Assembly (NCBI GenBank): GCA_019192515.1
Contig: JAHCMM010000231.1
Location: 14,453 to 50,524, forward strand
Direction: 5' to 3'
Source: Cyclobacteriaceae bacterium SS2
GTDB lineage: Bacteria > Bacteroidota > Bacteroidia > Cytophagales > Cyclobacteriaceae
DNA: 36,072 bases
Under the pieces are notes generated by a model. That model was given only the letters and a program-made list of their open reading frames with translations, was not told the origin of the DNA and did not search any database. Made by a program: the position numbers and the translations under genes. The first letter of the stretch is position 1. Each line of letters starts with the position of its first letter. Of this stretch, positions 1 to 36,072 are shown in pieces.

Positions 1-1044
1 TGAATGTCTTTTTGAATCTCTGGTCATCAAAACCAGGAATGGAAAGAAGAAATTCACTCCCAGATTCAGGAAGAAAAGAGGCGCATAGTGACTGCTTTTC
101 CATCGCTCAACAAAGTAGATGGTCTCCTCCGGAATATTCGCATAATAGATAAGGAAGAACTGAGAAAACCAGATATATGTCCAGAAGATACTGAAAGCGA
201 AAACGAATTTACCCAGATCATGTAAATGATTGGCATTCACAACGCTTAGGTAACCTTTATCCTTAAGAAGTACTACAATGAAAGTTGTCAGTGCTAAACC
301 TGCAACCCACCAGCTGGCAAATACATACCATCCCATCATGGTACTAAACCAGTGAGCATCAATAGACATCACCCAGTCCCATGCTGAAATAGATGAAGAA
401 ACAGCAAAGAATACGATGAAGAATGCAGAAATCTTCCGCATTTGATACCACTTTTCTGTACCACCATCAAGGTCTTCCTGGTAAGCCAAAGTCTTCAATT
501 TATTGAAGAGCAGATACCAGATGGCAAAAAACCCAACCATTCTGATGAGGAAAAACAATGGGAAAGATCCATTTTCTAATGGCCAGAAAAAATAGCCTCC
601 TTTACCTTTTATGATTTCATCTCCGTCCGGACCATACAAATCGTGATGCATCCAATGAAAGAGCTCATGCCCTGCTATGAAAAACATACCGATCATCAGG
701 ATAAATCCGTAAGGGATCCATGCTCCAAATGAAAGCGGAATACGCTTGATACCGGCTGACCATCCTGCCTGCGCTGCATATTGAATGGCGAAGAAAAGAA
801 CGCCAACCAATGACAACCCGGTGAAGAAAACAATATTGATCCAGATATCGGCAAACACTCGTTTGCTCCAGTGAAAACCATGATGAGCTGCAGCTACTTC
901 ATCTCCATGTCCGCCAGCCTCATGATGACCACCTCCCATGTTGAGTGCCACAATACCAATGATTGCCAAGACTACTCCGACTGCTATAAAAATGAGTAGG
1001 TTTCTCTTGGTAGTTGCTTTAAATTCAAATCTTTCCTCTGTCAT
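1..1044 (-). CDS. actF: Alternative complex III subunit ActF (partial, C-terminus outside window)
   Basis: Membrane subunit of the quinol:cytochrome c/HiPIP oxidoreductase (alternative complex III). I translated 348 codons from the ATG at 1044 with no stop before the window edge, so the C-terminal part is missing. The product starts MTEERFEFKATTKRNLLIFI, has a first membrane segment at about residues 14-34, a His-rich linker (GGGHHEAGGHGDEVAAAHHG), then several further hydrophobic segments. Motifs such as GHELFHWMHHD and SAWDWVMSIDAHWFSTMMGW are what I recognise from the ActF/NrfD-like family. It begins 26 nt after the actE stop and is the last act gene in the window; oxidase genes often follow in this phylum, but that part is not visible. 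Identification rests on motifs plus operon position. Confidence 0.9.
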   Translation of the reverse strand, partial: MTEERFEFKATTKRNLLIFIAVGVVLAIIGIVALNMGGGHHEAGGHGDEVAAAHHGFHWSKRVFADIWINIVFFTGLSLVGVLFFAIQYAAQAGWSAGIKRIPLSFGAWIPYGFILMIGMFFIAGHELFHWMHHDLYGPDGDEIIKGKGGYFFWPLENGSFPLFFLIRMVGFFAIWYLLFNKLKTLAYQEDLDGGTEKWYQMRKISAFFIVFFAVSSSISAWDWVMSIDAHWFSTMMGWYVFASWWVAGLALTTFIVVLLKDKGYLSVVNANHLHDLGKFVFAFSIFWTYIWFSQFFLIYYANIPEETIYFVERWKSSHYAPLFFLNLGVNFFFPFLVLMTRDSKRHS

Positions 1045-1070
1045 GCTAACTTTTAATCGATTGTGATCAA

Positions 1071-1685
1071 TTATTGTTTTTGTAATACCTGAACATATCT
1101 TACAATCTTCCATCGCTCTTCTTCGCTAAGCTGAGAAGCGTGGGAACCCATTCTGCCTTTTCCATGTGTAATAACATGGTAGATATGCCCTCCTGGCTTA
1201 TCTACAACAGTAGCAGAATTATATGCTGTTACCCCAAGGAAGACCTGACCAACTAATCCATCTCCTGCACCCTTGGATCCATGGCAATGAATACAAAATC
1301 TTTCATATAAGGCTTTACCCTGTGCAACAACCTCTTTGGTGCTATCCAGTGGATTGACCAGTTCGATTGCAGCAGTTTCAAAGTCATCTTTTGCAATGTG
1401 GTTAGGCAATGAACCTCTTTTGATTGTGTTTTCTACAGGTTCCAACATGGTCATTCCATAAGGGTTGTACGGATTAGAGTTATAAAACTCACCGTGACCA
1501 TCCTCAGGGTTTGAGTCTAACCAGGTTCCCATAGATTCATCCTGCACCTGAGAAAGTGGCTCATAAGGTGTGGAATGATACATTTGTGGTGCATATTCAA
1601 GACCAGGATTATCTACCCCAGCCGTGCAACTGGCCACTACCACTGCTACAACAACCAATAATATTATCTGTACTCCTTTTTGCAT
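1071..1685 (-). CDS. actE: Alternative complex III monoheme cytochrome c lipoprotein ActE
   Basis: 204-residue monoheme c-type cytochrome subunit of alternative complex III, expected on the periplasmic face. Residues 1-20 form a lipoprotein signal ending in the lipobox VASC (Cys20 the lipidated residue). A single CxxCH heme site lies at Cys131-His135 (CIHCH), and Met179 in GRMGSH is the likely sixth ligand. The long segment 21-115 is rich in Pro, Asn and Tyr and is typical of the family's N-terminal wrap around its partners. The gene sits 3 nt after the actD stop and before actF, in the canonical act order. In the family it receives electrons from the ActA hemes and hands them to a soluble carrier or an oxidase. 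Confidence 0.92.
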   Translation of the reverse strand: MQKGVQIILLVVVAVVVASCTAGVDNPGLEYAPQMYHSTPYEPLSQVQDESMGTWLDSNPEDGHGEFYNSNPYNPYGMTMLEPVENTIKRGSLPNHIAKDDFETAAIELVNPLDSTKEVVAQGKALYERFCIHCHGSKGAGDGLVGQVFLGVTAYNSATVVDKPGGHIYHVITHGKGRMGSHASQLSEEERWKIVRYVQVLQKQ

Positions 1686-1688
1686 GCC

Positions 1689-2213
1689 TTACAGCGTTTT
1701 CTTATTTACTTCAGATGCTCCACTATCTTTTAAGATCTTGGATATTTTTCCTTCATCAAGATCATTTTTTCCCAGGTCTACTGCCATTACGTGTTTGTCG
1801 TCAGTGATCCTAAGATCAAATATTTTTGGTTTACCCCATGGCTTCAGGTTGGCAACTACGAAGAACGTGCCCACCATTCCGAATGCAGCAAGTAATACTG
1901 TCAATTCGAAGGATACAGGGATGAAAGAAGGAATCGGAATATAGTCTTTTCCACCAATGATCATAGGCCAGTCAATCCCCATCATTCCAATTTGCATGAT
2001 CAAGGCCAGTGAGGTACCGGTAAGACCAAAAAGGAATGCTACGATTGTCAACCTGGATCTTTTATACCCTAAAGCATCATCAATACCATGCACAGGGAAC
2101 GGAGAATAGACTTCATGGATTTTTACTCCACTATTCTTTACTTTTTTGATCGCATCAAGAAGGACTTCCTCGTCCTCAAACACACCAGTTAAATAATTAC
2201 TAGTTTCAGCCAT
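1689..2213 (-). CDS. actD: Alternative complex III subunit ActD (DUF3341)
   Basis: 174-residue DUF3341 protein. The N-terminal part (YLTGVFEDEEVLLDAIKKV, then KIHEVYSPFPVHGIDDALGY) is the typical small alpha/beta domain, followed by two membrane segments at roughly residues 56-76 and 100-122. In solved alternative complex III structures ActD is a peripheral membrane-anchored subunit without cofactors, and its exact role is unclear. Its ATG at 2213 lies 8 nt inside the 3' end of actC, so translation of the two is probably coupled, and actE follows after 3 nt. Confidence 0.92.
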   Translation of the reverse strand: MAETSNYLTGVFEDEEVLLDAIKKVKNSGVKIHEVYSPFPVHGIDDALGYKRSRLTIVAFLFGLTGTSLALIMQIGMMGIDWPMIIGGKDYIPIPSFIPVSFELTVLLAAFGMVGTFFVVANLKPWGKPKIFDLRITDDKHVMAVDLGKNDLDEGKISKILKDSGASEVNKKTL

Positions 2214-3579
2214 TACTTTTAACTTTTTCGCCAGTTGCTTTAATAATACTCTTCACCTCTGCAATATTGATTACCGGGAAGAACTTCGCAAACAACAAGA
2301 ATGCTGTGAAGAAAAACCCGATACTGAAAAGGTACATCCCCATATCGTAGATCGTAGGGTAAAACATTGCCCAACTAGAAGGCAGAAAGTCTCTGTGTAA
2401 CGAGGTAACAATGATGACAAATCGCTCAAACCACATTCCGATATTCACAACAATTGATAAGACAAATGTTGCTGCAAGATTCGTTCGTATCTTTTTGAAC
2501 CAGAACAGCTGTGGTGAAATCACATTACAGGTCATCATAGAGGCATACGCCCACCAGTAAGGACCTGAAACCCTGTTTAAGAAGGCATACTGCTCAGCTT
2601 CAACTCCGGAATACCAGGCAATGAAAAGCTCAGTGATATAAGCAATACCTACTATTGATCCGGTGATGATGATAATGATGTTCATCAGCTCGATGTGCTG
2701 AATCGTAATATAATCTTCAAGTCTATACACTTTCCTGGTGATCAGGAGAAGTGTAAGTACCATCGCAAATCCTGAGAAAATCGCCCCTGCAACGAAATAT
2801 GGAGGGAAAATTGTGGTGTGCCATCCAGGAATTACCGAAGTGGCAAAGTCAAAAGATACAATGGTGTGTACAGAAAGTACAAGTGGTGTAGCAAGACCCG
2901 CCAGGATCAAAGCTACTGTTTCATATCGTGACCATGTTTTGGCTGCGCCGTCCCATCCGAAACTCAACGCACCATAGATGGTTTTGGAAATCTTATTAGT
3001 GGCCCGGTCTCTGATGGTAGCAAAGTCAGGGATTAGCCCGATATACCAGAAAACAAGAGAAACAGAGAAATATGTACTAATCGCGAAGAAATCCCAAAGT
3101 AGTGGTGAGTTAAAGTTCACCCAAAGTGATCCGAATGTGTTCGGAAGCGGAATGGCCCAGTACATACCCAGCCATGGTCTACCCATGTGCAGGATCGGGA
3201 ACATCAGGGCACAGATTACAGCGAAAATTGTCATCGCCTCAGCTGCCCTGTTGATGGACATTCTCCATCGCTGTCTGAATAGCAAAAGAATGGCAGAAAT
3301 AAGTGTTCCGGCGTGACCAATACCAACCCACCATACGAAGTTGGTGATATCCCAGGCCCAACCAATGGTCTTATTAAGTCCCCACATTCCGATACCGTTC
3401 CATACTGTCATCCACACAGCATAAGCACCCACTGTAAGGGCACCTAATGAGACTGCTGTAGCTAACAACCATGTTTTGGATGGCTTATCCTCCACCCTAC
3501 CCGCGATATCATTAGAGACATCGTGAAGGGTTTTATGACCGGTTACTAAAGGTTCACGTACAGATGATTCTGCTATCAT
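2206..3579 (-). CDS. actC: Alternative complex III membrane subunit ActC (NrfD/PsrC family)
   Basis: 457-residue polytopic NrfD/PsrC-like protein, expected to bind the quinol and couple its oxidation to the membrane. After a polar N-terminus (about 35 residues) there are about ten hydrophobic segments. Recognisable stretches include WWVGIGHAGTLISAILLLF, FPILHMGRPW and SVHTIVSFDFATSVIPGWH, all typical of ActC, where the conserved His and Asp residues lie near the quinol site. It starts 4 nt after the actB stop and overlaps actD by 8 nt. ActC and ActF are homologous to each other within the complex; the context makes the assignment to ActC firm. Confidence 0.95.
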   Translation of the reverse strand: MIAESSVREPLVTGHKTLHDVSNDIAGRVEDKPSKTWLLATAVSLGALTVGAYAVWMTVWNGIGMWGLNKTIGWAWDITNFVWWVGIGHAGTLISAILLLFRQRWRMSINRAAEAMTIFAVICALMFPILHMGRPWLGMYWAIPLPNTFGSLWVNFNSPLLWDFFAISTYFSVSLVFWYIGLIPDFATIRDRATNKISKTIYGALSFGWDGAAKTWSRYETVALILAGLATPLVLSVHTIVSFDFATSVIPGWHTTIFPPYFVAGAIFSGFAMVLTLLLITRKVYRLEDYITIQHIELMNIIIIITGSIVGIAYITELFIAWYSGVEAEQYAFLNRVSGPYWWAYASMMTCNVISPQLFWFKKIRTNLAATFVLSIVVNIGMWFERFVIIVTSLHRDFLPSSWAMFYPTIYDMGMYLFSIGFFFTAFLLFAKFFPVINIAEVKSIIKATGEKVKSNG

Positions 3580-3583
3580 TACT

Positions 3584-6500
3584 TTATGCTTCTCCGTTTA
3601 CAGTTTTAACTTCATCTTTATTCCTAATCTTGGTCAGGTACCAAACATTAGGCATCACTCTCAACTCTTCCAACACATGGTAAGCCCTGTCTTCCATGGC
3701 TTCTACCATTTTCTCACTATTCTTTATTTTCAATCTCTGTGAGATCTCGCTTGAAGGATCCTTCATGTCACCAAATACAAGTGCTTCCGAAGGACATGCA
3801 CTGGCACACGCAGTAACAGCATCGCTATCCACAGGTCTTCTTCCTTCTTTCTTAGCCTCAAGCTTACCGTACTGAATTCTTTGTACACAGAATGTACATT
3901 TCTCCATCACCCCTCTTGCTCTTACCGTCACATCAGGATTCAGTACCATCTTGCCAAGATCATTGTTCATTGGTGTGTTGTCCGCAAACTGCTCGTTGTC
4001 ATGGTATTTGAACCAGTTGAATCTTCTCACTTTGTACGGGCAGTTGTTTGCACAATACCTGGTTCCGATACATCTGTTGTAAGTCATCTGGTTGAGTCCT
4101 TCACTACTGTGTGTAGTAGCTGCAACAGGACAAACAGTCTCACATGGAGCATTGTTACACTGCTGACACATCATTGGCTGGAATGTCACTTCAGGATTTT
4201 CCGAAGCTTTTTCCATAGCCGCATAATTTCCTTCATCAGCGTCTGAGCTGTAGTACCTGTCGATCCTGATCCAATGCATCTCGCGTCGGTTCAGTACTTC
4301 AGTTTTACCTACAACCGGAATATTATTTTCTGACTGACAAGCTACTGTACAAGATCCACATCCAGTACAAGAGTTGAGGTCAATCATCAGTCCCCAGTGG
4401 TGATTAGGATACTCATGGCCTTTCCATAGGGAAACTGCATGAGGTTTTACCTTTTCTCCATTGGCTTTGGAAATCATCGGGAAATGCCTTCCAGCCTGAG
4501 GATCCTTCTTATATTCAGAAAGAATACTTTCCTGGATCACAGTTTCTCTGCCCATATAAGTATCATGGGTTTGAGTTTGAGCGATTCTGTAGCTTGCTCC
4601 GGTTGGCTCTACAGATACACCACTTGTGATTGAATAAGCTAAGCTACCTCCATTACTTGCGATGAAAGGATAAGCATTAACTCCAATATTGTTAGCTACT
4701 TTACCAGCTTTGGTTCTTCCATATCCCAGTGCCAGACCAACAGTGTTGTATGCCTGACCAGGTTGTGGCATTACCGGCACTTCTACTGTCGTACCTCCAA
4801 CAGTCAGGTTCACCTTTTGGGTCGACATATCACCCAGCTTGATGCCCCACTCTTCTGCTTGTTTCGGAGAAACAGTCAGGTAGTTGTCCCAGGTAGCTTT
4901 GGTAATAGGATCTGGCATCTCCTGCAACCATGGATTGTTTGCCTGAGTACCATTTCCAATGCTATTTTTTTCGTAAATGACTAATTCAATCCCATCAGAT
5001 TTACCTGATACTGAAATACCACTTAAATCAACATTAGCCTGAGGTGAGTCTCCCTCAGTAGCAGCTGGCTCAAAGAATCCGTCATGAAGACTCTTGTCCC
5101 AGAAGCTGATAAAGCTGGAGAAACCAGAGGCCTGCGGATAGATATTTGCAGTCCAGTATTCCTGGATGATGTCATAATAAGACTTTGATTCTCCACTCCA
5201 GGTCAGGAGTGAGTCCTGTACCTGACGGGTATTGAAAATATTTTTGATAGTAGGTTGTGACAGGCTGTAGTTGCCGGTGACAATCTCAAAATCATTCCAT
5301 GATTCCAGATAATGATGATCCGGAGTCTGATATTTTACCAAAGAAGCAGTCTCATCGAGTCTGTCTGAAGTAGATACAGACAGCTTCACTTTACTCAACC
5401 CTGAAGCGATTTGACCGCCAAGTGGATGATCATAAACAGGGTTACAGTTGATGAAGATAACACCCGCTACCTGACCACCATTCAAGGCTTTTACAAAAGC
5501 TTCAAATTGCTTATCACTACCTTTTCTGGTATTTAATGCTTTGTTTACATCGATAGTAGATCCGTAGCTACCTAAAAGGTTGTTGATAGCAACAACGATT
5601 GATTGGATCTTAGCATCGTTCGAGCCACAGACAACAATGGCTTTTCCCTGAGAGGCCAACAGGTCTGCTGCAGCTTTCTTTAGAATAGCACTATCAGCTT
5701 TGGCACCTCCTACGGTCGGCTGACCTAATTCGGAAGCAATGGCGTTGTAAAGACTCGCAACATACGCTCCAGTTTCTGAAGCTTTGATTGGTTGTCTGTA
5801 GTCTGCATTTGCTCCTGTAAGGGAAAGATTTGACTCGAAAGCATAGAGCCTGGACATGTCCTTTTTGGTGTCAGACAGCCTTCTTGTCTTGGCAAACTCA
5901 TTATTATTATAGGTGTGGTTTGGCCACGTCCCCAGGAAATCAGCTCCAAAACTTACGATTGTTTTTGCTTTGCCAAATTCATGTACAGGAAGTACCTTTT
6001 TGCCAAATGCTTTTTCGTAAGCTTCCGTGAGACCACTCAACGACATGGTATCGTACATGATGTGATCTGCAGGAAAAACTGATTTAAATTTCTCAATAAC
6101 ACTTAATGTAGAAGGGCTGGCAATAGAATTGCTGACAATGGCAATTTTTCCGCCTGCAGCAGCCAGATCTTTTTTGATAGCCGAGTCAATTTCATCCCAT
6201 GAAACAGATGAGCCACTCTCCATCGGTCCTTCCAGTCTTTCTTTGTCGTAAAGTGAAAGCACTGAAGCCTGGGCCTGAGCACTGGTACCTTTACCACTTA
6301 TTTTAGAAAGCTTGTTTCCATCTATGTAGATGGGTCTACCTTCTCGTGTCTTCACTACTACAGGCAGGGCATCGCTGCCACTCACATACGTAGAGGCATA
6401 GTAGTTAGGAACAGATGGATCTACTGAAGCAGGCTTTGATACATAAGGTATGGCCTTTTTCACTGGTGTCTCGCATGCAGCTAATGAAACCGCAGCAACA

Positions 6501-6655
6501 CTAAAACCCATCATTTTTAGAAAATCTCTCCTGTTGGGTCCATCTTCTCCTGCTATAGGTAGATATTCTGGAAATTCCTTATCGGCATGCTTTTTAAACT
6601 CCGCATTGTCAGCGAGTTGCTCAAGTCCTTTCCAATATTTCTTTGTTCCTTTCAT
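3584..6655 (-). CDS. actB: Alternative complex III iron-sulfur subunit ActB (Tat-exported molybdopterin-oxidoreductase-like)
   Basis: Large periplasmic iron-sulfur subunit that carries electrons from quinol towards the c hemes. I prefer the ATG at 6655 (1023 aa). A TTG eight codons upstream (6679) is possible, but GGAAGA just before the ATG and the usual family start MKxTKKYWKG favour 6655. A twin-arginine signal NRRDFLKMMGFSVAAVSLAAC has Arg42-Arg43 and a lipobox Cys61. The middle is a molybdopterin-oxidoreductase fold; family members bind no molybdenum there. From about residue 760 come four ferredoxin-type Cys groups: CTGCGSCTVAC, CQQCNNAPCETVCP, CIGTRYCANNCPY, and CTFC with CASACP. Located between actA (33 nt upstream) and actC (4 nt downstream). 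Confidence 0.95.
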   Translation of the reverse strand: MKGTKKYWKGLEQLADNAEFKKHADKEFPEYLPIAGEDGPNRRDFLKMMGFSVAAVSLAACETPVKKAIPYVSKPASVDPSVPNYYASTYVSGSDALPVVVKTREGRPIYIDGNKLSKISGKGTSAQAQASVLSLYDKERLEGPMESGSSVSWDEIDSAIKKDLAAAGGKIAIVSNSIASPSTLSVIEKFKSVFPADHIMYDTMSLSGLTEAYEKAFGKKVLPVHEFGKAKTIVSFGADFLGTWPNHTYNNNEFAKTRRLSDTKKDMSRLYAFESNLSLTGANADYRQPIKASETGAYVASLYNAIASELGQPTVGGAKADSAILKKAAADLLASQGKAIVVCGSNDAKIQSIVVAINNLLGSYGSTIDVNKALNTRKGSDKQFEAFVKALNGGQVAGVIFINCNPVYDHPLGGQIASGLSKVKLSVSTSDRLDETASLVKYQTPDHHYLESWNDFEIVTGNYSLSQPTIKNIFNTRQVQDSLLTWSGESKSYYDIIQEYWTANIYPQASGFSSFISFWDKSLHDGFFEPAATEGDSPQANVDLSGISVSGKSDGIELVIYEKNSIGNGTQANNPWLQEMPDPITKATWDNYLTVSPKQAEEWGIKLGDMSTQKVNLTVGGTTVEVPVMPQPGQAYNTVGLALGYGRTKAGKVANNIGVNAYPFIASNGGSLAYSITSGVSVEPTGASYRIAQTQTHDTYMGRETVIQESILSEYKKDPQAGRHFPMISKANGEKVKPHAVSLWKGHEYPNHHWGLMIDLNSCTGCGSCTVACQSENNIPVVGKTEVLNRREMHWIRIDRYYSSDADEGNYAAMEKASENPEVTFQPMMCQQCNNAPCETVCPVAATTHSSEGLNQMTYNRCIGTRYCANNCPYKVRRFNWFKYHDNEQFADNTPMNNDLGKMVLNPDVTVRARGVMEKCTFCVQRIQYGKLEAKKEGRRPVDSDAVTACASACPSEALVFGDMKDPSSEISQRLKIKNSEKMVEAMEDRAYHVLEELRVMPNVWYLTKIRNKDEVKTVNGEA

Positions 6656-6688
6656 ATTTCTTCCTGGAATCAAATTCAAGTCAGTTTT

Positions 6689-7969
6689 TTAATAATGACA
6701 TTTAGCACATTCAAGACCTCCGATATCCTCTACAACCATCGGTTCTTTACTATGCTCCTCGTGTAATTCAATTAATTTAGAATAGTATTCGTTGCCTTTG
6801 GAATTCACCTCTGTCTCTCTGTGACAGTTGATACACCAACCCATGGTCAAAGGCGCATACTGGTAAACAACTTCCATTTCCTCGATTGGTCCATGACATG
6901 TTTGACATTCCAAACCACCAACTTCCACGTGCTGTGAGTGGTTGAAATATGCAAGGTCAGGGAGGTTGTGGATTCTTACCCATTCAATAGGCTTCTTATC
7001 AGGGCCATATTGACCGGTATTAGGATCATAATCCACTGCGGCATAAATTTTTGCGATCTCAGAAGATACTCCAGCTTCACCACCTACATTTTGTATGGCT
7101 GAGTGACAGTTCATACAAATGTTTGGAGAAGGAATATTCGCTGATTTGGCTTTTCTTACTCCGGTATGGCAGTAGTTACAATCAATTTCATACTGACCAG
7201 CATGCAACTCATGTGAAAATGCGATAGGTTGTGTGGGCTGGTAACCTTGCTGCACACCGATGGTAAACGCACCATCGATCAATGTCTTGAGCAGGATGGC
7301 TGTGAAAAAGAAGATCACTACCCCGGCTACTGCGTCAGACTTAAGAAGCTTGAGCAGGTCGAATTTCTGATCCAGAATCTCTTTGTCTTCTTCTACAAGA
7401 TCTTTTTTCTCTTTAAGGTATCGCTGAAGTACTGATACAATCAGCACAAGCACTACCAGAATCAGTAGAAGTACTACTACAAGTACAACTAATATTGCGG
7501 TGAGGTAACCTGAAGGAATAGAATCGCCACCAGCTGCTGCTACTTCTCCACCTGCTGCTGCGCCAGGCTGTGCTGCCTGAACAGGCTCATTAGCAGATTC
7601 AGCCTTCACATAAGCAAGCAAGCTTAGAATTTGATCATCCGAAAACGGATAAGAAGGCATGGCTACCTGGTTATATTCTTCGTAGAGTGCTACTGCGTAT
7701 TCATCTCCACCTTGAATGACTTTTTGTGAGTTTCTAATCCAATTGAGCAGGTAACCTGTTTCCAATCTATCCGTTACACCCTTAAGTGCAGGTCCGATTA
7801 CCTTTTTATGTACCTGGTGACATTGCGTACAATTGGCCTTGAAAAGTGCTTCACCTGATGAAATCACCGCTTCGTCAGTCGGAATCTCCTGACTATAAGT
7901 AGCGAATGAGACAACAAAAAGTATTATGAAGCTTAATATCTGAGGGCGAAATCCTGAGGCTTTAGACAT
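6689..7969 (-). CDS. actA: Alternative complex III multiheme cytochrome c ActA (six CxxCH sites)
   Basis: 426-residue cytochrome heading the act operon. A signal peptide (residues 1-27) precedes a monoheme cytochrome c domain (Cys47-His51, CTQCH) and an Ala/Gly/Pro-rich linker at about 128-150. Two hydrophobic segments follow (about 155-180 and 212-230). The C-terminal multiheme domain has five sites: CNYCH 264-268, CMNCH 285-289, CQTCH 355-359, CINCH 379-383 and CAKCH 421-425. The last five sites match the pentaheme core known for ActA; the N-terminal monoheme domain is an added module. Predicted to pass electrons from the ActB clusters to ActE. The gene starts at an ATG about 46 nt downstream of the transcription start predicted from the promoter at 8023-8053. 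Confidence 0.93.
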   Translation of the reverse strand: MSKASGFRPQILSFIILFVVSFATYSQEIPTDEAVISSGEALFKANCTQCHQVHKKVIGPALKGVTDRLETGYLLNWIRNSQKVIQGGDEYAVALYEEYNQVAMPSYPFSDDQILSLLAYVKAESANEPVQAAQPGAAAGGEVAAAGGDSIPSGYLTAILVVLVVVLLLILVVLVLIVSVLQRYLKEKKDLVEEDKEILDQKFDLLKLLKSDAVAGVVIFFFTAILLKTLIDGAFTIGVQQGYQPTQPIAFSHELHAGQYEIDCNYCHTGVRKAKSANIPSPNICMNCHSAIQNVGGEAGVSSEIAKIYAAVDYDPNTGQYGPDKKPIEWVRIHNLPDLAYFNHSQHVEVGGLECQTCHGPIEEMEVVYQYAPLTMGWCINCHRETEVNSKGNEYYSKLIELHEEHSKEPMVVEDIGGLECAKCHY

Positions 7970-8018
7970 TGAGTATTTGTTTGGAAAACATTCGTTTAAA
8001 TGGTTCGAAATTCAAACG

Positions 8019-8033
8019 GTTACAAATGTAACA
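8019..8033 (-). promoter_or_regulatory. Crp/Fnr-like palindrome overlapping the act -7 box
   Basis: The minus strand reads TGTTA-CATTTG-TAAC, that is GTTAC and GTAAC arms around AAAT, the half-site spacing used by Crp/Fnr-family regulators. It covers the -7 box exactly, so a bound protein would be expected to repress. It could also be a chance symmetry in an AT-rich promoter. Confidence 0.35.
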
Positions 8034-8053
8034 CGGGGGGTGTGTATTTCAAA
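8023..8053 (-). promoter_or_regulatory. Bacteroidota-type promoter of the act operon
   Basis: On the minus strand TTTG (8053-8050) is followed after 19 nt by TACATTTG (8030-8023), an exact match to the phylum's TTTG / TAnnTTTG promoter pattern. Transcription would begin near 8016 and leave a leader of about 46 nt before actA. No experimental evidence is available; the call rests on motif, spacing and position. Confidence 0.72.
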
Positions 8054-8160
8054 GGCAGTTTTGAGGCCCATTTTTGCATTTTTCATAAATCCAGGTGTTC
8101 AATTGATAAAAGCTGCTGAATATCAGGTGATTAGGTAGTTTTAGACCTCCATATAATGTT

Positions 8161-8185
8161 ACTATTTAGAATGATTTTAAATAGT
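8161..8185 (-). terminator. Possible weak terminator hairpin after the racemase operon
   Basis: Perfect 8-bp arms ACTATTTA and TAAATAGT with a 9-nt loop lie 18 nt past the stop of the last racemase gene. The stem is almost all A-T and no clear T-run follows, so termination here is uncertain. Confidence 0.3.
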
Positions 8186-8202
8186 AGAATTTATACACAT
8201 CC

Positions 8203-9273
8203 CTACTCTACCACCTTGTCTATATAGCTGGAATTCAATAAACTCAAAGCGCCCATATATTTCAGCTTAAATTTGATCCAATCGCCTACTTTGAAGTTCC
8301 TTTTCGAATTTCCCAAATCAATTACCAACATGTCTGAACTGGCCCCACTAATCTGGAGTTCTTCGTCAACGGGGATCATATAATCAGTGGATATATCCAG
8401 TAGACCTAAATCAAGAATTGCACGGTAGGATTCTTTCCCATAATCATCCTCATCGATCTCATATTTTTCACCTGAAGGATTCGTTGCTAATTCGCCAACC
8501 GGGACTTTGGGTTTTTTAATAAGCTCAATGATCTGAGCATTTAAGGTAAAGACATCCTGCTTCATCTTTTTGATCGGAGCTTCAGCTACCAGGTCTGTGC
8601 CAAAGTAAAGTGTCTCCCCCACCCTGAAGTGATTTACCCCTTTTGGCAACTGCCTACTCATCAGTAATGGAATTACTACAGAAGTACCGCCGGAAACCCA
8701 TGGAATCTTCTTATCAAACTTGGCTTCGATCAACTGCTCGTATAAGCTAAGCTGAATCAATTTATCCTGGGATGGCATTACTCCATGTAAACAATTGAGG
8801 TTGGTCCCAATGCCTACTACCTGAATGTTAGGCAGCTCAAACACTTTGCCATAGAAGTCAAGCAGCTGTTCCCCCATCACACCTTCGCGCAGATCGCCCA
8901 TCTCAATCATGATGATGATCTTATGGACCTTGCCTTGCTTTTTGGCTTCCTCTGATATCAGTCGAATGGTAGACAGCTCAGTATTGAAACTTACATCTGC
9001 ATATTTCACCACTTTAGGTATAGCCTTCTTGGCTGGTGGCTTGATATAAACGGTCTGCACATTCGGATCAATTTCTTTGGCAACCTTCAAATTGCTTATC
9101 CGGGAATCATGTGCCTCTTTTATACCCAGCTGGATCACCTCGTTGATAAACTTCTTATTACCACAGAGTATTTTCGTGACAACACCCCAACTGATGTCGT
9201 TTTCCTTAAAGAAATTCTCCAGGTAAGAATAGTTATGCTGTAGTGACTTTCTCTTCAGCGTTATGTAAGCCAT
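8203..9273 (-). CDS. Alanine/ornithine racemase family PLP enzyme
   Basis: 356-residue fold-III PLP enzyme of the alanine racemase N-terminal superfamily, subgroup annotated as alanine/ornithine racemase. The PLP lysine is Lys34 in SWGVVTKILCGN; other familiar pieces are EAHDSRISNLK, IIMIEMGDLREGV, GTNLNCLHGV, WVSGGTSVVIPLL and FRVGETLYFGTD. It lacks the C-terminal alanine racemase beta domain of its neighbour and ends in its own small beta domain (about 255-356) with ASSDMLVIDLG. Its ATG lies 41 nt inside the end of the upstream alr-like gene, so the two are surely co-translated. The substrate cannot be told from sequence; ornithine, alanine or another amino acid are possible. It is the last gene of the six-gene minus-strand run. 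Confidence 0.85.
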   Translation of the reverse strand: MAYITLKRKSLQHNYSYLENFFKENDISWGVVTKILCGNKKFINEVIQLGIKEAHDSRISNLKVAKEIDPNVQTVYIKPPAKKAIPKVVKYADVSFNTELSTIRLISEEAKKQGKVHKIIIMIEMGDLREGVMGEQLLDFYGKVFELPNIQVVGIGTNLNCLHGVMPSQDKLIQLSLYEQLIEAKFDKKIPWVSGGTSVVIPLLMSRQLPKGVNHFRVGETLYFGTDLVAEAPIKKMKQDVFTLNAQIIELIKKPKVPVGELATNPSGEKYEIDEDDYGKESYRAILDLGLLDISTDYMIPVDEELQISGASSDMLVIDLGNSKRNFKVGDWIKFKLKYMGALSLLNSSYIDKVVE

Positions 9274-10450
9274 TTTTTGAGTTTTTGGTAATAAATGCTT
9301 CGGTGTTGACCACCTTTCTAGGTATATTATGCGGTAAACGAGTTAAAAGTTCATAATTCAGGAGATTACTGAGCTCACTAAACGACGCCACCGAAACGGA
9401 TTGATCGCCCTGATCACCAATTAGGATCACTTCATCTCCTTTTTTCACTTCCGGTGCTTCACTGATATCCACCATTAGTATGTTCATGTTGACAATCCCA
9501 ATCACCGCCAGCCTTTTGCCCCCAATCAGCACTCTCCCCTGATTACTCAGTGATCGGGAATACCCATGGGAATATCCGACTGGCACGGTTGCCAACTTCA
9601 TATTTTCAGATGCCATAAAGGTTGTACCATACCCGATAAACTCTCCAGTAGTTACCTCCTTTACATCCATCACAGTGCTTTTCCATTTGATCACTCGCTT
9701 CAGTGGATCCACACGATCAGTCTTATTCTTTAAATAGTCAATGATTGTTTCTCTGCTCGGCCAAAATCCATATTGCAGGATGCCGATTCTTACCATGTCC
9801 ATCCTACTCTTGGGGTAACTCATGGCAGCGGCCGAGCAGGCAGTATGTCTCATCATGGGGTTGATACCTTGTGACCTTAGCCACTGATCCATCTTGTTGA
9901 ATCGTTTGATCTGGCTTTTTACCCTCACATAGTTGGCTATACTTTCGGCCCCGGCATAATGTGTGCAGTCTCCGCATACTTCCAATACATCCAGATTTTT
10001 CTGAATGAGTGGAACAACCTTTTTTAGCTGATCCTGACTGAATCCAGTACGATTGAGTCCAGTTTCAAATTCTATATGTATGCGTGCCTTCTTACCCAGC
10101 TTCTTCGCAGCCTCGATTGCAGCCATGATTCGCCCACTTTCAAAAACGAAAAATTCCACATCATGCTCTACTGCCCATTCTACCTCACTATCATCTATAA
10201 AGCCCATGATGAGAACCTGGGGATCATTGCCGGCTGCTTTCACAGCATAGGCTTCACTTGCACTGAAAACAGAAAAATGATCCACGTTGGCCATTTCAGC
10301 CATGGGGATGAATTCATTGATACCATGGCCATAAGCATTGCCTTTGACGACTGATGAAAACCTGATATCCGGTCCCAGGATGCCTCGGATTATTTGAAGA
10401 TTGTTTAATAAAGCTGAATAGTCAAGTTCTATCGTAGAAGAAGCCAGCAT
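9233..10450 (-). CDS. Alanine racemase-like PLP enzyme with altered active-site residues
   Basis: 405-residue full-length Alr-type racemase: TIM barrel to about residue 245, then the C-terminal beta domain. Lys36 in VVKGNAYGHG binds PLP and Tyr274 in FIGYGTTF is the opposite catalytic base; Arg221 (VRIGILQYG) matches the conserved PLP-contacting Arg. Several usually fixed residues differ. The family's NS becomes CS (Cys205-Ser206, HTACSAAA), and the CMDQ stretch of the second domain becomes NMNI (321-324). The substrate pocket may therefore not be tuned to alanine. About 25 extra residues at the C-terminus overlap the next gene by 41 nt. In Bacteroidota the cell-wall alanine racemase is often a MurF-Alr fusion, so this separate copy is probably catabolic or specialised. 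Confidence 0.85.
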   Translation of the reverse strand: MLASSTIELDYSALLNNLQIIRGILGPDIRFSSVVKGNAYGHGINEFIPMAEMANVDHFSVFSASEAYAVKAAGNDPQVLIMGFIDDSEVEWAVEHDVEFFVFESGRIMAAIEAAKKLGKKARIHIEFETGLNRTGFSQDQLKKVVPLIQKNLDVLEVCGDCTHYAGAESIANYVRVKSQIKRFNKMDQWLRSQGINPMMRHTACSAAAMSYPKSRMDMVRIGILQYGFWPSRETIIDYLKNKTDRVDPLKRVIKWKSTVMDVKEVTTGEFIGYGTTFMASENMKLATVPVGYSHGYSRSLSNQGRVLIGGKRLAVIGIVNMNILMVDISEAPEVKKGDEVILIGDQGDQSVSVASFSELSNLLNYELLTRLPHNIPRKVVNTEAFITKNSKNGLHNAEEKVTTA

Positions 10451-10509
10451 ATATGGAATTTGATTGGTAGAAGAAATGCAAAGTTAAAAAATGATCCCTA
10501 AGTGGTGGA

Positions 10510-11655
10510 TCACGATGCCTGATCAGACAGTTGTTTCTGGATTTCTGACATCATCCGAATACCCGTTTCCAGGATCTCATCAGGGAAATCATAATCGGGA
10601 TTGTGCAGTGCAGGTGATAATGTTCCGGCTCCTACTCCAAACATGGCTCCGGGATATTCCCTGGTAAACAATCCAAAATCCTCACCCCACTTAAAAGGTG
10701 TGATTCTTTCTTCCATTTCCAGCTGCAGGTTCTCCGCAGAATTCACAATAGCTTCAACCACCATATCATTGTTTTCATTGGCAAAAAAACTTTGCGTCCA
10801 TCCAAATTCTATTTTTAGCCCATATTGTTTACCTATTTCGCGGGCTACAGACTCACATTTTGACTCCAAAGATTGCATAACCTCATTGTGCCAGGCTCTC
10901 AATGTAAAATGCGTCTCTCCATATCCAGCCGAGACACCATAGGACTTCTCCCCTAACCTATAATATATAGGTGTAATGATCTGGAAGTTATGGTCCTCAG
11001 TGTCCGGGATACAGAGGGCTTCAAACTTTTTGGTCACCTCTGCCATGGCCATTGCAGGATTCAGTCCCAGCTCTGGCTCTGCTGCATGTGAGGTCTTCCC
11101 AAAATATTTAATGATAATGCTATTGGCTGCGGCAGTGAAGACGTCCTGTCTATAGACTATTTTGTGTTTGGCATAACCCGGCAGATTATGAAGAGCAACC
11201 GCAAAGTCTGGTGACAGCTGTTTAAACTTTTTATCAGACAGAATTCCCTTGGCGCCGTCTCCAGTCTCCTCAGCTGGTTGAAACAGCAAAATAGCATCTC
11301 CCTTCGCAGGTCTTTGAGTAGCATATTCTTTAGCCAGGCCGTAAAGTATGGCAGAATGGCCATCATGGCCGCACTTATGGCTGACTCCTTCTTTTATGGA
11401 TTTATATTCAATCTCGTTGATCTCCTGAATAGGCAGGGCATCCATGTCTCCCCTGATCAGTGTTCGTTTTCCAGGTTTAACACCTTTATATATGACAGCA
11501 AGCCCATAATTATCAAATTGAATAATTTCATCGGGGTCACACTGTTTGATTTTCTCAAGGATAAACCATGAGGTCTCCTTTTCGTGGTTTGATAACTCAG
11601 GATTTTGGTGAAGATATCTCCTGAACTGAATAACCTCCGGTAGATGATCTGTCAT
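10510..11655 (-). CDS. M20 family amidohydrolase/metallopeptidase
   Basis: 381-residue zinc-dependent hydrolase of the M20D amidohydrolase group (hippuricase, IAA-amino acid hydrolase, N-acyl-amino acid deacylase relatives). Metal-ligand motifs are visible: Cys and His in HKCGHDGHSAILYGLA, the acidic pair in PAEETGDGAKGIL, His in VALHNLPGY, and the late His in SPALHNPDYDFPDE. The lid/dimerisation domain is recognisable in the middle (KYFGKTSHAAEPELGLNPA). No signal peptide, so it acts in the cytoplasm, removing an acyl group or splitting a small peptide. It begins 1 nt after the GNAT gene stop and lies 59 nt upstream of the alr-like gene. Context suggests it frees an amino acid that the racemases then act on. 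Confidence 0.88.
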   Translation of the reverse strand: MTDHLPEVIQFRRYLHQNPELSNHEKETSWFILEKIKQCDPDEIIQFDNYGLAVIYKGVKPGKRTLIRGDMDALPIQEINEIEYKSIKEGVSHKCGHDGHSAILYGLAKEYATQRPAKGDAILLFQPAEETGDGAKGILSDKKFKQLSPDFAVALHNLPGYAKHKIVYRQDVFTAAANSIIIKYFGKTSHAAEPELGLNPAMAMAEVTKKFEALCIPDTEDHNFQIITPIYYRLGEKSYGVSAGYGETHFTLRAWHNEVMQSLESKCESVAREIGKQYGLKIEFGWTQSFFANENNDMVVEAIVNSAENLQLEMEERITPFKWGEDFGLFTREYPGAMFGVGAGTLSPALHNPDYDFPDEILETGIRMMSEIQKQLSDQAS

Positions 11656-11656
11656 T

Positions 11657-12097
11657 TCAGGATTTTATCAGTCGCATTTCCAAATACTTGTTGGTAAAGC
11701 CCAGTTTCTCATAAAGGATCTTGGCCGGGTTATCAGGTTCTACATGAAGTGCTATGGCTCCTTCAGCTTCGTCGATCGCTCGTTGCATCAACTTTTTACC
11801 CAGACCTTTGCCTCGCTGGTCTCTGTGTGTGGCAATATAAACAAGGATATTTTCAGGTATATAGCCTTCCATACCGGTCTTATTTACCACCACAGCCCCG
11901 GCAATTTGATCACCTTCATATCCTACCACAATAAAGCCTCCTGGCGTGATGCCTTTGTTCAGGGCATAATTGATGGCTTTCATGATATCCTCCTTCTTAT
12001 CCCCGTACTGGTCGAGGTGCTCATATAAAAAGTCTCTTATTTGTTGTAGCTGAACCAGGCCCACCGTATGTGCAGGCTTGAATACTTCGATTTTCAT
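11657..12097 (-). CDS. GNAT family N-acetyltransferase
   Basis: 146-residue single-domain GNAT protein. The acetyl-CoA pyrophosphate-binding loop is RDQRGKGLGKKLMQRAIDEA, preceded by the usual beta strand ILVYIATH, and the C-terminal part IALHVEPDNPAKILYEKLGF holds the family's NPxxxxYEKxGF signature. The acceptor is unknown. Its ATG overlaps the symporter stop in an ATGA arrangement (12094-12097) and the M20 gene follows after 1 nt. Together with an amidohydrolase this could form an acetylation/deacetylation pair acting on an amino acid or amine; that is inference from proximity only. Confidence 0.85.
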   Translation of the reverse strand: MKIEVFKPAHTVGLVQLQQIRDFLYEHLDQYGDKKEDIMKAINYALNKGITPGGFIVVGYEGDQIAGAVVVNKTGMEGYIPENILVYIATHRDQRGKGLGKKLMQRAIDEAEGAIALHVEPDNPAKILYEKLGFTNKYLEMRLIKS

Positions 12098-13527
12098 GCT
12101 GTATGTGTGGTTAAAATTCTATTTAAAGATAAAAAAGTGATTAGTGACATCGCAATTCCATATATATTGGCATCCAGTCCCAGAGGTAAAGAGATGTCTA
12201 AAATGATCAGGCAAATGGTTGTAACTCCTCCGACCAGCATGCTGAAAAATGCTGCATTTGGGTTGGGATTTTTGAGAAATAATCCCCCCAGCACCGGAAT
12301 AAAAAGTCCCGATACCATAAAAGCATACGAATACAGCATAAGTTCCAATACACTCTGCATAAACGAAGCCAGCAACAAGGCTAAAACACCTATTATTAAA
12401 GTGAATAGCTGGGAGAGTTTAAGAAACTTTTTGGTATTCGTGCCTTCAAAACCAATGATATCAGTCACGAGGTTTCCCGAAGAAGCCATCAGGCAGCTAT
12501 CGGCAGTTGAAAGAACTGCAGAAAAATAAGCAGACATCATCAGTCCTGTGAGACCCACTGGCAATACCGTCCTCAGTAGCAAGGGCAATCCAACTTCCGC
12601 ATCCATACCTTCAGCAGTAGCAAATCCAGCATACTCAAACATACCCTGATCCGCTCCTACCCGGGCAAACATCCCAAGTAAGACACCCAATAGGGCCATA
12701 ATCGGCCATTCGAATATTCCGGCGATATACCAGGCCTTTTGTGCATCCCGTTTGCTCTTGCAGGCGTAGATCCTTTGATAAAGTGTCATCCCTACAAACC
12801 AGATCGGGATAATGGTGATACCCCAGTTGACAAGATCCTGCCAGGTAAGATTGCTAAAGCTTAGAAAATTGTCAGGCACCGAAGCGGTAAGACCTGCATA
12901 GCCTCCAATGGCGTGATAGCAAAGAGGTATTCCGATAAAGATCAGTCCTGAAAGCAGCAACCCCCATTGAATGGTATCTGTATAGATAACTGCCTTGAGA
13001 CCACCCATTACAGTATAAACTACCGCAATAGTACCCATGATAAAAAGGGCATTCTGAAGACTGAGAGAAACAAAAGTGGATGACGCCAATTTGGCACCCG
13101 CCAATAATTGTGAACTGGTAAATCCCGCATAGCCAATAGCTGATATAATACCCGCCAGAAGTGCTGTCTTTTTATCATAAAAGACTTTAAAAATTTCCGG
13201 GAAGGTGTATAGTCTTTTAAATCCCGGGATCTCTGTAATCCGCGGAATAAGAATAACCGCCGCCAGCCATGCCCCCAACAATCCGGTAAAAAGCATCCAT
13301 GAACCTGAGATGCCCATGGTAAAGCCCAGTCCACCAAGACCGATCGAGAATCCTCCACCAACATCGGTAGCCACGACAGAAAGCCCCACGTGCCAGCTGC
13401 TCATGGTTCTGCCTCCTACGTAATAATCATCTGTACTTTTATTGGATCTGAGAAAATAAGCCCCTACCCCGAGCATCAATAGAATGTAAACGATAAAAAC
13501 GGTAAGGTCTATCCAGTGAATGTCCAA
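12094..13527 (-). CDS. Sodium:solute symporter family transporter
   Basis: 477-residue secondary transporter of the SSS family (relatives carry proline, pantothenate, sialic acid or sugars with Na+). About 13 hydrophobic segments are seen. Family features are the early STDDYYVGGRTMSSWHVGLS, then ATDVGGGFSIGLGG, and YFSAVLSTADSCLMASSGN in the later half, the last matching the conserved Na+-site region. No ATG is available: the frame opens with TTG at 13527, a stop lies just upstream, and the next in-frame Met (residue 19) would cut into the first membrane segment. The substrate is not readable from sequence. Its place before GNAT, M20 and two racemases suggests amino acids, acylated amino acids or short peptides. 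Confidence 0.88.
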   Translation of the reverse strand: MDIHWIDLTVFIVYILLMLGVGAYFLRSNKSTDDYYVGGRTMSSWHVGLSVVATDVGGGFSIGLGGLGFTMGISGSWMLFTGLLGAWLAAVILIPRITEIPGFKRLYTFPEIFKVFYDKKTALLAGIISAIGYAGFTSSQLLAGAKLASSTFVSLSLQNALFIMGTIAVVYTVMGGLKAVIYTDTIQWGLLLSGLIFIGIPLCYHAIGGYAGLTASVPDNFLSFSNLTWQDLVNWGITIIPIWFVGMTLYQRIYACKSKRDAQKAWYIAGIFEWPIMALLGVLLGMFARVGADQGMFEYAGFATAEGMDAEVGLPLLLRTVLPVGLTGLMMSAYFSAVLSTADSCLMASSGNLVTDIIGFEGTNTKKFLKLSQLFTLIIGVLALLLASFMQSVLELMLYSYAFMVSGLFIPVLGGLFLKNPNPNAAFFSMLVGGVTTICLIILDISLPLGLDANIYGIAMSLITFLSLNRILTTHTA

Positions 13528-13595
13528 AATATGTTATGATCTGTTTCAACTTATTCGCCAAACTATAAAATTCAACTCGCGGACCATAGGAATGT

Positions 13596-14945
13596 TTAGT
13601 TTTTTTCAAAATTTTCCACTTTTTGGACACTTTCCGGAAGTACCATTTCATACAACCAGGTATGGATCTGAGGTCGCACGTTAAGTTCGTAGATGGCACG
13701 GTGATCCCTGCTTGGGTATACCCTATTGGAAAGAAAGATGTATAACAGGTCGTGCATAGGATCCACCCAAACGAAAGTACCTGTATATCCGGAATGTCCG
13801 AAGCTATAAACGCTGGCTCTCTCTGCCACACTACTCAATTTAGGATCGTATTCCAACAGAGGCTTATCAAATCCCAGGCCTCTTCGGCTATCATTTGAAG
13901 GGTATTGATATGAACTAAATAATTCAATGGTAGCAGGCTTTAGATAACGCTTCCCTTTATACTCTCCACCATTGAGAAGCATTTGCCAAACCTTTGACAG
14001 ATCCGATGCATTGGCAAAAAGTCCCGCATGTCCCGAAACTCCCTTCATGAGGATGGCACCCTCATCATGAACTGTGCCGTGGATATTTTCCATCCTGAAA
14101 AAAGTATCGATCTCAGTAGGTACAATCGAGGAAGGATCGTAATTGAGCAAGGGGTTAAATCCAATAGTAGCTGCTTCCAGGGAATCGTAGTAATGATATC
14201 TCAGAAACTCTTCATACTCCATTCCTGTCAGATTGGTAACGATCTCCGGAACCAGGTAGAAAAACAGATCGGAATAGATATATTTCTTCTCTTTATGATA
14301 GGTAGAGTGCCGGATCATCTTTTTGATCTTCTGGTAAAAATCCTTGTGTACATATTTTCCATCAGCTGCCTTGAAGGGGTATTCTTCAGATTGTTCCTCA
14401 GCCAGGGTACGAGATCTGTATTTTCCATTTTTCTTTTTGATCTCCTCATAAAATTTGATCCAACTCTGAAGTCCGGCCTGGTGTGACATGGCTTCCCGGA
14501 TAGTAGATCTCCCCCTCTTGTTCCATCCAAAACCTTTGACATAATCCTTGATGGGATCATCTAGCTGAACAAGTCCCATTTCATACAGCTTCATCATCGC
14601 CAGTACTCCACCTGTATTCTTAGAAACAGATGCCAAATCGAAGATGTCATAGAAATTCATGGGTTGCAGGCTATCGTAAGTATGAAAGCCGTATGATTTA
14701 GAGAACAGTTCTTCTCCTTTATATAAGGTATGGATGACGCAACCCGGAAACGCTTCAGAAGCTATTGCATGAGCAACCAGGCTATCGATCTTCGCACCAA
14801 GCATTTCTGCTTTTGAAGGCTGGGCCTGTATAGTATCGATTTTGGGGACAGAATCCAGGCTAATCGACAGGCTATCTGACTGCGCAAAAGCAGAAACTTG
14901 AATAATTGTGAATAATAAAAGAATGACAATTGTTCTATAAGACAT
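13596..14945 (-). CDS. Secreted serine hydrolase (beta-lactamase/PBP-like)
   Basis: 449-residue class C beta-lactamase-like serine hydrolase. Residues 1-22 are a signal peptide ending AFAQ, so it works in the periplasm or outside. Active-site motifs are SVSK (SxxK) in DLASVSKNTGG, YSD in YIYSDLFFYLV as the YxN-like element, and HSGYTG near the C-terminus as the KTG equivalent. The block HDEGAILMKGVSGHAGLFANASDL closely resembles the hydrolase half of Bacteroidota proteins in which this domain is fused to a family-3 beta-N-acetylglucosaminidase, which suggests a peptidoglycan-related substrate. It is first of the minus-strand run, 68 nt before the symporter, and divergent from serBA. Esterase, D-aminopeptidase or carboxypeptidase activity are all possible. 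Confidence 0.87.
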   Translation of the reverse strand: MSYRTIVILLLFTIIQVSAFAQSDSLSISLDSVPKIDTIQAQPSKAEMLGAKIDSLVAHAIASEAFPGCVIHTLYKGEELFSKSYGFHTYDSLQPMNFYDIFDLASVSKNTGGVLAMMKLYEMGLVQLDDPIKDYVKGFGWNKRGRSTIREAMSHQAGLQSWIKFYEEIKKKNGKYRSRTLAEEQSEEYPFKAADGKYVHKDFYQKIKKMIRHSTYHKEKKYIYSDLFFYLVPEIVTNLTGMEYEEFLRYHYYDSLEAATIGFNPLLNYDPSSIVPTEIDTFFRMENIHGTVHDEGAILMKGVSGHAGLFANASDLSKVWQMLLNGGEYKGKRYLKPATIELFSSYQYPSNDSRRGLGFDKPLLEYDPKLSSVAERASVYSFGHSGYTGTFVWVDPMHDLLYIFLSNRVYPSRDHRAIYELNVRPQIHTWLYEMVLPESVQKVENFEKN

Positions 14946-14962
14946 CTAGGTATTTATTTTTG
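14929..14962 (+). promoter_or_regulatory. Probable promoter of the serB-serA fusion gene
   Basis: ATTG at 14929-14932, a 22-nt spacer and TATTTTTG at 14955-14962 fit the TTG / TAnnTTTG pattern. Transcription would start near 14969, leaving a leader of roughly a dozen bases before the ATG at 14982. The -33 element lies inside the first codons of the divergent hydrolase gene. Confidence 0.55.
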
Positions 14963-14981
14963 CGGCTTGATTCACGAACAT

Positions 14982-16874
14982 ATGGAAAATTCGAAACATT
15001 TTGTGATTGATTTTGACAGTACTTTCACCCGTGTAGAGGCTTTGGACGTCCTCGGGGAGATTTCACTGAAAAATCATAAAAACAAAAGTGGGGCTCTTAA
15101 AAAAGTTAAAGATATCACAGATCTGGGAATGGAAGGTAAGCTTTCATTCAGAGAATCGCTCGAACAAAGGATAGAAACGCTTCAGGCAAATAAGTCGCAT
15201 TTGCCTGAGCTCGTCGATAAGCTGAGTGCCCAGGTTTCCAAATCCTTCATCAGGAATAAAGAATTCATCAGAAAGTATTCGGGTAACATATATATCGTGT
15301 CAAATGGGTTCAAAGATTTTATTGTGCCCATAGTGGAGCCTTATGGTATTGACGAATCCAGGGTTTTTGCTAACGAATTTGAATATGACGCTGATGGCAA
15401 TATCATCGGTTTTAATCCGGACAACCTCCTTTCCCAAAATAATGGCAAACCCCGTCAGATAGAAGCATTGAATCTTGAAGGGGAAATTTACGTTCTTGGT
15501 GATGGTTATACTGACTACGAGATCAAGAAAGCTGGGATTGCTCATAAGTTTTATGCATTTACTGAAAATGTCAGAAGGGAAAAAGTATTGGAAAATGCCG
15601 ACCATGAAGCGCCTACGCTGGATGAATTTTTATATGTAAACAATATGGAAAGAGCCCTGTCCTATCCAAAGAACAGAATCAATGTCCTTCTTTTAGAAAA
15701 TATCCATGAACATGGTATTCAAAAGCTAAAAGAAGAAGGTTATAATGTAGAAGTGCATCCAGCCGGAATGGATGAAGATGAGCTGATTGAAGCAATTAAA
15801 GATGTTTCGATACTAGGTATCCGGTCCAAGACACAAGTCACCCAAAAAGTGCTTGAGAGTGCCAAGAGATTACATGCGATCGGTGCATTCTGTATCGGCA
15901 CCAATCAAATAGACCTGGAAACAGCCCAGGAAAAAGGTATTGCCGTATTCAATGCACCTTTTTCCAACACGAGGTCTGTGGTAGAGCTTGTGATTGGTGA
16001 GCTAATCATGCTGATTAGAAATCTACCAGATAAGATCAAGTCCATGCATGAAGGGGTATGGGACAAGTCTGCCAAAAACAGTTTTGAAATCAGGAATAAG
16101 ACGCTGGGTATTGTGGGGTACGGCAACATTGGTGCACAGCTTTCTGTTTTGGCAGAGTCCATGGGGATGAAAGTATGCTTCTATGACCGGGAAGAAAAAC
16201 TTGCTTTGGGAAATGCCACACAATGCAGTAGCCTGGCAGAATTGCTGGGCATGTCTGATGTGGTATCACTTCATGTAGACGGTAGACCTGAAAACAAAGA
16301 AATCATCGGAGACAAGGAGTTCTCCTTGATGAAAGATGGTGTAATCTTCATGAACCTGAGTCGGGGCCATGTAGTGGATATTGCCGCTCTTAAAAAGCAT
16401 ATTCTATCAGGTAAAATCATTGGAGCCAGTGTAGATGTATTCCCTGAAGAACCTAAGAGTAATCAGGAAGAATTTATCTCAGAGCTTAGAGGCTTACCAA
16501 ATACCATCTTGACACCACACATTGGTGGAAGCACCAAGGAGGCCCAGAAAAACATTGCTGATTTTGTGCCCGGAAAGATCATTGATTACATCAATACCGG
16601 ATCTACTAACAACAGTGTGAACTTTCCAAATATCGTGTTGCCGAAATTGAAAGATGCACACAGGTTTATACATATTCACCACAATGAACCCGGTATTCTG
16701 GCTAAGATCAACCATACGCTGGCAGAGAATAATCTGAACATTGTAGGTCAGTATCTGAAGACCAATGAAAAGATTGGTTATGTGATCACAGATATTAATA
16801 AAGATTACGAGCAGGAGGTGATTAAAAGTCTGAAAGACATCAAAGGCACAATCAGGTTTAGGGTGCTTTATTGA
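14982..16874 (+). CDS. Bifunctional phosphoserine phosphatase / D-3-phosphoglycerate dehydrogenase (SerB-SerA fusion)
   Basis: 630-residue fusion, starting at the ATG at 14982 (a TTG five codons earlier is less likely). Residues 1-215 form a HAD phosphatase of SerB type: nucleophile motif DFDST (Asp10, Asp12), SNGF at 107-110 and GDGYTD at 173-178. Residues 232-545 form a D-3-phosphoglycerate dehydrogenase with the NAD loop GYGNIG (379-384) and catalytic Arg461 (SRG), Glu489 and His513 (PHIGGST). Residues 560-630 are an ACT domain (HHNEPGILAKINHTL), the usual site of serine feedback. One chain thus holds the first and last steps of the phosphorylated serine pathway. A class V aminotransferase gene two genes downstream could supply the middle step. 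Confidence 0.9.
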   Translation: MENSKHFVIDFDSTFTRVEALDVLGEISLKNHKNKSGALKKVKDITDLGMEGKLSFRESLEQRIETLQANKSHLPELVDKLSAQVSKSFIRNKEFIRKYSGNIYIVSNGFKDFIVPIVEPYGIDESRVFANEFEYDADGNIIGFNPDNLLSQNNGKPRQIEALNLEGEIYVLGDGYTDYEIKKAGIAHKFYAFTENVRREKVLENADHEAPTLDEFLYVNNMERALSYPKNRINVLLLENIHEHGIQKLKEEGYNVEVHPAGMDEDELIEAIKDVSILGIRSKTQVTQKVLESAKRLHAIGAFCIGTNQIDLETAQEKGIAVFNAPFSNTRSVVELVIGELIMLIRNLPDKIKSMHEGVWDKSAKNSFEIRNKTLGIVGYGNIGAQLSVLAESMGMKVCFYDREEKLALGNATQCSSLAELLGMSDVVSLHVDGRPENKEIIGDKEFSLMKDGVIFMNLSRGHVVDIAALKKHILSGKIIGASVDVFPEEPKSNQEEFISELRGLPNTILTPHIGGSTKEAQKNIADFVPGKIIDYINTGSTNNSVNFPNIVLPKLKDAHRFIHIHHNEPGILAKINHTLAENNLNIVGQYLKTNEKIGYVITDINKDYEQEVIKSLKDIKGTIRFRVLY

Positions 16875-16904
16875 GAAGAATTCGCAAGAAATAAGATATC
16901 TTTA
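16871..16904 (+). promoter_or_regulatory. Possible promoter of the YtxJ-like gene
   Basis: TTG (16871-16873), 23 nt, TATCTTTA (16897-16904): seven of eight fixed or spaced positions agree with TAnnTTTG. It lies in the 75-nt gap after serBA, so the gene may be expressed separately. Confidence 0.3.
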
Positions 16905-16949
16905 GCTTGCTTAGATTCTTTACAGTAGCCCAAAACCCACCGCTGACTT

Positions 16950-17366
16950 ATGCGTGAAACTATTGCACCTGAGTGGAGATTTATCAAAAGTCTCGATGAC
17001 CTTGACAAGCTGATAGAAGTCAGTGTCCAGTCTCCGGTAATAGTTTTCAGATATAATGCTGACCGAAAAAAGGATTATAAACTTAAGAAATCGCTGGACC
17101 TTGAATGGGAAATCACGGAGCCAATACCTACCTACTTATTAGATGATAGCCTGGTCCCCGATATACCACCAAGTCTATGTGAGCAGTTGGATATTGAAGA
17201 TTCTTCTCCAATAATCCTGCTGGTAATAGAGGGTGAGGTAATCTATGAGGAATGTGATGAGATCACTGCAAAAAAGATTCAGCTTGCAACCAAGATTGTG
17301 AAACGAACATTCAAATGGATGGAATTGCGCAAACAAAAAAAAGCCCCCGGTAAACCGAAAGCTTAA
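16950..17366 (+). CDS. YtxJ/DUF2847-like thioredoxin-fold protein lacking the cysteine
   Basis: 138-residue cytoplasmic protein without signal peptide. The plan resembles bacillithiol-system redox proteins of the YtxJ family: WRFIKSLDDLDKLIEVS, a strand PVIVFRY, then the active-site position, and a late SSPIILLVIEGEVIYEECDEIT corresponding to the family's ESPQ-GEVxYxxSH block. Where YtxJ has HSTRC, this protein has YNADRKK (about residues 34-40) with no cysteine. Its only two cysteines are elsewhere, in SLCEQL and YEECDE. If the family call is right, it has lost the redox residue and may bind a partner rather than reduce one. It lies 75 nt after the SerB-SerA gene. Family membership is moderate confidence; the frame is surely coding. 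Confidence 0.62.
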   Translation: MRETIAPEWRFIKSLDDLDKLIEVSVQSPVIVFRYNADRKKDYKLKKSLDLEWEITEPIPTYLLDDSLVPDIPPSLCEQLDIEDSSPIILLVIEGEVIYEECDEITAKKIQLATKIVKRTFKWMELRKQKKAPGKPKA

Positions 17367-17609
17367 AAGGCCCTATGAGCATTGTTTAAACCTCCTTTAT
17401 CCCAGGATTTGAGCTGTGTTAGCGCAGGTCAACTATCCACTGTTATCCTAAATTCACCGAAGCGAAATATGAGGTCCCGATACCAAAACCAGGATGAGGT
17501 CCAGTTTTACTACATCACAAACTCGGCTATGTTCTAATGTTAGGTTTAAAACATTTGCGTGCTCATAAAGCTGATATAAATTTATTCTTTATTAGTTAGA
17601 AATATAAAC

Positions 17610-18689
17610 ATGTCAAATAAAATATTCTTTACTCCTGGGCCTACTCAACTCTTTTATACTTACCAGGACCATTTTCGGGAAGCAATCAAGCAAGATGTGC
17701 CGTCTATCTCCCACCGCAGCAAGCAATTTATGCAGCTATTTCAGGAGACCCGTGAGAACCTTCACAACCTGCTTGAGCTCACGGATGACCACAATATTTA
17801 CTTTACCGGATCAGCCAATGAAATCTGGGAGAGGATGATCCAAAGCCTTGTAGTGAACAGATCCCATCACTTCATGAATGGCGCTTTTGCTAAAAAGTTC
17901 TACGATTTTGCCCTGCAGTATCAGAAGTCACCTACCAAAACTGAAGCTGCTTATGGACAAGTCTATGATTCGTTAAGTATTCCTGATGATTCAGAGCTGG
18001 TAGGAATCACCCTGAATGAAACCAGCAACGGTTATATGTTCCCTGCAGAAGATATTTATACGATCAAGAAACAAAATCCTGACTGCCTGCTGGCCTTAGA
18101 TGGAGTGAGTGCGCTTCCGGCTATCCCCATAGACTTTAATAATATAGATACCGCATACTTTTCAGTTCAAAAGTGCTTTGGTATGCCGGCCGGGCTTGGA
18201 GTCTGGATTGCCAATAAGAAATGCCTGGAAAAAACAGCTCTAATGGAGGCCGATGGGTTGATTACAGGAAGCTACCACAGCCTGAGCTCTTTTGAGAAAT
18301 ATGGTAGGAAGAACCAGACTCCAGAAACGCCAAATGCATTGTCTATATTTATCCTGGGCAAAATTGCTGAGGACATGCTGCGACGAGGTATTTCTTTTGT
18401 GAGAAACGAAACAGTATACAAATCTGCATTGTTATACCAGACAGCTGCTCAAATAAGCATTTTAGACCCTTTTATCAAAGACAAAAAATATCAGTCAAAG
18501 ACCGTGATGGTATGTGATGTGAAAAATGGTAGCGAACAGATCATTGAGACCTGCAAGAAAAAAGGATGGGTACTCGGCTCGGGTTATAGCGAACAAAAGC
18601 AATCTCAGGTCAGAATTGCCAATTTCCCCATGCACTCCAAAGAACAGGTGGAACAGTTATGCGATTTCTTGGTTAAGGAATTTAAATGA
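17610..18689 (+). CDS. Class V aminotransferase (phosphoserine / alanine-glyoxylate type)
   Basis: 359-residue fold-I PLP enzyme of aminotransferase class V. The N-terminus FFTPGPTQLFYTYQDHFREA with PSISHRSKQF is the classic substrate-site start of alanine-glyoxylate, serine-pyruvate and some phosphoserine aminotransferases. Asp164 (LALDGVSALP) contacts the PLP ring nitrogen and Lys188 (YFSVQKCFGMPAGLG) forms the Schiff base. It differs from the usual SerC, which begins with an FNAGPA-type motif. Lying near a SerB-SerA fusion, its most economical role is 3-phosphohydroxypyruvate to phosphoserine, but serine-glyoxylate or alanine-glyoxylate exchange is equally compatible with sequence. The 243 nt before it carry no gene and no convincing promoter. 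Confidence 0.85.
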   Translation: MSNKIFFTPGPTQLFYTYQDHFREAIKQDVPSISHRSKQFMQLFQETRENLHNLLELTDDHNIYFTGSANEIWERMIQSLVVNRSHHFMNGAFAKKFYDFALQYQKSPTKTEAAYGQVYDSLSIPDDSELVGITLNETSNGYMFPAEDIYTIKKQNPDCLLALDGVSALPAIPIDFNNIDTAYFSVQKCFGMPAGLGVWIANKKCLEKTALMEADGLITGSYHSLSSFEKYGRKNQTPETPNALSIFILGKIAEDMLRRGISFVRNETVYKSALLYQTAAQISILDPFIKDKKYQSKTVMVCDVKNGSEQIIETCKKKGWVLGSGYSEQKQSQVRIANFPMHSKEQVEQLCDFLVKEFK

Positions 18690-18721
18690 GGTATCTAACA
18701 ACTAAATAAATAAATCGCCAT

Positions 18722-18729
18722 TAATTTTG
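18722..18729 (+). promoter_or_regulatory. -7 box upstream of the universal stress protein gene
   Basis: TAATTTTG matches TAnnTTTG exactly and lies 58 nt before the start codon; no good -33 element is seen at the expected distance. Moderate to low confidence. Confidence 0.35.
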
Positions 18730-18787
18730 GCGCCTGAAATTAAGATGATATTCATTCTCACCAATAAAGACTCCTACCCCAATATCC

Positions 18788-19711
18788 ATGTATAAGTTCA
18801 GCAAAATTCTCGTAGGCCTAGATTTGTCAGATCATGATAAGGACCTTATTGAGGCAGCATCCAAAATTAGTGGTTTATCAGGCTCCAAAGAGGTGTATTT
18901 TATCAATGTCATCAGAGATTTCAGCATTCCTGAGAAGCTTAAAAAGGAATTTCCGGATCTCATCGAAAAAGCCATTGATGAACGAAGAAGATCGATTGAG
19001 GAGCTGGTAAAAAATCACTTCAAATACGAGGAGGCAGAGGTGGTGGTCAAAGTACTTATTGAGCAGGGACCCGTAACAAAATCGTTTATGAAGCTCATCA
19101 ATCAGTACAGAATTGACCTCATTGTACTGGGTAAAAAGAATGAGAAAAACGCCGGAGGTGTGCTGGTAAGCAGGATCGCCCGACGTGCCGGCTGTTCCAT
19201 GCTGATGCTGCCAAAAGCTCCACTATCTTTCAAGACTATTCATGTCCCGACGGACTTTTCCAACTATTCGAAAAGCGCCCTCGAGAAAGCTACTACACTG
19301 GCACGACGTTCTAAAGAACCATCAAAGCTGATCATACAGCATGTGTACCAGGTACCTGTAGGATATCATTATACGGGAAAGAGCTTCAAGGATTTTGCGC
19401 TCATCATGAAAGACAATGCAAAAACAGAATTTAAGCGCTTTGTTTCCAAGGTAAAAACAGATGGACTCAACATTGAAGAGATGTACACCATCGATAAAAA
19501 TGATGATGTAATTAGTGTAATTTATTCTACTGCTAAGAAGATCAAGGCTGATCTAATCATCATTGGAGCTAAAGGAAAGACTGCAACCGCTGCCATATTT
19601 ATTGGAAGCAAAGCGGAGAAACTGGTGAGTCTGAATACTGATATCCCGGTACTCGTGGTGAGACCCAAAGGAAAAGTTGCAGGATTCATTGAGTCGCTAC
19701 AGGAAATCTAA
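18788..19711 (+). CDS. Tandem universal stress protein (two UspA domains)
   Basis: 307-residue protein made of two UspA domains: residues 1-142 (FSKILVGLDLSDHDKDLIEAA ... LDLIVLG-type end as IDLIVLGKK) and about 147-296 (FKTIHVPTDFSNYSKSALEKA). The second domain has a good ATP-binding signature, GAKGKTATAAIFIGSKAEKLV, ending IPVLVVRPKG. The first has a looser version (GKKNEKNAGGVLVSRIARRA). Cytoplasmic; such tandem proteins are induced by stress or stasis and may bind ATP, but no specific reaction is known. The last 4 nt overlap the end of the convergent MarR gene, which makes the pair a candidate regulator-target unit. Confidence 0.9.
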   Translation: MYKFSKILVGLDLSDHDKDLIEAASKISGLSGSKEVYFINVIRDFSIPEKLKKEFPDLIEKAIDERRRSIEELVKNHFKYEEAEVVVKVLIEQGPVTKSFMKLINQYRIDLIVLGKKNEKNAGGVLVSRIARRAGCSMLMLPKAPLSFKTIHVPTDFSNYSKSALEKATTLARRSKEPSKLIIQHVYQVPVGYHYTGKSFKDFALIMKDNAKTEFKRFVSKVKTDGLNIEEMYTIDKNDDVISVIYSTAKKIKADLIIIGAKGKTATAAIFIGSKAEKLVSLNTDIPVLVVRPKGKVAGFIESLQEI

Positions 19712-20157
19712 GTCCTCAATTTGTCCAGCAGGACATTGAGCTGACCACACTCCTCTTCAGAAAGACCAATAAGTTGGTTCTCCCATTTGTCGAGCTTTGC
19801 ATCAATCTGTTCCAGCAGTTGTAATCCGGCATCGGAGATCAAAACATCCACCGCACGCCGGTCATTGGAGCATTGTTTTCTGATGACAAGTTTCTTGGCT
19901 TCCAGCTTATCAACGATCCTACTGGCGTTGGAGCTCTTGTCCAACATTCTATCTATCAACAAATTGACCGTGGCTGGTTTGGGGTGTTGTCCCCTTAGAA
20001 TCCTCAACACATTATACTGTGGCATCGTCAGACCATATTCCTTGAATAGTCTGGTTTGCCTGGTATTAAGCCATGAATTGGTATAAACGACATTAATAAT
20101 CGCTTTACTGAGTTCACTCCTAAATTTTTCCTGCTTTATATCTTCGCTAATGCCCAT
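19708..20157 (-). CDS. MarR family transcriptional regulator
   Basis: 149-residue winged-helix regulator from the ATG at 20157. A TTG 16 codons upstream would put a clear operator-like repeat inside the coding region, so I reject it. The family plan is visible: an N-terminal helix for dimerisation (ISEDIKQEKFRSELSKAIINVVYTN), YGLTMPQYNVLRIL, the recognition helix in LLIDRMLDKSSNASRIVDKLEAKKLVIR, and the wing CSNDRRAVDVLISDAG. The D-R in NDRRAVDV is the standard wing contact. The effector is unknown. It converges on the universal stress gene with a 4-nt overlap and diverges from the ECF sigma gene across 126 nt, so it might control itself and the sigma operon. Confidence 0.88.
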   Translation of the reverse strand: MGISEDIKQEKFRSELSKAIINVVYTNSWLNTRQTRLFKEYGLTMPQYNVLRILRGQHPKPATVNLLIDRMLDKSSNASRIVDKLEAKKLVIRKQCSNDRRAVDVLISDAGLQLLEQIDAKLDKWENQLIGLSEEECGQLNVLLDKLRT

Positions 20158-20160
20158 ATC

Positions 20161-20179
20161 TACAATTACATTTATTGTA
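20161..20179 (-). promoter_or_regulatory. Candidate MarR operator (inverted repeats)
   Basis: TACAAT (20161-20166), 7 nt, ATTGTA (20174-20179) is a perfect inverted repeat ending 4 nt before the marR start codon. A second perfect repeat, TTACA-TTTAT-TGTAA (20166-20180), overlaps it. Length and symmetry suit a MarR dimer site and self-repression. A -7-like box (ATTATTTG on the minus strand, 20203-20210) lies just upstream. Confidence 0.5.
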
Positions 20180-20283
20180 ACAACATCTAAATTAAAGAAA
20201 TTCAAATAATCTGAAATTTTTAAAAGTGATTAAACTTTTTACCTTTTTTACAATCCAATGGGTATTAAACACCTGATAGCTTC

Positions 20284-20826
20284 TTGGAAGAGTATTTTAT
20301 TATATCAAAAATTACCAATGAAGAAACCAGAAACTATGGTTTCAATCTACTGCTGAAAGAATACCAGGAGCGCATATACTGGCATATTCGTAAAATGGTG
20401 ATCCGACATGAAGATTCTAATGATCTCACACAGGAGGTATTTATCAAGGTTTGGAATAACCTGGACAAATTCAGAGGAGATTCCAGTCTTTTCACCTGGA
20501 TCTACCGGATCGCTACCAACGAATGCCTTAACTTTTTGAACAAAAAGAAGAAACGGTTCTTTGTGAAGATCCATGATGTGTCTGAAGAGCTATCCAGGGA
20601 GCTTTCAGTGGAGAATAGCCTGGTGGAAGGAGATGAGATTGAATTGAAATTGCAAAAGGCATTGCTCAAGCTACCTGACAAACAGCGACTGGTTTTCAAC
20701 ATGAAATATTTTGATGACATGAAGTTTGATGAGATAGCTGAGATTACGAAAACGAGTGTGGGGGCGTTAAAAGCCAGCTACCATCATGCGGTAAAAAAAA
20801 TTGAAGAAACTTTGAGTACAGATTAA
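20284..20826 (+). CDS. ECF-type RNA polymerase sigma factor (sigma-70 family)
   Basis: 180-residue group IV sigma factor. Region 2 is YQERIYWHIRKMVIRHEDSNDLTQEVFIKVWNNL followed by GDSSLFTWIYRIATNECLNFL. Region 4 is LPDKQRLVFNMKYFDDMKFDEIAEITKTSVGALKASYHHAVKKI. The start must be TTG at 20284: an in-frame stop lies at 20266-20268 and the first in-frame ATG is inside region 2. The beginning EEYFIISKITNEETRNYGFNLLLKEYQE agrees with relatives, so no frameshift is needed. The next gene, a small membrane protein, starts 31 nt downstream and is probably its antagonist. Divergent from marR. Confidence 0.9.
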   Translation: MEEYFIISKITNEETRNYGFNLLLKEYQERIYWHIRKMVIRHEDSNDLTQEVFIKVWNNLDKFRGDSSLFTWIYRIATNECLNFLNKKKKRFFVKIHDVSEELSRELSVENSLVEGDEIELKLQKALLKLPDKQRLVFNMKYFDDMKFDEIAEITKTSVGALKASYHHAVKKIEETLSTD

Positions 20827-20857
20827 ACCTTTTTAAGGAAAAGTTATCTAAAGAGAA

Positions 20858-21277
20858 ATGAGCAAAATTGATTTACATAAAAATAAGGTCAAGGCACCGT
20901 TTAAGGCACCTGATGCGTATTTTGAGGAGCTCACCAGCAACATTCAGGAACGCATATCAGTACCAGCCCCGGCTCCCCGCCCCTCCTTTCAATGGAAATG
21001 GGCTCTGGCACCGGCTATGGTATTGATTTTAGCTTTAGCATTTTACTTCTATCCTACTGGATCTGAAGTAAACATTGATCAGATGCTGGTTGATATCTCC
21101 GACGAGCAGATTGAGGCGTACCTGGAGCTTAGCGACATCTCCGAATATGAAATCGCGCAGTTCATTGACAATGCGGAAGGTTTGGAGGAAACAAACGACT
21201 TCCTGGAAGGAATAGATATCGAAGCAGGAGATCTTGAAAACTTTATTATTGATTTAGAAGGACTTGAAAAAATATAG
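20858..21277 (+). CDS. Small membrane protein, probable anti-sigma factor
   Basis: 139 residues. The cytoplasmic N-terminus (1-46) is basic and contains KAPDAYFEELTSNIQERI, a stretch that recurs in Bacteroidota proteins encoded beside ECF sigma genes. One membrane segment spans about 48-66 (WALAPAMVLILALAFYFYP). The outer C-terminus (67-139) is strikingly acidic and helical (DQMLVDISDEQIEAYLELSD ... EGLEKI). No zinc-binding HxxxCxxC motif is present. Position right after the sigma gene suggests it holds the sigma factor at the membrane, but nothing in the sequence proves this. The next gene begins 4 nt after its stop. Confidence 0.65.
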   Translation: MSKIDLHKNKVKAPFKAPDAYFEELTSNIQERISVPAPAPRPSFQWKWALAPAMVLILALAFYFYPTGSEVNIDQMLVDISDEQIEAYLELSDISEYEIAQFIDNAEGLEETNDFLEGIDIEAGDLENFIIDLEGLEKI

Positions 21278-21281
21278 GGTC

Positions 21282-21782
21282 ATGAAATATACCATCACAC
21301 TACTCATGTTACTTTTGGTTCTCCGGGCTTTTCCCCAGAGCCAGGAGGTATTGGATAAGATAGAATCTGCAAAAATTGCTTTGATTACACAGAGACTCGA
21401 TCTTTCGCCGGAGCAGGCAGAAAAGTTTTGGCCGATATACAGAGAATATTCAGAAAAACAACGGGAAATCCACCAGGACTTCCAGGAACTGAAGCGAAAC
21501 TATCGACCTAACACGGCCACGGAAGAAGAAAGTAAAGCATTGATTGACAGGGGATTGGAGATCAAAGAACAAATGATCAGCCTGGACAAACAATACAGTG
21601 AGAGAATGCTCAATGTGATCAACAATCGTCAGTTGCTACAGCTTCGCGAGGCAGAAAATGACTTTCGTCAGCAGCTGATGCGAAGATTGAAAGAGCAACG
21701 TGAAAGGCAAAGAGACCAATTCAGAGACAGACCATTGAACGATGAAATAAGACAACAAAGGCAGCAGCAACGCGGCAACTAG
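21282..21782 (+). CDS. Spy/CpxP-like periplasmic helical protein
   Basis: 166 residues from the ATG at 21282; an upstream TTG at 21264 would overlap the preceding gene and place charges before the signal. Residues 1-20 are a signal peptide (ITLLMLLLVLRAFPQS). The mature part is helical and highly charged, with ITQRLDLSPEQAEKFWPIYREY near the start, a pattern akin to the LTxxQ motif of Spy/CpxP periplasmic chaperones and sensors. The tail is extremely rich in Arg and Gln (RLKEQRERQRDQFRDR, then RQQRQQQRGN). It sits in a sigma/anti-sigma operon and so may sense or buffer unfolded envelope proteins; in E. coli CpxP plays such a part. Inference for this protein. Confidence 0.72.
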   Translation: MKYTITLLMLLLVLRAFPQSQEVLDKIESAKIALITQRLDLSPEQAEKFWPIYREYSEKQREIHQDFQELKRNYRPNTATEEESKALIDRGLEIKEQMISLDKQYSERMLNVINNRQLLQLREAENDFRQQLMRRLKEQRERQRDQFRDRPLNDEIRQQRQQQRGN

Positions 21783-21804
21783 CCTTTCAAAATTCGATCA
21801 CCTG

Positions 21805-22854
21805 ATGAGATTAGCATATCACATATGCTTAATATTCCTATTATTATCCCCATTGACTCTACGAGCCCAGGAAAGCTCCTATGCTGAACAATTAGAAGCA
21901 CTCATAGCTGAAATGGATTCCCTGTCCATTTTTAATTTACTGGATAGCACACTAAGTGCCAGTTATACACCCTATTCGGAACTAAACATTCGAGCTGCGT
22001 ATAGTAGCAACGTGGCTGTTGCAGGCCGTAACTATGGGATCAATCAGCATGGTTTTTCACCTGGGATAAGCTTTTATCATAAGACAGGTCTTTTTGCAGA
22101 TGCCACTGGCTACTGGAATTCCGCTTATGAACCTGCCTATAGCCTTACCATGCTTTCAGTCGGATATTTTGGCAACAAAGGCAACTTCACTTTCGTGCCT
22201 TCCTATGAGCGATGGATCTACAATCAGGATGAGACCGCTACCCTATTCAACAACCTGGGGCTTTCCATGAGTCAAAAAATTAAATTCCTGAGCCTGGGAG
22301 TCGACTACAGCTTTATGTTTGGAGCAGAAATAGCTCATCGATTGATCCCTTCTACCAGCGGCTATTTTTCCCTCAAAGACGTCTGGTTTTTTGATGCCAT
22401 CACGTTTATGCCGACAGTGAGTCTACTCTTTGGCAACGATGAAATCACCACTCAAAGATTTACGGAATCAGACGTTTTCCGTGCCACCATAGAAGAGCTA
22501 TATCCGATTTCACAGTTATCAGAAGAGGTACAGAGAAGATTTTTGAGAGAATTATTAGCCAGTGAGGCAATCGATTACAAACGAGCTCTCATACTTTACC
22601 GGAACCTCAACAACTACGGTTCAATCCTGAGCCCTGAGCTCATCGCCAGATATGAGGCGGAGCGAAACGAAAATGTCTTTGGGCTCATGAACCTCAATTT
22701 CAGCATTCCTGTTTTCTTTACAATCGATCAATTCAACATTGCGCTGACCTACTCTTATAATGTCCCCTATTCGCTCCCTGGGGAGGTCATTTCATTTGAT
22801 CCGGTAAGCTATATCAGTACTTCCGTTACCTATCGCATTCCATTTAAAAATTAA
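21805..22854 (+). CDS. Secreted beta-barrel-like protein of unknown function
   Basis: 349 residues with a signal peptide (residues 1-21, ending RAQ). The rest alternates polar and hydrophobic residues in strands rich in Tyr, Phe and Gly (LNIRAAYSSNVAVAGRNYG, FTFVPSYERWIY, LSLGVDYSFMFG, FNIALTYSYNVPYSL). It ends with SYISTSVTYRIPFKN; an aromatic third-to-last-type strand is typical for outer membrane barrels. A helical insert (about 225-285, with SQLSEEVQRRFLRELLA) interrupts the strands. I do not recognise the family. It follows the Spy-like gene by 22 nt and is the fourth gene of the sigma operon, so it may be an outer membrane target of the regulon. Confidence 0.7.
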   Translation: MRLAYHICLIFLLLSPLTLRAQESSYAEQLEALIAEMDSLSIFNLLDSTLSASYTPYSELNIRAAYSSNVAVAGRNYGINQHGFSPGISFYHKTGLFADATGYWNSAYEPAYSLTMLSVGYFGNKGNFTFVPSYERWIYNQDETATLFNNLGLSMSQKIKFLSLGVDYSFMFGAEIAHRLIPSTSGYFSLKDVWFFDAITFMPTVSLLFGNDEITTQRFTESDVFRATIEELYPISQLSEEVQRRFLRELLASEAIDYKRALILYRNLNNYGSILSPELIARYEAERNENVFGLMNLNFSIPVFFTIDQFNIALTYSYNVPYSLPGEVISFDPVSYISTSVTYRIPFKN

Positions 22855-22877
22855 GTTTAAGAATAAACTTGAAACTG

Positions 22878-22911
22878 TTTGAGATTAAACCATTAGAAGA
22901 CCCTATCTTTG
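22878..22911 (+). promoter_or_regulatory. Probable promoter of pyrG
   Basis: TTTG (22878-22881), 22 nt, TATCTTTG (22904-22911): exact match to TAnnTTTG. It gives a leader of about 28 nt before the pyrG ATG. A small hairpin (AAGTTTA-AGAA-TAAACTT, 22853-22870) lies just upstream over the stop of the preceding gene. Confidence 0.65.
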
Positions 22912-22945
22912 TATCCCGTAACAAAACAAAGCAACTCGTCTTTTC

Positions 22946-24565
22946 ATGTCAAAGGCCAAATATATTTTCGTTACGGGGGGTGTAGCTTCATCACTTGGGA
23001 AAGGTATCATTTCAGCTTCTTTAGGTAAATTACTTCAGGCTAGAGGTCTCCGTGTAACAATTCAAAAATTCGATCCCTATATCAACATTGATCCCGGGAC
23101 GCTCAACCCATATGAACATGGCGAATGCTATGTGACAGACGATGGCGCAGAGACGGATCTTGATCTTGGACATTACGAGCGATTTCTCAATATTTCCACT
23201 TCTCAGGACAACAACGTTACAACCGGAAGGATCTATTATAATGTCATTCAGGCGGAGCGTGAAGGTAAGTTTTTAGGAAAAACCGTCCAGGTAGTTCCTC
23301 ATATTACCGACGAGATCAAAAACAATATTTTTAAGCTGGGCAATACCGACAAATATGACATTGTAATCACCGAAATAGGTGGTTGTGTTGGTGATATCGA
23401 GTCCCTGCCATTTATTGAAGCCGTGCGACAGGCAAAACTGGAAGTGGGACCCAGTCGGTGTATCTCTATACACCTGACACTTGTGCCCTACATCAAGACT
23501 GCCGGAGAGCTTAAAACAAAGCCAACTCAGCACTCTGTTAAAGAACTTCAGGAAGCAGGTATCCAGCCTGACATCCTCGTCTGCAGGTCGGAGCATCCGG
23601 TCACCCTCGATATCAGAAAGAAACTAGCGTTGTTTTGCAACGTGCCTTACAACTCAGTGATTGAAGCGCTTGATGCAGAAACCATCTATGATGTGCCCAT
23701 CCTTATGAGAAAAGAAAAACTGGACGAGCGGGTGCTGGCCAAGTTCAAGATGAGCTATAAAAAGCAACCAAAGATCGATCAGTGGAAAGAGTTTTTAGGC
23801 CGATTGAAAAACCCTACTTCAGAAGTCAACATTGGATTGGTAGGAAAGTATGTAGAGCTTAAAGATGCTTATAAGTCAATTGCAGAGTCATTTACACATG
23901 CAGGGGCAGAAAATGAGTGCCATGTAAATGTAAATTGGATCCATGCTGAGGATATCGACAGTAAAAACGTGCATAAAATGCTGGATAACCTGGATGGCAT
24001 CCTGGTAGCTCCCGGCTTTGGTGAACGCGGTATAGACGGAAAACTCGAGGCTGTGAGATTTGCAAGAGAAAACAAGATTCCTTTCCTGGGAATTTGTCTC
24101 GGCTTGCAATGCGCAGTGATTGAATTTGCACGTAATGTATTAAAACTCAAGGGTGCAAACAGCACAGAAATGGACCCTAAAAGCAAACATCCCGTTATAG
24201 ACATCATGGAGGATCAAAAAAATCTGAAGGAAATGGGTGGTACTATGCGTTTAGGAGCTTATGATTGCACCATAAAAAAAGGAACTAAGGCTTCTCACAT
24301 TTACAACCATTCGAAAATTTCGGAAAGACATCGTCACAGATACGAGTTTAATGGGAAGTACCTTCAGGCTTTTGAAGAAGCAGGAATGATAGCATCAGGA
24401 ACTAATCCGGACACCAACCTGGTAGAAATCATGGAGATCCCAGATCATCCCTGGTTTGTCGGAACACAATTTCACCCTGAGCTAAAATCCACAGTTGATA
24501 ATCCACATCCTCTCTTTGTGAAATTTATCAAGGCGGCAATCGTCAATAAAAAAGATACTGAATAG
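22946..24565 (+). CDS. pyrG: CTP synthase
   Basis: 539 residues, the usual length. It turns UTP into CTP using ATP and glutamine, in the cytoplasm. The synthetase half starts [26 protein letters not shown] (ATP loop) with [20 protein letters not shown] and DLGHYERF. The glutamine amidotransferase half has the nucleophile Cys in [19 protein letters not shown] (about residue 385) and the His-Glu pair in GTQFHPEL. All expected motifs are present. Preceded by a good promoter and followed by yidC after 15 nt, so the two are probably co-transcribed. Confidence 0.98.
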
Positions 24566-24580
24566 ATTCAAATAAAAATA

Positions 24581-26395
24581 ATGGATAGAAGTCAAATTAT
24601 CGGGCTAGTGCTGATGCTGGTATTTATTACCGTTTACTTTCAGTTTTTTGCACCCGAACCACCAGAAGAACAACCGACTACTCAAAACCAGGAAAATACC
24701 CAGTCCGCTGGCAGTGAATCTACTATCACTGAAAGTGCTTCAAGCCAGGTATCAACCCTGTCTGACAGTGCCAGAAATCAGCTGAATGAGATGAAATTTG
24801 GTCTCTTCTCTCCTTTTGCAGAAGGCACTGAACAGCTTACAACAATCGAAAATGAGCAGGTAAAAATATCTTTTAGCAACAAAGGGGGTTCTGTTAAGAA
24901 AGTTATACTTAAGGAATTCAAGGATTTTGAAGATCAGGAACTGGTCCTGGTAAACTCAAAGACCAACCAAAACCTTATTCTGGATCACCTTTCAAGAAAG
25001 GTAAATCTCTCTGAGATCTATTTCACATCCAGCCAAAGTAATAAGAGCGATACTACTATGATCACCTACAAAGTAGATCTTGGTGAAAACAGGTCTATCG
25101 CCTACCAATACTCAATCCCGAAGGAAGGCTATGAGATTGGCTTTAAAATACTGACCTCTGGCCTGAATGGTATCATCGGCAATGAAATTGCTTATGAGTG
25201 GAACCAGGATATGAAGAGGATGGAATTAAACCTGGAAGATGCCAGGAACAAATCCACTGTGAGATATAGATTGAACAATGGAGATGTGGACTATCTGAGC
25301 ATTTCTGTTGATGCTAATGAGCAGGAACAAATTGCTGACCCTGTTGATTGGATCTCATTCAATCAAAAGTTCTTCAGCTCTGCTATCATCTTAAAGAAAC
25401 CGGTCAACGGTACATCTTTGGCGACCATTGCTACTCCAAATGATTCGTCCCTGGTAAAGAAAGGCTCCATGAAGTTCTTTGTACCTTTCGACCAGCTGGT
25501 GAGCAATCAATTTGATGCAACCTATTATTTCGGTCCTAACAACTACAGCATCCTGAAAAAGGTAGCTCCTTCATTCGAGGAGAATGTAGAACTGGGTTGG
25601 AGTATCCTGGCCTGGATCAACAAATTCGCCATTATCCCAATCTTCCACTTCCTGGAAAATTATATCAGCAATTACGGGGTCATCATCATCATTATGGTAT
25701 TCCTGATCAGGATTGTGCTGGCACCTTTGACCTACAAGTCGCACATGGGAATGGCCAAGATGCGCGTGATGAAACCTGAGCTGGACGAGATCAAGGAAAA
25801 GCATGGTGGAGACATGCAGAAGGCACAGCAGGAGCAAATGGCTCTTTATCAGAAAGTAGGCATCAACCCACTCAGTGGTTGTATCCCGATGCTATTGCAG
25901 ATGCCAATCCTTTTTGCGATGTTCTACTTCTTTCCGAACTCCATTGAGCTGAGGCAAAAGAGTTTCTTATGGGCTCATGACCTGTCAACCTATGACAGCA
26001 TCCTGGATCTGCCATTTATGATTCCTTTCTATGGTGACCACGTAAGCTTATTCACACTACTGATGACACTTTCTACGATCCTTTACACCTGGTCAAACAG
26101 TCAGGTGACCACCATCCAGGGTCCTATGAAAACACTTCAGTATATCATGCCTGTTATGTTCCTGTTCTTCCTGAATAGCTATTCATCAGGTCTTACTTTC
26201 TACTATTTTGTTTCAAACATCGTGTCTTTCGGACAGATCGCTCTGTTCAGAAAGTTTATCGATGAAGACAAGATCAAGAAGGCCCTGGAAGAGAACAAGA
26301 AAAAGAATGTAAACAAGAAAAAGTCTAAGTTTCAGCAGAGACTGGAAGAAGCGATGAAGGCCAATGAGAATGCCAAGAAAAAATCAAAAAAATAA
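24581..26395 (+). CDS. yidC: Membrane protein insertase YidC
   Basis: 604 residues. It inserts and folds inner membrane proteins, alone or with Sec. The N-terminal anchor (MDRSQIIGLVLMLVFITVYF) is followed by a Gln/Ser/Thr-rich linker and a large periplasmic domain (about 85-335, including VKISFSNKGGSVKKVILKEF). The conserved core of five membrane segments begins with NYISNYGVIIIIMVFLIRIV and includes LAPLTYKSHMGMAKMRVMKPEL, with an Arg in the first core helix matching the family's hydrophilic groove residue. The tail is strongly basic and Lys-rich. It follows pyrG by 15 nt; the gap to parA is 158 nt. Confidence 0.97.
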   Translation: MDRSQIIGLVLMLVFITVYFQFFAPEPPEEQPTTQNQENTQSAGSESTITESASSQVSTLSDSARNQLNEMKFGLFSPFAEGTEQLTTIENEQVKISFSNKGGSVKKVILKEFKDFEDQELVLVNSKTNQNLILDHLSRKVNLSEIYFTSSQSNKSDTTMITYKVDLGENRSIAYQYSIPKEGYEIGFKILTSGLNGIIGNEIAYEWNQDMKRMELNLEDARNKSTVRYRLNNGDVDYLSISVDANEQEQIADPVDWISFNQKFFSSAIILKKPVNGTSLATIATPNDSSLVKKGSMKFFVPFDQLVSNQFDATYYFGPNNYSILKKVAPSFEENVELGWSILAWINKFAIIPIFHFLENYISNYGVIIIIMVFLIRIVLAPLTYKSHMGMAKMRVMKPELDEIKEKHGGDMQKAQQEQMALYQKVGINPLSGCIPMLLQMPILFAMFYFFPNSIELRQKSFLWAHDLSTYDSILDLPFMIPFYGDHVSLFTLLMTLSTILYTWSNSQVTTIQGPMKTLQYIMPVMFLFFLNSYSSGLTFYYFVSNIVSFGQIALFRKFIDEDKIKKALEENKKKNVNKKKSKFQQRLEEAMKANENAKKKSKK

Positions 26396-26451
26396 AATTC
26401 AATAAAGTTTTTCTTGAGCGTTGGGTCGCTAACTCTTTGATTTCTAGCTGA

Positions 26452-26485
26452 CTAAAAATTCCTGAAATAGGATAGTAATTTTTAG
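26452..26485 (+). terminator. Possible terminator hairpin between yidC and parA
   Basis: Perfect 9-bp arms CTAAAAATT (26452-26460) and AATTTTTAG (26477-26485) with a 16-nt loop, followed by a broken T-rich stretch (TCTTTTTCTTCTC). The stem is A-T rich and the loop long, so this is tentative. Confidence 0.3.
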
Positions 26486-26511
26486 GGTCTTTTTCTTCTC
26501 ATGATCTTAAA

Positions 26512-26519
26512 TATATTTG
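26512..26519 (+). promoter_or_regulatory. -7 box of the parA operon promoter
   Basis: TATATTTG fits TAnnTTTG exactly and lies 34 nt before the parA start. Only a T-run (26490-26494) is present where the -33 element is expected. Confidence 0.45.
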
Positions 26520-26553
26520 TGTCCATTTCTTCAATTTTTTTTAATCACAAACG

Positions 26554-27330
26554 ATGGGTAAAGTCATAGCGATAGCAAATCAAAAAGGCGGTGTTGGTAA
26601 AACAACGACAGCCATCAATCTGGCAGCTAGTCTGGCTGCATTGGAACTCAAAACTTTGATCGTGGATGCCGATCCACAGGCCAATGCAACATCGGGGGTG
26701 GGACAAAATCCAAAAGAGATTGAAAACAGCATCTATGAATGCATGGTAAACCAGGTAGAGGCCAAGTCTTGTATCATGAAAACTGAGATCAAGTATCTTG
26801 ACCTGCTTCCCTCCCACATCGATCTTGTTGGTGCCGAAGTTGAAATGGTAAGCATCAGCAAGAGAGAAGAGAAAATGAAAGAGGCTTTGCAGGCTGTTCG
26901 GGATGAATATGATTTCATCATCATCGACTGTTCTCCTTCTTTGGGTCTGATCACGGTGAATGCGCTGACAGCGGCTGACTCTGTGATCGTACCTGTTCAA
27001 TGCGAGTATTTCGCACTCGAAGGGCTGGGCAAACTTTTGAATACCATCAAAATCATTCAAAACAGACTGAATACCAACCTGGAAATAGAAGGCATATTGC
27101 TTACCATGTACGATACACGGTTGAACCTGAGCAACCAGGTGGTAGAAGAAGTTCAGCTTCATTTCAAAACCATGGTATTCAAAACGCTGATACCAAGAAA
27201 TATTAAACTTAGTGAATCTCCTTCCTTTGGAGTGCCGGCCATCACACATGATGCGGAAAGCAAAGGAGCGCTATCTTATCTAAATCTGGCCAAGGAGATT
27301 TTACAACGCAATGAAGTAAAAGCTGCATAA
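26554..27330 (+). CDS. parA: Chromosome partitioning ATPase ParA (Soj)
   Basis: 258-residue Walker-type ATPase that works with ParB and parS in chromosome segregation. The deviant Walker A motif is [19 protein letters not shown] (residues 10 onward), followed by [14 protein letters not shown] (Walker A') and [18 protein letters not shown] (Walker B). The later [16 protein letters not shown] and [15 protein letters not shown] are standard for chromosomal ParA. Its stop and the parB start share one base (27330). It opens a five-gene run parA-parB-DUF5683-dapB-lepB. A 705-nt open frame on the opposite strand is a shadow. Confidence 0.96.
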
Positions 27331-28229
27331 TGGCAGACAGCAAGTTGAAAAAAAGAAGCGGTTTAGGGAAAGGTCTGGGGGCTCTACTGGAGAATTCTGA
27401 TGAGAAGGAAACACTGTCAGGCTCCGGAGCAACCATCCAGGGGGCGATTGATGAGATCAACATTGATGATATTGCAGTAAACCCTTTCCAGCCAAGAACG
27501 GATTTTAATGAAGAAGCACTGAATGAGCTCGCTGAATCTATCAAGATCCAGGGTATCATTCAACCCATTACGGTAAGGGCCTTAAGCCAGAATGAATTTC
27601 AGCTCATTTCCGGTGAAAGAAGACTGCAGGCTTCTAAAAGGGCAGGTCTCAAAACCATCCCCGCTTATATCCGGGTAGCTAACGACCAGCAGATGCTGGA
27701 GATGGCACTGATTGAAAATATTCAGCGAGAAAACCTCAACGCCATTGAGGTAGCACTCTCCTACCAACGGCTTATCAGCGAATGCAACCTCAGCCAGGAA
27801 GAGCTGGCCACTAATGTTGGGAAAAACCGGACCACTGTCACCAATTATCTGAGGCTGCTCAAGCTTCCACCGGATATACAGGTGGCGCTGAGAGATGGTC
27901 TGATCTCTATGGGACATGCCAGGGCCATCATCAATATCGAAAATGTAGATCTTCAATTAGATCTCTTTAAGCGAATCATAAAGGAGCAACTTTCCGTAAG
28001 AAAGGTGGAACAACTGGTCAGGGCAGGTTTGCAAACAAGCCCTGCAAAAAATACTACTGCGAATGACAGCGACGTTTCTAATGAAATAAATAAGTTGCAA
28101 ACCAAATTGGTCTCTCACTTTGGAACAAAAGTCAGCGTCAGGGCCAATAAAGAAAACAAAGGTGAAATTAAGATCCCGTTTACATCTGCTGATGACCTCA
28201 ACCGAATCCTTGAGATACTCGATATTTAA
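27330..28229 (+). CDS. parB: Chromosome partitioning protein ParB (Spo0J)
   Basis: 299 residues. It binds parS and spreads along DNA as a CTP-dependent clamp. The N-terminus KKRSGLGKGLGALL is the ParA-stimulating peptide. The CTP-binding part has NPFQPRTDF, SIKIQGIIQPITVR, ISGERRLQASKRAGL and ALIENIQRENLNAIEVA. The helix-turn-helix is LSQEELATNVGKNRTTVTNYLRLLKLP, with ISMGHARAII after it. The C-terminal dimer segment ends NRILEILDI. No parS-like 16-mer was seen in the window. The next gene starts within the last 38 nt of parB in another frame. Confidence 0.96.
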   Translation: MADSKLKKRSGLGKGLGALLENSDEKETLSGSGATIQGAIDEINIDDIAVNPFQPRTDFNEEALNELAESIKIQGIIQPITVRALSQNEFQLISGERRLQASKRAGLKTIPAYIRVANDQQMLEMALIENIQRENLNAIEVALSYQRLISECNLSQEELATNVGKNRTTVTNYLRLLKLPPDIQVALRDGLISMGHARAIINIENVDLQLDLFKRIIKEQLSVRKVEQLVRAGLQTSPAKNTTANDSDVSNEINKLQTKLVSHFGTKVSVRANKENKGEIKIPFTSADDLNRILEILDI

Positions 28230-28809
28230 GGTCAGCGCATCCTTTTTCCTTTTTTTCTCATTCGTTTTCTCGGTTCAGGCACAATCCCCTACCATCATTG
28301 ATTCGGATTCATTATTTCTTTCAGCAAACAAAGAAGGTGCATCCTTTCAATCTGTATCTACACTAGACCCTAACCGGGCAGCGTTATTCTCAGCCATACT
28401 TCCTGGTCTTGGTCAGGCTTACAATGGCCAATACTGGAAGATCCCCCTGATCTATGCAGGAGGAATTATCATAGGTCATTATATCGACTATAATCACCGG
28501 ATCTACAGTGAGTTCCAGAATGCACTCCTGGCCGGAGCTGATGACGATCCCTTTACAGAAAATCCTTATGCTGAATTCGGGCAGACAGCACTTATCAGAA
28601 ACCGGGATGCATTCCGCAGAAACAGAGACTACCTGATGATCATAGGAGTAGGTTATTACCTGATCAACATTGTGGAAGCACACGTATCGGCACACCTTCA
28701 TGAATTTGATGTCAACGACAATCTTTCTATGAATATATCACCGGCTATTCAGCCAACTGCCTTATTTTCGCAAGCAATTGGAATAAAAATATCCCTAAAT
28801 CTGAAGTAA
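28192..28809 (+). CDS. DUF5683 membrane-associated protein
   Basis: About 205 residues from the ATG at 28192; a TTG at 28210 is an alternative that would start right at the signal peptide. Both lie inside the end of parB, so overlap is unavoidable. A signal/anchor (YSIFKVSASFFLFFSFVFSVQAQ) is followed by LDPNRAALFSAILPGLGQAYNGQYWKIPLIYAGG, the hallmark of DUF5683. There are hydrophobic stretches around IYAGGIIIGHYI and YLMIIGVGYYLINIVEAHVSAHL. The function is unknown. It links parB to dapB (which starts directly after its stop); as I recall, this gene order is common in the phylum. Confidence 0.85.
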   Translation: MTSTESLRYSIFKVSASFFLFFSFVFSVQAQSPTIIDSDSLFLSANKEGASFQSVSTLDPNRAALFSAILPGLGQAYNGQYWKIPLIYAGGIIIGHYIDYNHRIYSEFQNALLAGADDDPFTENPYAEFGQTALIRNRDAFRRNRDYLMIIGVGYYLINIVEAHVSAHLHEFDVNDNLSMNISPAIQPTALFSQAIGIKISLNLK

Positions 28810-29529
28810 ATGAAGATTGCTATTGTAGGTTATGGTAAGATGGGAAAAGCCATTGAACAACTGGCTTTAGAAGCCGGGCATGAGGTTTCCATGATCATCG
28901 ATGCGGATAATACCTCTGACCTGGAAAAAATAACACCAGAGAATACAGATGTTGCGATTGAGTTTTCGCAGCCTGAAACAGCCTATAGCAATATCACCAC
29001 CTTACTGAACAAAGGGGTAAAAGTAGTAGCGGGAACTACCGGATGGCTCGACAAGTACGATCAGGTTGTGGAGCTTTGCAACAAGAAGGGTGGCACCTTT
29101 CTCTATGCGTCCAATTTTAGCCTTGGTGTGAACCTGTTTTTTAAGCTCAATGAATGGCTGGCCAACGAAATGAATAATTTACCAGGCTTTAAGGCATCTA
29201 TGGAAGAGATCCACCACCTGCAAAAGAAAGATGCTCCAAGCGGTACCGCCATTACTACGGCAGAAAGGATCATCAGCAAGAATAAGCATTATAGCTCCTG
29301 GGTCAACGAGCCCTCTGATGCTAAAGGTGTACTTTCCATCATTTCACTCAGGGAAGAAAATGTACCCGGAACACATACCGTCACTTACGGTTCTCCGTTA
29401 GAGACCATTGAAATAAAACATACAGCTCACGACCGAAAGGTGTTTGCACAAGGTGTGGTGAGCGTAGCTGCCTGGGTAGCAGGACGACAAGGTGTATTAA
29501 CGATATCAGACTTTTTAAATAGCAAATAA
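28810..29529 (+). CDS. dapB: 4-hydroxy-tetrahydrodipicolinate reductase
   Basis: 239 residues, shorter than the E. coli enzyme (about 273) but in line with Bacteroidota forms. It performs the NAD(P)H reduction in the lysine/diaminopimelate pathway, feeding peptidoglycan synthesis. The nucleotide loop is IVGYGKMGKAIEQLA; VAIEFSQPET and VVAGTTGWLDKY follow; ASNFSLGVNLFFKL and the catalytic block KKDAPSGTAITTAERI are clear. The C-terminal IEIKHTAHDRKVFAQGVVSVAAWV is typical. It begins immediately after the DUF5683 stop, and lepB begins immediately after its own stop. Confidence 0.96.
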   Translation: MKIAIVGYGKMGKAIEQLALEAGHEVSMIIDADNTSDLEKITPENTDVAIEFSQPETAYSNITTLLNKGVKVVAGTTGWLDKYDQVVELCNKKGGTFLYASNFSLGVNLFFKLNEWLANEMNNLPGFKASMEEIHHLQKKDAPSGTAITTAERIISKNKHYSSWVNEPSDAKGVLSIISLREENVPGTHTVTYGSPLETIEIKHTAHDRKVFAQGVVSVAAWVAGRQGVLTISDFLNSK

Positions 29530-30963
29530 ATGTATTTTAACGACTTTAGTTTAGCTTCATTTCTAATCATTGTCCTTGGTTGGTACATCTTACAAGCCAT
29601 TGCTTATTACAAGTTTTTTGAAAAAGCTGATAAACCGGGCTGGATCGGATTTGTCCCGTTCTACAATTACATTGTGCACCTCGACATCGTTGGAAGACCA
29701 AGATGGTGGTTGGCTTTGTTGTTCGTCCCCGTGGTAAACTTCTTCATTGCACTCACCATTCATCTGGACCTACTCAAGTCTTTTGGACGATACTCCTATT
29801 TTGACCAGGCTGTTGGAGTGGCATTTGCGCCGTTCTACATGCTTTATATAGCATTTGCGAATACAAGATATTTGGGTAAGGCAACCGAAATGCCTAAAAA
29901 AGTACGCACAATAGGTCAGGAATGGTTTGAGGCTATTGTATTTGCCGTATTTGCTGCCACGTTTATTCGGTGGGTGTTTATGGAAGCATATGTCATCCCT
30001 ACTCCATCCATGGAGCGATCCCTGCTTGTAGGGGATTTCCTATTCGTGAGCAAAATCAACTACGGTCCACGGACACCTAAGACACCTCTACAAATCCCAT
30101 TGACTCATGCCAAGATCTGGGGAACAGAAGCCCAGTCATATGTAAGCTGGCTGGAGCTACCTCAGCTGAGACTCCCCTCTTTGGATAAAGTGAGAAGAAA
30201 TGATGTGGTGGTATTCAATTACCCTCCGGAGTTTGAACATCCAAAAGACCTCAGAACGCATTACATCAAGCGATGTGTGGCTATCCCCGGTGATGTACTG
30301 GAGATTAAAAAGGGTCAGGTATACATCGATGGAGTCGTTCAGGAAAACCCTGAACTGATGCAGTTTAAATATTTTGTAGAAACTGACCAGGTAATCCGGG
30401 ACAGAATATTCAGAGACTACAACATCTGGGAGTTTCGACCATACGCGACATCAGCAGATTCAAGAGGTTATGTAGTGATGACTACCGGCGAAGTAGCTAA
30501 AGAGCTTGAAAAGCTGGAATTCATCAAAAGTGTGAAGCCAATTTTTGCCGAACCGGATTTTGTTGAGTCCAGGATATTCCCTGATGCCCGATATTTCCCC
30601 TGGAATGCAGACTACTATGGACCATTGGAAATCCCTGGTGTGGGCATGACCATCGACATTACTGAAGAATCCCTGGCTAAGTATGGATCTACAATCGAAG
30701 ACTACGAAGAACTGGATGATATTGAAGTCAAAGACAATCAGCTTATCATTGATGGAAAGCCAGTTAGCCAGTACACTTTCAGAAAAGACTACTACTTTAT
30801 GATGGGAGACAACAGACACAACTCTGAAGACTCTCGCTACTGGGGATTTGTACCAGCTGACTTTGTAGTGGGAGAAGCTTCCTTTATCTGGATGTCATTC
30901 GATGATAGTGGCTCCTTCTTCAGTAAAATCCGCTGGAACAGACTTTTCAACGGGATTAACTAG
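29530..30963 (+). CDS. lepB: Signal peptidase I with extended N-terminus (DUF5684-like) and insertion
   Basis: 477 residues, much longer than the E. coli enzyme (324). It cleaves signal peptides of exported proteins at the outer face of the inner membrane. Residues 1-115 form a multi-pass module (GWYILQAIAYYKFFEKADKP, FVPFYNYIVHLDIVGRPRWW) resembling DUF5684. The peptidase begins near residue 128 with a membrane segment; nucleophile Ser160 lies in PTPSMERSLLVGDFLFVSK, the general base Lys247 in HYIKRCVAIPGD, and GDNRHNSEDSRYWGFVP begins at about residue 426. About 175 residues separate the Lys box from the GDN box, a large insertion. It is the last gene of the parA run. Confidence 0.95.
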   Translation: MYFNDFSLASFLIIVLGWYILQAIAYYKFFEKADKPGWIGFVPFYNYIVHLDIVGRPRWWLALLFVPVVNFFIALTIHLDLLKSFGRYSYFDQAVGVAFAPFYMLYIAFANTRYLGKATEMPKKVRTIGQEWFEAIVFAVFAATFIRWVFMEAYVIPTPSMERSLLVGDFLFVSKINYGPRTPKTPLQIPLTHAKIWGTEAQSYVSWLELPQLRLPSLDKVRRNDVVVFNYPPEFEHPKDLRTHYIKRCVAIPGDVLEIKKGQVYIDGVVQENPELMQFKYFVETDQVIRDRIFRDYNIWEFRPYATSADSRGYVVMTTGEVAKELEKLEFIKSVKPIFAEPDFVESRIFPDARYFPWNADYYGPLEIPGVGMTIDITEESLAKYGSTIEDYEELDDIEVKDNQLIIDGKPVSQYTFRKDYYFMMGDNRHNSEDSRYWGFVPADFVVGEASFIWMSFDDSGSFFSKIRWNRLFNGIN

Positions 30964-31234
30964 GGCCTGCTGAAAAAGTTTCAGTTATATTAGATACGAC
31001 TGGCTGAAGAGAAGATGTATATGTATACTTCTATCTGAAGCCAGGAAGTAGATGATGTGACTGAGACTAGCCTGGAAAATATCGTGAACGATATTTTCCA
31101 GATGTATGAAATAATGTTACCCTGATCTAAAACCTTGTACCTGCTTAAAAACAAATCGATACAATATCGTGCTTAATAAGCTTAGATATAGACTTAATAT
31201 GTTATTTGGCGATTTTCTGCAGGTCCTAAATAAC
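30964..31234. other. Structured convergent intergenic region without a gene
   Basis: 271 nt between the stops of lepB and ung with no credible open frame. It holds several inverted repeats: CTGAAA-AAG-TTTCAG (30970-30984), an imperfect 45-nt hairpin with CTGGCT/AGCCAG arms (31000-31044), the strong hairpin at 31072-31101, CGATA-CAA-TATCG (31157-31169), GCTTA-A-TAAGC (31171-31181), and GTTATTT/AAATAAC (31201-31234). It probably separates the two converging transcripts; a small RNA is possible. Confidence 0.5.
31072..31101. terminator. Perfect 13-bp hairpin between lepB and ung
   Basis: CTGGAAAATATCG and CGATATTTTCCAG pair perfectly around a TGAA loop. There is no T-run after it on either strand, so if it terminates transcription it does so without the classic tail; a processing or RNA-stability element is the alternative. 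Confidence 0.45.
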
Positions 31235-31897
31235 CTACCAGTTGATCGGTTCCTTGCCGATCCTGCTTAGATAGTCATTGGTTTTGGAAAACGGCTTACT
31301 TCCAAAAAAGCCCCGATCGGCTGAGAAAGGTGAAGGGTGCGGTGACTTAATTACAAGGTTTTTATCTGTCGGGATCACTTCCCCTTTTCTTTGGGCATAG
31401 GCACCCCAAAGGATATATACAATCTCGCTTTTCAATGTTGTGAGCTTCCTGATTACCGAGTCAGTAAAGTCCTCCCATCCTTTATTTTGATGAGAACCAG
31501 CTTCCCTGGCCCGTACTGTTAAAGTGGCATTGAGAAGCAACACCCCCTGACTGGCCCATCGTTCCAAATTGCCATGCGGAGGAAAATCCTTTCCCAGGTC
31601 AGATCGCAATTCTTTGAAAATATTCACCAAAGAAGGTGGCATTTTGATTTGTTCACTCACCGAAAAGCATAAGCCATTTGCCTGACCCGGACCATGGTAT
31701 GGGTCCTGACCAATGATCACCACTTTGACCTGATCAATCGGGCATAGATCAAAAGCTCTAAATATCTGATTACCGGGAGGATAGACAATTTTTTCCTGGT
31801 ATTCTTTCTTTACAAAGCTGACAAGATCCGCAAAGTACGGTTGATCAAATTCATTTTGCAGCTCTTTGTGCCAGCCAGGTTCTATTTTTACATTCAT
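31235..31897 (-). CDS. ung: Uracil-DNA glycosylase, family 1
   Basis: 220 residues from the ATG at 31897; a TTG 11 codons upstream (31930) is unlikely. It removes uracil from DNA as the first step of base excision repair. The catalytic water-activating motif GQDPYHGPGQANGLCFSV is complete, and the DNA-intercalating loop is HPSPFSADRGFFG, both as in UDG family 1. LLNATLTVRAREAGSHQNKGWEDFTD and IVYILWGAYAQRKG are also standard. Length is normal. It converges on lepB and diverges from apaG across 72 nt. Confidence 0.97.
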   Translation of the reverse strand: MNVKIEPGWHKELQNEFDQPYFADLVSFVKKEYQEKIVYPPGNQIFRAFDLCPIDQVKVVIIGQDPYHGPGQANGLCFSVSEQIKMPPSLVNIFKELRSDLGKDFPPHGNLERWASQGVLLLNATLTVRAREAGSHQNKGWEDFTDSVIRKLTTLKSEIVYILWGAYAQRKGEVIPTDKNLVIKSPHPSPFSADRGFFGSKPFSKTNDYLSRIGKEPINW

Positions 31898-31969
31898 CCT
31901 ATTCGTCGAATTTTTTTTCGATCGTGGCAAATTAAAAAAATAATTGACTTAATTTTCTGGCTTTAGAAA

Positions 31970-32359
31970 ATGATGATAACCGAGATCACAAAAGGCATAC
32001 AGGTAACTGTACAGGTGGAATTCCAGCCGGAATATTCTAACCCTGTCCAGAACCACTTTGTATTTACCTATCAAATCACCATTGAAAACAAAAGCGATAA
32101 AACCATCCAATTGATCTCGCGGCATTGGGAGATCGATGACATTACTTTTCCCAAAAGAGAAGTAGAAGGTGAAGGTGTTGTGGGAAAACAACCCATCCTG
32201 GAACCAGGACAGGCACATCAATATGTGTCCGGATGCAACCTGAAATCAGGGATTGGTAAAATGCAGGGATATTACATCATGGAGCACCTTGTAAGCGGTA
32301 GACAATTTCCGGTAAATATTCCTGCCTTCGAAATGGTGGTACCATTCAAGCTTAATTAA
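31970..32359 (+). CDS. apaG: ApaG domain protein
   Basis: 129 residues, the normal length. A small immunoglobulin-like beta sandwich; ApaG has been linked to cobalt/magnesium tolerance, but its biochemistry is not settled. Typical features are VQVEFQPEYSNPVQNHFVFTYQITIENKS, IQLISRHWEIDD, GEGVVGKQPILEPGQAHQYVSGC and MQGYYIMEH. Two ATG codons in a row mark the start. The methyltransferase gene follows after 4 nt. Confidence 0.94.
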   Translation: MMITEITKGIQVTVQVEFQPEYSNPVQNHFVFTYQITIENKSDKTIQLISRHWEIDDITFPKREVEGEGVVGKQPILEPGQAHQYVSGCNLKSGIGKMQGYYIMEHLVSGRQFPVNIPAFEMVVPFKLN

Positions 32360-32363
32360 TTCC

Positions 32364-33125
32364 TTGATTTTTTTCAGACTGCTGGAGTATCTGCGCTATA
32401 GGTGGCAGGCCAAAAATGCACATGGTCTCCACTCCCCTTTCGTTTTTACCTTTTACAATAAGGTTTTACGTGGATCCAAACGACTACCTGAAGTAGAGAC
32501 AGAAATCAATAGGAGATATCTACAAAACAAAAGTGAGCTATCCTTTCAGGATCCCAAGACAGGAGATCATATCAAGACTACTGTGAGTGCACTGGCAAAG
32601 CGAACCTGGAGCGGGCGATCCTTTTCCTACTTTTTAATTAAGCTGTGTGAATGGATGGAAGCTAAATGCTTTCTAGAGACGGGTACTGCATTGGGAATAG
32701 CATACTCGATGGTCTCCCATAGCTCAGGCCTGAGGAAAATACATTCTATTGAAGGATCCTCACAGCTTGCAGAAAAAGCCCGAGAACTCAGCTTTGTGCC
32801 TGAGGAGGTAGAATCATCTATTATCCAGGGTGAAGTAAAATCAATATTTAGCCAGGTCCTGATGGACGTAAATCCGGATATCGTTTTCCTGGATGCGGAC
32901 CATCGCTCCGAAACCATCCGATTCTACCTGAGTGAACTGAAGAAATCTCAAGGTAACATCAGGGCCATTATCATCCATGACATTTACTGGTCTCCGGACA
33001 TGAAATCAGCCTGGCAGGAAGTGGTGAATGACCAGGACTTTCCCTTAACGATTGATTGTTTTCATGCGGGGATTGTATTCCCAAATCGGGAGATGGAAAA
33101 ACAACATTTTGTGGTAAAGTATTGA
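32364..33125 (+). CDS. Class I SAM-dependent methyltransferase
   Basis: 253 residues, beginning with TTG at 32364 because no ATG occurs until far inside the fold (about residue 97). The N-terminal segment IFFRLLEYLRYRWQAKNAHGLHSPFVFTFYNKVL is typical of a Bacteroidota group of putative methyltransferases. The SAM site is CFLETGTALGIAYSMVSHSS (motif I), IHSIEGSSQLAEKARE carries the acidic residue of motif II, and PDIVFLDADHRSETIRFYLSEL with AIIIHDIYW resembles catechol O-methyltransferase-like enzymes. The acceptor is unknown. It lies 4 nt after apaG and is probably co-transcribed with it. Confidence 0.85.
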   Translation: MIFFRLLEYLRYRWQAKNAHGLHSPFVFTFYNKVLRGSKRLPEVETEINRRYLQNKSELSFQDPKTGDHIKTTVSALAKRTWSGRSFSYFLIKLCEWMEAKCFLETGTALGIAYSMVSHSSGLRKIHSIEGSSQLAEKARELSFVPEEVESSIIQGEVKSIFSQVLMDVNPDIVFLDADHRSETIRFYLSELKKSQGNIRAIIIHDIYWSPDMKSAWQEVVNDQDFPLTIDCFHAGIVFPNREMEKQHFVVKY

Positions 33126-33163
33126 TCTGAAAGCATCTATTATCATATTCTCACTCAAAAGGT

Positions 33164-33171
33164 TATTTTTG
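33164..33171 (+). promoter_or_regulatory. -7 box upstream of the coiled-coil protein gene
   Basis: TATTTTTG matches TAnnTTTG and lies 21 nt before the start codon; no convincing -33 element is seen. AAGGAGA directly before the ATG is an unusually good Shine-Dalgarno-like stretch for this genome, although placed very close to the start. Confidence 0.4.
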
Positions 33172-33192
33172 CCCGCAGAATAATCAAGGAGA

Positions 33193-34116
33193 ATGGAAAA
33201 TACATCGGAGAATAGCAAGTCAATTAATCCTTTTACCGGAGATCGTAAGAAAGTATTCTATTGGGTACTGGCAATCCTCATCTTGATCCTGTGCTTTTTT
33301 ATTTACCTAAGCATTAGGCTTGGAAATGAAAACGAAAGACAAGCCCAGGAGCTTAGCAGCACCATCCTTCAACTTGATTCCATTTCAGGAGAGCTCGATC
33401 AAAGGATCCTTACAATTAAAGAGCTCGGTGGAGAAGTAGATACACTAATCAAGGTAAAAGCCCAGTTGGAAGAAGAGAAGAAGCAATTGCTCACCTCTCA
33501 GAAGTATCAGCAATCTCTGATTTCCACACTTAGAGGAAAAGTAGATGGATACCAGGAATTACTACTCATGAAAGATGAGGAGATCAATGAACTACGGGCC
33601 ATGAATGATCAATTACTCTCTGAAAATAACGAGCTGAAAGTAGAAAAACAGGAGCTTAACCAATCGATCAGGCAAATCAACCAGGAGAAATCACAACTTC
33701 AGGAGCAGGTAGCATTCGCCTCACGATTGAAGGCAGAGGGACTGACGGTTTATGCCGTTAACGAATCGGGCAGAGAGCGTGCATCAGAATTCAGAAACAG
33801 ACATATCAGTCAGCTTAAAATCACTTTCACTGTTTCAGAGAACAAAGTTGCTCCTATCGAAGGCAAAACCTTGAAAATTCGGGTAGTAGCTCCTGACGGC
33901 AATGTATTGTTTGATGTAACCAAAGGTTCAGGCACCTTCCTGTTTCAGGGTCGTGAGATGTTTTATACCCTTGACCAGGAAATCCTTTATGACAAGAAGA
34001 GTCAGCTGGTTACCCTATATTACAATAAAGGCAGTGAATTTGCTGAAGGCAACCACCAGGTAGAGGTATATACAGATGACTACCTGATGGGCACAGGAAC
34101 TTTTGTTGTGAAGTAA
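33193..34116 (+). CDS. Membrane-anchored coiled-coil protein of unknown function
   Basis: 307 residues. A short cytoplasmic N-terminus, one membrane segment at about 22-43 (VFYWVLAILILILCFFIYLS), then a long coiled coil (about 50-180) with regular heptads (EINELRAMNDQLLSENNELK, QSIRQINQEKSQLQEQVAFA). The C-terminal domain of about 120 residues looks beta-rich (LKITFTVSENKVAPIEGKTLKIRVV, then HQVEVYTDDYLMGTGTFVVK). I do not recognise a named family. The topology, with anchor, rod and outward domain, would suit an envelope scaffold or spacer. It has its own -7 box and lies before rpsF, which has a separate promoter. Confidence 0.75.
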   Translation: MENTSENSKSINPFTGDRKKVFYWVLAILILILCFFIYLSIRLGNENERQAQELSSTILQLDSISGELDQRILTIKELGGEVDTLIKVKAQLEEEKKQLLTSQKYQQSLISTLRGKVDGYQELLLMKDEEINELRAMNDQLLSENNELKVEKQELNQSIRQINQEKSQLQEQVAFASRLKAEGLTVYAVNESGRERASEFRNRHISQLKITFTVSENKVAPIEGKTLKIRVVAPDGNVLFDVTKGSGTFLFQGREMFYTLDQEILYDKKSQLVTLYYNKGSEFAEGNHQVEVYTDDYLMGTGTFVVK

Positions 34117-34140
34117 TTCTCCAAACTATTTAGCCAGTCA

Positions 34141-34171
34141 TTGGCCATTTAAGAATCTTTATCTAATTTTG
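34141..34171 (+). promoter_or_regulatory. Promoter of the rpsF-rpsR-rplI operon
   Basis: TTG (34141-34143), 20 nt, TAATTTTG (34164-34171): exact TAnnTTTG with ideal spacing. Transcription would begin near 34178, leaving about 27 nt of leader. Confidence 0.7.
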
Positions 34172-34173
34172 CC

Positions 34174-34191
34174 CTTCAAATTTTTTTGAAG
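34174..34191 (+). promoter_or_regulatory. Small hairpin at the start of the rpsF transcript
   Basis: CTTCAAA and TTTGAAG arms around a TTTT loop lie at the predicted 5' end of the ribosomal operon mRNA. It does not resemble the known S6:S18-binding leader as I recall it; a role in mRNA stability or none at all is possible. Confidence 0.3.
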
Positions 34192-34204
34192 AACAATTAT
34201 AAAG

Positions 34205-34573
34205 ATGAAAAAACAATACGAGACGGTATTCATTTTAACTCCCGTTTTGTCTGAAGCTCAGATGAAGGATGCTGTCCAAAAATTCAAAGGAATAATCACC
34301 GACGGTGGTGCTAAGATCATTAATGATGAGGATTGGGGTTTGAAAAAACTTGCCTACCCTATCCAGCACAAGACTACAGGTTTTTACCACTTGTTTGAAT
34401 TTGAGGCAGAGCCATCTTTAATCCAGAAGTTGGAGACAGAATACAGAAGGGACGAAAAGGTAATGAGATTTTTGACGACTGTACTGGACAAGCATGCGAT
34501 TGTCTACAATGAGCGTCGAAGAAAAGGAGAATTCAACAAGCCTAAAGCTGAAAAAGAGGAGGTGACATCATGA
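34205..34573 (+). CDS. rpsF: 30S ribosomal protein S6
   Basis: 122 residues. It pairs with S18 on the small-subunit platform. The N-terminal strand [23 protein letters not shown], the middle [26 protein letters not shown] and the late [20 protein letters not shown] are all S6 signatures. A charged tail ([19 protein letters not shown]) extends beyond the core. Its last 4 nt overlap the rpsR start in an ATGA arrangement. Confidence 0.98.
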
Positions 34574-34821
34574 CATTGCAAAACGAACCCATCAACAGGG
34601 AACAGAAAAAAGATAAATATTGCCGATTTAAGAAAAACGGCATCAAATACATTGACTATAAGGATGCTAACTTCCTTTTGAAATTTGTCAATGAACAAGG
34701 TAAGCTATTGCCAAGACGTATCACTGGTACAAGCTTGAAATACCAAAGAAAGGTAGGACAAGCTGTAAAAAGAGCACGTCACCTGGCACTTCTTCCATAT
34801 GTTACAGATTCTTTAAAATAA
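34570..34821 (+). CDS. rpsR: 30S ribosomal protein S18
   Basis: 83 residues, normal length. The core [24 protein letters not shown] and [32 protein letters not shown] is typical; only one Cys is present at the N-terminus (no zinc-ribbon set). Start overlaps rpsF by 4 nt; rplI follows after 7 nt. Confidence 0.98.
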
Positions 34822-34828
34822 GCGGATC

Positions 34829-35272
34829 ATGGAAATCATATTAAAGGAAGATATCAAAGGATTGGGCTACAAAAACGATACTGTTAGTGTAAAGCCCGGA
34901 TACGGTAGAAACTATCTGATCCCTCAGGGATTGGCTATCATCGCTAACAAATCAAATAGCAAGATGATAGAAGAAAATATCCGTCAGGCAGCTCATAAAG
35001 CTGAAAAGCTTAAAAATGATGCTCAGGATCTGGCTAAGAAAATTGGTGCTGTTTCTGTAGAAATTAAAACCAAAGCTGGCGAAAGCGGAAAGATCTTCGG
35101 AGCAGTTACTGCCCTGCAGGTAGCTGATGCCCTTAAAGAGAAAGGTTTTGACATTGACAGAAAGCGAATCAGCTTCAATGGAAACATTAAAGAGCTTGGT
35201 GAGCATGCTGTCACACTAGACTTACACAAAGAAGTACATCACGAAATCACAGTGAATGTAGTTTCAGAATAA
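34829..35272 (+). CDS. rplI: 50S ribosomal protein L9
   Basis: 147 residues, normal length. The N-terminal RNA-binding domain is MEIILKEDIKGLGYKNDTVSVKPGYGRNYLIPQGLA, joined by the long helix (about 42-75) to the C-terminal domain with GESGKIFGAVTALQVADALKEKGFDIDRKRI. It ends the three-gene ribosomal operon and is followed after 23 nt by a strong terminator. Confidence 0.98.
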   Translation: MEIILKEDIKGLGYKNDTVSVKPGYGRNYLIPQGLAIIANKSNSKMIEENIRQAAHKAEKLKNDAQDLAKKIGAVSVEIKTKAGESGKIFGAVTALQVADALKEKGFDIDRKRISFNGNIKELGEHAVTLDLHKEVHHEITVNVVSE

Positions 35273-35295
35273 GTCTCAGAATATATTTTTTTAAG

Positions 35296-35324
35296 AAACC
35301 CCGGCAATTTGTCGGGGTTTTTTT
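35296..35324 (+). terminator. Rho-independent terminator of the ribosomal operon
   Basis: AAACCCCG (35296-35303) and CGGGGTTT (35313-35320) pair, extended inward by a G-U and a C-G pair to a 5-nt loop, with a T-run through 35324. A textbook intrinsic terminator, the clearest one in the window. Confidence 0.92.
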
Positions 35325-35389
35325 ATTTTCTTAACATCTTGTTAATCATTAGATAGCTTTACGTTAATATTTGCTTCCGCTATTAAGAA

Positions 35390-35397
35390 TAACTTTG
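35390..35397 (+). promoter_or_regulatory. Probable -7 box of the Na/Pi cotransporter gene
   Basis: TAACTTTG is an exact TAnnTTTG match. A TTTG lies at 35370-35373, but the 16-nt spacer is shorter than the usual 19-22. The ATG is 36 nt downstream. Confidence 0.45.
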
Positions 35398-35432
35398 CAG
35401 TTTGAAATTGCCTCCACACAACAATACACTCA

Positions 35433-36072
35433 ATGAGCTTTAATCTGTTAGAAATCTTAACTCTATTTGGCGCGCTGGGATTCTTCATCTACGGTATGAA
35501 GATCATGAGCGAAAGCATACAGCGTGTGGCAGGTTCAAGAATGAGGGAAATCCTCAGTTCAATGACTTCAAACAGGTTTAAGGGGGTCCTAACAGGCTTC
35601 TTGATCACCGGTATTGTTCAATCTTCTTCGGCTACTACTGTATTGGTAGTCAGTTTTGTAAACGCAGGATTGCTTTCCCTAATCGAAGCCATTGGTGTCA
35701 TCATGGGGGCCAACATTGGGACTACCATCACTGCATGGATTATCTCCATTATTGGTTTCAAAGTAAAGATCTCTGCCTATGCCCTACCCATTATTGCAAT
35801 CGGTTTTCCGCTGATCTTTTTCAACAGAGATAAACTAAAATCATGGGGTGAAGTATTAATTGGATTTGCCCTGTTATTTCTTGGATTGGAATTCTTAAAG
35901 GACTCTGTACCAGATCTTCAGTCAAATCCCGAAATACTCGTCTTCTTATCAAAATACACAGATCTCGGATTCTTATCCACACTGATCTTTGTGATCATTG
36001 GGACGCTGATCACTGTCATTGTACAATCCTCCAGTGCGTCAATGGCTCTCACCCTGGTGATGGCCAATAATG
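35433..36072 (+). CDS. Na/Pi cotransporter family protein (partial, runs off the window)
   Basis: 213 complete codons from the ATG at 35433 with no stop, so the C-terminus is outside. A polytopic protein of the NptA/PNaS sodium-phosphate symporter family (PF02690 type). The two diagnostic repeats are visible: ITGIVQSSSATTVLVVSF (about residues 58-75) and VIVQSSSASMALTLVMA near the window edge, each being the QSSS signature of inverted-repeat transport domains. GALGFFIYGMKIMSESIQ at the N-terminus and VIMGANIGTTITAW are also typical. Family members import phosphate with Na+; some carry a PhoU-like tail, which cannot be judged here. It follows the ribosomal terminator and has its own -7 box. 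Confidence 0.93.
   Translation, partial: MSFNLLEILTLFGALGFFIYGMKIMSESIQRVAGSRMREILSSMTSNRFKGVLTGFLITGIVQSSSATTVLVVSFVNAGLLSLIEAIGVIMGANIGTTITAWIISIIGFKVKISAYALPIIAIGFPLIFFNRDKLKSWGEVLIGFALLFLGLEFLKDSVPDLQSNPEILVFLSKYTDLGFLSTLIFVIIGTLITVIVQSSSASMALTLVMANN

Follow-up and report, generated by a model that had tools for sequence, protein, structure and literature searches.

Conserved linkage of a GNAT acetyltransferase and an Orr-type racemase in an apparently undescribed gene cluster of Bacteroidota, with a possible role in amino-acid salvage

What might a serine hydrolase, a sodium symporter, an acetyltransferase, an amidohydrolase and two different racemases be doing side by side on one strand of a Cyclobacteriaceae genome? 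All six open reading frames lie on the minus strand of the window (the whole 36,072-nucleotide stretch of DNA that was analyzed), and families were assigned using Pfam and NCBIfam profiles. Listed from the serine hydrolase to the Orr-type gene, they are an S12 serine hydrolase (13596-14945, Pfam Beta-lactamase), a symporter of the SSS family with a TTG start (12094-13527, Pfam SSF), a GNAT N-acetyltransferase (11657-12097, Pfam Acetyltransf_7 and Acetyltransf_1), an M20D amidohydrolase (10510-11655, Pfam Peptidase_M20), an Alr-type racemase (9233-10450, Pfam Ala_racemase_N and C), and an Orr-type fold-III PLP racemase (8203-9273, Pfam Ala_racemase_N). The intergenic distances in the same order are +68, -4 (an ATGA overlap), +1, +59 and -41 nt. 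Coordinates, strand and gaps given in the initial annotation were all reproduced.

The divergent upstream neighbor is a SerB-SerA (phosphoglycerate dehydrogenase) fusion. Together with serC-like genes, likewise divergent to the run, this serA/serB fusion raised the possibility of a connection with serine biosynthesis, which was set aside because these genes are neighbors in the window's clade only. Downstream, a further minus-strand run starts with a cytochrome c-type protein and a large molybdopterin/FeS-like protein; we take this respiratory run to be Alternative Complex III. A TTTG-N19-TACATTTG motif at 8023-8053 belongs to the downstream run, although occurrences of this motif across the window do not clearly exceed chance.

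The initial annotation held the six genes to be "almost certainly" one operon, which now looks too strong. The 59-nt gap between the M20 and Alr genes (10451-10509, minus strand) holds a TGATCC-N9-GGATCA-T6 hairpin, a perfect 6-bp, terminator-like structure with a T run (MFE -7.9 kcal/mol), followed at 10479-10486 by TAACTTTG, a Bacteroidota -7-like motif that is not enriched across the window; a single six-gene operon is therefore plausible and likely, but not certain. Both hairpin and motif are kept in a locus from the same genus (L034) and are absent from two others (L035 and L053). Scans for Sigma-70-type promoters and for terminators returned hits at chance level only. Across loci the gaps are short, with a median of 3 nt from GNAT to Orr and about -5 nt from M20 to Alr; the corresponding Alr-to-Orr figure is skewed by the longer tail of the window's Alr.

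Relatives of the Orr-type protein were drawn from 59 related genomes together with a species-genome scan (80 loci with organism names), and an even sample of the phylum (296 genomes, 42 with an Orr match) gave 39 scorable loci. Partners were scored by translated search if they were on the same strand and within 6.5 kb of Orr. The even sample has GNAT at all 39 loci, SSS at 30, M20 at 20, Alr at 18 and an M23-type peptidase at 16. In the second set, GNAT accompanies Orr at 98 of 103 loci, SSS at 76, Alr at 58 and M20 at 47, and the minor neighbors are a same-strand MarR regulator (17/103), M23 (6/103) and the serine hydrolase (4/103). Pooled values are 137 of 142 loci for GNAT, 106 for SSS, 76 for Alr and 67 for M20, counts that are not independent, as some species are common to both sets (39 + 103) and some contigs stop near Orr. 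No opposite-strand copies of GNAT, SSS, M20 or Alr were found within 6.5 kb of Orr, and none of these four genes was present at ten outgroup loci of the Orr family (the clostridial ornithine operon, Vibrio, Ruegeria, Salmonella plasmids and others).

The association of Orr with GNAT, SSS, M20 and Alr goes beyond chance: it recurs on the same strand throughout the phylum, and the pairing of GNAT with Orr spans several orders. Gene orders include SSS-GNAT-Orr, GNAT-Orr-SSS-M20-Alr and SSS-GNAT-Orr-M23-M20-Alr; because the order differs between groups while the linkage is retained, selected linkage is favored over frozen inheritance. Named carriers include Fulvivirga, Algoriphagus, Cyclobacterium, Belliella, Pontibacter, Salibacter and Cryomorpha, and carriers among metagenome-assembled genomes include a Lutibacter as well as Saprospiraceae, Balneolales, Rhodothermaceae and Ignavibacteria. 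When the neighborhoods are compared for the six genes that the initial annotation had joined into one path, five recur together across the phylum as a conserved, linked group, namely M20, GNAT, the Na+ symporter and two racemases that belong to different fold-III subfamilies, and only the serine hydrolase falls outside it. The most constant pair, overlooked in that annotation, is GNAT with Orr, not M20 with the racemases, and we propose that GNAT and Orr are the core of the module and that M20 and Alr are a second pair.

Two further arrangements were seen. In some Flavobacteria the GNAT-Orr pair lacks a symporter and has a universal stress protein and an AraC regulator on its flanks. In L128, proline-racemase/DAO genes adjoin GNAT-Orr, a single occurrence that we discounted as evidence.

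The Orr-type protein scores 48.9 bits against Pfam Ala_racemase_N and 328.5 bits against the ornithine racemase model racem_Orr (NF040742), which is under the cut-off of 480. All 138 aligned cluster sequences, and the outgroups as well, share K34 (the PLP lysine) and R217. The structural model (pLDDT 86) has alanine, serine (VanTg) and lysine racemases as its nearest folds, with TM of about 0.7, and in a tree the cluster members group together as a single long-branched clade (support 0.71). Judged by these alignments and profiles, the protein represents a distinct subfamily of the alanine/ornithine racemase family. It has K34, R58, R129, C161, R217, D314 and Y339 in common with Orr of the clostridial ornithine-degradation operon, from which it differs in its lower profile score, in its separate long-branch clade and in having no adjoining ord, ort or ora genes. 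At the position of the catalytic tyrosine of Alr, placed by reading the alignment, neither the cluster proteins nor authentic ornithine racemases have a conserved tyrosine. A sequence search of the PDB gave no match at E<=0.001, and a profile search gave one weak match to a lysine racemase. RacX of Halocola (PMC12838360) was rejected as a homologue, as it was modeled there on the cofactor-independent EcL-DER.

The second racemase scores 299.9 bits against TIGR00492 (cut-off 168), and its catalytic residues K36, R134, R221 and Y274 are conserved in 55 relatives and the paralogs from its own genome. The tyrosine that confers alanine specificity (Tyr354 of the Bacillus enzyme), a position that governs specificity (PMC3485190), is missing from the window's Alr; according to an alignment around the xxIPR motif, the site corresponds to H374, which varies (H/Q/R/L/E) among the same relatives and paralogs. 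VanT, Lyr and Bar likewise retain the catalytic residues with a residue other than tyrosine at this site, whereas in the cluster enzyme the residue is variable and activity is predicted from sequence. An Asn in place of Tyr354, which would have been a serine-racemase signature, was rejected after re-alignment put H374, not N375, at this site.

The acetyl-CoA loop residues of the GNAT (R95, G96, G98 and G100) are invariant in 19 relatives, the gene is single copy in its own genome (no paralog at E<=1e-5), and the structural model (pLDDT 90) matches GNAT folds unspecifically. Scores of 99 bits against Peptidase_M20 and 197.6 bits against TIGR01891 (cut-off 153.75), together with CGHD and PAEE motifs, identify the M20 product as a predicted M20D amidohydrolase of the N-acyl-amino-acid deacylase type, with Bacillus subtilis YxeP as its nearest solved structure. 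The symporter scores 156 bits against SSF, and its closest named specific subfamily is PutP (TIGR02121), at 145.4 bits far under the cut-off of 515.5; its solved relatives are vSGLT and other SSS proteins. Paralogs in its own genome are just 26-32% identical, and the cluster symporters form one clade apart from them (support 0.999). The M20 tree gave no clean single clade, so orthology is less sure for M20 than for SSS.

We put at roughly 40% the probability that the locus is one case of a conserved Bacteroidota module for amino-acid salvage or D-amino-acid handling, one that probably lets cells use or neutralize unusual (D-form or acetylated) amino acids. From the families, catalytic residues, folds and linkage established here we infer candidate substrates, a direction of flow, Na+ coupling, a role for D-amino acids and acetylation of the alpha amine, as follows. 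The symporter would import an amino acid or small acyl-amino acid, Orr would interconvert its D and L forms, and GNAT would N-acetylate one of the two, its likeliest purpose being to trap or detoxify the D-amino acid or else to supply an acetylated intermediate. At roughly half of the loci, an added M20D deacylase could hydrolyze N-acyl (including N-acetyl) amino acids, and an Alr-type racemase with an opened pocket, also found at about half, may racemize the released amino acid into the L pool. An N-acetylated alpha amine forms no PLP aldimine, and an alpha-acetylated molecule is no substrate for PLP racemization. The role given to GNAT is for this reason a guess: as the PLP racemase requires a free amine, acetylation would have to come before or after racemization and act on a different enantiomer, or else be on another nitrogen.

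The salvage reading is supported by the linkage with its changing orders, by the short gaps and by MarR near the genes at 17 of 103 loci. Further support comes from genes of an independent acetyltransferase family, DUF1611 (DgcN-like), which stand beside the Orr-family racemase at four of the ten outgroup loci, and from the acetylate-deacetylate logic of YxeL/YxeP, YxeP being the nearest solved relative of M20. Counting against it, about half of the loci lack M20 and Alr, and the symporter-free GNAT-Orr of some Flavobacteria fits uptake plus catabolism poorly.

In the DgcN (DUF1611) pathway of D-glutamate racemization, the racemase works on the acetylated amino acid. The dgcN gene is key to the irreversible racemization of acidic D-amino acids (PMC12363236). 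Both that pathway and the cluster place an N-acetyltransferase gene within an amino-acid racemization route, but the acetyltransferase of the cluster is a GNAT, not DUF1611, and Orr and Alr are PLP enzymes. A DUF1611 gene was found at none of the 142 cluster loci, and a copy in the window's own genome lies on a different contig. In the B. subtilis yxe operon for S-(2-succino)cysteine, GNAT (YxeL), M20D (YxeP) and a transporter are clustered, and acetylation followed by deacetylation is established for this enzyme pair (PMC9706529); the present cluster differs in having two racemases, no monooxygenase or lyase step, and a Na+ symporter in place of the ABC transporter. A literature search for the cluster found no description, which agrees with the earlier remark that no described pathway has exactly such a gene set. 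The cluster is real, widely conserved and apparently undescribed, built from known enzyme families and with a function that is predicted. We suggest, tentatively and at less than even odds, that GNAT and the Orr-type PLP racemase constitute an undescribed and widespread Bacteroidota pathway, a near-obligate pair that would parallel the DgcN route using unrelated parts and act on amino acids other than glutamate.

A role in diamino-acid or compatible-solute metabolism is the alternative that survives best, and we consider it rather unlikely. Here Orr would racemize ornithine, lysine or diaminobutyrate, GNAT would acetylate the side-chain amine, so that the alpha amine stays available to PLP, M20 would deacetylate the product and SSS would import an osmolyte. 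Consistent with this, ornithine racemase is the closest characterized family to Orr, M20 matches the acetyl-diaminobutyrate deacetylase DoeB2 (167 bits, under the cut-off), several carriers are marine or halophilic going by their names, and a universal stress protein adjoins GNAT-Orr in some Flavobacteria. However, the Orr score lies under the ornithine cut-off and its clade is separate; the ornithine-degradation operon, present at the authentic Orr loci L139 and L214 (read by eye), is absent here, as ord, ortAB and oraSE were not seen among the recurring neighbors of cluster loci; and osmolyte biosynthesis genes do not recur in the neighborhoods. A search of the window's own genome for OAM_alpha gave no match, and neither did its controls.

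Peptidoglycan-fragment salvage, the source suggested by the initial annotation, is improbable. It would combine external cleavage by the serine hydrolase with uptake, dipeptide splitting and racemization of D-Ala or a similar amino acid. The hydrolase scores 126 bits against Pfam Beta-lactamase (S12), with SxxK at 106 and HSG at 384, and is predicted to be a secreted, PBP4B-like S12 enzyme, a nearest match that is far under the PBP4B cut-off. An S12 gene upstream and a stand-alone M23-type peptidase gene within the cluster at 16 of 39 phylum-sample loci would both suit such a path. Yet the hydrolase is confined to four of 103 loci, all in the window's clade, a clade that also has the downstream respiratory genes, so we dropped it from the module, and with it goes the main reason for invoking peptidoglycan. 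Its claimed resemblance to GH3 fusions fares no better, as the closest own-genome paralog (827 aa, 35%) has no GH3 domain by Pfam. As for the M23 protein, inspection by eye revealed no clear signal peptide, and among named families it most closely matches the M23 portion of PRK06148 fusion proteins rather than a wall endopeptidase; the SSS family is not known to import muropeptides. The serine hydrolase is best read as an upstream neighbor, adjacent by accident.

Still less probable is a non-metabolic role in which GNAT, as a protein or N-terminal acetyltransferase, regulates Orr or SSS. Several N-alpha-acetyltransferases are among the solved GNATs closest by profile, but the fold matches are unspecific, and the DgcN-like family, described as metabolic, takes the neighboring place in distant Orr families. 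That the genes are accidental same-strand neighbors with no common function, as the hairpin and -7-like motif between M20 and Alr in this genus might suggest, is contradicted for five of them by recurrent, phylum-wide linkage in altered gene orders and can be dismissed.

Marine organic matter that degrades slowly contains D-amino acids, and little is known of the genes with which Bacteroidota handle them. The constancy of GNAT with Orr, a pair with no assigned function, makes it a concrete target. Should the substrates prove to be D- or N-acetyl-amino acids, the pair would serve as a marker for carriers in metagenomes and would represent a second acetylation-linked route of racemization alongside DgcN.

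Downstream of the cluster in the window lies a respiratory gene run (1071-7969, minus strand), which we take to be a likely Alternative Complex III; its place next to the cluster is conserved within the window's clade but not outside it. Among the scorable phylum-sample loci, 16 of 39 have a stand-alone M23-type peptidase gene in the cluster; the carriers are Balneolales and their relatives. Such genes lie at 7049-7633 of locus L133, 4684-5307 of L119 and 10068-10796 of L112. Of the named matches of this peptidase, the best is to the M23 portion of PRK06148 fusion proteins, and no signal peptide was evident on the peptidase when judged by eye.

An Alr paralog, matching the window Alr at 47%, is found with genes for an ATP-grasp-like protein (407 aa) and a 641–667 aa protein in the organism's own genome (L220, contig C109, 2842-7232), and again at 10148-14632 of L072, where the trio stands directly downstream of GNAT-SSS-Orr. 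The 641–667 aa protein contains the motif GNNPTCQSAR and had no match in a Pfam search, nor did its own-genome copy in an NCBIfam search. The trio looks like a peptide-ligase and racemase cluster.

Other Orr settings were also observed. At L202, L203 and L204, from genomes of the same class that are probably Flavobacteria, GNAT-Orr has a universal stress protein gene on one side and an AraC regulator on the other, and the symporter is absent. In a Lutibacter MAG (L128, 5113-7472), the genes immediately upstream of MarR-GNAT-Orr belong to the proline-racemase family and to the DAO-type oxidases. Elsewhere in the phylum, the gene run at 2235-9025 of L214 looks like a clostridial-type ornithine-degradation operon, with an authentic-type Orr gene last.
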